A stretch of DNA of 64,000 nt from positions 1 through 64,000 of the forward strand of contig NZ_AOIL01000013.1 of assembly GCF_000337595.1 (NCBI RefSeq). Direction: 5' to 3'. Positions within the stretch are counted from its first letter, which is position 1; each line of letters begins with the position of its first letter. The translations under genes and the position numbers were made by a program. The DNA is from Natrialba taiwanensis DSM 12281. Its GTDB lineage: Archaea > Halobacteriota > Halobacteria > Halobacteriales > Natrialbaceae. Under the pieces are notes generated by a model. The model was given only the letters and a program-made list of their open reading frames with translations, was not told the DNA's origin and did no database searches. Below are positions 1 through 64,000 of the stretch, piece by piece.

Positions 1-24
1 CCCTACACGACGCTCTTCCGATCT
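1..24. other. Illumina sequencing adapter remnant at contig end
   Basis: The first 24 bases match the 3' end of the standard Illumina read-1 adapter, finishing in GCTCTTCCGATCT. They are not genomic. Read on the minus strand they add the artificial peptide tail DRKSVV to the truncated gene that follows, a known signature of untrimmed adapters in protein databases. Base 25 is the first real base, and the window begins at an assembly contig end. Confidence 0.97.
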
Positions 25-218
25 GAGCAATCCAGCCGGTCTTTCTCCTCGAGTTTGTCGAGGCTCCAGGCGATCTGCTCGTACCCGTCGTCGACGAGTT
101 CTTGCTCGATGTCGCGCATCGTGACCTCGTAGCCGCCCATGGCGGTCACTTCGGCGATACCGTGGCCCATGTTCCCCGCGCCGAGGACGGCGACGCGGTC
201 GATGCTGTCGAATGACAT
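25..218 (-). CDS. 3-hydroxyacyl-CoA dehydrogenase, N-terminal fragment (cut by contig end)
   Basis: About 64 residues remain of an NAD-dependent 3-hydroxyacyl-CoA (3-hydroxybutyryl-CoA) dehydrogenase, which oxidises 3-hydroxyacyl-CoA in fatty-acid or hydroxybutyrate metabolism. The start at 218 gives MSFDSIDRVAVLGAGNMGHG, with the Rossmann GxGxMG nucleotide-binding loop at residues 13-18. It is followed by a second strand ending in an acidic position (VTMRDIE), typical of NAD-binding enzymes. The rest of the gene lies beyond the contig end, and the last codons before base 25 run directly into adapter. It lies 153 bases downstream of the phosphotransferase gene on the same strand, consistent with an acyl-CoA catabolism cluster. 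Confidence 0.9.
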
Positions 219-371
219 GACTGTGTCGTCGGCTGGAAGCGTCTTAACTCCACCGACGACAGTTACCATCGTTAAGATGAAAGTGGTCGGGATAACAGTT
301 GTACGATGGTGTGGCAGGGATGATCGCCGCCATTCGTCGCCGTCCCCGTTGCGACCGCTCGATGCCACCCC

Positions 372-1433
372 CTAGAGCGGTTCGTCGCCCTCGATAATCC
401 GCTGTGCGCGCGCGGCGAGCGCCGGAACGCGGTCTTCCATCCGCGGATACATCGGATCGTCGCTGTTGCCCTCGAGATACCGCCGGAAGAACATCTCGCC
501 GAGTCCGGCCAGTTTGTAGACCGCCAGCGCGCGGTAGAACCGCTCGTGTTCGAACTCGAATCCAGTCCGTGCCTCCCAGCGTGCGACGAGTTCGCGGCGC
601 GTCGAGTAGCCGTCGCGCTCCATGAACCGGTTCGTGAGTTCCGGAATCGCCGGCTCGGGGTCCTTCGCGTCGCGCCAGTAAGAGAGCATCCAGCCCAGGT
701 CGGCCCGCGGATCGCCGAGTGTGGCCATCTCCCAATCGAAGACGCCGATCAGCTCGGGCGGCTCGCCGGGACCGAACATCACGTTATCGAGCTTGTAATC
801 GCCGTGGACGAGCGTGTGGGAGTGTGACTCGGGCGCGTGTTCCTGCAGCCAGGAGCCGACCTCGTAGAGGGCGGGCACCTCGCGTTCGTCGGCCGTCACC
901 TCGAAGGCCCACATGAGTTGCTGGCCCCAGCGTTCGACCTGCCGGTCGGTGTAGCCCGCCGGCCGACCGAACTCGCCGAGTCCGACGGCCTCGTAGTCTA
1001 CGTCGTGGATCGACGCCAGCGTGTCGACGAGTTCTTCGCCGATCCGCTCGCGATACTCGGGGTCGGCGAATCGTGCCGGCTCGTCCTCCCGGAGCACGTC
1101 CCCCTCGAGATGCTCCATCACGTAGAAGTCGCTGCCGATGACGTCGTGGTCCTCGCAGGCGAGTGCCGGTTCGGGGACCGGAACGGCGGTGTCCGCGACG
1201 GCATCCGTCACGCGGAACTCGCGCAACACGTCGTGTGCGGTGTCCGCGGTCTCGCCCGGCGGCGGGCGACGGATGACGAGTTCGCGATCGCCCCAGGTGA
1301 CGAACAGGGTTTCGTTCGAGTGGCCCTCCTGGTGGCGGCTGATCTCGTAGTCCTCGACGGCTTCGAGGTGGTCGGAGAGATAGGCAACCAGTGCGTCCTC
1401 GTCGACGAGGCGCTCGTAGTAGGTGTCGCTCAT
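372..1433 (-). CDS. Phosphotransferase family protein (APH/ACAD10-type kinase fold)
   Basis: This 353-residue protein has the aminoglycoside-phosphotransferase/choline-kinase fold. The catalytic loop HGDYKLDN is at residues 210-217 (Brenner motif, base Asp 212). The metal-binding VFDWEMATLGDP follows at 231-242, and the IRRPPPG strand near 54-60 belongs to the N-lobe. This branch resembles the kinase domain of ACAD10/ACAD11 and usually sits next to acyl-CoA dehydrogenases, SDRs and 3-hydroxyacyl-CoA dehydrogenases, as here. A role in phosphorylating hydroxy-acyl intermediates is inferred from that resemblance; antibiotic resistance is unlikely. The start ATG at 1433 leaves a normal N-terminus (MSDTYYERLV). 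Confidence 0.9.
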   Translation of the reverse strand: MSDTYYERLVDEDALVAYLSDHLEAVEDYEISRHQEGHSNETLFVTWGDRELVIRRPPPGETADTAHDVLREFRVTDAVADTAVPVPEPALACEDHDVIGSDFYVMEHLEGDVLREDEPARFADPEYRERIGEELVDTLASIHDVDYEAVGLGEFGRPAGYTDRQVERWGQQLMWAFEVTADEREVPALYEVGSWLQEHAPESHSHTLVHGDYKLDNVMFGPGEPPELIGVFDWEMATLGDPRADLGWMLSYWRDAKDPEPAIPELTNRFMERDGYSTRRELVARWEARTGFEFEHERFYRALAVYKLAGLGEMFFRRYLEGNSDDPMYPRMEDRVPALAARAQRIIEGDEPL

Positions 1434-1589
1434 GGCGCTCGCGCGGTCGTTTCGGGAAGCGAAGCGTCGTTCTCGGCGACCGGTACGCGTACGGACATCG
1501 AATCGCTGGTTGCGCTCGACATTGTCGGTACGATCACCGTCGTTCTTCTTAACGAAAATAGTTACGACGCGAAAAGAGACTTACAATGT

Positions 1590-2342
1590 TCACTTCCTAG
1601 AAGCCCTGTCAGCGACGATTTCGAGCACCTCGAGCGGCGACGCGATCCGGTAGCTGACCGCCGGCCCGTCGGCAGCCCCGAACGCGACCCCGTGCATCCC
1701 TGCCTCGTCGGCACCCTCCACGTCGTGGTCGTACCGATCGCCGATCATCAGCGATCGGGTCGGCTCGACGCCGGCCTTCTCAAGTGCCGTCTCGAAGATT
1801 TCGGGATCGGGTTTGGTGCGTCCGACCTCCTCGGAGGTAGTAATGGAATCGAACCGCTCGCGGACGCCGAATCGAGCGAGCATCTCGCGGCCGGCGTCAT
1901 CGTCGACATCGCTGATGACGCCGACGTGAAGGTCTCGTTCGGCGAGTCGCTCGATCGCCTCGACGGCACCTGGTACTGGTTCGATGGTGGACTGGACCGT
2001 CTCCTCGAACGTCGGTCGCCACTCCCCCGTCGCAAGCGACTCGCCCGCGACCGCCTCGAACCCCTTCGCGTAGCCGTCCCGGGCCGCTCTGAACTCGGTT
2101 CCGTCGCGTTCGCGGAAGAACTCGCCGACGGCTGACCGCCAGGCCTCGACCGCCTCCGCGGTCGTCACCTCAAGTTCATTCCGTTCGACGAACTCCTCGA
2201 TGGCGGTCGCATGAGCGGCCCGAACGGACTCGAGTTCGAGGATGACGCCGCCGATATCCCAGAAGACGGCCTGCCAGTCTGCGTCCGGTCCCTCCCACCG
2301 TCCGTTGACGCCGGAGTCGGTATTGGCGGTGCCGTCGCTCAT
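1590..2342 (-). CDS. HAD-superfamily hydrolase (subfamily IA)
   Basis: This 250-residue haloacid-dehalogenase-like phosphatase carries all four HAD motifs. Motif I is FWDIGGVIL at residues 27-35, with nucleophile Asp 29; the second acidic position is Gly, as in YihX-like members. Motif II is the Ser of VISDVDDD, motif III the Lys of GRTKPDP, and motif IV MIGDRYDHDVEGA. A helical cap lies between motifs I and II. The substrate cannot be read from sequence. It is the promoter-proximal gene of the minus-strand group that continues into the phosphotransferase and 3-hydroxyacyl-CoA dehydrogenase, though the 156-base gap leaves room for a separate promoter. Confidence 0.88.
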   Translation of the reverse strand: MSDGTANTDSGVNGRWEGPDADWQAVFWDIGGVILELESVRAAHATAIEEFVERNELEVTTAEAVEAWRSAVGEFFRERDGTEFRAARDGYAKGFEAVAGESLATGEWRPTFEETVQSTIEPVPGAVEAIERLAERDLHVGVISDVDDDAGREMLARFGVRERFDSITTSEEVGRTKPDPEIFETALEKAGVEPTRSLMIGDRYDHDVEGADEAGMHGVAFGAADGPAVSYRIASPLEVLEIVADRASRK

Positions 2343-2514
2343 CGCATCACCTGTCGGCGTGGTACCCGTGCCACCGTCGCCGTCGCTCGGCTCGTCTCAT
2401 GTCGCTCTCTCCGCTCGTCTGCACTCGTGTCGTGAATCGGTGCTGTCATCCACAGGTGCTCCGTCGGCGGTGAACTCGGGCCGCCGTTTGATCGTGACTC
2501 TCGGCGGCGATACT

Positions 2515-2583
2515 TAACAGTGCGGGTCGTTTGCCTACTTTTATTAACAATGTCTTCTTACCACCCATCGTTGCTAACAATGG
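2515..2583. promoter_or_regulatory. Divergent promoter with three 30-bp-phased TAACARTG boxes and a palindrome
   Basis: Between the HAD gene (minus) and the SDR gene (plus), TAACAGTG occurs at 2515-2522 and TAACAATG at 2545-2552 and 2575-2582, exactly 30 bases apart. The last copy is the right half of an imperfect inverted repeat, CCATCGTT-gct-AACAATGG (2565-2583). A TATA-like TTTTATTA lies at 2539-2546. Three-turn phasing plus a dyad suggests cooperative regulator binding. No regulator gene is visible nearby. Confidence 0.45.
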
Positions 2584-2614
2584 TAGAAAACAAACGGCAG
2601 ACGGGTGGTCGCGT

Positions 2615-3391
2615 ATGAGCACAACGCAGTTCGGCGTCGACGGTGACGTAGCGCTCGTGACCGGTTCCTCTTCCGGCATCGGGAAGGCGATCGCCGAGCG
2701 GTTCGCCGCGGACGGCGTCGACGTGGTCCTCTGCTCGCGCGAACAGGGCAACGTCGACCCGGTCGCGGCGGCGATCACCGAAAGCGAGCACCCCGGCGAG
2801 GCGCTGGCCGTCGAATGCGACGTGACCGACCGCGAGGCCGTCGAGGCGCTCGTCGAGGCGACCGTCGACGAGTTCGGTGAACTCGACGTGCTGGTGAACA
2901 ACGCCGGCGCGTCGTTCATGGCCGACTTCGACGACGTGTCACCGAACGGCTGGAAGACCATCGTCGATATCAACCTCCACGGCGCGTACCACTGTACTCA
3001 CGCGGCGGCCGAGCACCTCAAGGACGGCGGTGGCTCGGTCATCAATCTCGCGAGCGTGGCCGGCCAGCGCGGCTCGCCGCTGATGAGTCCCTACGGGGCG
3101 GCCAAGGCTGCGGTCGTCAACCTTACGACGACGCTCTCCTACGAGTGGGCCCACGACGATGTGCGCGTCAACTGCATCGCGCCGGGCTTCGTCGCGACGC
3201 CGGGCGTTGAGAGCCAGATGGGTGTCTCCGCCGAGAACATCGACCGCGAGGCGGTCGCACGCCGCATCGGTACCGTCGAAGAGATCGCGGATGTCGCCCA
3301 GTTCCTCGCCAGCCCGGCATCGTCGTACGTCGTCGGCGAGACGATTACCGTCCAAGGCGTGCCACAGATCAGCGAGGATCGCGAAGTCTGA
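2615..3391 (+). CDS. Short-chain dehydrogenase/reductase (SDR)
   Basis: This 258-residue classical SDR is an NAD(P)-dependent oxidoreductase resembling 3-oxoacyl-ACP/acetoacetyl-CoA reductases. The cofactor loop TGSSSGIG is at residues 16-23 and the structural NNAG at 95-98. The catalytic triad is Ser147, Tyr160 and Lys164 in YGAAK, and the C-terminal motif PGFVATPG is also present. The ATG at 2615 is preferred because it begins about ten residues before the first beta strand, as usual in the family. Its divergent position relative to acyl-CoA catabolism genes supports a hydroxyacyl/ketoacyl substrate, but the substrate is not shown by sequence. Confidence 0.92.
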   Translation: MSTTQFGVDGDVALVTGSSSGIGKAIAERFAADGVDVVLCSREQGNVDPVAAAITESEHPGEALAVECDVTDREAVEALVEATVDEFGELDVLVNNAGASFMADFDDVSPNGWKTIVDINLHGAYHCTHAAAEHLKDGGGSVINLASVAGQRGSPLMSPYGAAKAAVVNLTTTLSYEWAHDDVRVNCIAPGFVATPGVESQMGVSAENIDREAVARRIGTVEEIADVAQFLASPASSYVVGETITVQGVPQISEDREV

Positions 3392-3639
3392 ACGGTTCCG
3401 CCGTCAGAACCAGGCTGGATGTCCGTGGCGTCGGTATCCGACCCGGACCCGTGAACGCTCGTCTTCCACACTGCCGGCATCGTCGGCCTCTCTTTGCTGA
3501 TCGGATCGGTCGGTGCGAGAGTCAGCACGTGGCTCCTCGAAAAGGCGACCCAGCGGCCGCTCCCCGTCGCGAACTAAACCCCGTTCGCTATCGCCACCAG
3601 TTCCCATACATCCAAAAGGGAGTCGTTCGTCTATGAACG

Positions 3640-4650
3640 ATGATGACTGATAGAGACGTACCCCTGCCGGTCGCCGCCCAGCCGAGCGTCGATTCGCTCG
3701 TCGAGTACGCCCAGACAGCCGAATCCGGTGGGTACGACTGCGTCTGGCTCCCCGAAACCTGGGGGCGAGATGCAGTGACGGTTCTGACCGCAATCGCCGA
3801 ACGAACCGAGACGATCGACATCGGGACGAGCATCGTCAACACCTACTCGCGCTCACCCGCACTACTCGGTCAGACGGCGGCGACGCTCCAGGAAGTCTCC
3901 GACGGCCGCTTTCGTCTCGGTCTCGGACCGAGCGGCCCCGTCGTGATCGAAAACTGGCACGGCGTCGCGTACGGCAACCCGCTCAAGCGAACGCGAGAAA
4001 CCGTCGACATCGTCAAGCAAGTGCTCGCGGGCGAACCGGTCGAATACGACGGCGACGAGTTCTCATTGTCGGGCTTTCGGCTCCGCTCTGCGCCGCCGGA
4101 CCCCACCCCACCCGTCGAAGTGACGGGTATGGGACCCAAAGCCGTCGAGCTCGCCGGTCGGTTCGCCGACGGGTGGCACGGCATCATGCTCACGCCCGAC
4201 GGCATCGCGGACCGCATCGACGACATCGAACGCGGCGCTGAACTCGGCGACCGCGACCCCGATGACGTGCAGGTCACGACCGGCGTCACGTGCTGTGCGC
4301 TCGAGGACGCCGAGCGCGCTCGCGAACTCGCACGCCAGCACACGGCGTTCTACATCGGCAGCATGGGCACCTTCTACCGCGACGCGCTCGAGCGCCAGGG
4401 GTACGACGAAGCTCCCGACATCCACGACGCCTGGCAGAACGGCGACCGCGAGCGCGCACTCGAACTCGTCGATGAGGCGATTCTTGACGACCTCTGTGCC
4501 GCTGGCAACCCGGAGGCGGTTCGCGAGCAGGTTTCCCGGTACGAGGCGGTCGAGGGCGTCGATTCGGTCGCGGTCAGTTTCCCGCGCGGGGCCGACCGGG
4601 AAGACATCGAGCGGACGATGGACGTGCTGGCACCCGAAGCCGACGCCTAA
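3640..4650 (+). CDS. LLM-class F420-dependent oxidoreductase (Mer-like)
   Basis: This 336-residue luciferase-like monooxygenase-fold protein resembles the haloarchaeal F420-dependent branch related to methylenetetrahydromethanopterin reductase. The TIM-barrel features are visible: an N-terminal strand, then YDCVWLPETWGRDA, IDIGTSIVNTYSRSPALLGQ, and RFRLGLGPSGP near residues 88-98, which typically contacts the F420/FMN phosphate. In an organism with no methanogenesis it probably uses F420H2 on an unknown organic substrate. Two consecutive ATGs (3640 and 3643) are possible starts; the difference is one residue. It is monocistronic, with a 248-base gap before it. Confidence 0.85.
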   Translation: MMTDRDVPLPVAAQPSVDSLVEYAQTAESGGYDCVWLPETWGRDAVTVLTAIAERTETIDIGTSIVNTYSRSPALLGQTAATLQEVSDGRFRLGLGPSGPVVIENWHGVAYGNPLKRTRETVDIVKQVLAGEPVEYDGDEFSLSGFRLRSAPPDPTPPVEVTGMGPKAVELAGRFADGWHGIMLTPDGIADRIDDIERGAELGDRDPDDVQVTTGVTCCALEDAERARELARQHTAFYIGSMGTFYRDALERQGYDEAPDIHDAWQNGDRERALELVDEAILDDLCAAGNPEAVREQVSRYEAVEGVDSVAVSFPRGADREDIERTMDVLAPEADA

Positions 4651-4758
4651 CACCACCCTGCGCTGTGTCACGCGGTCGCTGCTGGGACCCATTCGTGCAG
4701 GCCCTTGTCGACCACGAACAGCGACAGGTACAAACCCCCAATCCTCCCAGTTCGTGAC

Positions 4759-5760
4759 ATGCCCGGCAAGGTGTCTCCGGACGAGTTGCTCGCACACGTC
4801 TTCGATCGGACGGGGGCCGACGCGGACGAAACGATCCTGCAGGGCCCTGCAAACGGCGAGGACGCCGCCGCCATCGACTGGCCCGGCGGCGACCTCGTCG
4901 TCAGTTCTGATCCGATCTCCCTCGCGGCGTCGCAGGTCGGCTCGCTCGGCGTGTACGTCGCCTGCAACGACATCGCCGCCTCGGGAGCGGACCCGCGCTG
5001 GCTCACCGTCGTCATCCTGCTTCCCGACGAGAGCGTCCCGATCGAAACGATCACGACCGATCTGGACGCCGCCGCCAGCAAAGTCGGCGCATCGATCGTC
5101 GGCGGCCACTCCGAGTACGTCGATCAGTTAACCCGTCCGCTCGTCTCGCTGACCGCCATGGGTGCCGCCGCCGAGTTCATTCCGACCGGCGGCGCGTCCC
5201 CCGGCGACCGCGTCATCGTCACGAAAGCCGCCGGCATCGAAGGAACTGCCGTTCTCGCGGCGGACTTCGGCGCTGAACTCGACATCGAAGATACGGAGAC
5301 GGTTTGCGACCGAGCCGCGTCGTTCCTCGACGAGATCAGCGTCGTTCCCGACGCCCGGGTCGTCCGCGAGTTCGCGACGGCGATGCACGACCCGACGGAA
5401 GGGGGTGTCGCCGCCGGGCTCGTTGAACTCGCTCGCGCGTCCGGCGTCCGCCTCGACGTGGACGCGGACGCGATTCCGGTCCGCGAGGAGACCGCCGAAT
5501 TGTGTGCGGCCGCGGGCGTCGACCCGCTCCGCATCTTCGGCTCCGGGGCGCTTCTCGCGACCGTCCCGTCGGAATCGGTCACGGACTGCCTCGCCGAACT
5601 CGCGGCGGCGGGTATCGAGGCCGAATCGATCGGCACCGTTCGCGAGCCCGCAGCCGACGCCGGACCGGCGCTCGAGTTCGGCGACGAGACGATCACGGAA
5701 CCGGTTCAGGACGACCTCTATCCGCTGTGGGAAGCCGCCGACGCGAGCGACGAGGCGTAA
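4759..5760 (+). CDS. AIR synthase-related protein (HypE/ThiL/PurM fold)
   Basis: This 333-residue protein has the PurM-like ATP-binding fold shared by AIR synthase, thiamine-phosphate kinase, SelD and HypE. N-terminal features are GPANGEDAAAIDW and VVSSDPISL (metal/ATP-binding acids), then CNDIAASGADPRWLTVVILLP and SIVGGHSEYV. The C-terminal half has AMHDPTEGGVAAGLVELA and FGSGALLATV. It most resembles the HypE-like archaeal AIR-synthase-related group, but no hydrogenase-maturation genes are nearby, so the product is unknown. The ATG at 4759 is chosen because the region upstream has no conserved sequence. Its last 43 bases overlap the end of the convergent channel gene. Confidence 0.85.
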   Translation: MPGKVSPDELLAHVFDRTGADADETILQGPANGEDAAAIDWPGGDLVVSSDPISLAASQVGSLGVYVACNDIAASGADPRWLTVVILLPDESVPIETITTDLDAAASKVGASIVGGHSEYVDQLTRPLVSLTAMGAAAEFIPTGGASPGDRVIVTKAAGIEGTAVLAADFGAELDIEDTETVCDRAASFLDEISVVPDARVVREFATAMHDPTEGGVAAGLVELARASGVRLDVDADAIPVREETAELCAAAGVDPLRIFGSGALLATVPSESVTDCLAELAAAGIEAESIGTVREPAADAGPALEFGDETITEPVQDDLYPLWEAADASDEA

Positions 5761-6896
5761 TCGTCGTCCGATTCCGTTCCGAGCGCCGCGTCGACCGCCG
5801 CGTTCGTCACCAACTGTTCGGGTGAAATAACGACATCCGCGCCGGCCCGTTCGAGCGTCCCGCCTGCCGCCTCGTCGGTAATGACGACGATTTGTACATC
5901 CGTGCGCTCTCGTGCCAGAAGCACCGCGTAGCTATCCTCGGCGGCGGCACCCGTCGCCACCAGCACCGCATCCGCCTCATCGAGTGCAGCGCGGTCGAGA
6001 ATCGCTTCGTCGGTCGGATCGCCGGAAAGTACGTCGACATCCCAATTCTCGAACGCCGTCGCAGCGTTCTCATCCGCCGTGACGACGAGGACCGACGACT
6101 CCCGCGTCGCGAGTTCGTCGATGACACCGGCGACCGGTTCGGCGGCCCCGAGAACGACGATGCGCTCGCGCGACGCGGTCGAGCGACCCCGGGCTGCCGC
6201 TCGCCGGCCGGTCCGTCGAAGGTGCGCCTCGAGAATCGGGCCGAACAGACTCCCGGCGGCGACGGCGACGGTCGCCGGCCCGAGGAGGACCAGCGAAATG
6301 GCGAACAGCCGACCGGCCTCACTCGTCGCGTGCACGTCGCCGTAGCCGACCGTGCTCACCGTCACGATGGTGAAGTAGGTCGCATCGACCACGGTGTGTA
6401 ACTCGCTGAAATCGTGTCGAAGCGTGTACGCCCCGGCGATACCGTAACAGCACACGCCGACGATCGCGACGAGGCTTCCGAGTTGCGTCGGCGTGAGTGA
6501 ACTCGAGCGGGTAAACCGGGCACTCGTGACGGCCAGGACGACGAGCCCGCCGATCGAGAGGACGACCAGCGGAACCGAGAGCAACCGCGACTGGACGATT
6601 CCGTGGGCGGCCACGAGGACGACGAGAACCGACGCGGCCAGGTAGGCGAGCCGATAGCCCCGGCGCATCCCCCAGGCGGTAACCAGCAGGGCGAATCCGA
6701 GCAGTGTGCCGCTGAACTCGGCGACCGACCGGAGCGCACCGAGCGGGCCGCCGGTCTGGAGCGCCGGTTCCGTGAGGATGGCGAGGACGCTGGTCGCGAT
6801 GGACACGAGCGCGATGGCGGTGACGAGTTGGACGACGGCGCGGGCGCTGGGTCGGCGCTGGCGCGGTACCGGGTTACGGATGCTCCGATCGGGCAT
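5718..6896 (-). CDS. Potassium channel with C-terminal TrkA-N/RCK domain
   Basis: This 392-residue membrane protein has about five hydrophobic segments between residues 20 and 160. They are followed by a P-loop with the K+ selectivity filter TVGYGD at 182-187 and a last pore helix. A cytoplasmic Rossmann-type TrkA-N domain begins near residue 235 (IVVLGAAEPVAGVIDEL, then VLVVTADE, VLSGDPTDEAIL and DAVLVATGAAAEDSYAVLLAR). It should be a ligand-gated K+ channel, fitting a salt-in halophile. The nucleotide loop reads GAAEP in place of a canonical GxGxxG, so NAD(H) binding may be weakened. The 3' end overlaps the convergent AIR-synthase-like gene by 43 coding bases. Confidence 0.92.
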   Translation of the reverse strand: MPDRSIRNPVPRQRRPSARAVVQLVTAIALVSIATSVLAILTEPALQTGGPLGALRSVAEFSGTLLGFALLVTAWGMRRGYRLAYLAASVLVVLVAAHGIVQSRLLSVPLVVLSIGGLVVLAVTSARFTRSSSLTPTQLGSLVAIVGVCCYGIAGAYTLRHDFSELHTVVDATYFTIVTVSTVGYGDVHATSEAGRLFAISLVLLGPATVAVAAGSLFGPILEAHLRRTGRRAAARGRSTASRERIVVLGAAEPVAGVIDELATRESSVLVVTADENAATAFENWDVDVLSGDPTDEAILDRAALDEADAVLVATGAAAEDSYAVLLARERTDVQIVVITDEAAGGTLERAGADVVISPEQLVTNAAVDAALGTESDDDYASSLASAASHSG

Positions 6897-6970
6897 GGGC
6901 GATCCACACCGCGAGCCGCGGTAAAGATAGAGGTGAATCTACCTGTAGTATTTCACTCACCAGGCGTTGT

Positions 6971-7219
6971 TCAGCCTTGCCGCAGCCGTTGTAAGAGGAC
7001 AGTCACTGTAGCGAATGTTACGCCGAAGAGGACGCCGAGGGTCAGTACCCGGGACAGCGATCCGTCATTCAGCAGTGCTTCGGCACCCGCGTACGCCCCA
7101 CCGGGGACTATCGCAAGGAGGAGCCACCATACGAGGGCGTGTTCGCGGAGCCACTGATCTGCAGTCGCATACGATGAGCGGATCCTGGAGAGCGCCACTC
7201 TCTTAATAGAAGTTTTCAT
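6971..7219 (-). CDS. Small two-helix membrane protein
   Basis: This 82-residue protein has a basic N-terminus (MKTSIKRVALSRIRSSYATA) and two predicted transmembrane segments, about residues 29-48 (ALVWWLLLAIVPGGAYAGAE) and 56-76. No family is recognised. A TATA-like GCTAAATTC on the minus strand at about 7241-7250 lies some 27 bases before the ATG, consistent with a leaderless transcript. It lies 74 bases from the divergent channel-gene start region and is probably an independent unit. Confidence 0.6.
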   Translation of the reverse strand: MKTSIKRVALSRIRSSYATADQWLREHALVWWLLLAIVPGGAYAGAEALLNDGSLSRVLTLGVLFGVTFATVTVLLQRLRQG

Positions 7220-7393
7220 AGATAAATACTGTTACGCCTGGAATTTAGCGCTGGATATCTATGTGAACTCCGTGGTGTGTACTAGCAGAGGGATGATCTT
7301 ACGCACATCTACGCATCTACCGATTTACTGAAAAGGATGAAATCACTCTCAAAATGAGTTCGCTGGCACCCGTCCGCCTCGCACGACGGTCCG

Positions 7394-10321
7394 TCAGCGT
7401 CGCGCCCACTCGAGCATCCGCGAGTAGACCGGATCGGTCGCGAGCGCGTTCGCGTCGCCGACGAGGACGAGCGCGCGCTTCGGACGCGTCAGCGCGACGT
7501 TGATCCGCCGGTAGTCCTCGAAGATCGGCCCCTCGAGCGAATCCGTCGCGGTGAAGGAGACGATGATAACCTCCTGGCTGGAGCCCTGGAACCGGTCGAC
7601 CGTATCGACCGCGACCTCGTCCGGCACGTGCTTCGACAGCTCCGAGACCTGTGCGCGAAACGGCGCGATGACGCCGATATCCGCGGCGTCGAGGCCGGCG
7701 GCCCGGTACTCTTCGACCATCTCCGCGATGCGAGCCGCCTCCTCGCTGTCCGTGTACCGGCTGCCGTCGCCGTCGACATCGACGAACGTGACGGCATCCC
7801 GGAGTTCGGTCGGCAAGTCGTCGCGAGTGACGCCCGAGAGGTCGTCGAGCGTCCGTCCCGCAACGTCGCCGGACGCAGGGCGGAGCTTGCCGTCGTAGAA
7901 CTCCTGGGAGGCGAATGCCTGGATGCGCTGGTTCATTCGATACTGCTTGGTGAGCATGACGCCCGCCTCGGGGTAGCGATCGACGAGCCGTTCGAACAGC
8001 GATTCGGTGAGGTCCGCCGCGCGCGGCTCGTCGCCGTTCGCACCGCTCGAGACGCGTCGTGTCCCTCCCTCGGACTGGACGACCGGCGGCAACTGCTCGT
8101 GGTCGCCGACCAGAACGAACCGGTCCGCGAGGTTGATCGCCGCGTGCGTGCCGGGCTCGGTGAGCTGTGCGGCCTCGTCGACCAGCGCCGCGTCGAAGCG
8201 CTGTTCTTTCATGACCCGCGAGCCGCAGGTCGCGGTGGTGGCCGCGACGACCTGTGCGTTCTGCAGCGTGGCGGCGCGCTCGCCGGGGTCACCCGCTCGA
8301 TCGAGCCGGTAGGGTTGCATGTCCTCGCGGACGCCGCTTTCGGAGCCGACGCGGACGACGTCAACGGCTTCGCCGTCTCCGTTTCGTTGCGCCGGAGACG
8401 CAACGCTATCTTCCCCGATCTCTCCGTCGAGCTGGTCGAGCAGTGCCTCTAAGGCGTTATCGACCGCGCGGTTCGTAAACGCCGAGAGAAGGACGCGCTC
8501 CCCGCGTTCGACCATCGCGCGGATCGCGCGTGCAATCGTGTAGGTCTTGCCCGTGCCGGGCGGCCCGTGGATCAGCGCGCAGTCGTCCGCACCGACGGCC
8601 TTCCGCACGGCCTCGTCCTGGGCGTCGTTGTTCGGGATGAACGTCTCCTCGAGCGGTTCGAACTCGGGCTCGGCGCGATCGAACAGCACGTCCTTCCGGC
8701 GCTCGTCTCCTTTCAGGAGCGCATCGTGTAACGCGGCGAGGAGCCGATCGGTCGTGAGCTCGGAAGGATAGACGTCCAGCCTGGTGACTTCGACCGGCTC
8801 GTCCGCTGTGAGCAGGATCTCGTCCTCGTCCAGCCGTTCGATGCGGGCGAGTTCAGCGCTGCCGCGAACCGGATGGCCGTTGCTCGCGAGCACCAGATCG
8901 CCCTCTCGAAGTTTCGATGTCGCACCGCCGGTTCGACGCGCGCGGAGTTCCCAGCGGCCTTCCGCGAGTTCGGTGCTCTCGAGGAAGGCGAGGTCGATCA
9001 GCGCGCGGTCGTCGTCGGCCCGCTCCTGAGCGTCCTGTTCCCAGAGTTTGGCGAACTCGCGGTGGACCGCCCGCCGTTCTGCCTCGATGGCGCGGTAGAA
9101 GCGATCGAAGTACTCGCGTTCCGCGGCGGGCAACGCCTGGCCGATCTGGCCGGCCTTGGATTCCTGGTCGAGGCGACCCGAGACGACCATGCAGGTGTCC
9201 TGCTCGAAGCAGTACTCGCACTTGGCCGAGCCCTCGTAGCCGGTCGGCACGTCGCCCGAAACCTCCATCGCGGCGAGTTCGTTGCGCAGGCGGACGACGA
9301 ACTTGAGGAGGCCGTCGCCCATCGAGAACTCCTTTGCGGGGGTGAGGTCGCCGGTCTCCTCGTTTCGGTCGAGCGCGGAGTTCTTGGTGTAGAGGAGGGT
9401 TCCGGTGTCGACGTCGCCGCCGTGTTCCTCGAGCAAGAGCGCGTAGCAGGCGGCCTGCACCTTGTCCTTGAAGCGGGGTTCTTTCTTCAGGTTCTTCCCG
9501 GTCTTGAGTTCGACCGGCGCGCCGCGGCGGACGGCGTCGGCGCGACCGCGGATGCCGAAGGTCTCGCTGATGAGCAGTTGCTCGGACCGCCAGCTACTCT
9601 CCGCGGGCGTAAACGCCGCCTCCGAGTCGTCGCCGGCTGTCGCCGCCGTCTCTTCGTTCTCCGCCGTCAGGCGACCCTGTTCGAGCCAGCCCTCGATCGC
9701 CGTCGCGTTCTCGCGAACGTCCTCGGCGACCGCGTCGGCCGTCTCGCCGAGCAACCCGAGTTCGAGCCCGCGCTCTTCCACGCGGGCGTCGATGGATTCC
9801 TCCAGGTCGCGGCCACGCAGCAGATCGCCGAAGACTTCGTGGACGAGCGTCCCCTTTACGACCGGGTAGTTGAGCGGAACGCCCGAGAGCTTGTTCAGAT
9901 AGTAGAGGCGCGGACACTCCACCCAGTTGCGGATCGCTGTCACGTTGACGTGGAAACTCGGCGCGACGACGACGTAGGAATCGCCGGTCGTCGCGTACTG
10001 CTGTTCGCCCCTGAACTCGTCTTCCTCGGCGTTGGTGACGAGCAGTTCCATTCCGGGTTCGAGCAGTTCGGCGGATTCGGTCCACTTGTTCCAGAGGGTG
10101 ATCGTGGTCGGGTCGGCCGCGTGAGCGCCACCGTCGCTGAGCGTCCCGCCATCGGTCTCCGTCTCAGCCGCATCGAACGGCGAGGTGGTCGTCGTTACGT
10201 CGTCGAGATGGTCGCTTTCGACAGCGAGTCGAACCGGGACCTCGGCGAGTTCACTCTCGCCGTAGCTCGTCGATACTGTCCGCACCTCGACATCACCCGC
10301 GACGGTTCCGCGTACGTGCAC
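7394..10321 (-). CDS. Dna2-like Fe-S nuclease/helicase fusion
   Basis: This 975-residue protein joins a Cas4/RecB-type nuclease to an SF1B helicase, the layout of eukaryotic Dna2. The nuclease has motif His161 (GTLVHEVF), Asp262 in GRAD, Glu271-x-Lys273 in ELKTGK and QAACYALLL. Four cysteines fit a 4Fe-4S cluster: Cys136 upstream and Cys368, Cys371 and Cys377 downstream. The helicase shows Walker A GPPGTGKT at about 586-593, Walker B DEAAQL, then GDHEQLPPVV, KQYRMN, VDRFQG and NVALTRPKRAL. It probably processes 5' flaps or DNA ends in replication and repair. It is a long single gene with no operon partner. Confidence 0.93.
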   Translation of the reverse strand: MHVRGTVAGDVEVRTVSTSYGESELAEVPVRLAVESDHLDDVTTTTSPFDAAETETDGGTLSDGGAHAADPTTITLWNKWTESAELLEPGMELLVTNAEEDEFRGEQQYATTGDSYVVVAPSFHVNVTAIRNWVECPRLYYLNKLSGVPLNYPVVKGTLVHEVFGDLLRGRDLEESIDARVEERGLELGLLGETADAVAEDVRENATAIEGWLEQGRLTAENEETAATAGDDSEAAFTPAESSWRSEQLLISETFGIRGRADAVRRGAPVELKTGKNLKKEPRFKDKVQAACYALLLEEHGGDVDTGTLLYTKNSALDRNEETGDLTPAKEFSMGDGLLKFVVRLRNELAAMEVSGDVPTGYEGSAKCEYCFEQDTCMVVSGRLDQESKAGQIGQALPAAEREYFDRFYRAIEAERRAVHREFAKLWEQDAQERADDDRALIDLAFLESTELAEGRWELRARRTGGATSKLREGDLVLASNGHPVRGSAELARIERLDEDEILLTADEPVEVTRLDVYPSELTTDRLLAALHDALLKGDERRKDVLFDRAEPEFEPLEETFIPNNDAQDEAVRKAVGADDCALIHGPPGTGKTYTIARAIRAMVERGERVLLSAFTNRAVDNALEALLDQLDGEIGEDSVASPAQRNGDGEAVDVVRVGSESGVREDMQPYRLDRAGDPGERAATLQNAQVVAATTATCGSRVMKEQRFDAALVDEAAQLTEPGTHAAINLADRFVLVGDHEQLPPVVQSEGGTRRVSSGANGDEPRAADLTESLFERLVDRYPEAGVMLTKQYRMNQRIQAFASQEFYDGKLRPASGDVAGRTLDDLSGVTRDDLPTELRDAVTFVDVDGDGSRYTDSEEAARIAEMVEEYRAAGLDAADIGVIAPFRAQVSELSKHVPDEVAVDTVDRFQGSSQEVIIVSFTATDSLEGPIFEDYRRINVALTRPKRALVLVGDANALATDPVYSRMLEWARR

Positions 10322-10498
10322 GGCTACCTATCAGGGGCCGAACGATCAAAAACGCTATCGGTCGCGATCGGGGACGGAAACGAGGGCACGGTACGAGTTC
10401 GGGACGGGGACGGGAACGGTGACGGGTCCGCACTCACCGCACACTCACCACGTCACAACTCAGTCGCCAGATATCCATCAGAACCACAACACCCAGCG

Positions 10499-10777
10499 TC
10501 AGAACGGGCCTCGAGAGCCGGTCCCCTGTCGTTCGACGCCCGACTCGAGTCGCCAGAGCCGATACGCGGCCGCGTGATGGCCCAGTGCGACGACGGTGAA
10601 TCCGAGCATCGCGAGCGTGAATCCGACCGCGATGAGCGGAGACACGTCGTTGACGTAACTATTCCAGAGTTGCCCGACCGCGAGGACGAGCGGAACGACC
10701 GAGAGAAGTGAACTCGAGACCGGCCGCGCGCGAAACAGTTCGATGACCGTGCGACCGCGAGCGGATATCTTGTCCAT
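10499..10777 (-). CDS. Small membrane protein, uncharacterised
   Basis: This 92-residue protein starts MDKISARGRTVIELFRARP. Two hydrophobic helices (about residues 22-38 and 47-65, the second containing VGFTLAMLGFTVVALG) are followed by a basic/aromatic tail. No domain is recognised. The upstream in-frame extension looks non-coding, so the ATG at 10777 is preferred. It is transcribed away from the 10882 gene, and the two share a 104-base intergenic region. Confidence 0.6.
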   Translation of the reverse strand: MDKISARGRTVIELFRARPVSSSLLSVVPLVLAVGQLWNSYVNDVSPLIAVGFTLAMLGFTVVALGHHAAAYRLWRLESGVERQGTGSRGPF

Positions 10778-10881
10778 GCCGAATCGTACCTGCCCTGACT
10801 GCGGAGCCACTGTATTCCTTTTGATCCCCGACGCTCACCGGGACCGATACGTTCATTCGCCTCGCGTTCCAACGGTGAGAT

Positions 10882-11433
10882 ATGCGGATTCGCGAGTGGC
10901 AGGACGTACTCGAGGATGTCACCGAACGGAACGTCGACCCCGAAGACTGGCGTGCAGTTGCCGGCGACCGGGCCGGCGGCGTCGGCGAAGACATGTACCT
11001 CGCGCATCCCCGCGCCGGCGTCTTTTTTCTCAAGACGTACGCGAAAAACCCCTACGAGGTCCGCGGCGTCGGGACGCAGGTCGCCCGCAACCTCGACGAC
11101 GAAATCGGCTCGTTCATGCCCCGAGAAGAGTCGGGCGGTCGCTTCGCCGTCCAGTCGCCACCCGAAGACGAGGACCAGGCCGAAACCGTCTCGAAACGCC
11201 TCCAGACCGTTCTCGAGACGCACTCGGACGCGCCGACGCGACCCCAGGATCTCTTCGACGACGTCATGGACGCCCTGGAGAGCCCCGCGTTCGGTCCGAT
11301 GGAGTACGACCAGTACGACCGCCCGGACGAACTCGACGACCTCGCGGACCGTTTCGAAGAAGCCGACGAGTTGCTCCACGCCGAACTCGACGAGTTGATC
11401 GAAACGGACGCGGTCGACCGCGGGTTTATGTAG
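10882..11433 (+). CDS. Conserved haloarchaeal hypothetical protein
   Basis: This 183-residue soluble acidic protein begins MRIREWQDVLEDVTERNVDP. Residues 30-80 form a compact mixed segment (GEDMYLAHPRAGVFFLKTYAKNPY, then RGVGTQVARNLDDEIGSFMP). The C-terminal third is highly acidic and helical (DELDDLADRFEEADELLHAE), possibly a coiled coil. Codon use and acidity match neighbouring real genes. I do not recognise a family and assign no function. Confidence 0.75.
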   Translation: MRIREWQDVLEDVTERNVDPEDWRAVAGDRAGGVGEDMYLAHPRAGVFFLKTYAKNPYEVRGVGTQVARNLDDEIGSFMPREESGGRFAVQSPPEDEDQAETVSKRLQTVLETHSDAPTRPQDLFDDVMDALESPAFGPMEYDQYDRPDELDDLADRFEEADELLHAELDELIETDAVDRGFM

Positions 11434-11526
11434 TTCGACGGGCCGGCAGCGCCAGTGGCGGGTGTCCTGCGGTCATCCGATGCGCCTTTGAGACCGGCCT
11501 TCGACAGGACGAACGAGAAACGAACC

Positions 11527-12009
11527 ATGACCGCGAGCGCCGAGACCACGATCCGAGACTACTACGACGCGCTTCGTGACGGCGATCCGCTCGTTCCGTA
11601 CTTTCGGCGGAGCGATTCCACGGTCAAGTTCGCCATCAGCGAGGCACTGTTCGGTCACGACGACATTGGAGCTGCCCTCCGCGGGCAGACCGAAACGACC
11701 GCGGAGTGGGCGATCGAGAGTTCACACCTCGTCGTCACCGAACACGATTCCTGTGCGACGTTCGCCGACGAGGTCGCGATGGCGTGGACGGATACCGAAA
11801 GCGGGGACCGACGACGATTCGAGACGCGCTGGAGCGGCACGCTGATCGTGAACTCGGCGACGGACGATACCGAGACGAACGGAGCGCCTACGGGGACCGA
11901 ACGCGAGGCTGAGTCCGAGCGTGAGACGGACGCGGAGACAGAGACGGAAACGACCGAACGCGAGTGGGAATTCGTGTCGATGCACGTGAGTACCGCGGAC
12001 GAGGTATGA
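11527..12009 (+). CDS. NTF2/SnoaL-like protein with acidic low-complexity insertion
   Basis: This 160-residue protein starts at ATG 11527 (MTASAETTIRDYYDALRDGD). The N-terminal helix, the FRRSDSTVKFAISEALFGHDDI segment, and the strands EWAIESSHLVVTE, CATFADEVAMAW and RFETRWSGTLIV fit the SnoaL/NTF2-like cone fold, often seen in small stress or ligand-binding proteins. Before the last strand (EWEFVSMHVS) is an acidic Thr/Glu-rich insertion at about residues 120-142. The stop overlaps the next start as ATGA, so the two are translationally coupled. No ligand is predicted. Confidence 0.75.
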   Translation: MTASAETTIRDYYDALRDGDPLVPYFRRSDSTVKFAISEALFGHDDIGAALRGQTETTAEWAIESSHLVVTEHDSCATFADEVAMAWTDTESGDRRRFETRWSGTLIVNSATDDTETNGAPTGTEREAESERETDAETETETTEREWEFVSMHVSTADEV

Positions 12010-12221
12010 GCCGGCGACGCGGGCCGCGCTCCGATTCGAACGAGGGGAATCAGCGCCGGCTCAGACAGCTCGGCGCTGCGTTCGTCCTGCTGGTGGGACT
12101 CTCAGGCGGCACGATGGCGTTACAGGGCGGCGCATCGCTGCTAACCGCTGGAGCGGTAATTCTCGGGTGCCTGGTAGCCGGAAGCGTCCTGTTGTGGTAT
12201 CTTCACTGGATCGTGCACTAG
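12006..12221 (+). CDS. Small two-helix membrane protein coupled to NTF2-like gene
   Basis: This 71-residue protein has a polar basic head (MSRRRGPRSDSNEGNQRRLR) and two hydrophobic helices, roughly residues 22-42 and 46-66. Its ATG lies inside the stop of the preceding gene (ATGA, 12006-12009), a strong sign that both proteins are translated from one message. No family is recognised. The pair may form a membrane-anchored small complex; that is inference from gene arrangement only. Confidence 0.65.
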   Translation: MSRRRGPRSDSNEGNQRRLRQLGAAFVLLVGLSGGTMALQGGASLLTAGAVILGCLVAGSVLLWYLHWIVH

Positions 12222-12252
12222 CCGGCGTCCCGACAGTCGAGTACAGCCCGAC

Positions 12253-13242
12253 TCAGCGTTCGACCCGCTGGATCCACAGCCCCGGCGAATCGAGTTCATC
12301 GTGGGTCGGCAGGTTCTCGGGCCGATCCCAGACCAGGCTGGCCGTCTCGAGATCGCGAACGGCGATGACGTGCTCGAAGAACTGCTTGCCGCGTTCGTAC
12401 TGGCGCTGTTTGAGGCCGAGGCCGAGGAGTCGCCGGAAAAGTTTCTGCAGCGGTCCGCGACCCTGCCGGCGAGCGTCGAGCTTGCGCCGGAGATCCGCGT
12501 ACTCGTCGTCGAAGGCGTGGTCCATCAAGAGTTCGGCGTAGCCCTCGACGACGGTCATCGCGGCGTCCAGGTCGCGGAACGCATCGCGGTCGAACGAGCC
12601 GTCCGAGAGAGCGGCGATGCCCGACTCCATGCGCGCCTCGAGGTGGTCGGAGAGCCACGGCGCGGCACCGAACTCGGCGGCGTGGGTCACCTCGTGGAAG
12701 GCGATCCAGCGCCGGAACCGGTCCGGATCGACATCGAGCACGTCGGCGGCGTTGAGGATGTTCGGTCGGACGAAGTACAGCGCGTGGTCGTCGGCGGGCG
12801 TCTCCGCGAGCAAGAGCGGGTCGTACTGACCCAGAACGTTGCGGCCGAGAAAGGCGAGAAGAACGGTCATCGTCCCCGTGTTGATCGTCCGGGCGACGCC
12901 GGGGAACGTCTCGGTGTGGGTCTCGAGCGTTCCCATCACGCGCTCGAAGGTGGCGACGTTGGCGTCGATCCAGTGGTGGCGGTTCTGGATCTCGATGGTT
13001 TCCGGCACGTCGAACTCGACGTCGGCGGCCGTCTGCACGGCGCTTCGGGCCTCTCGAACGTCGCGGGCGTAGCCCTCCCGCTCGCCGGGGTCGAGTGAGA
13101 GTGAACCGGGTTCCGTCGCTGCCTTCGCAGCGTCGGCCGCGGACTGCCAGTCGATCGCGTCGTCCCCGGTCCCGGATGCGCCGGCGACGGTCCGGGCGCT
13201 ACGATAGAGATTCACGGGAGTCAGTACGAGTGGCAGGCGCAA
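12253..13242 (-). CDS. Zinc-dependent metalloprotease family, F420-biosynthesis-associated (DUF2342-like)
   Basis: This 329-residue protein carries an HExxH zinc motif, HEVTHAAEFGAAPW. It sits in the context (RWIAFHEVTH, then LSDHLEARM) typical of the DUF2342 family, whose archaeal and actinobacterial members track with coenzyme F420 biosynthesis. The preceding MTVLLAFLGRNVLGQYDPLLL is also characteristic. Whether it is a true protease is unknown in the family. The window also encodes a F420-type LLM oxidoreductase at 3640, consistent with F420 use. The start at 13242 gives MRLPLVLTPVNLYRSAR. Confidence 0.85.
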   Translation of the reverse strand: MRLPLVLTPVNLYRSARTVAGASGTGDDAIDWQSAADAAKAATEPGSLSLDPGEREGYARDVREARSAVQTAADVEFDVPETIEIQNRHHWIDANVATFERVMGTLETHTETFPGVARTINTGTMTVLLAFLGRNVLGQYDPLLLAETPADDHALYFVRPNILNAADVLDVDPDRFRRWIAFHEVTHAAEFGAAPWLSDHLEARMESGIAALSDGSFDRDAFRDLDAAMTVVEGYAELLMDHAFDDEYADLRRKLDARRQGRGPLQKLFRRLLGLGLKQRQYERGKQFFEHVIAVRDLETASLVWDRPENLPTHDELDSPGLWIQRVER

Positions 13243-13259
13243 AAGCGTTCGGCTCGGTC

Positions 13260-13292
13260 CGCTCAGTTGACGCTCAGTTGACGCTCAGTTGA
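13260..13292. repeat. Three perfect tandem copies of an 11-bp unit
   Basis: CGCTCAGTTGA occurs three times head to tail (13260-13270, 13271-13281, 13282-13292). The third copy contains the stop codon and last codons of the minus-strand gene ending at 13285. The other two lie just downstream of it, between convergent ends. It is probably a slippage-prone microduplication, though a 3'-UTR role cannot be excluded. Confidence 0.9.
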
Positions 13293-13623
13293 CGACGATG
13301 TCGGGTTCCGTCTCCGTCTCGGACTCCAATTCCGCCTCGTCGTCGCCACGGTACTTCTTGACCGCAACACCGGCAGCGACGAGCAACGCGAGCGCAACGA
13401 GTGCACCGACGGCACCTGAACTCGAGCCACCGTCGCCCTCGTCCGGTTTGTCCCCGGCGGCCGCAGCCGCTTCGCGTTCCCTCGCCTCGTCTGCCTCCGC
13501 GGGTCCAGGTTCGTGCTCTGGTGGTTCGGGCTCGCCAAAGGGGAGCGCGTTGCTGATCGCACCCGGTGCGAACTGATCGCCGTCGATGTGTAACTCGAGG
13601 ATCGTGAACTTCTTGTCACCCAT
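13285..13623 (-). CDS. Single-span membrane protein with acidic linker, haloarchaeal
   Basis: This 112-residue protein starts with a short ordered region (MGDKKFTILELHIDGDQFAP) and ends it with GAISNALPFGEPEPP. A low-complexity Glu/Ala/Gly linker follows, then one transmembrane helix (GAVGALVALALLVAAGVAVKKY) at about residues 71-92 and an acidic cytoplasmic tail. This architecture recurs in haloarchaea as a protein of unknown function. The stop codon lies in the third copy of the 11-bp tandem repeat. Confidence 0.7.
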   Translation of the reverse strand: MGDKKFTILELHIDGDQFAPGAISNALPFGEPEPPEHEPGPAEADEAREREAAAAAGDKPDEGDGGSSSGAVGALVALALLVAAGVAVKKYRGDDEAELESETETEPDIVVN

Positions 13624-13648
13624 GGTCGGCCTCTCAACGAGTGTCCAC

Positions 13649-13792
13649 TTAGCGGTTTGGATCGGGTAGAAAGGGCGCGCCGACGGCGTCGTCCGCGGTC
13701 GACTTCTCGAAACGAGTCCGCAGCAACCCGCAACCGGAGAGCGTGATGGCTGCTCCGGTGCCAGCGCCGAGCAAAATCGTTCTCCGTCTCAT
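13649..13792 (-). CDS. Possible very small Tat lipoprotein
   Basis: This 47-codon frame begins MRRRTILLGAGTG and reaches the lipobox LSGC at about residues 18-21, so it fits a Tat-type lipoprotein signal with a lipidated cysteine. Only about 26 residues would remain after processing (GLLRTRFEKSTADDAVG and on), unusually short. It may be a real micro-lipoprotein or the remnant of a longer gene. It lies 25 bases upstream of the single-span membrane protein gene, in the same direction, and could share its transcript. Confidence 0.4.
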   Translation of the reverse strand: MRRRTILLGAGTGAAITLSGCGLLRTRFEKSTADDAVGAPFLPDPNR

Positions 13793-14171
13793 GGCGAGTC
13801 TCGTCGCCGATGTACGAATAGCAGTTGGAATTGGATCCAACACGGTTGCTATAGTAGCCACTGAAAGCCAGTGAATACCTGATCGCACGACGGCTGTACG
13901 ATCAGTGTGTAAATCGTTTCAGTTGTTACGACATTATATTTCCTATTGACTGATTCAGAAATATAGTAACCTCCAGAAGTCTTTGCTCACAGATCCCGAT
14001 GGATCGGTGAGAATCAACGGACAGCGGTTGGTTACGTTAGCACGTACTGCAAAGACTTCCAGATTCTACTATAGAATCGTCCGCGACAGCGCTACCTGGA
14101 TGGTGTTTCGAGCGCGAAAGAGACGGATTCGGACCGGTACGATTAAGTGTCCATCACCTGCGCTCTTTCGT
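13793..14171. other. AT-rich intergenic region with leaderless promoter of LSm gene
   Basis: No convincing gene is visible. The segment from about 13830 to 14080 is markedly more AT-rich than its surroundings (for example ATTATATTTCC and GAAATATAG). A TATA-like GATTAAGTG at 14141-14149 lies about 27 bases before the LSm ATG, predicting transcription starting at or very near that ATG. Confidence 0.5.
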
Positions 14172-14408
14172 ATGAGTGGACGACCGCTTGACGTTCTCGA
14201 GGCGTCACTCGGCGAACGAGTTACGGTGCGACTCAAGAGTGGCGACGAGTACGTCGGTGAACTCGGCGGCTACGATCAGCATATGAACCTCGTCCTCGAG
14301 GATGCGACGAACGCAGCCGACAGTGACGAAACCGAGCCGGCAACTGCGGAGTCGGTCGAAGACACAACCATTATACGCGGCGATAACGTCGTTTCGATCA
14401 CTCCATGA
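14172..14408 (+). CDS. LSm (Sm-like) RNA-binding protein
   Basis: This 78-residue archaeal Sm protein has Sm1 ([20 protein letters not shown], then [21 protein letters not shown]) and Sm2 ([14 protein letters not shown]), with the RGDN signature. A short acidic spacer separates them (residues about 49-63). It forms ring oligomers that bind U-rich RNA. It overlaps the L37e gene by ATGA, an arrangement conserved in many haloarchaea. The in-frame region upstream is non-conserved, and the TATA spacing supports ATG 14172. Confidence 0.95.
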
Positions 14409-14581
14409 CTGGTGCAGGAACCCCGAGCCAAGGAAAGAAGAACAAGACGACCCACACCAAGTGTCGTCGCTGCGGAGAGAAGTCCTACCACACGAAAAAG
14501 AAGGTTTGTTCCTCGTGTGGCTTCGGCAAGTCGGCAAAGCGACGTGACTACGAGTGGCAGTCGAAGACCGGCGACAACTGA
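14405..14581 (+). CDS. rpl37e: Large-subunit ribosomal protein L37e
   Basis: This 58-residue ribosomal protein begins [20 protein letters not shown] and ends in [10 protein letters not shown]. The zinc finger uses Cys20, Cys23, Cys35 and Cys38 (CRRC and CSSC), followed by the basic [10 protein letters not shown] segment. It is a core 50S protein and is too short to be found by length-limited gene calling. Its ATG overlaps the LSm stop by four bases, so translation is likely coupled. Confidence 0.97.
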
Positions 14582-14758
14582 GTTGCGCCGCCGCGACACT
14601 CGATCGCTGACGCTACTCTCATTGTACTTCATACTTGTGGCTGCCGAGTAGACCACACGGCACCACCGTTCTCACACTGATCCAGCGGTTACGAGTTCAC
14701 TGTGCACTTCCATCGACGGACAGGAAAGCCATTAGTCTCACGCGCCGAACGCTTGAGT

Positions 14759-16054
14759 ATGACGACTGAGACGGACCCCGATCGCGATTCGGACGCAGGG
14801 ACGGACGGGAAGTCAGCCACGGACGGCGGTGCGGGGACGGACACCGGTATCGAAACGACAGCCGCCTTTACCGGCCTCGACTGTCGCGACTGTGGCACCC
14901 ATTTCGACCCCGACGAGGCGACCCACCGGTGTCCCAACGCCGACTGCGACGGCATCCTCGATCCGACCTACGACTACGACGCTCTCGGCGCTGCGCTCGA
15001 TCGCGAGACGCTCGCCTCGCGTCCCTTCGAGTCGCTGTGGCGATACGAGGAGCTGCTGCCGTTCACCCGCACTGGCGCCGTCTCGATGGACGAGGGCGCG
15101 ACGCCGCTCGTCGACTGCCCGAAACTGGCGGACGAGATGGGCGTCGAACGCGTGCTCATCAAAGACGAGGGCCGGAATCCGACGGGGACGTTCAAGGACC
15201 GCGGCCAGACCCTCGCCGTCACCGCCGCACTGCGACACGGCGCAACCGACGTGGCTCTGGCCTCCGCGGGCAACGCCGGCCAGTCGGCCTCGGCCTACGC
15301 CGGCCGCGCCGGACTCGACTCTCACATCTATCTGCCCTCGCGCTCCGGCTTTACGAACAAGGCGATGGTCAACGTCCACGGCGGCGACATGAACGTCGTG
15401 GGCGGCCGGATCGACGCCGCCGGTGCCGCCTTCGAGGAAGGCCTCGCCGAACACGACGAGTGGTACCCCCTTCAGACGTTCGTCACCCCCTACCGCCACG
15501 AGGGCACGAAGACGATGTACTACGAACTCGTCGAACAACTGGACTGGGAGGTTCCCGACGCGATCTGTTACCCCACCGGCGGGGGCGTCGGCCTCGTCGG
15601 CATGTACAAGGCCGCCCAGGAGTTCACTGAACTCGGACTCACCGATGAACTCCCCGGCTTCTACGCGGCCCAGTCGGCGGGCTGTGCGCCGATCGTCGAG
15701 GCCTACAACGAGGGCTGGGATGAACACGAACCGGTCGAGACGCCGGATACGATCTGCGGGGGGATCGAAATTCCCGATCCCGGCGCGAGTTCGTGGATTC
15801 TTGAGGCGATCCGCGAGAGCGACGGCGGCGCGGTGGCGACGGACGACACGGAGATCCTGGATGCGGCGACGCAGGTCGCCCAGCACGAAGGACTCGAGAT
15901 GATTCCGACCGCCGCGGCGGCGGCCAGTGGCGCGTGGGAACTCGCAGAGCGCGGCGAGTTCAGCGGCGACGAAACGGTCGTCATCCTGAATACGGGAACC
16001 GGGAACAAGGAGGCGGACGTGTTGCGCAGTCACCTGATGAGCCAAGGGATCTGA
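14759..16054 (+). CDS. thrC: Threonine synthase
   Basis: This 431-residue PLP enzyme of fold type II converts O-phosphohomoserine to threonine. An acidic N-terminal tail leads into a zinc-ribbon-like region (CRDCGTHF, CPNADCDG). The PLP lysine is Lys146 in NPTGTFKDRGQ, SAGNAGQSASAYAGRAG follows, and the phosphate loop is PTGGGVGLVGMYKA. The C-terminal GTGNKEAD is typical. The ATG at 14759 is preferred because a TATA-like CCATTAGTC lies about 27 bases upstream. Threonine dehydratase-like activity is a less likely alternative. Confidence 0.93.
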   Translation: MTTETDPDRDSDAGTDGKSATDGGAGTDTGIETTAAFTGLDCRDCGTHFDPDEATHRCPNADCDGILDPTYDYDALGAALDRETLASRPFESLWRYEELLPFTRTGAVSMDEGATPLVDCPKLADEMGVERVLIKDEGRNPTGTFKDRGQTLAVTAALRHGATDVALASAGNAGQSASAYAGRAGLDSHIYLPSRSGFTNKAMVNVHGGDMNVVGGRIDAAGAAFEEGLAEHDEWYPLQTFVTPYRHEGTKTMYYELVEQLDWEVPDAICYPTGGGVGLVGMYKAAQEFTELGLTDELPGFYAAQSAGCAPIVEAYNEGWDEHEPVETPDTICGGIEIPDPGASSWILEAIRESDGGAVATDDTEILDAATQVAQHEGLEMIPTAAAAASGAWELAERGEFSGDETVVILNTGTGNKEADVLRSHLMSQGI

Positions 16055-16209
16055 GTATAGGGCCAACTGCAACGAGTTACGTGCCGATCCCGTAGTCGTC
16101 GGTCGGTCGGGGTGCAGTGACTTGCAGCGATTACTACAGTGGGTATCGGACGGCTGCGGTACGGTCTCGCGTACCAGCATTCGCCGCGCCTTGACCGTTT
16201 CGTAGCGTT

Positions 16210-16228
16210 TTTCCCGACTCTCGGGAAA
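16210..16228 (+). promoter_or_regulatory. Perfect hairpin just upstream of GGGP synthase start
   Basis: TTTCCCGA-ctc-TCGGGAAA forms an 8-bp perfect stem with a 3-base loop, ending 9 bases before the ATG at 16238. If it is transcribed it would sit over the ribosome-binding region. If the message is leaderless it may instead be a DNA operator. It follows the threonine synthase gene by about 155 bases, so a terminator role is less likely. Confidence 0.4.
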
Positions 16229-16237
16229 CGGGGCGGT

Positions 16238-16945
16238 ATGACTACTGCTCCACCCTGGGACGAGTGGAACCACATTCTCAAGATCGATCCCGATAAGGAC
16301 CTCCCCGAGGGTGTTACCTACGGCGATCTCTGTGCGACCGGCACCGATGCGATCGAAGTCGGCGGCACGATGGGTATCACCGAGGAGAACATGGAGGCCG
16401 TCGTCGAGGCCTGTGCCGAACACGACGTGCCGCTCTATCAAGAGCCGTCGAGTCCCGATGTGGTCATCGACAACCGGGCGCTCGAAGGCTACCTCATCCC
16501 GACCGTCTTCAATGCCGGGTCGCCGTTCTGGATCACCGGTGCACACAAGGAGTGGGTTCGCCTCGACAATGGCCTCGACTGGGACCGGACGACAACCGAG
16601 GCGTACATCGTGATGAACCCCGAGGCTGACGTGGCCACCTACACCGAGGCTGACTGCGATCTCTCGGCCGAGGACGTCGGCGCGTACGCCGAGATCGCGG
16701 AACGGATGTTCGGCCAGGAAATCGTCTACATCGAGTATTCCGGGATGCTCGGCGACGAGGCTGTCGTTGAAGCCGCAGGGGATGCAGTCGACGACGCGAC
16801 ACTGTTCTACGGCGGCGGCATCCACGACTACGAGTCGGCCCACTCGATGACCCAGTACGCGGACGTGATCGTCGTCGGCGACCTCGCTCACGACGAGGGC
16901 GTCGAGGCAGTTCGCGAGACGGTGGAAGCGGCGTCCAACGCCTAG
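16238..16945 (+). CDS. Phosphoglycerol geranylgeranyltransferase (GGGP synthase)
   Basis: This 235-residue TIM-barrel prenyltransferase makes the first ether bond of archaeal membrane lipids from sn-glycerol-1-phosphate and geranylgeranyl diphosphate. Signature segments are [35 protein letters not shown] and [13 protein letters not shown], with the final phosphate loop near ADVIVVGDL. The starting [12 protein letters not shown] is the conserved N-terminus of the haloarchaeal group. It is essential for lipid synthesis and appears monocistronic. Confidence 0.95.
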
Positions 16946-17122
16946 TCCGAACAGTAGATGTAGATAGTAGTACGATTGCTGTATCTAGAGATAGTTATGA
17001 AACCCGTGGTCAGTATGGGATAACGAGATACCGTGCGTGCATGGTTACTGATGAGATATATCTGCAGGCGACCAGGTAGTCAATACAACGGTTTCACCAG
17101 GTGGGGTAGTTTCACTAGATAG

Positions 17123-17130
17123 CTATATTA
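17123..17130 (+). promoter_or_regulatory. TATA box of DUF1326-DUF2182 unit
   Basis: CTATATTA lies about 38 bases before the ATG at 17165, in an AT-rich stretch. Transcription would begin near 17150, leaving a leader of roughly 12-15 bases. The 219-base region between GGGP synthase and this box holds no gene. Confidence 0.5.
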
Positions 17131-17164
17131 TGGTGCTTGCTGGCGTACCACATGGTGTTCATCA

Positions 17165-17776
17165 ATGGCACAAGAATGGACCATCAAGGGAGACTACGTT
17201 GAAGCCTGCAACTGCGATGTTGCATGCCAGTGTATATGGATGGAACCGCCAGATGATGACGTCTGTACCGTCTCACTGGCGTGGCATATCGAGGAGGGAA
17301 ACTACGGCGATGTTGACCTGAGTGGAGTAGATGTCGGCATGCTCATTTCGACCGATGAGGGGGTCATGTTCGCCCCCGAGACGGAGTGGGACATCGTGTT
17401 ATTCGTCGACGAGGGAGCCAACGACGACCAGCGAGAGGCCCTCGAGGACATCTACTCCGGCCGCGCCGGTGGCATCTGGGCACCTGTCGCTGACACGCAC
17501 GTCCGATCCGCCGACGTTACAACCGTTCCGATCAGCTTCTCGCGGGACGGGGCGGACTTCTCCGTCGAGATCGGAGATGCCATCGAAATGGATGCGAGCG
17601 GTGCGGTCGGATTCAACGAGGAGGTCGGTACGATCTCGCCCCACCCACTGACGAAGAGTACGGAGGTACAGACCGGGAAGTCAACCACGGCCACCGTCTC
17701 GTACAATGACCAGTTCACGTGGGACGTCTCCGGAAACAACGCCTACCTCGGCGACTTCGAATTGGCGAACTCCTGA
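17165..17776 (+). CDS. DUF1326 domain protein, cysteine-rich N-terminus
   Basis: This 203-residue soluble protein of the DUF1326 (COG5588) type begins MAQEWTIKGDYVEACNCDVA. Four cysteines (Cys15, Cys17, Cys21, Cys23) cluster in CNCDVACQC, well suited to binding a soft metal such as copper or zinc. The rest is mainly beta-structure (VDVGMLISTDEGVMF, DIVLFVDEGANDDQREALED), with THVRSADVTTVPISF typical of the family. It lies 32 bases upstream of a DUF2182 membrane protein, its usual partner. Function is unknown; metal handling is inferred from cysteines and the partner's reputation. Confidence 0.85.
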   Translation: MAQEWTIKGDYVEACNCDVACQCIWMEPPDDDVCTVSLAWHIEEGNYGDVDLSGVDVGMLISTDEGVMFAPETEWDIVLFVDEGANDDQREALEDIYSGRAGGIWAPVADTHVRSADVTTVPISFSRDGADFSVEIGDAIEMDASGAVGFNEEVGTISPHPLTKSTEVQTGKSTTATVSYNDQFTWDVSGNNAYLGDFELANS

Positions 17777-17808
17777 GGGCGGTAGGACAGCGATATAGTC
17801 CATCAATT

Positions 17809-18606
17809 ATGGGGACACATGACTCATTCCGGGATCGAATTACCCACCGGCGCATCCCGATTGTCGCGCTCGTTACCTACGTAATCGCGCTGCTCGCGTG
17901 GGCAGCAGTTATCGGTCGCTGGCTCTCGATGCCTGGCGGACAGATGGGTATGCAAATACACATGTCCGACCCGGGAGCACCGGAGGCGATGGCGCTCTCG
18001 AACGGGTTGACCGGTATCAGCCTGTACCTGCTCATGTGGGGGGTGATGATGATCGCCATGATGTATCCGTCGTCGGTCCCGCTCTTCCGGCTATACGCCG
18101 AGACACTTGAGGGGACGACGGCCGCGGGTAAAGCAACACGAATTGGGGCATTTATCGGGACGTACGCACTAGTTTGGATGTTCACAGGAGTTGTCCCGCT
18201 TGTGGTCAATGCGCTGGTGCCGATTGTCAGCCTCGCGAACGCCCACGGCGGGCTCCTGATGGGGGGGTCGTTGCTACTTTTATCGGGGTACCAGCTTTCA
18301 CCATACAAATACCGGTGTCTGCGGTATTGTCGGTCACCGATCGGATTCCTCCTGGGCCATCACCGGCCGGGGGTGCGTGGTGCCGTCCGGATGAGCTGGC
18401 AATTCAGCGTCTTCTGTGTTGGGTGTTGCTGGGCGCTGTTCGCGTTCATGGTAATCGTGGGCTCGATGAATATCGTCTGGATGGCGCTCATTGCGGTTGT
18501 GCTCTCGCTCGAACGGACGGTTGCGTGGGGTGAGCGACTGGCACGTGGGGTCGGTATTCTTGCTGGTATTGGCGGCAGTGTCGTGATCGTGATCTCACTG
18601 GTCTAG
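17809..18606 (+). CDS. DUF2182 predicted metal-binding integral membrane protein
   Basis: This 265-residue polytopic membrane protein of the DUF2182 (COG5486) family has an N-terminal helix, a periplasmic loop containing MPGGQMGMQIHM, and about five further helices. The diagnostic MMIAMMYPSSVPLF is present. Possible metal ligands include a Met/His-rich loop (residues about 43-57), CLRYC, HH in LLGHHRPGVRG, and CVGCCW in a membrane helix. It is co-directional with DUF1326 (32 bases apart), so they likely act together. The family is sometimes described as a copper chaperone or transporter, but I treat the function as unproven. Confidence 0.85.
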   Translation: MGTHDSFRDRITHRRIPIVALVTYVIALLAWAAVIGRWLSMPGGQMGMQIHMSDPGAPEAMALSNGLTGISLYLLMWGVMMIAMMYPSSVPLFRLYAETLEGTTAAGKATRIGAFIGTYALVWMFTGVVPLVVNALVPIVSLANAHGGLLMGGSLLLLSGYQLSPYKYRCLRYCRSPIGFLLGHHRPGVRGAVRMSWQFSVFCVGCCWALFAFMVIVGSMNIVWMALIAVVLSLERTVAWGERLARGVGILAGIGGSVVIVISLV

Positions 18607-18730
18607 GACAGCCTTTCATCTGATAAGCATGCACACGCAGTTACCGAACCAGGCGCTTCAGTTTCGGACTCTATTCTGAATAACGAAACCGTATTACCAA
18701 CTACTGCTAATCGGTCCTCGGTTTCTTCAC

Positions 18731-19594
18731 TTACGCTGACTCCTGTGTAGACCCCGACAACTCAACCAGTTCCTGCAGCCGTGGCAACGCCGTCGTCACG
18801 TCCTCCTGCAAACAGCTGTCCGCCACGCTGTCGACCGGCGTCGACTCGAGATTGACGATCCCCACCGTCGCCTCGTTCGAAGCCGCGGTCCGCGGCAGCG
18901 ACGCCGCCGGTTCGACGACCAGCGAGGAGCCGATGGCCAGAAACACGTCGCTCTCGCGGGCGAGCGAGCGCGCCCGCTGGAGGACCGTCTCCGGCAGTCG
19001 TTCGCCGAAAAGCACCACGTCCGGCTTGTAGGTGCCGCCACAGCCGCACGTCGGCGGGAGTTCACCGTCTTCGGCCCGCTCGACGATCGGCTCCATCGGC
19101 TCCCGACGCCCGCAATCGGAACACCGAACTCGCCGCGCGTTGCCGTGGAGTTCGAGGATCGTCTCGCGCGCGCTGAACTCGGCGGCCTCTTCGACGCTCT
19201 CACGGCCGTCGCTGCTGTCGTCGCCGTCGCTGTCGTTTCCCCTAGCGGCGGTCGCTGCTTTCGCGTGTAACCCATCGGTATTCTGCGTGAGGATCGCCTC
19301 GAGATGCCCGTCGCGGTTCAGTTCGGCGAGGGCGTCGTGGGCCGCGTTCGGCTCGTACTCCGCGTCGAACATCGTCCGGTGGAGTTCGACGCGATCCGCC
19401 CAGAACCCGGCAGGGTCGCGCTGGAACCGATCGTAGGTGAACTGCCCTTCGTCGAACGCCTCCCAGACGCCGTCGTCGCCGCGGAAGGTTGGCACGCCCG
19501 AAGGCGCGGAGATCCCCGCACCGGTGAACGCGACCGCGGTCTCTGCGGTTCGAAGGTCGGCTGCGAGCCGCTCGAGTTCAGCCATCCCAGACAT
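18731..19594 (-). CDS. Sir2-family NAD-dependent protein deacylase (sirtuin)
   Basis: This 287-residue sirtuin removes acyl groups from lysines using NAD+. Motifs are GAGISAPSGVPTFRG at residues 25-39, TQNTDGLH at 103-110 and the catalytic His150 in ELHG. The zinc site is Cys158, Cys161, Cys183 and Cys185, followed by PDVVLFGE and the IGSSLVVEPAASLP nucleotide loop. An acidic, Ser/Asp/Glu-rich insertion of about 30 residues (114-143) separates DGLH from the catalytic strand, where most sirtuins have a short turn. ATG 19594 is used; the internal ATG at 19585 is also possible. Confidence 0.93.
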   Translation of the reverse strand: MSGMAELERLAADLRTAETAVAFTGAGISAPSGVPTFRGDDGVWEAFDEGQFTYDRFQRDPAGFWADRVELHRTMFDAEYEPNAAHDALAELNRDGHLEAILTQNTDGLHAKAATAARGNDSDGDDSSDGRESVEEAAEFSARETILELHGNARRVRCSDCGRREPMEPIVERAEDGELPPTCGCGGTYKPDVVLFGERLPETVLQRARSLARESDVFLAIGSSLVVEPAASLPRTAASNEATVGIVNLESTPVDSVADSCLQEDVTTALPRLQELVELSGSTQESA

Positions 19595-19663
19595 ACTGGG
19601 GCGGTTGGGTTCGAACGGCAAAAACGGGATCGGAGTGGGCTGACTGAACGTGACGGATGGGGC

Positions 19664-20368
19664 TTACTGTCGTCTCGGTCGGGCGTACGCAGCAGCTAAC
19701 TTCGATTCGATCCGCTGGATGTGTTCGCCGACGGTCCCCGCGGCGAGGTCGAGTTCGTCGGCGAGGTCGCGTTGTGTCGTCTGTCGGGGGACCTCGTAGT
19801 AGCCCTCGCTCCACGCCAGTTCGAAGAGTTCTCGCTGGCGGTCGGTGAGTACGGGTGATCCACCGGGTGCCCCGCGTGATCGGGTGTCGTGATCCGGGTT
19901 CGGGTCGTAGTCACCGAGCCGCCGGACATCGAGGACGACGCCGTCGGGGAGATCCGCGGCCGCGCGCTGGATCGCCCGATCCGTGCCGATGATCGTGAGT
20001 TCGAGGGCGCGCCCATCCCCCGAATCGACAACGGACAGCGGCCAGTCGACGACGAGTTCGTGAGTCTGCAGGATCGACAGGAGGTCGCCGACGGGGCCGA
20101 CGGTCCGGCGCTGGACGTAGGCGACGCCGCGCGTGCCGTCGCCGGCGATGTCGAACTCGAGGGCGTCCGGTGTCGCCTCGAGCAGCGTTCGGGCGCGCTC
20201 GAGGTCGCCCCGGAGTTCGAGCAGTTCGACGTATCGGTCGTCGTCTTCGGAGACGGGATTGAGGTACCGAATGGCCTCGATCGAGATGGCCTCGCTGCGA
20301 CCGAAGGGTCCGTCATTGGGGTTGGGACAGCCGTCGTTCCAGGAGAGCGTGACCGTCGCGTATCTCAT
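19664..20368 (-). CDS. HTH_10 (bacterio-opsin-activator type) transcription regulator
   Basis: This 234-residue haloarchaeal regulator has an N-terminal sensor-like domain of about 165 residues and a C-terminal HTH_10 domain. The latter reads LTDRQRELFELAWSEGYYEV, then PRQTTQRDLADELDLAAGTVGEHIQRIESK. This class typically senses small molecules or redox state and regulates an adjacent gene. A strong Shine-Dalgarno GGAGG (complement of 20377-20381) lies about 8 bases before the ATG. It is divergent from the cytochrome P450 gene, which it probably controls. Confidence 0.92.
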   Translation of the reverse strand: MRYATVTLSWNDGCPNPNDGPFGRSEAISIEAIRYLNPVSEDDDRYVELLELRGDLERARTLLEATPDALEFDIAGDGTRGVAYVQRRTVGPVGDLLSILQTHELVVDWPLSVVDSGDGRALELTIIGTDRAIQRAAADLPDGVVLDVRRLGDYDPNPDHDTRSRGAPGGSPVLTDRQRELFELAWSEGYYEVPRQTTQRDLADELDLAAGTVGEHIQRIESKLAAAYARPRRQ

Positions 20369-20533
20369 GGGCAGTTCCTCCGAGATGATCGGATGCCGGC
20401 TTCAAAGACGGATTCTAAGACGGCTTCCGAGATGGGAGCGTATCGGATGCGGTCGGTTCCTGTCGCTCGGATATCGCGTCGAATCGTGCTCGTCCGTCGG
20501 TGGACAGGCATACGTGGCTCATCGCGGCCCGCC

Positions 20534-20557
20534 CATAAGTACACCGAGCATGCTCGG
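20534..20557 (+). promoter_or_regulatory. P450 promoter with perfect 14-bp palindrome
   Basis: A TATA-like CATAAGT (20534-20540) is followed immediately by the perfect palindrome CCGAGCATGCTCGG (20544-20557), just before the predicted transcription start near 20563. That position suits a repressor site. The P450 ATG is at 20599, and the HTH_10 gene begins at 20368 on the other strand. Confidence 0.45.
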
Positions 20558-20598
20558 GCGCAGGCATAGGCGTATTGCGTTCGTTGTGTACGATACAG

Positions 20599-21945
20599 AT
20601 GAGTAGTGAATCATCCGCGGTCACGGACGAACATCCGCCAGGCCCTGACGGCCTCCCGATTGTCGGCAATCAGGTCGCGTTTCTCCGCCATCCCTACGAG
20701 TTCATGACGGAGACGGCCCGCGAGTACGGGGATATCGCCTATTGGGAGGACCCGACCGGCCCCGTCTATCAACTCAACCACCCCGACTATATCGAGCAGG
20801 TGCTCGTGCAGAACAACCAGCACTACGTCAAGGGCGACCGGTTCCAGAACGTGTTGGGGCCGGCGACGGGCAACGGGATTTTGAACAGCGAAGGAGCGGT
20901 CTGGCGTCGCAATCGCCACCTCATCCAGCCCGCGTTCAGGCCCGATCGCATCGAAGAGTACGCCTCGATGATGACCGAGTTCACCGAGGAGAAACTAGAG
21001 ACGTGGGACGAGGGCGAGACCCGCCCGTTCCACGAGGACATGATGGAGGTCACGCTGAAGATCGTCGCCCGGGCCCTGTTCGGCGTCGATATCGACGACG
21101 ATGTCGAGACCGTCGGCTCGGCGCTCGACGAGTTCATGCTGGCGACTGAGAGTCTCTCGCACATGATGCTCCCGCCGCAGGTGCCGACCCCCTCGCGCCG
21201 GCGCATTCAGCGCGCACGGGAGTCTCTCGACGCCGTCGTCTATCGGATGATCGAGGAGCGGCGGGCGAACCCGACCGACCGGGACGTGATCTCGAAGTTA
21301 CTCGAGGTGACCGACGAGGACGGGACCAAACTCTCGGACGAGCAGATCCGCGACGAGGTCGTGACGCTGCTGCTCGCCGGTCACGAGACGACGGCGCTCT
21401 CGCTGACGTTTACGGCGTACCTCCTCGCGACGAACCCGGCGGCCGAGGAGCGCCTCGTCGACGAACTCGACGACGTGCTCGGCGGCGAGACGCCGACGAT
21501 GGCGGATCTGGACGACCTCACGTACACGGAGCAGGTCGTCGAGGAATCGATGCGGCTGTACCCGCCGGTGCCGGGCATCGTCCGCGAACCGGCCAAACCG
21601 GACATCATCGGTGGCTACGAGATTGAACCCGGCGCAACGGTCCGCATGCACCAGTGGGTGGTCCACCGCGACCCGCGGTGGTACGACGATCCGCTCGCCT
21701 TCCGGCCGGCGCGCTGGACCGACGATCTGAAGCAGTCACTCCCTAAACTCGCGTACTTCCCGTTCGCGGCCGGCCCCCGCCGGTGTATCGGCGATCGCTT
21801 CGCGATGCTCGAAGCCCGACTGCTGCTCGCGACGATCTACCAGGACTACCACCTCGAACTCGTTCCGGGCACTGAACTCGATCTGATGGCGACGATCACC
21901 GCGCGCCCGAAGGACGAAATTCCGATGACGGTCCGCGAACGGTAA
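20599..21945 (+). CDS. Cytochrome P450
   Basis: This 448-residue soluble P450 has the I-helix LLAGHETTALSL, the K-helix ExxR in VVEESMRLYPPVPG, the PERF-like FRPARW region, and heme loop FPFAAGPRRCIG with axial Cys396. It lacks a membrane anchor and resembles the haloarchaeal CYP group related to bacterial CYP102-like heme domains, but without a fused reductase. The substrate is unknown. Redox partners (ferredoxin and reductase) are not encoded nearby. The divergent HTH_10 regulator and palindromic promoter suggest inducible expression. Confidence 0.95.
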   Translation: MSSESSAVTDEHPPGPDGLPIVGNQVAFLRHPYEFMTETAREYGDIAYWEDPTGPVYQLNHPDYIEQVLVQNNQHYVKGDRFQNVLGPATGNGILNSEGAVWRRNRHLIQPAFRPDRIEEYASMMTEFTEEKLETWDEGETRPFHEDMMEVTLKIVARALFGVDIDDDVETVGSALDEFMLATESLSHMMLPPQVPTPSRRRIQRARESLDAVVYRMIEERRANPTDRDVISKLLEVTDEDGTKLSDEQIRDEVVTLLLAGHETTALSLTFTAYLLATNPAAEERLVDELDDVLGGETPTMADLDDLTYTEQVVEESMRLYPPVPGIVREPAKPDIIGGYEIEPGATVRMHQWVVHRDPRWYDDPLAFRPARWTDDLKQSLPKLAYFPFAAGPRRCIGDRFAMLEARLLLATIYQDYHLELVPGTELDLMATITARPKDEIPMTVRER

Positions 21946-22064
21946 CTGCGGGAGCGTGAACCGTCAGCGAGATCGGGGGTGCGACCTATCGCCACCGAAC
22001 GCCACACGCCGAACGGCGGGTCGGAACGATTGCGCTTAAGTTGCGGCGACGGGAACCGGGTGGT

Positions 22065-23369
22065 ATGCAGGACAGAACCTACACTGCCGACGCCGAGCCG
22101 GGCGACGACGCCACGGTCGCCGGCTGGGTGCACGAGATCCGTGACCTCGGCGGAATCGCCTTCCTGATTCTCCGAGACGCCACCGGAAAGATCCAGATCA
22201 AGTTCGAGAAAGACGAGATGGACGACGACCTCGTCGAAACCGGGCTGGGCGTCTCCCGCGAGAGCGTCGTGAGCGTCTCCGGAGCCGTCGAGGAGGAACC
22301 GCGCGCCCCGACGGGCGTCGAAGTCGTTCCCGAATCGGTCGATGTCATCTCCGCCGCCGACCCCGAACTGCCGCTTGACCCCTCGGGCAAGGTCGACGCC
22401 GACCTCTCGACGCGGCTCGACAACCGCACGCTCGATCTGCGCAAGGACGAGGTCCAGGCCGTCTTCGAGATCCGGGCCGAGATCCTGCGCGCCGCTCGCG
22501 AGCGGTTCCGCGAGTTCCACTGCACCGAGATCAACACGCCGAAGATCGTCGCCACCGGGACCGAGGGCGGCACCGAACTCTTCCCGATCACCTACTTCGG
22601 TGAGGAAGCGTTCATGAACCAGTCGCCACAGCTGTTCAAGCAGCTGATCGCCGGCTCGAACATCGAGCGCGTCTTCGAGATCGGCCCGATCTTCCGCGCC
22701 GAAGAACACAACACGCCGCGGCACCTGAACGAGGCTACGTCGATCGACTTCGAGGGCGCGTTCTGCGACCAGAACGACGCCATGGACGTCGCTGAGGGCG
22801 TCGTCAAGGCTGCCTACGAGGCCGTTGCCGAGAACTGCGGCGACGAACTCGAGGCGCTCGGCCTCGCCGAGGACTTTTCGGTTCCGGAGGGCGACTTCCC
22901 CCGACTCAGCTACGAGGAAACCATCGAGCGCATCAACGCTACGGGCGAACTCGACGAACAACTCGTCTGGGGCGACGACCTGCCGACCGAGGGCGAGAAG
23001 GCCCTCGGCGACGACGTCGGCGGCCACTACTTCATCACCGACTGGCCGAGCGAGATCAAGCCGTTCTACATCATGGACCACGGCGACGACGAAGAACTCT
23101 CGACCGGCTTCGACCTGATGCACCCGCGCATGGAACTCGTCTCGGGCGGCCAGCGCGAGCACCGTCACGAGCACCTCATCGAAGGGTTCGAACAGCAGGG
23201 CCTCGATCCCGACCAGTTCGAGTACTACACGAAGATGTTCAAATACGGCATGCCGCCCCACGCCGGGTTCGGTCTGGGTGGCGAGCGCCTGATTATGACG
23301 GTTCTCGGACTCGATAACATCCGGGAAGCGGTACTCTTCCCGCGAGATCGGCAGCGTCTGTCACCGTAG
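22065..23369 (+). CDS. aspS: Aspartate--tRNA(Asp/Asn) ligase
   Basis: This 434-residue archaeal class IIb synthetase has an N-terminal OB anticodon domain ([21 protein letters not shown]). Class II motif 1 is near [14 protein letters not shown], motif 2 [19 protein letters not shown] and motif 3 [22 protein letters not shown]. Archaeal halophile enzymes of this type are often non-discriminating and also charge tRNA-Asn for amidation; that cannot be settled here. A TATA-like GCTTAAGTT at 22034-22042 lies about 27 bases before the ATG, predicting a leaderless message. Confidence 0.96.
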
Positions 23370-23470
23370 GCGCGGCCCAATCGATCCGTAGCGGCACCCG
23401 TAACTGCTTGTGTGTCGCTGGTCGCGGTCAGTATCGACCGCAACCGACGACAGTGGCTAGTCTATAGCGA

Positions 23471-24391
23471 TCACCACCAACCGCCGTCGTCATCGTCGCT
23501 ATTGTCATCGTCGTCAGTACCGTCACAGCTCCCGCTCAAGATTGCATCGGCCAGATCGGACCCGACGGTCGAGTCGCCGAGGTACGCGAGGTGGCTGCCG
23601 ACGCTTGCGGTGACGTCGATATCCGTGTAGTTCGCGGCCGGCGTGCAGCCCGCGCCTTCGGTTCCGAGCGCCGTATCGCCGAAGCCGCCGTAGGCACCGC
23701 CGACCGTCGAGTCGTTCTCGGAGTGGTAGTTGCGGACCTCGCAGGCGTTGTCGAGGCCGTCGTTCCACGGCGAACCGCAAACCTCGGAGCCGTCGGCGGC
23801 GGCACCCAGCGGGGCGACCGTTTCGAGTTCGTAGCCAGCGCTGAGCTTGTCCGCCGTCCAGAGTACGCATCGCCCGCCGAGGGAGTGACCGACGAGACGG
23901 ATGTTCCCGCCGCCGTCGCCGTAGAACTCTTCGGCGAGTTCGGCGGCGACTTCGCCCACGTCTTCGGTGTCCGATTCTGCCCCGAAGTAGTTGGCCGTGC
24001 TTGCGGGCCACTCGAGGACGACGCTTTCGTCGGGCGAGAAGCCGCCAGATTGGATCGACTGGAGCACGTCGTCGGCCTGGCTTCGGGCGGTCGAATCGCC
24101 GAACCAGCCGTGGATGAAGACGAACAGCTCGTCCGCGACGGGGAGGCTGCCGTCGGCGCTCCAACCGAACAGTCCCTCGTCGATTTCGATGACGTCGATG
24201 TCCCAGGGCGCTGCCGTTGCTGTCGTCGTCGTTGCGGACAGTCCCGCCGCCCCCACAACCGTCGCGCCGGTCGCCGCGAGGAGCGATCGTCGTGTCGTCG
24301 CCGTCGATTCCGTTTCCGCCGTCGCCCGCCGATCGCGGGTCGCCGGTGTCGATGCGTCTCTGCTCGCACTGTGACTATTGTTTTCTGCCAT
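23471..24391 (-). CDS. Tat-exported alpha/beta-hydrolase (esterase/lipase-like)
   Basis: This 306-residue secreted hydrolase begins with a long polar head and a twin-arginine signal, TTRRSLLAATGATVVGAAGL, followed by an Ala-rich cleavage region. The mature domain has FIHGWFGDS (oxyanion region) and the nucleophile elbow GHSLGG. A plausible acid is Asp in SENDST, and the probable catalytic His is in VGSHLAYLGD. Several cysteines may form disulfides outside the cell. The extreme C-terminus is an acidic tail (DDDDNSDDDDGGWW). The exact substrate is unknown. A TATA box on the minus strand lies at 24451-24458. Confidence 0.85.
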   Translation of the reverse strand: MAENNSHSASRDASTPATRDRRATAETESTATTRRSLLAATGATVVGAAGLSATTTTATAAPWDIDVIEIDEGLFGWSADGSLPVADELFVFIHGWFGDSTARSQADDVLQSIQSGGFSPDESVVLEWPASTANYFGAESDTEDVGEVAAELAEEFYGDGGGNIRLVGHSLGGRCVLWTADKLSAGYELETVAPLGAAADGSEVCGSPWNDGLDNACEVRNYHSENDSTVGGAYGGFGDTALGTEGAGCTPAANYTDIDVTASVGSHLAYLGDSTVGSDLADAILSGSCDGTDDDDNSDDDDGGWW

Positions 24392-24773
24392 CTCGCAAGC
24401 AAACGATCGGCGTACGCGAGCAAAGATTCAATTCTTCACGAACGAACTCATTTATATCCGGGACGGAACGATCCGGTAACGAGTTCCGTCACCGCCGTTT
24501 CGTCCGTTCACTCGAGTCGTGTTTGGTTTGTCGCATTATGCTAGCAGGGCACCGTCTAGTTCAGCCTCTCCTTGGCTGGTATTCGGCTATTGGGCGCTTG
24601 AGTCGGCCGATCGTGGTTGTAGTGATACCTTCCCCGACCGCTGAGAGTTCCTATCACGCCAAAAACAGCCGCGACAGCGATTTCGAAGTCGACTGGCTAT
24701 CGCGCTCGGATATCGGCCCGGAGGACGCCGAGTGTACACTGGGAACCCGGGGTTTCCGACACGGACGTCCGTC
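24392..24773. other. Intergenic region with promoter of Tat hydrolase, no intact gene
   Basis: On the minus strand GATATAAA (24451-24458) is a good TATA box for the hydrolase gene, giving a leader of about 35 bases. The remaining 300 bases show only short frames interrupted by stops. One minus-strand stretch (about 24620-24680) encodes a hydrophobic DFEIAVAAVFGVIGT-like segment behind a stop, which may be a decayed membrane gene. That reading is tentative. Confidence 0.4.
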
Positions 24774-26279
24774 CTAGCAGTTCGTTTCGTCTTCGGTGTC
24801 CCCGCCCGAGTTCTCGTCTGTTCCGCTATCCTCGCTCGAGTCGTCGTCTGTTCCACCGTCTTCGTTCGAGCGCTCTACACCTGCATCCAGCGCGTGCACC
24901 GTTGCGCGATCGGCTGAAACGAAGACGGTCCCATCCGCGAACCTCGGCCCGCCAACGTCGGTATCGGCGATGAAGTTCCACTTTTCGTCGCCGGTGGCCG
25001 TATCCAGCGCGTTCAACCGATAAGCGTCCTCAAAGTCCGTATCAGTTCTGCTGACGACGAAGAGGGTATCCTCGATGACGGTTATCGGTGAGAGCAACAG
25101 ATTACCGGCGAGGAAACACCACAGTTCCGTGCCCGTCTCCGCATCCACCGCGTGAACGACGCCGTCGTCGCCATTCCCAAGCGCAGTTCCAACGAAGAGC
25201 GTGCCATCCGCCTCGGTCACCGTATTGACCGAATTGTCGGCCTCGAATTGCCACTGTTCTTCGCCTGAAGCCGCGTCAACGGCGTACAGACTGGCGCACG
25301 TGGAATAGTCAGCACACGCGTCCGACCCGGCAAAGAGCGTGTCGTCGATCACGGTTACGAACTCGAGTGTCGGGCTTTCGAGACCGGGCTCCGGATTCAG
25401 CGTGAATCGCCAGCGTTCGTCGCCGGTGGCTGCGTCCAGCGCGGAAACGTAGTACTGGAGCTCGGAGTTAGTCGGCTGTTCCATGTCGCTGCCGAATGCA
25501 CCGAGGAACAGCGTGCCATTGACCACTGACAACTCGGTCGTTACCCGAGTGCCGGCGTCGGCGCGCCACTCTTCCTCGCCGGTAGCCACGTCCACGGCGA
25601 ACACGTTCCCGTCACTATCAGCGACGTAGAGTGTGCCGGTGGCGGTCTCGGCGAAGAAGTCCGTTCTGGGATTGGTTTCTACGCCGTAGCCCACCTCGAA
25701 CTGCCATCGTTGTTCTCCGGTGGCCGCGTCCACCGCGTAGACGCAAAATTGTGATGGGATGAAGACGGTGTTCTCCGCAACGTGTATCGGTGCAACTGTA
25801 TCCTCGTACTCGTCGAACTGCCACTTCTGTTCGCCTGTGTTCGCGTCGAGCGCGTACACCGAGGTACCCTTTCCGTCCCCTCCGTCCTGACCGGAGGGAT
25901 CGTTAGTCGTAGCAAAGACGGTGCCATCGACCACGATCGGCGGATTGTGAAATCTCGTGTCGTCGACACCGAATTGCCACTCTTCGTCGCCCGTCGATGC
26001 GGACAGTGCATGAACAGCATCGGGGTTACTCACGAAGAGGGAACCATCCGCTACGGATGACAAGGAGGGACCACGAATGAATTCCGAATTAGTGAAATCG
26101 ACTCGCCACAGTTCTTCACCTGCACTCGACTCCATGCTCTCATTACTTTCGCCACTAGTGGCTATTCCAGTACCGATCCCCGAAAGGAGGCACGCACCTG
26201 CAACACCGTGCAGGAATCCGCGACGACGAGTTGATTGGAACGATTGCTCTTCGAGTGGATTACTGTTGTGTTCATCCAT
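24774..26279 (-). CDS. Tat-exported PQQ-like beta-propeller protein
   Basis: This 501-residue secreted protein has a twin-arginine signal STRRRGFLHGVAGACLLSGI near residues 16-35. Eight PQQ-type propeller blades follow, each ending in a variant of ALDAATGDEKW (for example VYALDANTGEQKW and LYAVDAASGEEQW), plus a closing VHALDAG strand. A highly acidic Asp/Glu/Ser tail ends in Cys. No catalytic residues of PQQ dehydrogenases are evident, so it is more likely a binding or scaffold protein. The start at 26279 is supported by a minus-strand TATA-like GTATAATTAAC centred about 27 bases upstream. Confidence 0.88.
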   Translation of the reverse strand: MDEHNSNPLEEQSFQSTRRRGFLHGVAGACLLSGIGTGIATSGESNESMESSAGEELWRVDFTNSEFIRGPSLSSVADGSLFVSNPDAVHALSASTGDEEWQFGVDDTRFHNPPIVVDGTVFATTNDPSGQDGGDGKGTSVYALDANTGEQKWQFDEYEDTVAPIHVAENTVFIPSQFCVYAVDAATGEQRWQFEVGYGVETNPRTDFFAETATGTLYVADSDGNVFAVDVATGEEEWRADAGTRVTTELSVVNGTLFLGAFGSDMEQPTNSELQYYVSALDAATGDERWRFTLNPEPGLESPTLEFVTVIDDTLFAGSDACADYSTCASLYAVDAASGEEQWQFEADNSVNTVTEADGTLFVGTALGNGDDGVVHAVDAETGTELWCFLAGNLLLSPITVIEDTLFVVSRTDTDFEDAYRLNALDTATGDEKWNFIADTDVGGPRFADGTVFVSADRATVHALDAGVERSNEDGGTDDDSSEDSGTDENSGGDTEDETNC

Positions 26280-26677
26280 ACCCTCGCAGAAAGAGTAATC
26301 GATGTTAATTATACTGTCCGTAGACAATTTCAGTATACCAATCATCTCTACAGAACTCCTGTCAGATCCAGAACGACCGAAATCTCCCTTCAGTGTCAGG
26401 GATCCCAGCAACGCACGATGTATTCGAAATCGGTCGATAGGCACACAGCGCCGGGCCCTTCAACGGAAGAGGAGTGTTGTACGGATCGGTGGAATTAGTC
26501 GTCTTCTATCTGATGCGGAAGAAACAGGCTCGTATTTAGTTACGGCTGGTGGATGAGGCGGGTAGATTTGTAGCTGTTCCATGGCGAAAATCCTCCCGGC
26601 TCACTTTCACGATTAACGAATCACCACCTTCATTCGCTTCGGAACGTTTTTACCAATGGTTATTGTCCTCTGGCTAC
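26280..26677. other. Divergent AT-rich promoter region, no gene
   Basis: This 398-base region separates the PQQ-propeller gene (minus) from the HTH_10 regulator (plus). It contains the minus-strand TATA at 26304-26314 and a plus-strand TATA-like GTTTTTACC at 26646-26654, each about 27 bases from its ATG. The middle is AT-rich and shows no credible coding sequence. Confidence 0.5.
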
Positions 26678-27361
26678 ATGAAGAGAATGACATATATTGT
26701 CACTCCACGAGAGGAGTACTTCGATCCGACGGAACTTCGCTTTCGGGCGAACGGGGTGACACTCGAGGCGATCCACAAGGTAGACATCCTTACGGACGGG
26801 ACGATAACGGTGTTTCTCGAGGTGACGGGCGAAGTACCGGCAGTTCGGCGGTCCTTCGACGAGGACCTGCCGCGCCTGGTGGACTGTGAGATTCTCGACA
26901 CCGATCAAACGACGATGGTCCAGCTTCGCTACCACCCGACCGAGTTCAACCGCGCGATTCTCGAACCCCATCGGAGTTACGGGGTGTTGGTGCAGTATCC
27001 GATGGTGTTCGTCGACCCTGCACAGTCGTCCCTGCGGGTGACGGTCGCGGGGCCGAGCGAGGACATCCAGCAACTCGTCGCCGAGACGCGCGACCTCGCC
27101 GATCTCACCGTCGAGACCGTTACGGAGTACGACCACACCGCCAGTCGGCAGGTCCACGAACTCACGACCCGTCAGCGCGAGGTCTTGCTCACCGCCTACG
27201 AATGCGGCTACTACGAGGTGCCCCGAGAGGCGACCTACGCGGACATCGCGGCGGAACTGGACTGTTCTGCGAGTTCAGTCGGGCAGACGCTGCGGCGGAG
27301 CGAATCTAGACTTGTCACCGTGACCGTCTCGAATCAAACGGGGGCTCGGACGGAAACCTGA
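26678..27361 (+). CDS. HTH_10 (bacterio-opsin-activator type) transcription regulator
   Basis: This 227-residue haloarchaeal regulator starts MKRMTYIVTPREEYFDPTEL. The N-terminal part (about 155 residues) looks like the sensor/GAF-like region of bat-type regulators. The C-terminal HTH_10 reads LTTRQREVLLTAYECGYYEV, then PREATYADIAAELDCSASSVGQTLRRSESR. TATA spacing supports ATG 26678; a second ATG at 26687 is possible. Being divergent from the exported PQQ-propeller protein, it may regulate that gene or respond to extracellular conditions. Confidence 0.9.
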   Translation: MKRMTYIVTPREEYFDPTELRFRANGVTLEAIHKVDILTDGTITVFLEVTGEVPAVRRSFDEDLPRLVDCEILDTDQTTMVQLRYHPTEFNRAILEPHRSYGVLVQYPMVFVDPAQSSLRVTVAGPSEDIQQLVAETRDLADLTVETVTEYDHTASRQVHELTTRQREVLLTAYECGYYEVPREATYADIAAELDCSASSVGQTLRRSESRLVTVTVSNQTGARTET

Positions 27362-27395
27362 GACGTGTGATAGCAGTAACAAAACTGCCCGTAGG

Positions 27396-27428
27396 GCCAC
27401 AGTGTGGCTCGAATCCGCAACGTTATAC
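27396..27428 (+). promoter_or_regulatory. Pantoate kinase promoter with hyphenated palindrome
   Basis: GCCACA-g-TGTGGC (27396-27408) is a 13-base inverted repeat lying about 15 bases before a TATA-like GTTATACTC (27422-27430). The ATG is at 27452, about 27 bases from the TATA centre, so the message is probably leaderless and the palindrome sits in the BRE/upstream position. Confidence 0.35.
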
Positions 27429-27451
27429 TCCCCGAGTCGCAAGGGTCGCCA

Positions 27452-28291
27452 ATGCGCGAGGAGGCGACGGCGTTCGTACCAGGGCACATAACGGGCTTTT
27501 TCAGCGCGCACCCGGCCGACGATCCGACGAAATCGGGATCGCGCGGTGCGGGATTGACGTTGACCGACGGGGTGACGGTGACGGTCGAACCGGTCTCCGA
27601 GGAGGCGTCGGAGTCGATCGTCATCCTCGACGGCGAAATGATCGATATCGAACCGGTCGAGACCGTTCTCGAGACGCTCGGCGTCGTCGCTCGCATCGAA
27701 GCCGAGTCCGACCTCCCGCTGGGTGCCGGCTTCGGCGTCTCGGGTGCGATGGCACTTGGCACCGCACTCGCAGCAAACCGGGTTTTCGAGTGCAAACTCT
27801 CGCGAAACGAACTCGTGGCGGTCGCCCACGGTGCGGAGATCCAGGCCGGCACCGGGTTGGGCGATGTCGTCGCACAGGCTCACGGCGGCATTCCGATCCG
27901 ACTCGAACCGGGGAGTCCGCAGGAGAACAAACTCGACGCTATCCCCACGCGAGCGCGCGTCGAATACGTGTCGTTCGGTGAACTCTCGACGGCGGACGTG
28001 CTTGCGGGCGAAACGGAGCAGCTGACGACCGCCGGCAAGGAGGCGCTTTCGCGGGTCGTCGAGGAACCGACTCTCCTCTCGTTTATGTACGCCTCGCGGC
28101 TGTTCGCCCGCGAAGCGGAGTTGCTGACCGACCAAGTCGCAAAGACGATCGGCGACGTGACCGACGAGAACGGCCAGGCGTCGATGGCGATGCTCGGCGA
28201 GACGGTCTTTGCGCTCGGGACGGGGCTCTCGGCGGCGGGGTACGAGCCGTCAGTTTGTGCGACCCATCCCGCGGGAGCGTTACTGAAGTAG
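27452..28291 (+). CDS. Pantoate kinase (archaeal CoA biosynthesis)
   Basis: This 279-residue GHMP-superfamily kinase phosphorylates pantoate to 4-phosphopantoate, the archaeal replacement of bacterial pantothenate kinase. Features are the start FVPGHITGFFSAHPADDP, the GHMP loop LPLGAGFGVSGAMALGTALA, HGAEIQAGTGLGDVVAQAHGG and a C-terminal LGETVFALG. Its partner, phosphopantothenate synthetase, is encoded 3.5 kb downstream on the same strand, with only the repeat membrane protein between. That pairing makes pantoate the likely substrate over other GHMP substrates. Confidence 0.92.
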   Translation: MREEATAFVPGHITGFFSAHPADDPTKSGSRGAGLTLTDGVTVTVEPVSEEASESIVILDGEMIDIEPVETVLETLGVVARIEAESDLPLGAGFGVSGAMALGTALAANRVFECKLSRNELVAVAHGAEIQAGTGLGDVVAQAHGGIPIRLEPGSPQENKLDAIPTRARVEYVSFGELSTADVLAGETEQLTTAGKEALSRVVEEPTLLSFMYASRLFAREAELLTDQVAKTIGDVTDENGQASMAMLGETVFALGTGLSAAGYEPSVCATHPAGALLK

Positions 28292-28809
28292 TGCGTCGCT
28301 ACCGGGGCGCGACGAGCCCTCGTCGCTGGCCGGTCACACGCAGTTCGAAGCCTGAAACCTCGCCCGCTCGTTGCCGGCCTCGACCGGCGATCGACCGCCC
28401 GTGGATCCGTTCTCGACGCTTTCGTAAGCGTGTCGACAGTCTCGCTGCCGCGCTCGCCACGAGTTCATCCTCGAAACAGGGCCGAATACTGCCGTCGACG
28501 CACGGCGAAGACGGGTCGTCGCATTGACAGTCGTTCCAGAAGAATGCAAGGTGTTAACACGATAGTGACGACGATCATAGTCACAAAGTTGGGGTGTTCG
28601 AGGACAAGCCGGAGTGGTAGTGTTTCAAGCGGCCCATTCGAATCACAAACGCGGCTAAAAACGCCGATAATCGGGGATCTGGTGTCTCGTTCTAAAAATC
28701 AAAGTTGAAACCGTTGTCGGCCAAACAGTGTTTGATATTATATGTCTGAAGTGTGTCTGATGGCCAGAGGTTTATTATGGTGGGTTTCCGTGTTCCGGTC
28801 ACATTTCGA
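28292..28809. other. Intergenic region upstream of repeat membrane protein, no gene seen
   Basis: This is 518 bases without a credible gene in any frame. The 3' part becomes AT-rich and has a TATA-like TGATATTATA at 28733-28742, predicting a start near 28765 and a leader of about 45 bases for the gene at 28810, longer than most here. Confidence 0.5.
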
Positions 28810-31746
28810 ATGTCTTCGATCAGTGACTTTCACCACAAACTGTATCGGTTGTACGAACGCTACGTCGGGGAGCCCGACTCGACGAAGGACGTGTACGGCT
28901 ACTGGGTATTCATCGTCGGCTACGTCGTCGCGATTGCGGGCGTCACGACGTTTATCGCCGGCTACGCGGCCGAGATCGATGCGTATGGGATTATCCGCGC
29001 CTCCGGGGTCATCGCCGCGACGGGGCTTGCCCTCTGTCTCTTCGGCATCGTCCTGATGCTTCCCGTTCGAAAACGGGGGATTCAGGCGAGCGGTGTCGGA
29101 CTGGTTATTGCGTTCATCGGCGTCGGATTCTTCGGGTGGGCGTATCCCTACAACTGGCGGAATCTCGGCACTGACTACAGCGTGCAGGTCATTCTGGTTT
29201 ACACGCTCGGTATCGGGATCATCGCGGGCGTCACCGCGCTCGTTCCGGTGCTGACCGGTCGCAAGGGGATGTTCGTCACAGAGGAAGGCGAAACGGAGGA
29301 ACCGCCGATACTCACCGGCGACGCGCTCGAAGGTGCACAGTTCGCGGTTTTCCGCGACGAAAACGGCGACTGGAAGTGGCACGTGCTCCACCTCGAAGCG
29401 CTGGCAGAGAGCAATGAGAGCGCCGTTACCCGACCAAAGGCGACGGAGGGAATCGAACGCGTTCAGTCTCAGATCAGTTCGGCCGGACTGATGGAACTGA
29501 CGACCTCCGCGTTCCGACTGTACGAGGACCGCGACGGCTCCTGGCAGTGGACGCTCGCTCGCGACGACGGCAGCGTCGTCGGCACCTGCGCCGGCGAGTT
29601 CAGCGAGCGCGACGGTGCCGAGGAGTCGGTGAGTTTCCTCAAGGATCGCGGTCCGGCAGCGGACGTGATCGAGATCGAGGGGGCGGCGTTTACCTACGCC
29701 GAAGAGCGCGATCAGTGGTACTGGCAACTGGTCGACGACGAGCGCGTGCCGCTTGCCGCCGGCGAGGACGGCTACGGCACCCAGGAGCGCGCCGAACAGG
29801 CCGCGCGGACGTTCGCCGAGCAGTTCGACCAGGCGCGACTACTCGATATCGAACACGTCGGCGCTGAACTCTACGAGCGAAACGGCGACTGGACGTGGCG
29901 GTTCGTCGACGACCAGGATACGGCGCTGGCCGCCTGCACCGACGAGTTCGATGCGCGGCGAGATGCGGAGGAAGCGGCCGATGCGGTGCTCTCGACGCTC
30001 GATTCGGCATCGGTAACGGTGGCCGGCGAGCCGACTTACGAACGCTACCAGACGGGCGAGGAGTGGCGCTGGCGGCTCGTCGACGAGGCCGAACACATCG
30101 TCGCACAGAGTCCGGCGGCCGCTAAGACGGAGGCGGACGCCGCACACGAGACCGATACGTTCGGCGAGCACGCCCGCGACGCCGACGTCGTCGAGATCGA
30201 CGACGCGGAGTACGAAATCTACCCTGCTCCCGACCGCGAGCTCACGTACGACGAGGACGACAGTCTGCCCGCGACGGCGAGCGAGGGGAGTACACTGGTG
30301 TCGACGGACGGCGGAACGACGACAGCCGACGGCGAGACCGACGCCGACGCGGACGCGACCGACGGTCCGGACTGGAACTGGCGGCTCGTCACCGAGGATC
30401 GCGACGTGATCGCCGCAAGCACCGAACGCCACCGCGACACCGAAACGGCGACCGAGGCGATCGAGCGCGTTCGCGATCAAGCGAGCGAAGCCGATCTCAT
30501 CGAGTTCGACGAGGCGGCGTTCCAGGTCTACGAAGCGGACTCCGGCGAGTGGCGCTGGCGGCTGATCGACGAGGACGGGAACGTGCTCGCCGACAGCGGC
30601 GCGGAACACACCTCACGCGGCGAGGCCGCCGAGGCGATGATGACGCTCAAAGAACAGGCTCCCGACGCCGAACTCTTAGAGATCGAAACTGCCGCGTTCG
30701 AACTCTTCGTCAACGAGGACGACGAGTGGGGCTGGCGGCTGATCGACGAGGCCGGCAAACTCGTCGCCGAGGACCCGGAGACCCACCCGACCCGTGCTGC
30801 CGCCCGAGAGGCGATGAACCGCCTGCTCGAACACCTCGATTCGGACGTGCGGACGATGGACGAGGCCATCTTCCAGACCTACGCATCCGAGGACTGGCAC
30901 TGGCGATTCGTGCTTCAGTCCGGCGAAACCGTCGCCGTCGCCGGCGACACCGCCGCGACGCGAGACGAACTCGTCGACACGCTTCCCGACGTTCGCGAGT
31001 CGGCGGCATCCGCACAGGCCTACACGATCGGCGACGTGACGGTCCAGCTCTACGAGAACGGCGACTGGAGCTTCCGGCTGCTCGATCGCGACCGCAACGA
31101 AATCGCCGACGCGACGGGCACCTACGCGAAGCGCGAGGCCGTGCTTGCGACCGTCGACACGCTCACGGCCAACGCCGCCGATGCGCCGATCTTTACGATC
31201 GAGGACGCGGCGATCCGACTCACCGACGAGGACGGCTGGTCCTGGGAGCTGGTCGACCGCGAGCGCACCGTCTTCGCGAGTTCAACAGATACCGCGTCGA
31301 GTCGGGACGCGCTTTACTCCCAGGTCGAGACGGTGCGCCAGCTCGCGCCGATGGCCGGCCGCGTCGACTTCGACGTCGCGTCGTTCGAACTCGTCGCGGA
31401 CGAGGACGACCGCTGGCAGTGGCGGCTGATCGACGAGGACGGGCGCACGGTTGCGACCGGCTCCGAAATGCACGAATCGAGCGAGTCGGCGCGCGAGGCG
31501 CTCGAGAACGTGCGCGAGCTGATCGAGGCGGCGAGCATCCTCGAAATCGACAGCGTTTCCTTCGAGTTGCACACGGCGGACGACGAAGACGGAGAAATGG
31601 ACGGCTGGGTCTGGCGGCTGGTCGACGAGTTCGGGTCGACGATGGCCGAGAGCACCCAGACCTACGAGTCTCGGACCGACGCTCGCGAGGCGATGAACGA
31701 CGTGAAAGCGGAGGCTCCGGAGGGCTGGATCACCTTCACGGAGTAG
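28810..31746 (+). CDS. Membrane protein with about 13 tandem DUF1508/YegP-like units
   Basis: This 978-residue protein starts MSSISDFHHKLYRLYERYVG. Four transmembrane helices fall between about residues 30 and 165. From residue 175 to the end there are about 13 divergent units of roughly 58 residues. Each has the pattern FxxYxDxxGxWxWRLxDExGxxxAxSxExxxxRxxAxEAxxxxxExAxxAxxxEI. The best match to classical DUF1508/YegP is the unit FQVYEADSGEWRWRLIDEDG. The sixth unit is split by an acidic Thr/Asp insertion. Single YegP-like proteins have one or two units; 13 on a membrane anchor is remarkable. It lies between the two archaeal CoA-synthesis genes. The role is unknown. Confidence 0.85.
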   Translation: MSSISDFHHKLYRLYERYVGEPDSTKDVYGYWVFIVGYVVAIAGVTTFIAGYAAEIDAYGIIRASGVIAATGLALCLFGIVLMLPVRKRGIQASGVGLVIAFIGVGFFGWAYPYNWRNLGTDYSVQVILVYTLGIGIIAGVTALVPVLTGRKGMFVTEEGETEEPPILTGDALEGAQFAVFRDENGDWKWHVLHLEALAESNESAVTRPKATEGIERVQSQISSAGLMELTTSAFRLYEDRDGSWQWTLARDDGSVVGTCAGEFSERDGAEESVSFLKDRGPAADVIEIEGAAFTYAEERDQWYWQLVDDERVPLAAGEDGYGTQERAEQAARTFAEQFDQARLLDIEHVGAELYERNGDWTWRFVDDQDTALAACTDEFDARRDAEEAADAVLSTLDSASVTVAGEPTYERYQTGEEWRWRLVDEAEHIVAQSPAAAKTEADAAHETDTFGEHARDADVVEIDDAEYEIYPAPDRELTYDEDDSLPATASEGSTLVSTDGGTTTADGETDADADATDGPDWNWRLVTEDRDVIAASTERHRDTETATEAIERVRDQASEADLIEFDEAAFQVYEADSGEWRWRLIDEDGNVLADSGAEHTSRGEAAEAMMTLKEQAPDAELLEIETAAFELFVNEDDEWGWRLIDEAGKLVAEDPETHPTRAAAREAMNRLLEHLDSDVRTMDEAIFQTYASEDWHWRFVLQSGETVAVAGDTAATRDELVDTLPDVRESAASAQAYTIGDVTVQLYENGDWSFRLLDRDRNEIADATGTYAKREAVLATVDTLTANAADAPIFTIEDAAIRLTDEDGWSWELVDRERTVFASSTDTASSRDALYSQVETVRQLAPMAGRVDFDVASFELVADEDDRWQWRLIDEDGRTVATGSEMHESSESAREALENVRELIEAASILEIDSVSFELHTADDEDGEMDGWVWRLVDEFGSTMAESTQTYESRTDAREAMNDVKAEAPEGWITFTE

Positions 31747-31828
31747 CGAGCGAGAGCGACGCGGGGGGAGAATCGGTCGGTGCGGACGGATCGGGCCGCT
31801 TTTTATCGATGCAATCGGATGGTCGATC

Positions 31829-32605
31829 GTGAGCGATTACGATACCGTTTCGGCTGATGTCGAACACGAGGAGGAGATCCCGGCGGACCATCCCAGATAT
31901 CAGGATCTGCTCACTCGCCACCGGATCGAAACCGGCATCGAGAAGGGCATCACCCACCTCCAGGGGATGCACGCCGAGGGTCGGGGCAGCGCCTTCGATT
32001 ACCTGCTCGGCGAGGAGACGATTCCGAGCGCCGATGGGGCGGAGCGGGCGGCGGCCGCACACCTCCTGCTCGCCGACCAGCCCGTCCTCTCGATCAACGG
32101 GAACGTCGCCGCGCTCGTCCCCGGTGAGATGGTCGACCTCGCGTCGGCGGTCGACGCCGATCTCGAGGTGAACCTCTTCAATCGAACCCCAGAGCGAGTC
32201 AAGGCCATCGCCGAACACCTGCGCGAGCACGGGGCTGACGAGGTGAAAGGACTGACGGCGGACGCTCGCATCCCGAAGCTCGACCACCAGCGCGCGAAGG
32301 TGGACGCCGACGGTATCTACGCTGCTGACGTGGTTCTCGTTCCCCTCGAAGACGGCGACCGCGCGGAAGCCCTGCAGGAGATGGACAAAACCGAAATCGT
32401 GATCGACCTCAACCCCCTCTCGCGCTCGCCGCAGGTCGCGGCGGTGCCGATCGTCGACAACATCATCAGAGCCGTGCCGAACATGACCGAGCACGCGCGT
32501 GACCTGGCAGACGCTGACGAGGCCGAACTCCGGTCGATCGTCGACGAGTTCGACCGCGAACAGGCACTCGAGGAAGCCGAAGCGCGCATTCGAAACGGTC
32601 TCTGA
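31829..32605 (+). CDS. 4-phosphopantoate--beta-alanine ligase (phosphopantothenate synthetase)
   Basis: This 258-residue archaeal enzyme (COG1701) joins 4-phosphopantoate and beta-alanine to 4'-phosphopantothenate using ATP. Conserved segments are RHRIETGIEKGITHLQGMHA, LSINGNVAALVPGEMVDLA, LEVNLFNRTPERVKAIAEHL, KVDADGIYAADVVLVPLEDG and IDLNPLSRSPQ. It starts at GTG 31829. TTTTTATCG at 31800-31808 lies about 27 bases upstream, so the message is predicted leaderless. It acts directly after pantoate kinase in the pathway. Confidence 0.94.
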   Translation: MSDYDTVSADVEHEEEIPADHPRYQDLLTRHRIETGIEKGITHLQGMHAEGRGSAFDYLLGEETIPSADGAERAAAAHLLLADQPVLSINGNVAALVPGEMVDLASAVDADLEVNLFNRTPERVKAIAEHLREHGADEVKGLTADARIPKLDHQRAKVDADGIYAADVVLVPLEDGDRAEALQEMDKTEIVIDLNPLSRSPQVAAVPIVDNIIRAVPNMTEHARDLADADEAELRSIVDEFDREQALEEAEARIRNGL

Positions 32606-32717
32606 CCCGTCGGTTGGACTGGTCTGCGCTGGTTGTCTCCGAGACCGGAATCGAGCGGGAGTACGACGGTCACCGAACGAACGCGAGAAGAGCGCGAAAG
32701 TATCGTCTCAACGGGAC

Positions 32718-33065
32718 ATGCAATGGCCAGTCAAACGGTTACAGTCACAGCCCAAAATGGCACTGGTACCGATGATCGAAATTATCGGTTCCCCCAGAAG
32801 TTCCGACGAGATACTCACGAGACGAACACTCGACACCGAGCAGGACGCCCCCGCAACCCAGATCGTTGAAGCGATCGCTGAACTCGAAAATACCGGCCCG
32901 ACTGAACTCCCGCCGATATACAACTGTATCGACGACCTGATCGCGAACCTCTTTTCATCGCCACCGCCCGGAGAAGCCGACGCAAACATCACGTTCACGT
33001 ACCGGGGGTACCGGATTCATGTGCAGCAAAACGGGAGAATGACGATCCTGCAGTCAACATCGTAA
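32718..33065 (+). CDS. HalOD1 output-domain protein
   Basis: This protein of about 97-115 residues has the haloarchaeal HalOD1 domain: QIVEAIAELENTGPTELPPI, YNCIDDLIANLF, and ITFTYRGYRIHVQQNGRMTIL. The domain is thought to be an output module of haloarchaeal signalling, but its activity is unknown. The start is uncertain: ATG 32718 gives 115 residues, and ATG 32757 or 32772 would give the more usual short N-terminus. It stands alone, with no receiver or kinase attached. It follows phosphopantothenate synthetase by 112 bases. Confidence 0.8.
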   Translation: MQWPVKRLQSQPKMALVPMIEIIGSPRSSDEILTRRTLDTEQDAPATQIVEAIAELENTGPTELPPIYNCIDDLIANLFSSPPPGEADANITFTYRGYRIHVQQNGRMTILQSTS

Positions 33066-33148
33066 TTCGGTTCCGCGGGGTTGTTGGTCGAAGCGATACT
33101 GGGCCCAGCAGGCGTCACCATGTGAATCACGGGAGACGGTATCGGTGA

Positions 33149-33185
33149 CGTTCACCACAACGATTATTGTTGGAAATGGTGAACG
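33149..33185. promoter_or_regulatory. 37-bp imperfect palindrome across the GGT promoter
   Basis: The arms CGTTCACCA (33149-33157) and TGGTGAACG (33177-33185) are perfectly complementary. Inside them CAAC (33158-33161) pairs with GTTG (33169-33172) around a GATTATT centre that resembles a TATA element. The element lies 18 bases before the gamma-glutamyltransferase ATG at 33204 and would cover the core promoter, suiting an operator. Confidence 0.5.
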
Positions 33186-33203
33186 GTTTCTGGGATTCAA
33201 TCG

Positions 33204-35147
33204 ATGACGAACGACCAGCCCTCACGCGGAGACGAGACCGGCGAAGATCGAGACAGCGCCACAGCGAACGGAATCGATCGACAGGCGACGTGGCGCGGCT
33301 CGCTCAGTCGTCGGTCGCTACTGGCCCAGACCGGTATCGCTGCTGGAGCGCTCGCGGCCGGTCCGGCGGCGATCCCGGCGGCTGCCGACGCGCAGGAGGT
33401 CACCGACGTTCCGGGATTCAGCTGCGACAAGCGTCACTTCCGGTGCGGACAGCAGGTCACCGCGGCGGGCGGCATGGTTTCGAGCGTCGATCCGATCGCC
33501 TCGGGCGTTGCAGCGACGATTCTCCGGGAGGGCGGGAACGCGGTCGACGCGGCCATCGCGCTGCAGTACGTGCTGACTGTCACGCAACCACACGGGTCCG
33601 GAATCGGCGGCGGCGGATTCATGGTCATCTACGACGCGGCGGACGACGAGTTCAGCGTCGTCAACAGTCGCGAGCGCGCGCCACACGGCGCGACATCGGA
33701 CATGTTCCTCGACGAGGACGGCGATCCGATTCCGTTCGACACGCGAATTCAGATGGGCGAGGCGGTCGGCGTGCCAGGGACCGTGTCGGGTCTCGAGACG
33801 GCGCGCGAACGGCACGGCTCGCGCCCGCGCCAGCGGCTGATCACGCCCGCGATCAAGTTGGCGTGGAACGGGTTTTCCATAGACGAGTTCCTGGCGGCGC
33901 AGATCCAGTCGAACTGGGAGAAGTTCAATGACGCGGCGAAGGAGGCGTATTCCGACGAGAACGGAGAGCCGCTTTCGGCGGGCGACACGTACGTCAATAA
34001 GGATCTAGCGGAGACACTCCTCTGGATCAAGTACCTCGGTGCGGCGGGCTTCTACGAGGGACCCGTCGCGGCCGATCTCGCGTCGACGGTGCAGGACGCG
34101 GGCGGCAGCATGACGACGGACGACCTCGCCGCGTACGACGCCGCGGTCGACGACCCAGTGCGAGCGGAGTGGGGCGACGTGGAGATCGTCGGCCAGCCCC
34201 TCCCGAGTTCGGGGCCGAGCGCGGTGATCATGATACTCAAACTGCTCGAAGAACTCGATTTCGAGGCGTACGACCGGGATTCTCCCGAGGCGTACCATCT
34301 CGTCGCCGAGGCGATACGGTTGGCCTGGGCCGATCGGAACGAGTACATGGGCGATCCGGAGTTCGTCGACGTTCCGATCGACGGACTACTCGACGACGAC
34401 TACCTGTCGGGGCGCGCCGCGCAGGTGTCAATCGGGGAGACGCTCGCGGACTACGGGGCCGGCGAGTGCGTCGAACCCGGCGTTCCGCCGGGAGTGGGAG
34501 ACCAGCCCGCCGCACCCGCTTCCCCCTATTTCCCGGGGTCGACGACGCACTTCTCGGTCGTCGACGCGGACGGAAACGCCGTCTCGTACACGTCGACGAT
34601 CGAGCAGTTAATGGGCTCCGGGATGATGGTGCCGGGCCGGGGCTTCATGCTCAACAACGAACTGACGGACTTCGACGCCGTCCCTGGCGGTCCAAACGAG
34701 GTCGAACCCTGGAAGCGGCCGCTGAGCAGCATGAGTCCGACGATGGTGGTTCGCGACGGCGTCCCCGAGTTCACCGTCGGCTCGCCGGGCGGGTGGACGA
34801 TCGTCTCCGCGACGGTGCAGACGATCCTGCACCGCTACGTCTACGGACTCGACCCGCTCGAGTCGATCACCGAGCCGACGATTTACACCGGCGAGTGTCT
34901 CGACATCTCGTGGGACGCGGGCGTGCCGGACCACGTCCGCGAGACGACCGCGGACTGGGGACAGGTCTGGGAGAACTCGTCCGAGGCGCTGGGGAACGTC
35001 CAGGCGATCGATATCGACGCCGATAGCGACGACCTGACGGGCGCGGCCGATCCGAACCGCAACGGGCAGGCGGTCGGGCTCGTGGAGATGGGGCCCTGGA
35101 AGGGCGCTGCGGGCGGGAAGGACGACAAAGGCGGAAAGCCGGAGTAG
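33204..35147 (+). CDS. Tat-exported gamma-glutamyltransferase
   Basis: This 647-residue Ntn-type enzyme hydrolyses or transfers gamma-glutamyl groups. The N-terminus carries a twin-arginine signal (LSRRSLLAQTGIAAGALAA). The large-subunit part shows AAGGMVSSVDPIASGVAATI, GSGIGGGGFMVIYD and VNSRERAPHG. The self-processing site is Ser446/Thr447 in STTHFSVVDADGNAVSYT, so Thr447 becomes the catalytic N-terminal nucleophile of the small subunit. LMGSGMMVPGRGFMLNNEL and GSPGGWTI follow. It acts outside the membrane on an unknown gamma-glutamyl compound. Confidence 0.93.
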   Translation: MTNDQPSRGDETGEDRDSATANGIDRQATWRGSLSRRSLLAQTGIAAGALAAGPAAIPAAADAQEVTDVPGFSCDKRHFRCGQQVTAAGGMVSSVDPIASGVAATILREGGNAVDAAIALQYVLTVTQPHGSGIGGGGFMVIYDAADDEFSVVNSRERAPHGATSDMFLDEDGDPIPFDTRIQMGEAVGVPGTVSGLETARERHGSRPRQRLITPAIKLAWNGFSIDEFLAAQIQSNWEKFNDAAKEAYSDENGEPLSAGDTYVNKDLAETLLWIKYLGAAGFYEGPVAADLASTVQDAGGSMTTDDLAAYDAAVDDPVRAEWGDVEIVGQPLPSSGPSAVIMILKLLEELDFEAYDRDSPEAYHLVAEAIRLAWADRNEYMGDPEFVDVPIDGLLDDDYLSGRAAQVSIGETLADYGAGECVEPGVPPGVGDQPAAPASPYFPGSTTHFSVVDADGNAVSYTSTIEQLMGSGMMVPGRGFMLNNELTDFDAVPGGPNEVEPWKRPLSSMSPTMVVRDGVPEFTVGSPGGWTIVSATVQTILHRYVYGLDPLESITEPTIYTGECLDISWDAGVPDHVRETTADWGQVWENSSEALGNVQAIDIDADSDDLTGAADPNRNGQAVGLVEMGPWKGAAGGKDDKGGKPE

Positions 35148-35311
35148 CGACTGCCCGTCCGAACAGGCACCCGCGTTCTGCGCTCTTTTCGGTACTGTCT
35201 GCTCCGCATTCCATCTCCCCGCCGTCTCCTCCACTCTCCCCCGCCCCACACACCGGGCACTGCTCACTCCACACCGGGCACCGACCGCCGTGCGAACATC
35301 GTTCAAGAACG

Positions 35312-35318
35312 CATAAAT
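35312..35318 (+). promoter_or_regulatory. TATA box of tyrS
   Basis: CATAAAT lies about 32 bases upstream of the tyrS ATG at 35347, predicting a transcript that begins within a few bases of the start codon. The 3' half of the 199-base gap holds this promoter; the 5' half has a CACCGGGCAC direct repeat at about 35251 and 35272. Confidence 0.55.
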
Positions 35319-35346
35319 CCGTCCGTTGATTCCACTGAGACAAGCC

Positions 35347-36327
35347 ATGGAGACGTACGATCTGATCACGCGAAACGCCGAGGAAGTCGTGACCGACGAG
35401 GAGGTGCGCGAACTCGCCGCAGACCCCGACGGAAAGCGCGCCTACGTCGGCTACGAGCCCTCGGGCGTGCTCCACCTCGGGCACCTGCTCACCGCGAACA
35501 AACTCATCGACCTCCAGGAGGCCGGCATGGAGGTCGTCATCCTCCTCGCCGACGTTCACGCCTACTTAAACGGAAAGGGCACCTTCGAGGAGATCCGCGA
35601 GACCGCAGAGCAAATGAAGGCCCAGTTCGTCGCCTACGGCCTCGACGAGGACAACACCGAGTTCATCTACGGCTCCGCGTTCCAACTCGACGAGGAGTAC
35701 ACCCTCGACCTGCACGAACTCGAACTCTCGACGACGCTCAACCGCTCCCAGCGCGCGATGGCCGAGATTCAGGGCGGCGAGACCGCGAAAGTGAGCCACG
35801 TCGTCTACCCGCTGATGCAGACGCTCGACATCGAGTACCTCGACTTAGACCTCGCCGTCGGCGGCTTAGACCAGCGCAAGGTCCACATGCTCGCCCGCGA
35901 GGAGCTCCCCGAACTGGGCTACGACGTGCGACCGGCCCTGCACACGCCCATCGTCGCCGACCTCACCAGCGGCGAGGGCAAGATGTCCTCGAGCGACGGC
36001 GTGACCATCTCGATGGAGGACTCGACCGACGATCTCGAAGAGAAGGTGAACTCGGCGTTCTGCCCGCCGACGCGCGATCCCGAGGGCGACCTCGAGAACC
36101 CCGTGCTCGAACTGTTCGAGTTCCACGTCTTCCCGCGGTTCGACGAAATCGTCGTCGAGCGCCCCGACGAGTACGGCGGCGACCTGACCTACGACGACTA
36201 CGAGTCGCTGGCCGCCGATCTCGAATCCGGCGAACTCCACCCCGCCGACGCGAAGGGGACGCTCGCGACGTACCTCGACGAACTCATCGCGCCGGGCCGC
36301 GAGAAGCTTCGCGACATCCGGAACTGA
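35347..36327 (+). CDS. tyrS: Tyrosine--tRNA ligase
   Basis: This 326-residue archaeal class I synthetase has the HIGH-equivalent HLGHLLTANKL after VGYEPSGVL. The Tyr-recognition motif is VVYPLMQTLDIEYLDLDLAVGG, followed by QRKVHMLARE, and KMSSS is in GEGKMSSSDGVTISMEDS. It is shorter than bacterial TyrRS and lacks the S4-like C-terminal domain, as expected for archaea. ATG 35347 gives METYDLITRNAEEVVT, the usual N-terminus, and TATA spacing agrees. Confidence 0.96.
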   Translation: METYDLITRNAEEVVTDEEVRELAADPDGKRAYVGYEPSGVLHLGHLLTANKLIDLQEAGMEVVILLADVHAYLNGKGTFEEIRETAEQMKAQFVAYGLDEDNTEFIYGSAFQLDEEYTLDLHELELSTTLNRSQRAMAEIQGGETAKVSHVVYPLMQTLDIEYLDLDLAVGGLDQRKVHMLAREELPELGYDVRPALHTPIVADLTSGEGKMSSSDGVTISMEDSTDDLEEKVNSAFCPPTRDPEGDLENPVLELFEFHVFPRFDEIVVERPDEYGGDLTYDDYESLAADLESGELHPADAKGTLATYLDELIAPGREKLRDIRN

Positions 36328-36406
36328 AACCCGCTGCTAACACCGTTTCGCGCGCACCCGCTGTCGATCCCGCCGATTGAAGTACGAGCGGCACCCGCTT
36401 GCGTCC

Positions 36407-37357
36407 ATGAACGAGACGCGACGCGCAATCGTCGACGCCCTCGCCGACGGCCCCGTCTCCGGTCCCGAACTGGCGGACTCGCTCGCCGTCTCGCGGGCCG
36501 CCGTCTGGAAGCACGTCGACGCCCTCCGCGACGCCGGCTTCGACATCGAGAGCGGCCCGTCCGGCTACGAACTCGTCGACGCCGACGCCTACAGCGGCCC
36601 GGCCGTCGAGTTCGGTCTCGACGCGCCGTTCACCGTCGAGTTCCACGACGCGGTCGAGAGCACGAACGCGGTGGCGCGAGAGCGGGCGACCGACGGCGCG
36701 TCGGACCTGGTCGTTCTCGCGGACGAACAGACCGGCGGCCGCGGCCGTCTGGACCGCGAGTGGTCCTCACCGTCGGGCGGTATCTGGCTGAGTATCGTCA
36801 CCCGGCCGTCGATTACGCCGGCGCGAGCGCCGTTGTACACGCTCGCCGCCGCGGTCGCGACGGCCGAAACGGCCCGCGAGGCCGGCGTCGACGCGCGGAT
36901 CAAGTGGCCGAACGACGTCGTCGTCCCCGTCGGGGAGAACGGCGACTACCGAAAGCTCGCGGGCATCCTCACCGAGATGGAGGGCGAGACGGACCGCGTC
37001 GCGTGGCTCACCGTCGGCATCGGCGTCAACGCGAACATAGACGCCGACACCCTCCCGGCGGGAGCCACGACGGTTCGCGACGAGGCTGCCGACGTGGATC
37101 GACGGCGGTTCGTCCAGCGACTCCTAGAAACGTTCGACGACGCCCGAACCGATCTCGAAGCGGTCGTGCCGGCCTGGCGCGAACTCGCGCTGACGCTCGG
37201 CCAGCGCGTGCGGGTCGACCGTCCGGCGGGGGCAGTCGTCGGTGAAGCGGTCGACATCACGGCGGCGGGGGCGCTCGTCATCGAAACGGACGCCGGAGAA
37301 GAACGGACGACAGTGACAGTCTCGGCGGGCGACTGCGAGCACCTCCGTCCCGTCTAA
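36407..37357 (+). CDS. birA: Biotin--[acetyl-CoA-carboxylase] ligase with N-terminal HTH
   Basis: This 316-residue bifunctional-type BirA has an N-terminal winged helix (LADGPVSGPELADSLAVSRA, then AVWKHVDALRDAGF). The catalytic domain has the biotinyl-AMP loop GGRGRLDREWSSPSGGIW, KWPNDVVV and KLAGILTEM, followed by a C-terminal SH3-like domain (ALTLGQRVRVDRPAGAVVG). It attaches biotin to acyl-CoA carboxylase. The HTH suggests it may also repress biotin-related genes. It lies 79 bases after tyrS, possibly co-transcribed. Confidence 0.94.
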   Translation: MNETRRAIVDALADGPVSGPELADSLAVSRAAVWKHVDALRDAGFDIESGPSGYELVDADAYSGPAVEFGLDAPFTVEFHDAVESTNAVARERATDGASDLVVLADEQTGGRGRLDREWSSPSGGIWLSIVTRPSITPARAPLYTLAAAVATAETAREAGVDARIKWPNDVVVPVGENGDYRKLAGILTEMEGETDRVAWLTVGIGVNANIDADTLPAGATTVRDEAADVDRRRFVQRLLETFDDARTDLEAVVPAWRELALTLGQRVRVDRPAGAVVGEAVDITAAGALVIETDAGEERTTVTVSAGDCEHLRPV

Positions 37358-37372
37358 GGTCTGGGATCCTCG

Positions 37373-37849
37373 TTACTCGACGATAGCGCGCGATTCGTTC
37401 GGTTGCTCCGGCACGTCGGACGGGTCGACCTGTACCGTCAGCACGGGAACCGGGGCCTGCCGGACGACGCGTTCGGTGACGCTACCGAGCAGTAGCCGGT
37501 CGATACCGCCGCGCCCGTGGGTTCCCATCACGATCAGGTCGCAATCTTCGGTCGCCGCCTGCTCGACGATGACGCGACTCGGCGACCCCTCGAAGATCGC
37601 CGATTCGACCTCGATATCGTCGGGCGCGAGTTCTTCGACGCGATCGACGGCGGTCTCTCCCTCGCCGCGCAGCGCGTTGTTGATCCCTTCCCAGGCGGTT
37701 TCCATCGGCAGCCCCCCGTAGCCGCTGATGTTGACGACGTAGAGCGCCCTGATCGACGCATCGTGCGTGCGTGCGAGGTCGAACGCGTACTCGAGCGCGC
37801 GCTCGACCTCGGGCGAGCCGTCGGTCGGAACGAGGATGCAGTCGTACAT
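37373..37849 (-). CDS. Universal stress protein (UspA family)
   Basis: This 158-residue UspA-fold protein has the ATP-binding signature GTHGRGGIDRLLLGSVTERV, N-terminal ILVPTDGSPEVERAL and C-terminal VPVLTV. ATP binding is therefore likely. Family members are induced by stress and bind small ligands, but the specific role is unknown. It is convergent with birA. Its promoter carries a palindrome at the predicted transcription start. Confidence 0.95.
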   Translation of the reverse strand: MYDCILVPTDGSPEVERALEYAFDLARTHDASIRALYVVNISGYGGLPMETAWEGINNALRGEGETAVDRVEELAPDDIEVESAIFEGSPSRVIVEQAATEDCDLIVMGTHGRGGIDRLLLGSVTERVVRQAPVPVLTVQVDPSDVPEQPNESRAIVE

Positions 37850-37852
37850 TGG

Positions 37853-37865
37853 TTGTGTTACACAA
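37853..37865 (-). promoter_or_regulatory. Palindrome at the universal stress protein transcription start
   Basis: TTGTG-tta-CACAA is an inverted repeat immediately upstream of the ATG (37849). A minus-strand TATA-like CTTATAGC at about 37877-37884 predicts initiation near 37854, so the palindrome covers the start site and first transcribed bases, a typical repressor position. Confidence 0.45.
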
Positions 37866-37935
37866 TGGCACGGGTGCTATAAGAACGTTTTCGTGACCAT
37901 CGTGACCGTCAATCCGTCTTAGATCGGAACAGAAG

Positions 37936-38976
37936 TCATCCGTCAGGCTCCGGAGCCGCGATGACTTCGCGGATGTCGTCGACGCCCGCCCGCCGAACGA
38001 CGGCACGGACGAGTTCGCGCGCGCCGTCGAGATTGGCCGATCCGCCGTCGAGGACGAGCAGTCGGGCCTCTCGTCCCGGTTCGATCACGCCGTAATCGAG
38101 GCCGGCGAGTTCGGCCCCGTTGATCGTCGCCATCCGCAGAATTTCGGTCGCGGAGAGTTCCGAGAGTTTGGCTAGGAACTCCATCTCCCGGAACATCGAC
38201 GGCGAGTTCAGCATGACGTTGTCGGTGCCGAGCGTGAGCGTCGTTCGCTCGGCGAGGTCGGCGTAGGGCGAGAGTCCGACACCGGTGACGAGATTCGAGC
38301 GCGGACAGACCGCGACGGGGACGTTCTGGTCGTCGATGCGCTCTAGGTGGGCCGGTTCTGGGTGGACGACGTGGACGAGGAAGTCCGGTTCGAGATCGAG
38401 CGCGGGGTCGATGTCGCTCGCGTCGACCTCGCCGGCGTGGATGCCGAAGGGTTTGCCCGCCTCGCGGGTCGCTTCCCGTTCCTGGGCGAACTCGGCGTCG
38501 TTGGCTCCGCTCGCGCCGAAGCCGTCGCCCGCATCCATCGCGTCGACGGAGCCGCGGGCGAACGCGAGCGCGTCGACAGCACCGTCTGCGGCGGCGGCAG
38601 CCGCTTCGAGCATCTCCACGCCGGCGACGTCGCCCTCGCGAAAGTCCAGGCAGGCCGCGGTGCCGCTTCGATGCATGAACTCGAGCGAGGTCGCCATCGC
38701 ACCGACGAGTTCGTCCCGCGAGGCGGCCCGGAGCAACCGGTGTTTCAGCCCGTCCGGCGGCGCGACGAGTTCCTCGAGCGAGAGGCCGCCGCCGGCCTCC
38801 TTGGCGATCGAGTCGCCGATGTGGGTGTGGGCGTTGACGAACGCCGGGAGGATGATGTCGTCGGAGTCGACCGACTCTTCCTCGATCGCTTCGATCCGTC
38901 CCTCGTCGTCGACGACGATACGCCCTTCGACCGGAGTGAACTCGCGGCCGCGAAGGATAATCCCTGTGCGTTCCAT
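37936..38976 (-). CDS. Amidohydrolase family protein (TIM-barrel deaminase-like)
   Basis: This 346-residue metal-dependent hydrolase has the N-terminal HxH in LPAFVNAHTHIGDS and later metal/catalytic residues in FGIHAGEVD, VHVVHPEPAHL, CPRSNLV and LGTDNVML. The layout is that of the cytosine/adenosine/SAH deaminase and chlorohydrolase branch. The substrate is probably a nucleoside or heterocycle, unproven. The start MERTGIILRGREFTPVEG is conserved-looking. It lies 49 bases after the HD phosphohydrolase gene, suggesting one nucleotide-metabolism operon. Confidence 0.88.
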   Translation of the reverse strand: MERTGIILRGREFTPVEGRIVVDDEGRIEAIEEESVDSDDIILPAFVNAHTHIGDSIAKEAGGGLSLEELVAPPDGLKHRLLRAASRDELVGAMATSLEFMHRSGTAACLDFREGDVAGVEMLEAAAAAADGAVDALAFARGSVDAMDAGDGFGASGANDAEFAQEREATREAGKPFGIHAGEVDASDIDPALDLEPDFLVHVVHPEPAHLERIDDQNVPVAVCPRSNLVTGVGLSPYADLAERTTLTLGTDNVMLNSPSMFREMEFLAKLSELSATEILRMATINGAELAGLDYGVIEPGREARLLVLDGGSANLDGARELVRAVVRRAGVDDIREVIAAPEPDG

Positions 38977-39025
38977 ACGCGTGTGTTCGCGGGCAGTTCC
39001 ATCAACGGTTCGTCTCGCTTTGCCA

Positions 39026-40264
39026 CTACACCTGGTCCGTAAACTGATCGAGCGTCGTGTCGAGCCCGTTTCGAACCTCGCTGACCAGCGCGCCGTCGAT
39101 ATCCAGCCCGAGGACCGAAACCGCTGCATGGCCGACCGCCTCTCGAACCGCCGACGGCGAGTACACGCCGAGTCGCCACTGGGAGTACTGGGCACCGCGC
39201 AGTGCCTCGACCAGCGGCGACTGCTGCCCGAGCCGCCGCATATCCCCGTTTACCATCACGCGCGAGGAGGATTCGGTCATCGACGGTCGGCTCGGCACGT
39301 CGAGAATCACGTGTTCCGGATCGACACCCGCTCGGTCGGCGATCTCTCGCTCGAACTCACGGATCGACTCGTGGTCTACTTCGATGACGCCGCCGGGAAC
39401 GTCGTCGATCTCCGCCCAGACGGCCCGCTTGAACAGGTCGCGCTCGTCGAGTCGGCGAGAGAACTCGCTGGTGGCCGCACACGAGCGTAGGGCGACGATC
39501 AGGTCGTAGTCGTCCATGCGCTGGAGCGCCGCGGCGTCGGTGTCGGTCGTTGGCGTGTCGAGCAACCGTTCGGCCGCGCGGCGAAGCATCGCCTTGCCGA
39601 TCCGGGCGACGCTGTGGCTGTAGACGGTCGGGTTCATCAGTGCACGGGCGACGAGCAAGCTCTCTGCGGTCTGGACGTTGCCCTCGTCGAGCACGAGTTC
39701 GTCGTCGACGAAGACGAGTTCGCGGATCAGTCGACCGTGGTCGATAGTGCCGTAGGGGACGCCGGTGTGGTGGGCGTCGCGCACGAGGTAGTCCATGCGA
39801 TCGACGTCGAGTTCGCCGGAGACAAGTTGGCCGAAACGGCCGTCGCCGGCGACGAGGTCGGCGATCGTGTCGGGATCGAGGTCGTGGTCGCGGAGTACGT
39901 CGCCGACTGCGCCGTCGGTGAGGAGGTCGTGGACGTCGTCGTGGTAGCGGCCGGTACGGCGATGGGTCAGCGATTCGAGGTTGTGGCTGAACGGGCCGTG
40001 GCCGACGTCGTGGAGGAGGGCCGCGGCCTGGACGCGCTGGCTCTGTGCGCCCTCGATGCCGAGGTGGTCGAGGGCTTCGCAGGCGATGTGGTAGACGCCG
40101 AGACTGTGCTCGAAGCGGGTGTGGTTCGCGGAGGGGTAGACGAGCGAAACGGTGCCGAGTTGGGAGATGCGCCGCAGTCGTTGTACTGCCGGCGTATCGA
40201 CGAGATCGCGGGCGACGCCGTCCACGGCGATATGGTCGTGGACGCTGTCCTTGATGATCTTCAT
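39026..40264 (-). CDS. HD-domain phosphohydrolase (dNTPase/SAMHD1-like)
   Basis: This 412-residue HD protein has the metal-binding set TRFEHSLGVYHIACEAL and AALLHDVGHGPFSHNLESLTH, then later Asp in SGELDVDRMDYLVRDA. The order matches dGTP triphosphohydrolase/SAMHD1-type enzymes, which hydrolyse dNTPs to nucleosides. The start MKIIKDSVHDHIAVDG is the conserved N-terminus of this archaeal group. It lies directly upstream of an amidohydrolase on the same strand, consistent with nucleotide turnover. Confidence 0.92.
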   Translation of the reverse strand: MKIIKDSVHDHIAVDGVARDLVDTPAVQRLRRISQLGTVSLVYPSANHTRFEHSLGVYHIACEALDHLGIEGAQSQRVQAAALLHDVGHGPFSHNLESLTHRRTGRYHDDVHDLLTDGAVGDVLRDHDLDPDTIADLVAGDGRFGQLVSGELDVDRMDYLVRDAHHTGVPYGTIDHGRLIRELVFVDDELVLDEGNVQTAESLLVARALMNPTVYSHSVARIGKAMLRRAAERLLDTPTTDTDAAALQRMDDYDLIVALRSCAATSEFSRRLDERDLFKRAVWAEIDDVPGGVIEVDHESIREFEREIADRAGVDPEHVILDVPSRPSMTESSSRVMVNGDMRRLGQQSPLVEALRGAQYSQWRLGVYSPSAVREAVGHAAVSVLGLDIDGALVSEVRNGLDTTLDQFTDQV

Positions 40265-40378
40265 AGCTGTCATTCCGGCGCTATGGTAGAAAAACTGTCG
40301 CGACAACCGGGAAATGGGATAGAAACGGGCGTGAAGGGGCGCGTACGGGGTGTAGAAGCGGATTACAGCGGGTAGTTC

Positions 40379-40936
40379 CTACAGGAGGTATCGCAGCGCG
40401 AGGAGTCCGAGCAACACGATCGGGGTGAGGATATCGGTGACGAGAATCCCGCCCGCGTTCGCAGGATTGAGATTCCCCTGCTCGCGGATATTGCGGATGT
40501 GGACGGACGCGGCACCGAGCAGGAAGATCGAGATGCCGATCACGGTTGCAATCCAGAACTCGCCGCGGTAGACCACGCAGAGGAGGCCGAGGATCCCGAA
40601 CGCGAGGTTCGCGAACGCGATTTCGGTCTGGAACGGATTCCCGGCCGGCCAGCCGATGAGAGCAGCGACCGTCTCGGCTCTGAAGTAGTGGCCGAGAAAC
40701 GCCCAGATCCCCTGGATCCCGACCGTGACGACCAGAAACGAGAGCAAGAACGCGTCGACGAGGGCCATGTTCCAGACGGTACTCAGGGCGAGTGCAAGTA
40801 CGATTGCGCCAGCGGGAAACGCAAGCGGTTGGATGTAGTCCTGAACTCGGTAGTCACGGTCCTGTCCCACTGGTTTCTGATCGCCGCTCCCGGAAGCCGC
40901 ATCATCGGACGGAAATCGAGTCGAACGTGCAGTCAT
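40379..40936 (-). CDS. Multi-helix membrane protein (DUF6790-like)
   Basis: This 185-residue integral membrane protein has a polar N-terminus of about 37 residues and four to five helices (for example FPAGAIVLALALSTVWNMAL, AFLLSFLVVTVGIQGIWAFL, FANLAFGILGLLCVVY). The central GHYFRAETVAALIGWPAGNP, then FQTEIAFAN, is highly characteristic of a conserved bacterial/archaeal membrane family that I believe is DUF6790. No function is known. It stands alone, 114 bases from the HD gene. Confidence 0.8.
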   Translation of the reverse strand: MTARSTRFPSDDAASGSGDQKPVGQDRDYRVQDYIQPLAFPAGAIVLALALSTVWNMALVDAFLLSFLVVTVGIQGIWAFLGHYFRAETVAALIGWPAGNPFQTEIAFANLAFGILGLLCVVYRGEFWIATVIGISIFLLGAASVHIRNIREQGNLNPANAGGILVTDILTPIVLLGLLALRYLL

Positions 40937-41148
40937 CGTGTGCTCACACGTTCATGTGTTGGTTAATCACACGCGCTGCACAGAGATAAAGCAGTCACCG
41001 GCTGCCGCTGAATGTCGCGCCGAAAGACGGGTTCAGCCGCTCGAGACAACGCGACGAACAGCGACAAATCGCGGGCACAGCACGATCGGTTCATCGAGGC
41101 TGTCGTGCAATCTCCGCCGACGAGTTCGTAACTATCCCTCGGGCTGCA

Positions 41149-41448
41149 TCAGTGCGTACACACCAACAATTTCTCGTCGGTTCGGGCGAGACAGAACGGG
41201 CGCTCTGCCGGCGTCTCGAAGGACGTCGTTTGCTCCTCGGTGACGAACAGTCGATCGAACTCGCGTTCGCAGGCCGGACACAGCAACCCCTCGCGGTTTT
41301 CGAGCGTTCGCGTCGTGCCGGAGTCCTTCAGGAGCTTCAGTTTCGTCCGGTAGTCGTGAATGCTGAACCCGCCCGCGAGTTCAATTGTCGAACCCTGTTT
41401 TGTATGCGCCCGATCCCGCTCGCCCGCTCCGTTTTGTGGCCCCGTCAT
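41149..41448 (-). CDS. Small haloarchaeal zinc-ribbon-like protein
   Basis: This 99-residue protein contains FSIHDYRTKLKLLKDSGTTR, then TLENREGLLCPACEREFDRLF, ending in FCLARTDEKLLVCTH. One CPAC pair plus later cysteines could form a small zinc site. I recall similar haloarchaeal proteins labelled flagella cluster protein or DUF7385, but no archaellum genes are present here, so that name gives no function. ATG 41448 is the first plausible start. Confidence 0.65.
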   Translation of the reverse strand: MTGPQNGAGERDRAHTKQGSTIELAGGFSIHDYRTKLKLLKDSGTTRTLENREGLLCPACEREFDRLFVTEEQTTSFETPAERPFCLARTDEKLLVCTH

Positions 41449-41608
41449 GGCGACAGTACTGTACCGACTCGCGTCCTCGCATATAACGATTCTCGCCGGC
41501 GCGTCGCGGTCCCGCAAGCGCGAACTCGATCGACACGAGTACAAAACCTCCCGTCGCTTGACGTGTGTGCGTTTACCCGTCTCGCCGCCGGAGTATTCAT
41601 ACCCATTC

Positions 41609-41944
41609 ATGACCGAACTTACGATTCCGCGGGATGCCAGCACCGACGAAGCGTCTCGACTCGTCGAGGAACACGTTACGGTCGGTGACACCGTCGAAGT
41701 TCGAGAGGCTGATCGAACAGGGGCTGATGATGTCTCGGCCACGGGAGAGGTGACCGGCATCGAACCTGGCTATCTCGAACTCGACGGTCGGTCGCCCGGT
41801 GAGGGAAGTCCCCGGTACGATCAGATTCGGACCGTGATCAGGATCAAAACTGGGACTGAGGCTGAGACCGAGATCGACGACGAGACTGCCACCGATACTG
41901 GTACTGACTCTGACACTGGTACTAATACTGACACGGATACCTGA
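41609..41944 (+). CDS. Small haloarchaeal protein with Thr/Asp repeat tail
   Basis: This 111-residue acidic protein starts MTELTIPRDASTDEASRLVE. A short beta-rich body (VGDTVEVREADRTG, then VTGIEPGYLELDG and IRTVIRIKTG) could be a small barrel. It ends in a degenerate Thr/Asp/Gly tail encoded by imperfect tandem hexamers (41894-41940). No family is recognised. It is divergent from the 41448 gene across about 160 bases. Confidence 0.6.
   Translation: MTELTIPRDASTDEASRLVEEHVTVGDTVEVREADRTGADDVSATGEVTGIEPGYLELDGRSPGEGSPRYDQIRTVIRIKTGTEAETEIDDETATDTGTDSDTGTNTDTDT
41894..41940. repeat. Degenerate GAYACTGGTACT-type tandem repeat (coding)
   Basis: Alternating GATACT, GGTACT, GACTCT, GACACT, GGTACT and AATACT-like hexamers encode the Thr-Asp-Gly tail of the preceding gene. 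Such tracts expand and contract by slippage, so tail length probably varies between strains. Confidence 0.6.
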
Positions 41945-42059
41945 TCGACGCGTCCCAGTACTGTCCGTGAGGCGATTCCCTCACTATCCGAACCGTCTCT
42001 ACTGGCTGTATAGAGCTATATCCGCCCGTAGCACCTGTTCTCAACTGGTGGTGAACTCC

Positions 42060-42290
42060 ATGGTAGAAGCGTACGTCCTGCTCATGACCGCCGCCGGAAC
42101 CGCCCGCCCCGTCCTCGCTTCGCTCCGCGAACTCGATGCGGTCACTCGGGCGAGTATCATCGCCGGCGAGTTCGACATCATCGCCGAAGTCGAAGCCGAC
42201 TCGAATCAGGAACTCCTGTCGCTGGTCACCGAGCAGATTCAGTCCGACGAGAACGTGGGGCGAACGCGAACCTGCATCGTGCTCGAATAA
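42060..42290 (+). CDS. Stand-alone Lrp/AsnC ligand-binding (RAM) domain protein
   Basis: This 76-residue protein consists only of the RAM/AsnC C-terminal domain: MVEAYVLLMTAAGTARPVLA, then AVTRASIIAGEFDIIAEVEA and a final TRTCIVLE strand. It lacks the HTH of full Lrp regulators. Such proteins form oligomers that bind amino acids and may modulate full-length Lrp proteins. A TATA-like TATAGAGC at about 42010-42017 precedes it. Confidence 0.88.
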   Translation: MVEAYVLLMTAAGTARPVLASLRELDAVTRASIIAGEFDIIAEVEADSNQELLSLVTEQIQSDENVGRTRTCIVLE

Positions 42291-42391
42291 GCGGAGTTTC
42301 GACGGGGTTCCGAACAGCACTGTCGTTCTTCGGGCTGTGTGACGCCGTATGTCGGCCGACGAAACGAGGATTCCATGGCGTTCGCCTGACG

Positions 42392-42520
42392 ATGCTCGCC
42401 AGTTACGCCGCACTCCTCGCTCTCTCGGGAATCACCATGCTCGTCCTCGGGATCGGCGCACTCCTGGTTACGAGTTCGGAGCCGCGAGTGCAGTCCTCCG
42501 AGAGCCCGCGCTCTCAGTGA
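42392..42520 (+). CDS. Possible 42-residue single-span membrane protein
   Basis: An ATG frame encodes MLASYAALLALSGITMLVLG, continues IGALLVTSSEPRVQ and stops at 42520. It has one strong transmembrane helix followed by a short polar tail. It lies about 100 bases after the RAM-domain gene, in the same direction. Small size and lack of a recognisable family make it tentative. Confidence 0.35.
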   Translation: MLASYAALLALSGITMLVLGIGALLVTSSEPRVQSSESPRSQ

Positions 42521-42599
42521 TGAAGTGACGGGCACGCACACGCGTTCCGTTCACTCGCTCTGAACGCCCCGTCGCTCGTCGCGGGCCACAGGGACTCGA

Positions 42600-43724
42600 T
42601 TACTCGAGCGACACCCGCTCGCCGCGCTCGTCGCTCTCCTTGATCGCCGCCAGGACGCGCTGGGCGGCCAGTCCGTCGTCGAAGTTCGGCGCGAACGATC
42701 GCCCGTCTGCGACCGCGCTCAGGAACTCGTAGTTCTCGTGGACGAACGTGTGCTCCCAGCCGAGGACGTGGCCCGGCGGCCACCAGTGGTCGAGGTACGG
42801 ATCGTCCTCGTCGGTCACGAGAATCGTCTCGTAGCCCCGGTCGCCGTCGCGCAGAACCTCGAGTTCGTTCAGTCGCTCGAGGGAGAAGCGCAGGCTCCCC
42901 TCGGAGCCGTGAATCTCGATCGTGTGGTCGTTCTTGTGCCCCGTCGCGTACCGGGTTGCTTCGAGCGTCCCCATCGCGCCGTTTGTGAACTCGAGTTGGG
43001 CGGAGTAGGCGTCGTCGACGGTGACGGGTCTCGTTTCGTCGCCGTCGTCGACGGGGCGCTCGTCGACGAACGTCTGTAAGTGCCCGCTGAGGCGTTCGAT
43101 GTCGCCGGCGAGGTCGTCGTCGCCGACGAGGAAGCGCACGAGGTCGACCGTGTGCGCGCCCAGATCGCCCAGTACGCCGGCACCCGCGAGATCTTCGTCG
43201 AGTCGCCACTCCCAGGGTGCCTCGGGATCGACGAGCCAGTCCTGGAGGTACCGACCCCGAACGTGGCGTATCTCGCCGAGTTCACCCGCGTCGAGCAGGC
43301 CCTTCGCGTACTGGATGGCGGGCACGAACCGGTAGTTGAAGGCGGCGCCGGCGGGCACGTCGTCGCCGGCGTCGGCCGCTGCCTCGGCCATCCGTTCTGC
43401 CTCCTCGAGCGTCGGCGCGAGGGGTTTCTCGCAGAAGACGGGCGTGCCGGCTTCGAGCGCGGCGATCGAGGGCTCGGGGTGGACGTGGTTCGGGCCGAGG
43501 TTGTAGAAGACGTCGACATCGTCGACGACGGCTTCCCAGTCCGTCGAGATCGAGTCAAATCCGAGTCGGTCGGCGGCCTCGCGCAGCGTCTCTTCGTTGC
43601 GGCCGACCAGGACGGAGCGCTCGATCGCCGGCGCGTCCGGGAAGAACATCGGCAGCCGCGCCATGGCGTTTGCGTGTGCTTTGCCCATGAATCGATAGCC
43701 GAGAACGCCGACGTCGAGGGTCAT
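42600..43724 (-). CDS. Gfo/Idh/MocA family sugar oxidoreductase
   Basis: This 374-residue NAD(P)-dependent dehydrogenase has Rossmann GVLGYRFMGKAHANA, the FCEKPLA motif (catalytic Lys) and FNYRFVPAIQYAK, then GDLGAHTVDLVRFLVG in the C-terminal domain. Members oxidise or reduce sugars, inositols or their derivatives. The WWPPGHVLGWEHTFVHE segment near the end is typical of a large subgroup. It follows the GH3 glycosidase by 124 bases on the same strand, suggesting a pathway in which released sugars are oxidised. Confidence 0.93.
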   Translation of the reverse strand: MTLDVGVLGYRFMGKAHANAMARLPMFFPDAPAIERSVLVGRNEETLREAADRLGFDSISTDWEAVVDDVDVFYNLGPNHVHPEPSIAALEAGTPVFCEKPLAPTLEEAERMAEAAADAGDDVPAGAAFNYRFVPAIQYAKGLLDAGELGEIRHVRGRYLQDWLVDPEAPWEWRLDEDLAGAGVLGDLGAHTVDLVRFLVGDDDLAGDIERLSGHLQTFVDERPVDDGDETRPVTVDDAYSAQLEFTNGAMGTLEATRYATGHKNDHTIEIHGSEGSLRFSLERLNELEVLRDGDRGYETILVTDEDDPYLDHWWPPGHVLGWEHTFVHENYEFLSAVADGRSFAPNFDDGLAAQRVLAAIKESDERGERVSLE

Positions 43725-43848
43725 GGTTACCCTTTCAGCGGTGTCCGGGTTAGATGTTTGTATCGCAAAAGCGCGCCGGCGTACCGAGGCGGATCGTCAC
43801 GTCGCGCTCGCAGTCAATTCGTCGCCGACGAAACAGGATCTCACCGGT

Positions 43849-46347
43849 TCAGTCGTCACAGCGACCGCCGGCGGAACCGTTCCGACCGGGGGCCGGCTTC
43901 GGATCGGTGATCGACGCCGTCTTCTCGATCGTCAACGTCGCCGTCTCCTCGCCGACCGAGAGTTCGTACTCGCCGGCCTCGACGACCGTCGGCTTCCAGC
44001 CGGGCACGTCACCGGGGACGACCTCGAGCGTCGAGAGATCGAGTTCAACTGCGACGGTTTTGCTCTCGCCAGCCGCGACGTGAACTCGATCGAAGCCGAG
44101 CAGCCGACGGTGGGGCTGGAGGACCGACCCGTAGGACTCGGTGTTGTACACCTCGACGATGTGCTCGCCGGCCCGCTCGCCCGTGTTTTCGACGGTAACC
44201 CGGGCCGTAATCGTCGGATTCGATGCGGGATTTTTGATGGTCGACGCCGACAGCGACAGCCCAGTATACGCCCAGTCGGTGTAGGAGAGCCCGTGGCCGA
44301 ACTCGAACTGGACCGTCTGTGCGCCCGCGTCGACGGACTGTCGGGGCGGATAGTCGTCGTAACACTGGGGGACGTGGCCGACGTTGGCCTCCCACGTGAA
44401 CGGGAGTCGTCCCGACGGATTGTAGTCGCCGAACAGCGTGTCGGCGATCGCGACGCCCGCGTCGCTCCCGGGTTGGCCGGCGAACAGGACGCCGTCGAGA
44501 CGGTCGAACGTCTCTGCGGTTCCGCGCGGACTACCGGCGAGGACGACGCCGATGAGCGAAACGTCGTCGCCGGTCGCCGCGTCGACGAGCGCCACGAGTT
44601 CGCGCTGGGCTGCGGGGAAGCGCATCTTGTCGCGGTCGCCGAAGCCTTCGTTGTGCGGGCCTTCGCCGAGGACGACGACGACAGCATCTGTAGCGGACGC
44701 CGCCTCGCGGATTGCACGCTCTTGCGCGTCGGTCACGTCGAAAAAGCCGTTGTCGAAGTTCTCGTAGATGCTCTCGTAGGGCGCGGCCTCGAACTCGGTC
44801 GGGACGTGCGTCAGTCGGTCGCCGAGTCGCTCTTTCATCGCACCCTCGACAGTTGTCTGGCGCGGGCGCGGTCCGTCCTCGGTCAGGTCGCCGTCTTCGA
44901 CGCCCTGCCACCCGAGCGTCCAGCCGCCGTGTTGCATCAGGAACTGGTTCGGTGTTCCGTCCTCGACTCCCGGGCCGGTTAGCAACACCCGTTCGGTCCC
45001 CTCGAGCGGCAGTACATCGTCTTCGTTCCTGAGGAGCACCAGCGATTCCTTTGCCAGTTTCGCGGACACGTCCCGTGCGCCGCCGACGAGGGAGCCGATC
45101 CGATCCTCCCGGACGAGCGGCTGCTCGAACAGTCCGAGCTCCCGCTTGAGTTCGAGGATGCGACGCACCGACTCGTCGATCCGGTCCTCGGGGACCTCGC
45201 CGCTCTCGACGAGGTCGACCGCCGTCTCGATGAACTCGGCCGGGGACACCTCGCCGCCGCACATGTGCATATCCACGCCGGCCGTGATGCCCTCCTTGAC
45301 CGCCCACCGCCACCCATCGTCCGTGTTCGGACGGTACTCGTGATTGGTAAGCAGGCGCAGGAAATCGTCCCAGTCGCTGACGATCACGCCGTCGAAGCCG
45401 TATCGCTCGCGCAACACCGTCGTCAGGACCCATTCGGAGACGTGCGCCGGTTTCCCGTTGACCGCGCCGCTGTTGACCATCACCGTCTTGGCTTCCTCAA
45501 GCGCTCGCTCGTACGCCGGTAACTGTCTGGTCCGGAGGTCTCGCATCGACGTACGAGCATGTGCACGATCACTGCCTGTGTTCGGCGTTCCGTAGCCGGC
45601 GAAGTGCTTGACCGTCGCCGCGACGCGACCGCTTCGTTCGAACCCGCGCGCACGAGCCCTGGCCAACTTTCCGAGAAGCATCGGATCTTCGCTGTGCCCT
45701 TCGAAGTACCGACCCCAGCGCATGTCCCGCAGGATGTCGACCGTCGGTCCGAAGTTCCAGTGACCGCCCATCGCCGCGATCTCCGACCCGGTCTGGACCG
45801 CTGCCGCTTCGACCAGGTCAATGTCGCGCGTCGCACCCATGTTGAGCCGCTGGGGAAAACTCGTACAGCCGTCGAGCAGGCCGTTCCCGTGGAGCGCGTC
45901 GCCGCCCCAGAGGAACGGAACGCCGTGCTCCGTCTGCTCGATGGCATACCGCTGTAACCCGTTCAGTCCCGCGACGAACTCCTCGCCGTCGAACGTCGGC
46001 CCCGACGCGCCGCCGTTGAGGATCGACCCGACGTGCAGGTCCGTAAACAGGGCTCCGACCGTCTCGGGTTCGTCGTGCGTTTCGAACGGATCGTCCGGGT
46101 CGAACCCTTCGCCCGCTTCGCCGAGTGCAACCTGGGTCATCTGTCCGACCTTCTGTCTGACCGTCATGGACTCGAGACGGCGTTCGATATCGTCCCTCGT
46201 CTCCGGATCGGCGTCCGTCTTCGACTCCCCCGCACCGACCACGGCACTGTTTGCGCCGGTTCCGATTGCCATCGCGCTCGTCGCCTTGACGAACGTCCGT
46301 CGTGATGCACCACTGCTACCCCGATCGAATGATCGTTCCGGTGGCAT
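43849..46347 (-). CDS. Tat-exported glycoside hydrolase family 3
   Basis: This 832-residue secreted GH3 enzyme has a Tat signal (ASRRTFVKATSAMAIGTGA). The N-terminal TIM barrel has GVPFLWGGDALHGN, VKHFAGYG and the nucleophile Asp325 in GVIVSDWDDF. A C-terminal alpha/beta sandwich (VLLTGPGVEDGTPNQFLMQHGG, VVVVLGEGPHNEGFG) supplies the general acid/base, and a fibronectin-III-like domain (TARVTVENTGERAGEHIVEVY) ends the protein. Likely beta-glucosidase or beta-xylosidase acting outside the cell. TATA spacing supports ATG 46347 over an upstream TTG. It is probably co-transcribed with the Gfo/Idh/MocA gene. Confidence 0.93.
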   Translation of the reverse strand: MPPERSFDRGSSGASRRTFVKATSAMAIGTGANSAVVGAGESKTDADPETRDDIERRLESMTVRQKVGQMTQVALGEAGEGFDPDDPFETHDEPETVGALFTDLHVGSILNGGASGPTFDGEEFVAGLNGLQRYAIEQTEHGVPFLWGGDALHGNGLLDGCTSFPQRLNMGATRDIDLVEAAAVQTGSEIAAMGGHWNFGPTVDILRDMRWGRYFEGHSEDPMLLGKLARARARGFERSGRVAATVKHFAGYGTPNTGSDRAHARTSMRDLRTRQLPAYERALEEAKTVMVNSGAVNGKPAHVSEWVLTTVLRERYGFDGVIVSDWDDFLRLLTNHEYRPNTDDGWRWAVKEGITAGVDMHMCGGEVSPAEFIETAVDLVESGEVPEDRIDESVRRILELKRELGLFEQPLVREDRIGSLVGGARDVSAKLAKESLVLLRNEDDVLPLEGTERVLLTGPGVEDGTPNQFLMQHGGWTLGWQGVEDGDLTEDGPRPRQTTVEGAMKERLGDRLTHVPTEFEAAPYESIYENFDNGFFDVTDAQERAIREAASATDAVVVVLGEGPHNEGFGDRDKMRFPAAQRELVALVDAATGDDVSLIGVVLAGSPRGTAETFDRLDGVLFAGQPGSDAGVAIADTLFGDYNPSGRLPFTWEANVGHVPQCYDDYPPRQSVDAGAQTVQFEFGHGLSYTDWAYTGLSLSASTIKNPASNPTITARVTVENTGERAGEHIVEVYNTESYGSVLQPHRRLLGFDRVHVAAGESKTVAVELDLSTLEVVPGDVPGWKPTVVEAGEYELSVGEETATLTIEKTASITDPKPAPGRNGSAGGRCDD

Positions 46348-46603
46348 GCCCAGAGACAGCAACTCTCTCCCGAATAACTATTTTCGGACTATCGGCGCTG
46401 TATCAGCAGCGTTCTTCGATCAATAACAACGTATCTCGGAAATTACCAACCCTAACTAAACCGGCGGCTCGGCTACCAGTCGAACAGCGACGGGTCGATC
46501 CCAGTTACAATCGAAGGGAACGGACGACACACGGCACACAGCACCCGGCAACGGACTCGTCTGCGTGTTTCGACTCTCGTACGAGTTCAGCTGTCGGCTC
46601 GAC

Positions 46604-47221
46604 TTACTCGAACTCGCCGCGGAAGGCGATCTCGTCGACCGGCTTGCGGTCGCTCGGCTGTTCGCGCTCCTGGTAGTCCTCGGGAAGCGTCTCGACCGGT
46701 GCCCGCTCGCCGACGGCGAACATCGCTTCGACGGCGAACTCCTCGGGTACGTCGAGTTCGGTCGCGGCGCGTTCGTAGTCGAAGCCGGCCATGCCGTGAA
46801 CGGCGAGATCGCGGCGCGCGCCTTCGAGCGCGAGGTTCTGCCAGGCGGCACCGGTGTCGAAGGAGTGGACCGGCGCGGGTTCGCCGTTGTGGTCGAAGGT
46901 CGTCTTCGAGACGATGACGGCGAGAACGGCGGCGTCGCTCGCCCAGGCCCGGTTGCCCTCGCTCAGCAGGTCGACGAACGTGTCCCACTCGTCGTCCTCG
47001 CGGGTGGCGTAGACGAATCGCCAGTGCTGGTTGTTGAACGCGGAGGGAGCCCAGCGGGCGGCCTCGAACAGCGGGAGGAACTCCGATTCGTCGAGCGACT
47101 CGCCGGTCATCGCGCGTGGCGACCAGCGGTTGACAAACAGCGGGTCGATCTCGTGGTCGGGATCGCGGTATTCGGCGACTTCGTCGTCGAGTTCGTGAGA
47201 AACTGAAAGAGACTCTTGCAT
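46604..47221 (-). CDS. Nitroreductase family FMN oxidoreductase
   Basis: This 205-residue nitroreductase-like flavoprotein has IDPLFVNRWSPRAM and LFEAARWAPSAFNNQHWRFV (FMN phosphate contacts). GAAWQNLALEGARRDLAVHG and the C-terminal AMFAVGERAP complete the core. Members reduce nitro compounds, quinones or similar electrophiles using NAD(P)H. The physiological substrate is unknown. ATG 47221 agrees with a minus-strand TATA at about 47250. It is divergent from the aminotransferase. Confidence 0.92.
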   Translation of the reverse strand: MQESLSVSHELDDEVAEYRDPDHEIDPLFVNRWSPRAMTGESLDESEFLPLFEAARWAPSAFNNQHWRFVYATREDDEWDTFVDLLSEGNRAWASDAAVLAVIVSKTTFDHNGEPAPVHSFDTGAAWQNLALEGARRDLAVHGMAGFDYERAATELDVPEEFAVEAMFAVGERAPVETLPEDYQEREQPSDRKPVDEIAFRGEFE

Positions 47222-47246
47222 CGACTCACCCTTGCAACGCCACACA

Positions 47247-47268
47247 CGTATATATTTCCTGATATACG
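47247..47268. promoter_or_regulatory. Palindrome overlapping nitroreductase TATA box
   Basis: CGTATAT-atttcctg-ATATACG is a 22-bp inverted repeat with perfect 7-base arms. The left arm overlaps the minus-strand TATA of the nitroreductase gene. Another CGTATAT (47352-47358) is the TATA box of the divergent aminotransferase, 27 bases before its ATG. Confidence 0.4.
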
Positions 47269-47382
47269 GGTTACCAGGTGACGACTATGTCGTCGGGCCG
47301 TGGTTTCATGGCACATACGCGGTGTTGTTTCGCGTTCCACCACCCGGTAAACGTATATGATTCCTCTCCGGCTGTACTCCGT

Positions 47383-48453
47383 ATGGAGTTACCCCCCTTC
47401 CAACTGGAGCGATGGCTCGACGAATACGAGTCCGATGCCGACGTGATGCTCGCCGAAAGCGGCGTTCGAAGCCTTCCCGCCGACCGGTTCGACCTCGACG
47501 TCGGCGAACTCGGTTACGTCATCCCGACCGACGGCTCGCCGGCATTCCGCGCCGAAATCGCCGAGCGCTACGGACGCGACGACGAGGAAGTCGTCCTCAC
47601 CTGCGGCACGCAGGAGGCGGACTACCTCACGTTCATGGCGCTCTTGGACGAGGGGGATCACAGCGTTGTCGTCTCGCCGACCTACCAGTCGCTCACGAGC
47701 GTCCCGGCCGCCGTCGGCGACGTGACCGAGGTCCGAACCGAGCCGCCAAACTGGGACCTCTCCGTCGACGCGGTCGCGGACGCAATGGCCCCCGATACCC
47801 GGCTCGTCGTCCTCACGAATCCGAGCAACCCGACCGGCAAGTACCTCGGACCGGAGACGCTGCAGGCGCTGTACGACCTCGTCGAGGAGAACGACGCATA
47901 TCTTCTGGTCGACGAGGTGTATCGGATGCTCGCCGACGATCCGCATCCCCCGGCCGCGGCGCTCGGGCCGCGAGCGATCTCGACCGCCGGCGTCTCGAAA
48001 TCCTACGGCCTCACCGGCGCGCGTCTCGGCTGGGTCGTTGCGAACACTGAACTCGCGGACGCGGTCCGAAAGTGGAAGGACTACACGACGATTTCGCCCC
48101 CGATTCTGGGACAGCACATCGCTCAGCAGGCGCTCGGCACAGCGGAGGACGACATCCTCGATGCAAACCGCGCCCACGCGAAGGCCAACCGGGACCGCGT
48201 CGCCGAGTTCATCTCTCGCTACGATTTAGCGTGGTTCGAACCGACGGGCGTCAACGGGTTCCCGACGATTCCGGACGGATTCGAGAACGGAACCGAGTTC
48301 TGTCGATCGCTGTTCGAGGCCGAGCGCGTCGTCCTCGCGCCCGGCGACGTCTTCGGCTACCCCGATCGATTCCGGATCGGCTTCGGACTCCACACCGCTG
48401 AACTCGAGGCGGGACTCGAGCGGGTCGGGCGGCACATCGAAACCCGCGGCTGA
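47383..48453 (+). CDS. Class I/II PLP-dependent aminotransferase
   Basis: This 356-residue fold-type-I aminotransferase starts MELPPFQLERWLDEYESDAD. Conserved features are TCGTQEADYL, VVLTNPSNPTGKYL, LLVDEVYRML and the PLP lysine Lys206 in STAGVSKSYGLTGARLGW. The C-terminal RFRIGFG arginine binds the substrate carboxylate. The amino-acid substrate cannot be deduced. The TATA at 47352-47358 fits ATG 47383; an upstream in-frame ATG (47287) would add an unusual 32 residues and is less likely. Confidence 0.92.
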   Translation: MELPPFQLERWLDEYESDADVMLAESGVRSLPADRFDLDVGELGYVIPTDGSPAFRAEIAERYGRDDEEVVLTCGTQEADYLTFMALLDEGDHSVVVSPTYQSLTSVPAAVGDVTEVRTEPPNWDLSVDAVADAMAPDTRLVVLTNPSNPTGKYLGPETLQALYDLVEENDAYLLVDEVYRMLADDPHPPAAALGPRAISTAGVSKSYGLTGARLGWVVANTELADAVRKWKDYTTISPPILGQHIAQQALGTAEDDILDANRAHAKANRDRVAEFISRYDLAWFEPTGVNGFPTIPDGFENGTEFCRSLFEAERVVLAPGDVFGYPDRFRIGFGLHTAELEAGLERVGRHIETRG

Positions 48454-48543
48454 CGAGTCGCGCACACGGCGGATTCGCGTCGTGCTGAGGCCGCCGGGGG
48501 TCACCGCCGAGAAACAGCCAGAAAACGCCGCGAAACCGTCGGC

Positions 48544-49632
48544 TCAGTCGTCGGCGGGCGTCGGCGCGCTGCGCTCGATATCGAGTTCACCTGCGTCGAG
48601 GGCGGCTTCGACGTTGCGCGCGGCCTCGACCATGTTCGCCATCTTGCCATAGGCGACCTCGCGGGGCAGCAGTTTCACGCCGCAGTCCGGCGAGACGACC
48701 AGTTGTTCCGGCGGGACGACCTCCAGTCCCTTCTTGATATTCTCCTCGATCTGCTCGACCGACTCGACCTCGGCGACGTGGGCGTCGGTGACGCCAAGTG
48801 CGAGGTCTTTCGTGAACTCGGGGTCTTTGAAGACGTCGAGCTGTTCGTAATCGCCGTTCGCGAGTTCGAGGTCGAACTCGTCGACGGGGAACTCGAGAAT
48901 TTCGGGGTAGATGCGCGAGTAATCCCCGTAACAGACGTGCAGGCCGATGCGGACCTCCTCCGGGATGTCGGCGACGATGCGCTCTAGGGCCTCGCCGACG
49001 ATGGCGTGATCGTCCGGCGTCGTCGCGAGCGCCGGCTCGTCGATCTGAATGTACCGTGCACCCGCCTCGACGAGCTTTTCGATCTCCTCGTTGACGAGAT
49101 CGGCGAGGTCGTAGGCGAGTTCCTCGTCATCGTCGTAGGCCTCGTTGAACGACCAGTTGGCGAGGGTGTACGGACCGGTGATCGGTACCTTCACCGGGCG
49201 GTCGCTGGCCGCCGCGGTGAACTCGTACTCGTCGACCAGCCAGGAGTCGTCGTACTCGACTTCCGAGACGACGGAGGGCTTGTCGAAGTAGTTGTGCCCC
49301 CAAACCTTGACCGGGCCGTTGAACTCGTAGCCCTCGATCCGGTGGGCGAAGAACTCGACCATCTCGTTCCGGCGCATCTCGCCGTCGACGACGGCGTCGA
49401 GACCCGCGCGTTCGTGTTCCGCGGTGATGAGTCGGGCGGCGTCGTCCTTAGCTTCCTGCCAGTCCTCGGCGTCGAACTCGTGATCGTCATCCTGGTAGAG
49501 TTCTTTCGCGCGGTTGAGCCACTTGGGCTTTGGATAGCTGCCGACGACGGTCGTCAGCAGGAAGTGGTCGGTGTCGTGGTCGTCGGATCGGAACTGGTCT
49601 TTGTTCTCGTTGACGGGTGTGTGTGGGCTCAT
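48544..49632 (-). CDS. metE: Methionine synthase, catalytic MetE C-terminal-type protein
   Basis: This 362-residue cobalamin-independent methionine synthase domain transfers a methyl group to homocysteine. Zinc ligands are the His/Cys of GLHVCYGDYS, a conserved Glu, and Cys in VVSPDCGVKLLPREVA. VVGSYPKPKWL and DEPAL are typical. It is the catalytic half of the long bacterial MetE. It overlaps the upstream MetE-like gene by four bases (start and stop share 49629-49632), so the two are translationally coupled. Confidence 0.93.
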   Translation of the reverse strand: MSPHTPVNENKDQFRSDDHDTDHFLLTTVVGSYPKPKWLNRAKELYQDDDHEFDAEDWQEAKDDAARLITAEHERAGLDAVVDGEMRRNEMVEFFAHRIEGYEFNGPVKVWGHNYFDKPSVVSEVEYDDSWLVDEYEFTAAASDRPVKVPITGPYTLANWSFNEAYDDDEELAYDLADLVNEEIEKLVEAGARYIQIDEPALATTPDDHAIVGEALERIVADIPEEVRIGLHVCYGDYSRIYPEILEFPVDEFDLELANGDYEQLDVFKDPEFTKDLALGVTDAHVAEVESVEQIEENIKKGLEVVPPEQLVVSPDCGVKLLPREVAYGKMANMVEAARNVEAALDAGELDIERSAPTPADD

Positions 49633-50633
49633 GCGGCTTTCACCTCGGCGAGTTCGGCGGCTTCGGCAAGGGCGGCGAGTTTCGCCTCGAATTTGGCGTA
49701 GGGGAGGTAGAACGTCTCGGTGTTCGTCGTCAGGTAGACCGTCTCGAACGCGGAGACGGGCAGTTGGTCGTAGATCCAGTCGACGCGCTCGCGGATCGCT
49801 TCGGGATCCTCGACGAGCGTGTTCTGGCCGTCGGCGAGGCCGAGCGAGATGTCGTCGGTCGTGCCGTACTCCTGAATGTTGTACAGGTTGTCCTCCTGGT
49901 TCGCGACGAAGTCGAAGCCGACTGCATCGATGTCGGCGTCGAGGAGGTGGGCGTAGACCTTCTCCTCGAGTGCGCCCCAGTAGGGCTGGACGACGACGTC
50001 GGCGTCGACCGCGCCCGCAACCCGATCGATCGCCTCGCTCGCGCGCTCGTCGACACCGTCTTCGGGTGCGTGTTCGACCAGCGAGGGCTCGAGCAGGAAC
50101 AGTGTCTCGTGCTCGGGGAAGGCGTCCGCCTCGGCTTCGAGGAAGTCCGCAATCGCATCCAGGAACGCGGCCTCGTCGCCGTAGTGTTCGTCGGTCGCCA
50201 GGTCAGCGAGCGAGTAGGGGCCGGGCAGGACGGCCTGCAGGTCGTCGCCGTCCGCGAGTTCAGCGGCCGTCTCGAGTTCGGTTGCCACGTCGCCGGAGAA
50301 GTCCAGGTCGTCGGTGACGACGGGTTCGCGGTAGAAGTTGTTGTTGTCGTAATAGCGGACGATGCCGCGGGTTTCGACGGCGTCGTGGACGGCGAGGGGG
50401 TGGGCGAGCATGTCGTCCCAGCGAAGTTGGCCCTCAACGATGCGGTCGAGGTCGGCGTCCTGCTGTCCCTCGATCACCTCCTCGCGGGCGTCCTCGTAGG
50501 CGGCGGCGATTTCGTCGTCCTCGTCGCCGCTGATGAGGTCGTGTTTCTGGTGGCCCTTGAGATCCGAGAGGTCGTCTTTCGCCCAATCCGGGAGCGGAAA
50601 GAGCCCCGGTGTGGTCGAAACGTACTCAGTCAT
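49629..50633 (-). CDS. MetE-like methyltransferase partner (5-methyltetrahydropteroyltriglutamate--homocysteine methyltransferase type)
   Basis: This 334-residue TIM-barrel protein is related to MetE, beginning MTEYVSTTPGLFPLPDWAKD. It keeps family features such as VEGQLRWDDMLAHPLAV and LPGPYSLADLA. However, the zinc-site positions (DADVVVQPYWGAL, LGLADGQNTL) lack the His/Cys ligands, so it is probably a non-catalytic or folate/methyl-carrier partner of the following gene. The pair resembles a bacterial MetE split in two. A TATA-like AAATATTAAG on the minus strand (50661-50670) sits about 30 bases before ATG 50633. Confidence 0.88.
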   Translation of the reverse strand: MTEYVSTTPGLFPLPDWAKDDLSDLKGHQKHDLISGDEDDEIAAAYEDAREEVIEGQQDADLDRIVEGQLRWDDMLAHPLAVHDAVETRGIVRYYDNNNFYREPVVTDDLDFSGDVATELETAAELADGDDLQAVLPGPYSLADLATDEHYGDEAAFLDAIADFLEAEADAFPEHETLFLLEPSLVEHAPEDGVDERASEAIDRVAGAVDADVVVQPYWGALEEKVYAHLLDADIDAVGFDFVANQEDNLYNIQEYGTTDDISLGLADGQNTLVEDPEAIRERVDWIYDQLPVSAFETVYLTTNTETFYLPYAKFEAKLAALAEAAELAEVKAA

Positions 50634-50786
50634 CGTGGTTCCGGATAGGCTATACCGACGCTTAATATTTTCCATCCATATTAATACACGGTAGTAATTG
50701 TTCGGATGCGGGTGGGGGAGTTTGCACGGGTGACGAGACGGGCACAGACGGGATGGCTGGTAACGAAGTGAGAGAAGGAAGAGGAT

Positions 50787-51059
50787 TCAGACGAACTCAA
50801 AGAGCAGTACTCCACACCCGACGATGAGGGCTGCGCCGAACGCACCGGCGAACGGCACGTCCTCGTTTGCTGCATCGACACCCTGTGTGAGGATATACAC
50901 ACTCCAGAGGACGACGGCAAGCGGGAGAACGACGTTGCTGAGCGTCGACGATGTCTGTGAGAGGAACTCGGTTCCGGTCGCGAGTTCAGCGGGTTCGAGA
51001 TCCGTGAACGTATTCGTCGTGGTTCCCTCAGCGGTGACGAGTGCGAGGGTCACCAACAA
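50787..51059 (-). CDS. Possible small two-helix membrane protein
   Basis: A frame of about 90 residues contains two hydrophobic segments (SNVVLPLAVVLWSVYILTQG and VPFAGAFGAALIVGCGVLLF) joined by a polar loop (VDAANED). The N-terminal part (TAEGTTTNTFTDLEPAELAT) looks exposed. The start must be TTG 51059 or GTG 51053, as no ATG is in frame, so it may instead be a 5'-truncated or decayed gene. No family is recognised. Confidence 0.4.
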   Translation of the reverse strand: MLVTLALVTAEGTTTNTFTDLEPAELATGTEFLSQTSSTLSNVVLPLAVVLWSVYILTQGVDAANEDVPFAGAFGAALIVGCGVLLFEFV

Positions 51060-51309
51060 TGATGCTCGTCAGGAGAGACAGGGCAAAGACGCCCAGCGAA
51101 AGTGGCAGCGGGTCGTCAGTTTTGGCGAAGTATTGACCGGGAAACAGGAGGGGTGTTCTCGGTGGCACGGATTCCAATCATTAGTGACACGACAAATGAA
51201 TTTCGAAAGGCTACAACCTGTAAGAAATTTCGGATGTTATAGTTTCAGTGTTTGGAGGATGTCCCAACTCGGAACAGTAGTGCCAGCCAGTGGCGATCCG
51301 GGCGGTCGG

Positions 51310-51900
51310 CTACTGGAGTAATGTGAGCACCGTCAGCGTCTCGAAGGGGAACGACTCGTCGGCGATCGCAACGGCGCTGAATCCTTCCACTCCCGCTCGC
51401 TCGACCACCTCGTCGACGCCAGTGAGGCTGCTGACGAGCAGGTAGACGACACCGTCCGGGTCGAGTACCCGTCCGACCGATGCGAGAAACGGGTCGATGA
51501 CGGCCCGGCCGTCCTCCCCGCCCGAGAGGGCGTGTTCCATCCAGTCGTCCCACTCGTTGTCGGGGTCCGTCGGCAGGTACGGCGGGTTGAACAACACGGC
51601 GTCGAACGCGTCGTCGGCGAACGGCGAGATGAGGTCGGCTCGGACCGCCTCGACGCCCTCGCGTCGCGCCTGTCCCACGGCGTGTGGGTTCAGATCCGAT
51701 GCGATTACGCGCGCGTTCGTCTCGTCGGCGACGCGGCTGGCAACGTACCCCGATCCGGTCCCGACCTCGAGCACGGTCGTGTCGGGCCGGTCCCGCGTCC
51801 GCTTCCCGAGGTGGTCACACGCCGATTCGGCGAGGAGTTCGGAATCCTCGGCGGGCTGATAGACGTCAGTTTCGACGCCTCGTTGGTCTTTCAAATCCAT
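51310..51900 (-). CDS. HemK2/Mtq2-type protein methyltransferase
   Basis: This 196-residue SAM-dependent methyltransferase has VYQPAEDSELLAES, SAM loop VLEVGTGSGYVASRVA and the catalytic NPPYLPTDP. Archaeal and eukaryotic orthologues methylate the GGQ glutamine of the class I release factor (aRF1/eRF1). It is the usual last gene of the L21e-RpoF-DUF655-KsgA cluster. ATG 51900 is chosen; a GTG at 51906 overlapping the MscS stop is also possible and would couple translation. Confidence 0.92.
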   Translation of the reverse strand: MDLKDQRGVETDVYQPAEDSELLAESACDHLGKRTRDRPDTTVLEVGTGSGYVASRVADETNARVIASDLNPHAVGQARREGVEAVRADLISPFADDAFDAVLFNPPYLPTDPDNEWDDWMEHALSGGEDGRAVIDPFLASVGRVLDPDGVVYLLVSSLTGVDEVVERAGVEGFSAVAIADESFPFETLTVLTLLQ

Positions 51901-51902
51901 GG

Positions 51903-53081
51903 TCACTGCTCCTCCGGCGAGGTCATCTGATACTCCCGCGATGCCGTGTCGGTCGTCTTCGACGTGTTATCACCATCGCCGATCCGAACAGTGGTCTGTT
52001 CGCGACTCGAGAGTTCACGCTGGGGGTACGGAATCCCGATGTCTTCGTCGTCGAAGGCTTGCTTGATGGCGTTGATTGCGGCCGTCTGTGCCTGCCAGCG
52101 GCGTCTGGCACTCGGCTTGTCGATCCAGAAGCGAACGCCGAGGACGATCGACGAGTCGCCGAATCGCTTGGTGACGACCTGCGGGCCGGGTGCAGAGAGG
52201 GTCAACTCGAGTTCGTCGACGGTCGATTCGGCGAGTTCGGTGGCGCGTTCGATGTCGGTTTCGTAGTCGACGCCGACCTCGACCTCGATGCGGAGGCGGC
52301 CGCGTCGCGAACGGTTCGTCACCGTCCCCGCGGAGATGACGTCGTTGGGGATCATGATGTACTCGCCGTCGAACGACCGAATTCGGGTATTGACGATGGA
52401 GATGTCGGTGACGATCCCTTCCTCGTTCTCGACTTCGATCCAGTCGCCGATCTCGAAGGGGCGGGCGAACATCAGGACGAATCCGGCCAGGACGGTCCCG
52501 AGGGTCTGTCTGGCGGCCATACCGACGACGATACCGAGGAAGCCGGCACCGACGAGGAGGCTGCCGAGATCGTCGACCCAGACGCCGAGGATCACGATGA
52601 GCGCGATCGACCAGACGATCACCTGCGTGAGTCGGCGAGTGATCTCCCGCTGGTGGTCGGTCACGGCCGAAGCGGAGTCGAGGACCTCCTCCAGGACACG
52701 TCTGAGAAACCGGACGACGATGAACGTGCTGACGAGGAGGATAAACGAGATGATAACCTGTGCGACGACTTCGCCGCCGATATCGAGTTCGCTGTAGAGT
52801 CTGTGGACCTCGCTCGTCTGGCCCCAGACGCCGAGGACGACCGATAGCGACAACACACAGGTCCCTGTCAGGACGACGGTCGACGCAATATCCCCGTAGA
52901 GCGGCCGACTCCGCTCGCAGATCCACTGCTGGAGTCGCCGGTAGGAGAGTAACACGGCCAGCAACAGGCCGGCCGCGACGACCGTCACGAGGACCTTGAG
53001 TTCGGTCGCCTCGAACGTGTCCGCGAGCCAGTCGAATCCAGGCCCCGATCCGGTTCCGAGAAGCCCCACATCTACAACCAT
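51903..53081 (-). CDS. MscS-family mechanosensitive channel
   Basis: This 392-residue channel has three to five transmembrane helices in the first 190 residues. The pore-lining helix and gate read LLVGAGFLGIVVGMAARQTL, then GTVLAGFVLMFARPFEIGDW. The beta-domain (EGIVTDISIVNTRIRSFDGE, then YIMIPNDVIS) and alpha/beta C-terminal domain follow. The channel releases solutes on hypo-osmotic shock. It is placed between ksgA and mtq2 in a cluster that usually has those two adjacent. A polar Ser/Thr-rich tail ends the protein. Confidence 0.95.
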   Translation of the reverse strand: MVVDVGLLGTGSGPGFDWLADTFEATELKVLVTVVAAGLLLAVLLSYRRLQQWICERSRPLYGDIASTVVLTGTCVLSLSVVLGVWGQTSEVHRLYSELDIGGEVVAQVIISFILLVSTFIVVRFLRRVLEEVLDSASAVTDHQREITRRLTQVIVWSIALIVILGVWVDDLGSLLVGAGFLGIVVGMAARQTLGTVLAGFVLMFARPFEIGDWIEVENEEGIVTDISIVNTRIRSFDGEYIMIPNDVISAGTVTNRSRRGRLRIEVEVGVDYETDIERATELAESTVDELELTLSAPGPQVVTKRFGDSSIVLGVRFWIDKPSARRRWQAQTAAINAIKQAFDDEDIGIPYPQRELSSREQTTVRIGDGDNTSKTTDTASREYQMTSPEEQ

Positions 53082-53183
53082 AGGATGCTCGTCTCTGATT
53101 CTCTCGTCACCGAAGGTTTGAGTATCCGTCGGTCAGTTCGTTTCGCGCCCGATTTGGACACAACTCGTGACTATCCGTTCGGC

Positions 53184-54128
53184 CTACTCGTCCCCGCCCT
53201 CGGGCGCGCCAACGTCGCTCGCGAGTTCAGCGAGCGCTGCGAACTCGGCGGGTGCCATCGCGTCGGCGCGTTTTTGAAGCAGGTCGTCGTCGGCTGCGTC
53301 GACAACCATCTCGGGAGCGTCGAGTCCGGAGATGTGGGCCGTGTTTCGGATCGCGTTTCGAATCGTCTTCCGGCGCTGGGTGAACAGCGCCTTGACGAAC
53401 CGGAGAAAGAAGTCCTCGTCGGCGACTTCGTAGTCGGGCTCACGGGGACACAATCGCACGACTGCACTTTGGACCGCCGGCGGCGGCGAGAACGCCTCCT
53501 TCGGAATCGACTCGACAAGTTCGGCGTCGGCGTAGTGCTGAGTCGATACCGATAGCCGGCCGTACTCAGACGTGCCGGGCTCGGCCACCATCCGCTCGGC
53601 GAACTCCTGTTGGAACATCAAGACGAGCGGCCGTCCCTCCGGAAGCAAGCGAAACGTGATCTCGCTCGAGACGCCATAGGGAAGGTTCGACACCGACGCC
53701 GTGAACTCGGGGAGGTCGACCTCGAGCGCGTCGCCTTCGATCACGGTCAGTCGCCCGGCATCGATCTCGTCGCTGAACTCGGTGCGGAGGAAGGATGCGA
53801 GTTCGCTGTCGCGTTCGACGACGGTGACCTGGTCGGTTTCGGTGCCGAGTTCGAGGAGGCGATCGGTGAGTGCGCCGGTGCCGCCGCCGATTTCGAGGAG
53901 GTGGCTGGTGTCGATGGTGTCGGGAGCGGTCTCGGTCTCGGTTGCGGTCGCGGTTTCAGTGGGAGTTGTGGTGGCCTCGGTACCGGTACGGGTGGTTCTC
54001 TCGGGATCGCAGTCCGTCAGATAGGTTGGCAGTCGGTCGAGGACGCGGTCGTCGACGAGAAAGTGTTGATCGCGGTCCGGATCGCCGCGGACGCCTGCGC
54101 GGGCGATCAGTCCGTCTGGATCTCTCAT
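53184..54128 (-). CDS. ksgA: 16S rRNA A1518/A1519 dimethyltransferase
   Basis: This 314-residue KsgA/Dim1-type enzyme dimethylates two adjacent adenines in the 3' helix of 16S rRNA. Motifs are QHFLVDDRVLDRLPTYL, SAM loop LLEIGGGTGALTDRLLELG, VIEGDALEVDLPEF and NLPYGVSSEITFRLL. The C-terminal RRKTIRNAIRNT contacts rRNA. A Thr/Glu-rich insertion of about 30 residues (DPERTTRTGTEATTTPTETA and on, about residues 43-72) lies between the N-terminal helix and the SAM strand, where relatives have a short loop. ATG 54128 gives the standard MRDPDGLIARAG. Confidence 0.95.
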   Translation of the reverse strand: MRDPDGLIARAGVRGDPDRDQHFLVDDRVLDRLPTYLTDCDPERTTRTGTEATTTPTETATATETETAPDTIDTSHLLEIGGGTGALTDRLLELGTETDQVTVVERDSELASFLRTEFSDEIDAGRLTVIEGDALEVDLPEFTASVSNLPYGVSSEITFRLLPEGRPLVLMFQQEFAERMVAEPGTSEYGRLSVSTQHYADAELVESIPKEAFSPPPAVQSAVVRLCPREPDYEVADEDFFLRFVKALFTQRRKTIRNAIRNTAHISGLDAPEMVVDAADDDLLQKRADAMAPAEFAALAELASDVGAPEGGDE

Positions 54129-54255
54129 TGCTGGCGCTATGGGGAGAGATGGTGTAAACGCACCGTCTCGAGTCCGGGTCGGTTTCCGTTCGCCGATGTG
54201 CTCGGCAATGAGAATGAATCCTCGTTGTTTTACCCTCCCGCGCAAATGTAGGTGT

Positions 54256-54717
54256 ATGAGTTTGGATGTGGAGGATGAGCCGATCGAAATTTTGCTCGTT
54301 GAGCCCAGTCCTGGTGACACTCGGCTCTTCACGGAATCGTTCAAGGATGCAAGCCTTACGAACAGCGTGCATACGGTTTCGGACGGGGAAGAAGCACTGG
54401 ATTTCGTTCATCAGCGCGATGCCTACAGCGACAAGCCACAACCCGATCTCATCCTACTTGAACCGCAATTGCCGGGGACGAGCGGGTTCGATGTCCTGTC
54501 TGAACTAAAAAACGAGGAGGCGTTGTGCGACATTCCGGTCGTCGTTCTGACGAGTTCTGATGTGGGGGAGAAGATCGTCAAGTCACACGATATTGACGCG
54601 GAACACTATCTCCAGAAGCCGGTCGAGTCGGACGACTTCATCGAGTTCGTTCAGTCGGTCGAGAACTTCTGGTTGACAATCGTACAGCAGACGACGCCGA
54701 CGCAGGAGCAGGGGTGA
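54256..54717 (+). CDS. Degenerate response-regulator receiver protein (Asp to Glu)
   Basis: This 153-residue single receiver domain, of the type with ILLVEPSPGDTRLFTESF and FDVLSELKNEEALCDIPVVV (then LTSS), ends in a short C-terminal helix. Key positions differ from the canon. The acidic pair is Glu16-Pro17 where Glu-Asp is usual, and the phospho-acceptor is Glu69 (LILLEPQLPG). Thr99 and Lys121 (YLQKPV) are kept. It is unlikely to be phosphorylated; Glu69 could mimic the active state. It lies on the opposite strand inside the DUF655-KsgA gap. A TATA-like GTTTTACCC (54229-54237) precedes it. Confidence 0.9.
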   Translation: MSLDVEDEPIEILLVEPSPGDTRLFTESFKDASLTNSVHTVSDGEEALDFVHQRDAYSDKPQPDLILLEPQLPGTSGFDVLSELKNEEALCDIPVVVLTSSDVGEKIVKSHDIDAEHYLQKPVESDDFIEFVQSVENFWLTIVQQTTPTQEQG

Positions 54718-54797
54718 GCTGACGTCCCGAGAGGCCGCTTTCAGGGTGAGAGCGGGTGAGTGGGGAAGGGTGAAGGGTGGAAGTCGTCAGTGGTTCG

Positions 54798-55400
54798 TCA
54801 ATGGTTCTGTTCCTGTTCGTGGCGACCGACGAACGTCTGGTATTTGAGATCCTCGTCGCGCAGTTCCTGGATGATGCGTTCGACGATGATCTCGTCGGGA
54901 TCGTGGAGACCGGAGACGCGTTCTGACAGTTCCTCGAAGCTCTCGAAGGGTTTTCGCTTTCGTTCGTCGAGGATGCCGTTGCGGAGTTTCTTCCCGATCC
55001 CGGGCAACAGGTTGAGTTGGTGGAGTCGGAGCGTAATCGGCTGGGCGTCGTTGTAGAAATCGACGAAGCGCTGTTCGTCTTCCTCGACGAGGTCGGCGAC
55101 GACGTATTCGAGTTCGGACTGTGCTCCGGAGGAGAGGGCATCGTACTCGACGCGGTTGGCTTCGGTGACGATATCGCGTTCGGCTGCGGGTTCGATGGCG
55201 ACTTCGCTGCCGATGGTGAGGCGTTCGTCCTCGTCGAAGGCGACTTCGTAGAGGCGAAAGTCAGTGGTGTCGAGTGCGTACCCGGCGGGTGACTTCGCGT
55301 ACTGCGGTCGGCCGTCATCGGAGAGCCCGTGTGCGAGGTAGTCCAACACGACTGCGCGCCGAACGTCCGTCCCGTCGCTATCGACTTCGCTCATTGTCAT
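54798..55400 (-). CDS. DUF655 HhH-motif nucleic-acid-binding protein
   Basis: This 200-residue archaeal DUF655 (COG1491) protein has an N-terminal OB-like region (RAVVLDYLAHGLSDDGRPQ, then YAKSPAGYALD and FRLYEVAFDEDERLTIG). The C-terminal helix-hairpin-helix is LNLLPGIGKKLRNGILDERK. It probably binds RNA or DNA. Its constant partners L21e, RpoF and KsgA suggest a role in ribosome assembly or transcription. Its stop is 80 bases from the convergent receiver gene. ATG 55400 or 55394 are both possible starts. Confidence 0.92.
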   Translation of the reverse strand: MTMSEVDSDGTDVRRAVVLDYLAHGLSDDGRPQYAKSPAGYALDTTDFRLYEVAFDEDERLTIGSEVAIEPAAERDIVTEANRVEYDALSSGAQSELEYVVADLVEEDEQRFVDFYNDAQPITLRLHQLNLLPGIGKKLRNGILDERKRKPFESFEELSERVSGLHDPDEIIVERIIQELRDEDLKYQTFVGRHEQEQNH

Positions 55401-55439
55401 GTGATACGGGGACGGCGTACTTAAAGAGTCGGCCCGCTT

Positions 55440-55796
55440 TCAGGCGTATTGTGCGACGACATTCAGAATGTCGTCGAGTTCGTCTCCGGACAGCGAATAC
55501 CGTTGCTGTGCGTACACCGATCGGAGTTCGTCCCGGTTGCGCGGGAGGAGGTTGGCGATTTTGTACGCCGTGGCTTCGTCGACTTTCTCCAGGTCCTGGA
55601 GGTCGTCGACGAGGGTCTGTGCCTCCTCTGGCTCGAGGACGGTGAACTGGTTGACGTGGTCGATCGCCCGAGCGAGTTCGTAGGGCAGTTCGCGGTCCTC
55701 GTCCAGTGCGCGGTCGGCTTCGATGTCGGCGAGCAGCTCCTTCGTTTCCGAAACCGTCAGGAACTCCTCGTCGACGATCTCTTTGAAGATCGTCAT
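55440..55796 (-). CDS. rpoF: DNA-directed RNA polymerase subunit F (Rpo4)
   Basis: This 118-residue archaeal Rpo4 is the partner of Rpo7 in the polymerase stalk. It starts MTIFKEIVDEEFLTVSETKE. Its HRDC-like helical domain includes ARAIDHVNQFTVLEPEEAQT, then ATAYKIANLLPRNRDELRSVY and LDDILNVVAQYA. The cluster context (L21e upstream, DUF655 downstream) is diagnostic. It is separated from L21e by 25 bases, so it is surely co-transcribed. Confidence 0.95.
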   Translation of the reverse strand: MTIFKEIVDEEFLTVSETKELLADIEADRALDEDRELPYELARAIDHVNQFTVLEPEEAQTLVDDLQDLEKVDEATAYKIANLLPRNRDELRSVYAQQRYSLSGDELDDILNVVAQYA

Positions 55797-55821
55797 TGTA
55801 CGTGTACGTTGTACCGACGGT

Positions 55822-56130
55822 TCAGACGCGCTCTTCGGAGCGATCCTGGGCGCGCATGTGCGCTGCGGTGACGATGAGCGTCTTGTTCTTGCCACCGTCG
55901 TTGATCTCGACTTTGAAGGCGTCGCCCTGCGTCCCGACGACTTCGCCGGTGTGACCGTCGAAGCGCGGGTGGAAACGACCCTTGTGGATGCTTGGGTCGA
56001 TCTTCAGGTGGACTTTCTCGCCGACCTCGTAGTCCTGAATCGCTCGCTGTGGCGGCGACGCACCGCGGTCTCGCGGATCGTTGGATAATTTGTTCCGGGT
56101 TCCCTGACGAGGGCCATTAGATTTCGGCAT
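55822..56130 (-). CDS. rpl21e: Large-subunit ribosomal protein L21e
   Basis: This 102-residue 50S protein starts [20 protein letters not shown]. The SH3-like core is [20 protein letters not shown], then [20 protein letters not shown], with a basic N-terminal tail. It leads the conserved L21e-RpoF-DUF655-KsgA cluster. A minus-strand TATA TTTTATAA (56160-56167) lies about 27 bases before the predicted start, close to the ATG. Confidence 0.96.
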
Positions 56131-56159
56131 AGTCGTACGACCGTCTTGACCGGTGATGG

Positions 56160-56167
56160 TTATAAAA
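56160..56167 (-). promoter_or_regulatory. TATA box of the rpl21e-rpoF cluster
   Basis: TTTTATAA on the minus strand lies about 34 bases upstream of the rpl21e ATG, predicting initiation near 56137 and a leader of a few bases. It should drive rpl21e, rpoF and DUF655. The downstream genes ksgA, mscS and mtq2 probably need their own promoter because a gene on the other strand interrupts the order. Confidence 0.6.
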
Positions 56168-56284
56168 CGCACGTCTTCCGCTCCGCTCGGTCGTCACTGA
56201 CACGGGCCACCGATGGCGGCGCGAACCGGTCGTCACCGGCGCGGGTCCGCAACAATAATCCGCGCAGGCAACACGTACCGCAGT

Positions 56285-57454
56285 ATGGATACCGACGACG
56301 ATCAGTTCCGGATCGAAACGCGGTCGATTCACGCCGGCCAGGACCCCGACGAGGAGACGGGCGCGCTGATGACGCCCATCCACGCGAACTCGACGTACGA
56401 GCAGGACGCGCCCGGCGACCACCGGGGCTACGAGTACTCCCGGACCGGCAACCCGACGCGAACCGATCTCGAAGCCAACCTCGCGAGCCTCGAAAACGCC
56501 GAGTACGGCCGCGCGTTCGCGAGCGGAATGGCCTCGATCAACACCGTCCTCAACCTGCTTTCGGCGGGCGACCACGTCGTGACGGGCAACGACGTCTACG
56601 GTGGTACCCACCGCATCTTCACGCAGGTGTACGAGGACTACGACATCGAGTTCAGCTTCGTCGATATGACTGACCTGGACGCGATCGACGCTGCGTTCCG
56701 GGACGAGACGGAACTACTGTGGCTCGAGACGCCGACGAACCCGCTCCTGTCGATCGTCGATATCGAGGGCGCGGCCGAGATCGCCCACGACCACGACGCG
56801 CTCTGTGCGATCGACAACACCTTCGCCACGCCGTATCTCCAGCAGCCGCTCGACCTCGGGGCGGATATCGTTTCGCACTCGCTGACCAAGTATCTCGGCG
56901 GCCACTCGGACGTGGTCGGCGGCGCGCTGCTGACCGACGACGAAGCACTCGACGAGCGCTTTGGCTTCTACCAGAACTCCGTGGGCGCGACGCCCGGCCC
57001 CTTCGAATCGTTCCTCGTCCTCCGAGGGACCAAGACGCTCCCCGTCCGGATGGAACGCCACTGCGAGAACGCCCGTGCCGTCGCCGAGTGGCTCGACGAG
57101 CAGCCGGCTGTCGAACGCGTCTACTACCCGGGTCTCGAATCCCATCCCGGCCACGAAATCGCCAGCGAACAGATGCGCGACTTCGGCGGCATGCTGAGCT
57201 TCGAACTCGACGCGAGCTTAGAGGAGACGAGCGAAGTCGTCTCGAACACCGAGGTGTTCACGCTCGCGGAGAGCTTAGGCGGCGTCGAGAGCCTGATCGA
57301 ACAGCCCGCCCCGATGACCCACGCCACCATTCCGCGCGAGGAGCGCATCGAGGCCGGACTCACTGATGGACTCGTCCGCGTTTCGGTCGGAATCGAACAC
57401 GTCGACGATCTGATCGCCGATCTCGACCAGGCGATCGAGTCGGCGCTCCGATAA
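56285..57454 (+). CDS. Cystathionine gamma-synthase/lyase-family PLP enzyme
   Basis: This 389-residue Cys/Met-metabolism PLP enzyme has [20 protein letters not shown] and [16 protein letters not shown], then [34 protein letters not shown] and the PLP lysine Lys202 in [30 protein letters not shown] and the final [17 protein letters not shown] complete the signature. It makes or cleaves cystathionine, or acts on O-acetylhomoserine; sequence alone does not decide. A TATA-like CAATAATCC (56252-56260) about 27 bases before the ATG supports the start. Confidence 0.93.
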
Positions 57455-57481
57455 CTCGCGGTCGACGCAGGTGCATTCGCC

Positions 57482-58528
57482 TCAGGTCGCGTTTCGAGTC
57501 GCGATATGTGACCGCAGGATCGTCTCGAATCCATCGAGATAGCCAGCCAGATCAACGCTTTCGAGTGACTTCTCGAACCGCGCTGCGTCGGCACACTCCA
57601 CGCGCCACTGATCGAGGAAATACTCTTCGACGGTCGAGCTCTCGATTGCGCGAACGACCGCGCGGAGCGCGTCGGGATTCGGATCGGTACCGAGAGCCCG
57701 CAGTTCGGTCGCGGGGACGACGTTCGTTTCGACGGCGCGAACGACGACACCAGAGCTGTAGTCGCCCTCGCCGAGTTCACGTTTCCAGGTGGCGAGCCAG
57801 TTGCCGATCCGAGCCATCCGCTGGGTTCTGTCGAGGGCCTGCCGGAGCGAAGACAACTCCTGGACATCGAACGTCGGCGCGTTCGCCAGATCGGTGTCGG
57901 CGTGGACGAACACCATCATGTTGTAGGCGTCGTATCGCCAGAGTTCGTGCTCCGAGACGAGTTCAGGGCTGTGGTTTGCGAGGGCGGAGTACTCGATCGC
58001 GGCGAGAACCTGACGCACGTCGAAACGGAGTTGCTCGCTGAACTCGTGTGCGCGCGGGCTGTCATCGTATAGCCTTCGAAAGCAATTCCAGACGTCGATT
58101 CCGAACCGGACGATTTTCCCGTCGACGGCGGGATGGGACGGATCCGCGTGCTGGTGATCGAAGGGGACGTTCGCCAGTTCGGCGAACGTTTCGCGGTCGC
58201 CGTGGCGTTCGGCGACGTCGTCTGCGACGGTGATGAACAGCGTCGAGAGGAGTTTTGCGATCCGAACCTGTCGCGTCCGATCGGTGTCGACACAGGAGAG
58301 CCGAAAGGCCGGGAAAGCGTTGTAGAGCCAGTCCCACTGCGCTTGGTCACGATCTGCGACGACGTCGTCGTATCGCTCGAGTAACTCGGAAAGGGAGTCG
58401 GGAAGCGACTGCCGAGCGACGTCGATAGGGTCAGTTTCGATATCGAGTGTCGGGAACTCGTGGTCGTCGTCACGGTCGGGTTTGGTTCCGATGGCAGCTG
58501 TGTAGCGCTCGCCGTCCTGATCGCCCAT
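57482..58528 (-). CDS. Class I terpene-synthase-like protein (isoprenoid synthase fold)
   Basis: This 348-residue, all-helical protein has the layout of class I terpene cyclases. An aspartate-rich DDVAE at residues 103-107 follows LLSTLFITVA. A diphosphate-sensor Arg198 sits 45 residues before the NSE-type motif Asn243-x3-Thr247-x3-Glu251 (NWLATWKRE). The canonical Asp after Asn is Trp, so metal binding may be altered. Length is typical. NCBI has a haloarchaeal label, class 1 isoprenoid biosynthesis enzyme, which it may match. The product is unknown. A TATA-like element at 58551-58558 about 27 bases before ATG 58528 supports the start. Confidence 0.65.
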   Translation of the reverse strand: MGDQDGERYTAAIGTKPDRDDDHEFPTLDIETDPIDVARQSLPDSLSELLERYDDVVADRDQAQWDWLYNAFPAFRLSCVDTDRTRQVRIAKLLSTLFITVADDVAERHGDRETFAELANVPFDHQHADPSHPAVDGKIVRFGIDVWNCFRRLYDDSPRAHEFSEQLRFDVRQVLAAIEYSALANHSPELVSEHELWRYDAYNMMVFVHADTDLANAPTFDVQELSSLRQALDRTQRMARIGNWLATWKRELGEGDYSSGVVVRAVETNVVPATELRALGTDPNPDALRAVVRAIESSTVEEYFLDQWRVECADAARFEKSLESVDLAGYLDGFETILRSHIATRNAT

Positions 58529-58633
58529 GGTATTTCCACTAAGAATACCCGTAAATTGGTTGTGTTTCTGTCGTTTCGTCCGCCGCTCCGACCCCGTATC
58601 CATATTATCGGAGAGCGAGTAGTTCCGCGAACG

Positions 58634-59317
58634 ATGACGAACGATCCCGGGTTGCATGCACTCCCGAGCACGGTCGAGTTCGGCGGACGCGAACTGACGA
58701 TTACCCCAGCGGTCGTCGAGACCGAACGCGGGTTGGTCCTGTTCGATGTCGGTCCTGCCGATTCCGGGGCTGTGAACGCGCTCGAAACGCATTTGCGGTC
58801 GCTCGAGTACGATCTGTCAGATATCTGGCTGGTCGTCCTCACGCACCACGACGGGGACCACGCCGGCGCGCTCGTGACGCTGCTCGACCGGACCGACGCG
58901 GTCGTTGCGGCCCACCGCGAGGAGGTCCCCTATATCACCGGTGATCGGGCTCCGATCAAGAGCAGCGGCGACCGGTATCCGCCGGTTGCGGTCGACATCG
59001 CGCTCTCGGCCGGCGTCCGATTCCCAACGCTCGCCGGGCCGATGGACGTTCTCGAGACGCCCGGTCACACGCCCGGCCACATTTCGCTTTACTTCCCCGA
59101 AAGCGCATTGCTCGTTGCCGGCGATGCCCTCGTCGCAGACCGCGAGGCTCCCCTTTCGGGTCCCAAGCCGCGGTTCACGGCCGACATGGACCGGGCGCTC
59201 GAGTCAGTCGCTGAACTCGGGACACTCGAAATCGACCACACGCTGTGCTATCACGGCGGCTACGTCGAACAGGGTGCCGAACGCATTCGAGAAATCGCAG
59301 CCGCGGCGCGCGAGTAG
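58634..59317 (+). CDS. MBL-fold metallo-hydrolase
   Basis: This 227-residue metallo-beta-lactamase-fold hydrolase has metal motif LTHHDGDHAG, in which the third position of the usual HxHxDH is Asp. Then come TPGHTPGHISLYFPES, VAGDALV and a final YHGG. Variants with this motif include glyoxalase-II-like and lactonase enzymes. The substrate is unknown. It is divergent from the terpene-synthase-like gene (105 bases apart), with TATA-like CATATTATC at 58601-58609, 27 bases before the ATG. Confidence 0.9.
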   Translation: MTNDPGLHALPSTVEFGGRELTITPAVVETERGLVLFDVGPADSGAVNALETHLRSLEYDLSDIWLVVLTHHDGDHAGALVTLLDRTDAVVAAHREEVPYITGDRAPIKSSGDRYPPVAVDIALSAGVRFPTLAGPMDVLETPGHTPGHISLYFPESALLVAGDALVADREAPLSGPKPRFTADMDRALESVAELGTLEIDHTLCYHGGYVEQGAERIREIAAAARE

Positions 59318-59347
59318 TCGGTAATCGCTTCCACAGCGCTGCACTCG

Positions 59348-60478
59348 TTATTCCGTGACGACGTGGCCCTCGAGATAGTTCCGAGCCGTGTCGTTCGTCG
59401 CGGGCGTTCGCTTGCGAAACGTCAGTACTCGATCCCCGTCCTCGCGACGGTCGTCCTCGATGTCTATCTCGAGTCCCTGGCCGCGAAGGTGGGTGAGAAG
59501 GACGTCGATCGTCTCGGGACTGGCACGCACCGTGTGGCGCTCGCCAACCGTCCCGCCCTCGTCGATCGTCGCGATGGTCTCTCGCATCGACAGCAGTATC
59601 GCCTCCCCGAGTTCATGAGCGCGCTGCCGGGCGGCCTCATCCGACTCGTCCCACTCGACGGTCTGAAACCCCTCCCGGATGAGTCGTCGGAACATGAACG
59701 GCCGCCCGTAATCGAACGGCAGCGAGAACGCGTACGCGAGGTCCGATTTCGTCGACGCCGAGGTCGTGTACTTCAACTGGGTCCGCCCGTCGGGCGATTT
59801 CATCACGACGCCCTCGCGGTGCTGTGCGTCCAGGTCGCGGATACACGCATCGACCGTCTCAGGCGCATCGTCGACCGCGACGAACTCGAACAGCGGCGTC
59901 TGCGGGATTTCGAAGCGCTCGTAGCGCGCCCGCCGTTCCTGGACCGGCAGTGGGTCACCTGTTTCGCGGTCGCGCCAGTCGAACGCACGAAACGCAATGG
60001 AGTCGACGCCCGGGTAGTCGTGTGCCGTGTAGGGGTTTTCGGGGCCGATCATCTCGCCACAGACCATCGCCATCGGGTATGCATCGAACACGTCGGCGAG
60101 ATCGACCAGTCGGTCGAGCATCCGCGTCGTGAACGGACAGACCATTCCGCTCCTGGAGAACGCGAGCACGTCGCCGTCGATTCGTGCGACGCGGACGTTA
60201 TAGCCGTTTAACTTCTCTTCGACTGCGATTCGATCGTACTCGTCGAACTGCGTCGGAACGCCGGTCGAGAGAACGAGCGTTCGCGGCACCTTCGGAAACC
60301 CGCGGACGACTTCGCCGTCGATCAACACCGTCCCGCGTTCGATCCCGCGACGGGCATCCGGGAGGTGACGGTACTCCTGGCCGTCGTAGTTTCGCTCCTC
60401 GAGGTGCGGTTCGAGGCCCTCGAAAGCGGCTTCATCGATCCCGAGCGCTCGATGATACTGAGACGCGAACTCGTCCAT
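59348..60478 (-). CDS. ATP-dependent RNA ligase (Pab1020/archaeal Rnl type)
   Basis: This 376-residue nucleotidyltransferase-superfamily ligase has adenylated Lys89 in VEEKLNGYNVRV (KxNGxN). Further motifs are FSRSG and MVCGEMIGPENPY, with the motif V region HREGVVMKSPDGRTQLKY. A helical C-terminal domain follows, which in the Pyrococcus relative mediates dimerisation. It seals or circularises RNA. The start MDEFASQYHRALGIDEAAFE matches the short archaeal form. It lies 228 bases downstream of aCPSF1 on the same strand. Confidence 0.93.
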   Translation of the reverse strand: MDEFASQYHRALGIDEAAFEGLEPHLEERNYDGQEYRHLPDARRGIERGTVLIDGEVVRGFPKVPRTLVLSTGVPTQFDEYDRIAVEEKLNGYNVRVARIDGDVLAFSRSGMVCPFTTRMLDRLVDLADVFDAYPMAMVCGEMIGPENPYTAHDYPGVDSIAFRAFDWRDRETGDPLPVQERRARYERFEIPQTPLFEFVAVDDAPETVDACIRDLDAQHREGVVMKSPDGRTQLKYTTSASTKSDLAYAFSLPFDYGRPFMFRRLIREGFQTVEWDESDEAARQRAHELGEAILLSMRETIATIDEGGTVGERHTVRASPETIDVLLTHLRGQGLEIDIEDDRREDGDRVLTFRKRTPATNDTARNYLEGHVVTE

Positions 60479-60706
60479 CGGTACTGCTACGTGGCGAACC
60501 CAAATAGAAGCGTGCGAACCGTTCGGATCGGCCGAACTACCACTGCGGTAGAAAATCACTCGCGAACGACGGCGTCGAACCGGCGACCCGTTGCAGTTCT
60601 CTTTTCACTCTCGTTCGTTCCCGCTCCAACTCTCCAGAAGCGACGAGTTCAGGTGGAGCCGATGAGAGCGTGACTGGAGCCCGACCGGAGTCCGACGAAA
60701 GACCGA

Positions 60707-62641
60707 TCAGAGGAACCGGAACGTTTCCAGATTCTTCGGTGCGAAGGTCCGCATGTTGTAGTCGTGGTAGAGCGCCGAGGAGAGGTCCTGCGCCGAGCGT
60801 TCGTCGCCGTGAACACAGAGTACCTTCTCGGGGCGGGGATTCATCGTCTTGACGAAGTTCTCGAGTCCCGCGCGGTCGGCGTGGCCGGAGAACCCGTCGA
60901 CGGTGTCGACGTCCATGTTCAGCGTGAGCGTCCCGCGACTGTTGTCAGAGCCCATTGCGCCGACTTCGCTGGTCGGAATCTCGTCCCAGCCGTTCTGGAT
61001 GCGTCGGCCGAGCGTTCCCTGCGCCTGGTAGCCGACGAAGACGAGCGTCGAATCCGGGTCGGGACCGATGTGGCCGAGCCAGGACATGATCGGCCCGCCG
61101 GTGACCATCCCCGACGTCGAGAGGATGATACAGGAGTCGCCGTCGGCGACGTCCTGGCGCTCCTCCTCGCCGCCGTCGATGTGGTTGAACTCGTCGGCGA
61201 GGAAGGGATTTTCGTCGTCGTGGAAGATACGGTCTCGGAGGTCGTCTCGCAGATATTCGGGGTAGGTGGTGTGAATCGCCGTCGCCTCCCAGATCATGCC
61301 GTCGAGGTGGACCGGCATGGAGGGGATGTCGCCCTCGCGCATGGCCTCTTCGAGGACGAGCATGAGCTCCTGGGACCGGCCCACTGCGAAGGCGGGGATG
61401 ACGACCTTGCCGCCCTGCTCGTAGGTCTCGTTGATGACCTCCTTGAGTTTCTCCTCGGAGTCCGCCTGGTCGGTCTGGTAATCGTTCCGACCGCCGTAGG
61501 TCGACTCGAGGACGAGCGTTTCGACGCGCGGGAAGTCGTTGACCGCGCCGTTGAACAGGCGGGTGTCCTCGTAGTGAATGTCGCCGGAGAACGCGACGTT
61601 GTAGAGTCCGTCGCCGATGTGGAAGTGCGAGACGGCAGAACCGAGAATGTGGCCGGCGTTGTGCAGCGTGAGTTTGACGTCCGGCGCGATGTCCGTCACG
61701 TCCCCATATTCGAGGGGGATGCAGTGTTTGATCGCCTCGCGGACCATCTCGGAGTCGTACGGTGGCGTGCGCCCCTCCTTTGCGGCGACATCGAGGTAGT
61801 CGAGCGTGAGCAGCCCCATCATGTCCCGCGTGGGCTCGGTACAGTAGATCGGGCCGTCGTAGCCGTACTTGAACAACAGCGGGATGAACGCAGAGTGGTC
61901 GAGGTGGGCGTGCGTGAGCACGACCGCGTCGATCGTCTCCGGACCAGCGCCGAACGCCTCGGGCGCGTGCAGGTACGGCACCTCGCCTTCCGCACCCGGC
62001 TTGTCACCGCAGTCGACGAGGATGCGCGTCTCCGGCGTCGAGAGGATAAAGGACGCGCGGCCAACCTCGCGACAGCAGCCAAGCGTCGAGATGCGTACGT
62101 ACTCGTCGTCGGACATCTCCTCGCGGTGGATCTGCCGGCCGACCTTCTCTAGGATGTCCCGGCGCTCGTCGCGCTCCTGCTTGAGGAAACTTCGAACGTT
62201 CGAGACCGTCGAGGACTCGATCGGCGGCGTCCGAACGACCTCGGGCGTCCAGCCGACGTTCTTCGTAATGTCGCGCAGCGTCGACCCGTGGCGGCCGATC
62301 ACCATCCCCGGCTTTTCGGCCTCGATGACGACCTCGCCGGTATCGGCGTGGAAGTCGAGGTCCGTGACGCCCGCGTCCTCCGGGATCACCTGCATGATCT
62401 CCTCGCGGGCCTCGTTCGGCCGCGAGAGGACGCTCGGATCCGGTCGAACGGTGATCCGCTTGCGAAGCTTACTCGCAAGCTTTCGGATGAGGTCACCCTG
62501 TTGGGCAAACTCCTTGGGATCGCGCGTATAGACGACCAGTTCCGGGCCTTCGTACTTCACCGAGGAGACCGAGATATCACTCGGTAACTCGCTCGTGATC
62601 TCTGCTTGCAAATCGTCGAGTTGCTGCTCTACAGTACTCAT
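60707..62641 (-). CDS. aCPSF1 (FttA) beta-CASP ribonuclease, transcription termination factor
   Basis: This 644-residue archaeal cleavage-and-polyadenylation-like factor has two N-terminal KH-type domains (about residues 1-145, with VIGRHGSTLRDITKNVG). A metallo-beta-lactamase core follows, with LTHAHLDHSAFIPLLFK, LHNAGHILGSA and FSGDIHYEDTRLF. The beta-CASP domain includes IPAFAVGRSQELM and STSGMVTGGP, and the C-terminal GHADRAG, then PEKVLCVHGD, completes the active site. It cuts nascent RNA and ends transcription. The initiation MSTVEQQLDDLQAEITSELP is conserved. Confidence 0.96.
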   Translation of the reverse strand: MSTVEQQLDDLQAEITSELPSDISVSSVKYEGPELVVYTRDPKEFAQQGDLIRKLASKLRKRITVRPDPSVLSRPNEAREEIMQVIPEDAGVTDLDFHADTGEVVIEAEKPGMVIGRHGSTLRDITKNVGWTPEVVRTPPIESSTVSNVRSFLKQERDERRDILEKVGRQIHREEMSDDEYVRISTLGCCREVGRASFILSTPETRILVDCGDKPGAEGEVPYLHAPEAFGAGPETIDAVVLTHAHLDHSAFIPLLFKYGYDGPIYCTEPTRDMMGLLTLDYLDVAAKEGRTPPYDSEMVREAIKHCIPLEYGDVTDIAPDVKLTLHNAGHILGSAVSHFHIGDGLYNVAFSGDIHYEDTRLFNGAVNDFPRVETLVLESTYGGRNDYQTDQADSEEKLKEVINETYEQGGKVVIPAFAVGRSQELMLVLEEAMREGDIPSMPVHLDGMIWEATAIHTTYPEYLRDDLRDRIFHDDENPFLADEFNHIDGGEEERQDVADGDSCIILSTSGMVTGGPIMSWLGHIGPDPDSTLVFVGYQAQGTLGRRIQNGWDEIPTSEVGAMGSDNSRGTLTLNMDVDTVDGFSGHADRAGLENFVKTMNPRPEKVLCVHGDERSAQDLSSALYHDYNMRTFAPKNLETFRFL

Positions 62642-63022
62642 AATCGCCAGATGTGGCTTGCGTGAACTCGTCGCCCGGGAGTATGATCCGGGAAGTCGCT
62701 GTCACAGCCGTCCGATCCACCCCACGCCACTGTCGAACTCGTGTGGGTGAGTGGTGAGACCGATACCGACAGAGACACCAACGACGGAACCGACGACACC
62801 GCCGCCAATAGCGACACCACGGTCCGCTCCCGTGAGACAACGCAGTCTGCGTCGTATCTCGGATCATTCGCTGTGACATCGTCCCATGACGAACATACTC
62901 CCAGGTCGGTTATCCTGGTCACTGCGGGAAGATTCCAGGGAGAACCCGCTTACCCGAGGCTATTCTTTGCGTGGTATAAAAGCCTTCGCAAAATCCAGGA
63001 TGACGCCACCCGTAGTAGGCGT
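62642..63022. other. Divergent promoter region, no gene
   Basis: This 381-base region separates aCPSF1 (minus) from the hypothetical gene at 63023 (plus). No credible gene is seen. A plus-strand TATA GTATAAAA lies at 62974-62981; the aCPSF1 promoter is not obvious by eye. Confidence 0.5.
62974..62981 (+). promoter_or_regulatory. Strong TATA box of the 63023 gene
   Basis: GTATAAAA is one of the best TATA elements in the window. It predicts initiation near 63004 and a leader of about 18 bases before ATG 63023. Confidence 0.6.
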
Positions 63023-63505
63023 ATGCACCTCACACCGGCCCGCGTCGCCGACGAACGAGACTGGATTCGCACCCGCGACGATACCATCGTCCCGCTCATC
63101 AACGACATCCGCGACGACCTCGGCACCCACTTTGATACCGATGTCGATCACGTCACGACGTCCCAGTACCAGCAGGCCGTCGACACCGTCTTCGCGGACG
63201 GCGACCTCGCCGTCAACGTCGCCGCCATGGTCGCACTGCTTCGTGAACTCGACGTCCAGGACGACTACCCCGGCTTCGTCGTCGACGAACTCCTCGGTCG
63301 CGAACTCGCTGCAACCATCGCCGGCACGCAGCCCTTGCGAACGCTCGGCGAGGCGACCTTCCACTACGCGGATATTCACGTTCACGGCGACCCGGACCAG
63401 AACGCGGGCCTCGACGACCTCGACGCTGCCCTCGCGGCCGGCTTTCAGGAGCGACTCCCGGGCTGGGACTGGACCGAACGCGACAGTCCGTTTCGCGTCG
63501 AGTGA
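63023..63505 (+). CDS. Conserved haloarchaeal hypothetical protein
   Basis: This 160-residue protein starts MHLTPARVADERDWIRTRDD. It is largely helical, with acidic and aromatic surfaces (DDLGTHFDTDVDHVTTSQYQ, VDELLGRELAATIAGT and a C-terminal LPGWDWTERDSPFRVE). No motif or family is recognised. Acidity and codon use match real haloarchaeal genes, and it has a strong TATA box. It ends six bases before the stop of the convergent gene. Confidence 0.75.
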   Translation: MHLTPARVADERDWIRTRDDTIVPLINDIRDDLGTHFDTDVDHVTTSQYQQAVDTVFADGDLAVNVAAMVALLRELDVQDDYPGFVVDELLGRELAATIAGTQPLRTLGEATFHYADIHVHGDPDQNAGLDDLDAALAAGFQERLPGWDWTERDSPFRVE

Positions 63506-63511
63506 GGCGAC

Positions 63512-64000
63512 TTACTCGCTCGAGTTCGAGTTCGTCTCGCCGTCCGATTCGGACTCCTCGTCCGTCTCCGAGTCCGTGCCCGTCGTCGATTCGTTCTCGC
63601 CGCCGCTTTCGCCGTCGTTCCCGCTCTCGCCGTCCGAGTCGCCATCGGACGCGGACTCGTTTCCAGTCCCGTTCGCGCCCTGTCCCTGGGCCTGCTGGAG
63701 GACGAGTTCGTATTCCGAGCCGGGAAGCAGCGCGTCAACCTCCTCGGCGCGGAGCAACTCGACGAGGCGGTCGTCGGGGCCGTCGACGAGGAACGCGCCC
63801 TGTTCGGCGACGGCCGCCTCGAGCGAGACGTCGTCGTCTTCGAGCATCGCCGACTCGAACTCGGCGGAGCGCTCCTGGAACAGCTCGGTTTGTCGTTGTT
63901 GGTACAGAGTCTCCAACTCCTGTCGGGTCGCGTCCTCGCCGGCTTCGTCCCTGACCTCCTGCTCGAGCGCGACGAGGTCCTCTCGGGCGGGCTGAACGGA
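63512..64000 (-). CDS. Acidic protein of unknown function, 5' part beyond window
   Basis: This minus-strand frame is open to the window edge, so the start lies beyond 64000. The visible 162 residues begin inside a helical, probably coiled-coil region (PAREDLVALEQEVRDEAGED, then ELETLYQQRQTELFQERSAE). A small domain follows (AFLVDGPDDRLVELLRAEEV, then LPGSEYELVLQQAQG). The tail is a long Asp/Glu/Ser/Gly low-complexity stretch, like the surface or linker tails common in haloarchaea. No family is recognised. Confidence 0.65.
   Translation of the reverse strand, partial: SVQPAREDLVALEQEVRDEAGEDATRQELETLYQQRQTELFQERSAEFESAMLEDDDVSLEAAVAEQGAFLVDGPDDRLVELLRAEEVDALLPGSEYELVLQQAQGQGANGTGNESASDGDSDGESGNDGESGGENESTTGTDSETDEESESDGETNSNSSE

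Follow-up and report, generated by a model that had tools for sequence, protein, structure and literature searches.

The 64,000-nt window from Natrialba taiwanensis DSM 12281, that is, the whole stretch of DNA analysed, contains an open reading frame that starts with an ATG at 28810 and ends with a stop at 31746. The frame lies where an earlier note on this DNA had placed it, and it encodes a protein of 978 aa. An alternative in-frame GTG start lies upstream at 28753; the ATG was preferred because orthologue alignments begin there and a conserved TATA-like TTTATTAT lies upstream of it. In Pfam searches, the product matched PF23600 (DUF7139; E 5e-40, 137 bits, cut-off 30) and PF07411 (DUF1508; E 1.4e-65, 217 bits, cut-off 22). 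In NCBIfam, it matched NF041908 (HVO_2922) with E 8.2e-84 and 275.6 bits, a score that is the sum across many units and that passed the cut-off of 90 only by this summing. NF041908 is the HVO_2922 equivalog and describes a single small soluble protein, which the 978-aa array protein is not; automatic annotation may label this membrane protein as the 60-aa soluble one. The features of the locus are listed in Table 1.

Table 1. Features of the array gene, its product and its neighbours (positions are those of the window).
Feature	Residues (aa)	Positions	Strand	Basis
Pantoate kinase (pok, GHMP kinase), upstream neighbour		27404..28291	+	Pfam, NCBIfam; neighbour in 35/47 named loci
Conserved gene-specific promoter: GGCCAGA, TTTATTAT (28771-28778), AGTTATC-type block		28762..28795	+	28-orthologue alignment
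Whole CDS: DUF7139 anchor and 13 DUF1508 units	978 in all	28810..31746	+	ORF, Pfam, NCBIfam; orthologues share ATG
DUF7139 (PF23600) membrane domain, common to HVO_0739/CdpA	10-153	28837..29268	+	Pfam, DUF7139 tree
Four transmembrane helices (predicted)	25-53, 59-83, 88-111, 124-149	28882..29256	+	AlphaFold2 secondary structure
Unit 1	171-227	29320..29490	+	W-x-W/F pair, single-unit NF041908 match, AlphaFold2, unit profile
Unit 2	228-285	29491..29664	+	W-x-W/F pair, single-unit NF041908 match, unit profile
Unit 3	286-343	29665..29838	+	W-x-W/F pair, single-unit NF041908 match, unit profile
Unit 4	344-401	29839..30012	+	W-x-W/F pair, single-unit NF041908 match, unit profile
Unit 5	402-460	30013..30189	+	W-x-W/F pair, single-unit NF041908 match, unit profile
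Unit 6, split by insert	461-563	30190..30498	+	PF07411 match, AlphaFold2, unit profile
Acidic disordered insert in unit 6	476-517	30235..30360	+	pLDDT <50; even spacing in orthologues without insert
Unit 7, central, HVO_2922-like motif kept	564-622	30499..30675	+	Conservation 0.89, unit profile
Unit 8	623-678	30676..30843	+	Conservation 0.81
Unit 9	679-735	30844..31014	+	W-x-W/F pair, single-unit NF041908 match, unit profile
Unit 10	736-792	31015..31185	+	W-x-W/F pair, single-unit NF041908 match, unit profile
Unit 11	793-851	31186..31362	+	W-x-W/F pair, single-unit NF041908 match, unit profile
Unit 12	852-915	31363..31554	+	W-x-W/F pair, single-unit NF041908 match, unit profile
Unit 13	916-978	31555..31743	+	W-x-W/F pair, single-unit NF041908 match, unit profile
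Phosphopantothenate synthetase (pps, 4-phosphopantoate--beta-alanine ligase), downstream neighbour		31829..32605	+	Pfam, NCBIfam; 36/47 named loci

Thirteen W-x-W/F pairs were found in the protein, at aa 188, 245, 303, 361, 419, 522, 581, 640, 696, 753, 810, 869 and 933. Their spacing is 56-64 residues except for one interval of 103 between units 5 and 6, which results from a disordered acidic insert within unit 6. When each unit was searched alone, 12 matched NF041908, and unit 6 matched PF07411 with 32 bits. A DUF1508 unit profile, built only from other, unrelated DUF1508 proteins, gave at least 8 bits for all 13 units; none of 1000 shuffles scored above 5.7 bits. Searches with PF07411, NF041908 and this profile bear out the claim of the earlier note that the protein contains about 13 DUF1508/YegP-like repeats. 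Far more than three units, the minimum set there, score as DUF1508, and the repeats gave no match to a well-characterised domain. They run to the C-terminus as described, although their spacing is not as even as the proposed period of about 58 residues. The insert of unit 6 (~42 residues) differs in length between species and is missing from deeper relatives, in which exactly 13 evenly spaced matches were obtained. Conservation reaches its maximum at unit 7, followed by unit 8. The W-R-W-R-L...A-D-S-G surface of HVO_2922 is best kept by unit 7 and is lost from most units. A match to the FtsQ/DivIB C-terminal family (PF03799, 29 bits, above cut-off) was rejected; the units involved differ by orthologue, and it is missing in four distant orthologues.

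The structure prediction proposed in the earlier note was made with AlphaFold2 on 32 orthologues. The full model (mean pLDDT 80.6, pTM 0.55) has four membrane helices followed by YegP-type beta-beta-beta-alpha-beta units to the C-terminus, and together with the PF23600 match it upholds the earlier picture of a four-helix anchor followed by repeats. The loop that joins helix 2 to helix 3 and the stretch directly after helix 4 contain basic residues, from which the positive-inside rule predicts a cytoplasmic location for both termini and for the 13-unit array. The best solved matches in Foldseek include E. coli YegP, Shewanella SO3888 and Haloferax HVO_2922. In the YegP-like fold, as described, two beta-beta-beta-alpha-beta domains form an internal repeat. 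A model of the unit 7-8 pair, which asked whether neighbours pair in the YegP manner, was of low confidence (pLDDT 67). Because this value and the pTM of the full model leave the inter-unit geometry uncertain, the multivalent rod suggested in the earlier note is possible rather than established. The contractile-injection baseplate protein All3315 (7b5h), which came up in Foldseek and by weak profile similarity, was rejected as a relative (TM 0.05, sequence E 0.009 or worse). Profiles of units 7-8 gave E 0.009-0.07 with baseplate proteins of contractile injection systems (7b5h chain AD, 7aeb and 9wsz), a similarity that possibly reflects a distant YegP-like domain in those proteins, or chance.

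Array matches with E <1e-140 were obtained in 89 of 119 Natrialbaceae genomes, a count that includes a few genomes with the paralogue only, one large internal deletion and one frameshifted copy; the array is missing from the remaining 30. The orthologues of Natrialba aegyptia and N. asiatica are 98-99% identical. Orthologues were also found in Haloferax marinum, Halorubellus, Halomarina, Salinarchaeum and several MAGs, and in a second haloarchaeal family they were present in 7 of 57 genomes. The earlier note had called this the most unusual protein in the window; its architecture of DUF7139 and 13 units is widespread in haloarchaea. The number of units was 13 in every intact orthologue examined, including those with only ~40% identity; where 14 were counted in Natrialbaceae, the split unit 6 had been matched twice. 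In 81-100% of comparisons, the best match of a unit in another species was the unit of the same number. Since the units correspond by number across species, the array is old and its unit number fixed, and recent repeat expansion by unequal crossing-over was ruled out. The array gene is dispensable across species. One copy (L115) has a large internal deletion that leaves few units, and two others (L155 and G073:C51) have apparent frameshifts; such broken or shortened genes are consistent with ongoing loss. A second 13-unit DUF1508 paralogue (L108-L114, L116 and L117) occurs in several genera, with a shortened N-terminus of about two helices and no Pfam match to DUF7139.

Alignment of 28 orthologues placed the TATA-like block at -40 to -33 relative to the ATG; TTTATTAT lies 31-39 nt upstream of the ATG here, in keeping with a haloarchaeal transcript that has a short leader or none. 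The promoter consensus across genera consists of GGCCrGA, TTTATTAT and AGTTATC. The AGTTATC block is present in most orthologues, is degenerate in the Natrialba clade, and may be a candidate binding site for a dedicated regulator. In each of six genomes, the promoter pattern occurred exactly once, always at the array gene; this regulon search found no co-regulated partner genes.

The neighbouring genes encode pantoate kinase and phosphopantothenate synthetase, so the CoA-synthesis neighbours named in the earlier note were correctly recognised, and its proposed check of neighbourhood conservation placed pantoate kinase beside the array gene in 35 of 47 named loci. These flanks span Natrialbaceae, Halorubellus, Salinarchaeum and one MAG, as would be expected if the array were a tether or regulator of CoA synthesis that recruits both enzymes to the membrane. 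However, the array gene has its own conserved promoter, and a separate TATA-like TTTTTATC lies about 25 nt 5′ of the phosphopantothenate synthetase start. The two genes are not neighbours of the array in Haloferax marinum, in Halomarina or at the 13-unit paralogues. In genomes without the array, pok adjoins pps directly in 8 of 12 checked, indicating that the array gene lies within an older gene pair. Membership in a CoA operon is weakened by the separate promoters and by the presence/absence pattern of the array, and the functional link hinted at earlier is weakened by the gene's own promoter and the direct pok-pps adjacency. We consider a CoA tether very improbable; the best reading of the CoA link is a positional one, a shared location.

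DUF7139 was found in 118 of 119 Natrialbaceae genomes. DUF7139 is encoded three times in the N. taiwanensis genome, by paralogous genes for a CdpA orthologue (L008) with a Cys-rich DUF7140 tail, a short protein (L009) with an acidic tail, and the 13-unit array. Paralogues with an acidic low-complexity tail (L009, L084) occur alongside CdpA in Natrialba and some Haloferax; we know of no function for them. CdpA, which we take to be HVO_0739, reportedly organises and anchors the midcell ring. In Haloferax, the gene order is ftsZ1, nusG, AN1-rhomboid, pyrophosphatase, PadR, nreA, DUF7139; some 15 kb separate the DUF7139-DUF7140 gene from ftsZ1, it follows nreA by about five genes, and its product has 328 aa. 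Counting from rho2 (HVO_0727) and nreA (HVO_0734) identifies this gene as HVO_0739. HVO_0739 has been described as a predicted membrane protein with an mRNA of ~1,052 nt, a length that fits the 328-aa product and supports the identification. Repression of cdrS-ftsZ2 strongly lowered HVO_0739, together with FtsZ2 and SepF, and one review briefly describes CdpA as required for normal division. In the DUF7139 tree, L008 and the Haloferax copies were joined at 100/100. DUF7140, which is present in L008 and the Haloferax copies, had no Pfam match in the 978-aa array protein. Judged by the position of the array proteins outside the HVO_0739 clade, the array protein is a paralogue of CdpA and not CdpA itself.

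A division role of the array protein is possible by analogy with CdpA. As a division component proper, it would be an organiser like CdpA and would set the position or spacing of FtsZ1, FtsZ2 or SepF, with the 13 units as a membrane-to-ring ruler at midcell. The anchor domain shared with HVO_0739/CdpA, whose expression follows cdrS with ftsZ2 and sepF, and the constancy of the unit number among all intact orthologues are consistent with such a role. However, the array is missing from about a quarter of Natrialbaceae, although all of them must divide, and this patchy presence argues against an essential division role. The protein also lacks the DUF7140 tail, its gene lies outside any division gene cluster, and species-variable insert lengths disfavour a strict ruler. 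We regard this explanation as unlikely.

The earlier note held that DUF1508 proteins normally have one or two units, but arrays of 3, 5 and 13 on DUF7139 are common in haloarchaea: one protein has 3 units (L121), and in others 5 units are combined with a coiled coil (L118, L119 and L192-L194). This recurrent pairing of anchor and module argues for a functional link between DUF7139 and DUF1508. In another haloarchaeon, an Amphi-Trp domain (PF20068) is fused to DUF1508 units (L120:559-1893). All unit counts found so far on the DUF7139 anchor are odd and would leave one unit unpaired within the chain. This might fit units that serve for dimerisation, either with free proteins of the HVO_2922 type or with another array, so that the protein would polymerise or would hold soluble DUF1508 proteins at the membrane. 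In relatives of solved structure, the beta-beta-beta-alpha-beta assemblies have two domains or are dimeric, HVO_2922 is presumably a dimer, in agreement with the two chains in 6q2z, and unit 7 is the unit nearest to HVO_2922. However, the odd counts may be due to chance, and the HVO_2922 surface motif is lost in most units; pairing of this kind appears distinctly doubtful.

On balance, we favour the reading that the array protein, with its CdpA-type anchor, adds a third member to the DUF7139 family and serves as a membrane-tethered cytoplasmic scaffold whose 13 position-specialised YegP-fold units gather partners. The array itself probably has a scaffolding role. The four DUF7139 helices would fix the protein in the cytoplasmic membrane, and the 13 units would form a cytoplasmic tail. 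This tail would be a multivalent or length-defining scaffold beneath the membrane that collects partner proteins. The main binding site would most likely be unit 7 together with unit 8, because conservation is highest there and unit 7 keeps the ancestral HVO_2922-like motif. Points against this reading are the location of the array gene away from division genes, the lack of the DUF7140 tail of CdpA, the uncertain inter-unit geometry, and an odd number of units of a fold that in YegP forms a two-domain unit. It is also conceivable, though unlikely, that CdpA-type anchors carry interchangeable tails and that the 13-unit array is a fixed-length scaffold which organises an additional, dispensable layer, either of the division ring or of the membrane skeleton.

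To our knowledge, the widespread DUF1508/YegP module has no established role. Here, YegP modules are tied to a membrane anchor from the family of a haloarchaeal division protein, in a number that is constant over large evolutionary distances, and the 13-unit array is a concrete place to seek their binding partners. These findings suggest that one type of anchor carries several different inner tails in haloarchaea. Natrialba, Natrinema and Haloferax marinum are among the culturable haloarchaea in which the function of the array can be tested.

Among related systems, HVO_0739/CdpA of Haloferax volcanii resembles the array protein in its four-helix DUF7139 membrane domain. However, CdpA has about 330 aa, and its Cys-rich DUF7140 tail is preceded by a disordered linker, whereas the array protein has 13 DUF1508 units and no DUF7140; the ring contacts of CdpA therefore need not apply to the array. 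The 3- and 5-unit proteins (e.g. L121, L118 and L194), apparently uncharacterised as far as we know, combine the same anchor domain and modules as the 13-unit array, but their units are much nearer to HVO_2922, and in the 5-unit form a coiled coil precedes them. YegP of E. coli (PDB 2k8e) and SO3888 (2k49) share the beta-beta-beta-alpha-beta fold and the tandem arrangement. They are soluble bacterial proteins of two units, in contrast to the 13 membrane-anchored units here, and the placement of neighbouring units in our models superposes poorly on them (TM about 0.4). HVO_2922 (PDB 6q2z; NF041908; UPF0339) is matched by each array unit and has ~40% identity to unit 7 in an alignment spanning nearly all of its 60 aa; however, it is a single soluble unit without a membrane anchor, whereas the array protein is a 978-aa membrane protein of 13 units.
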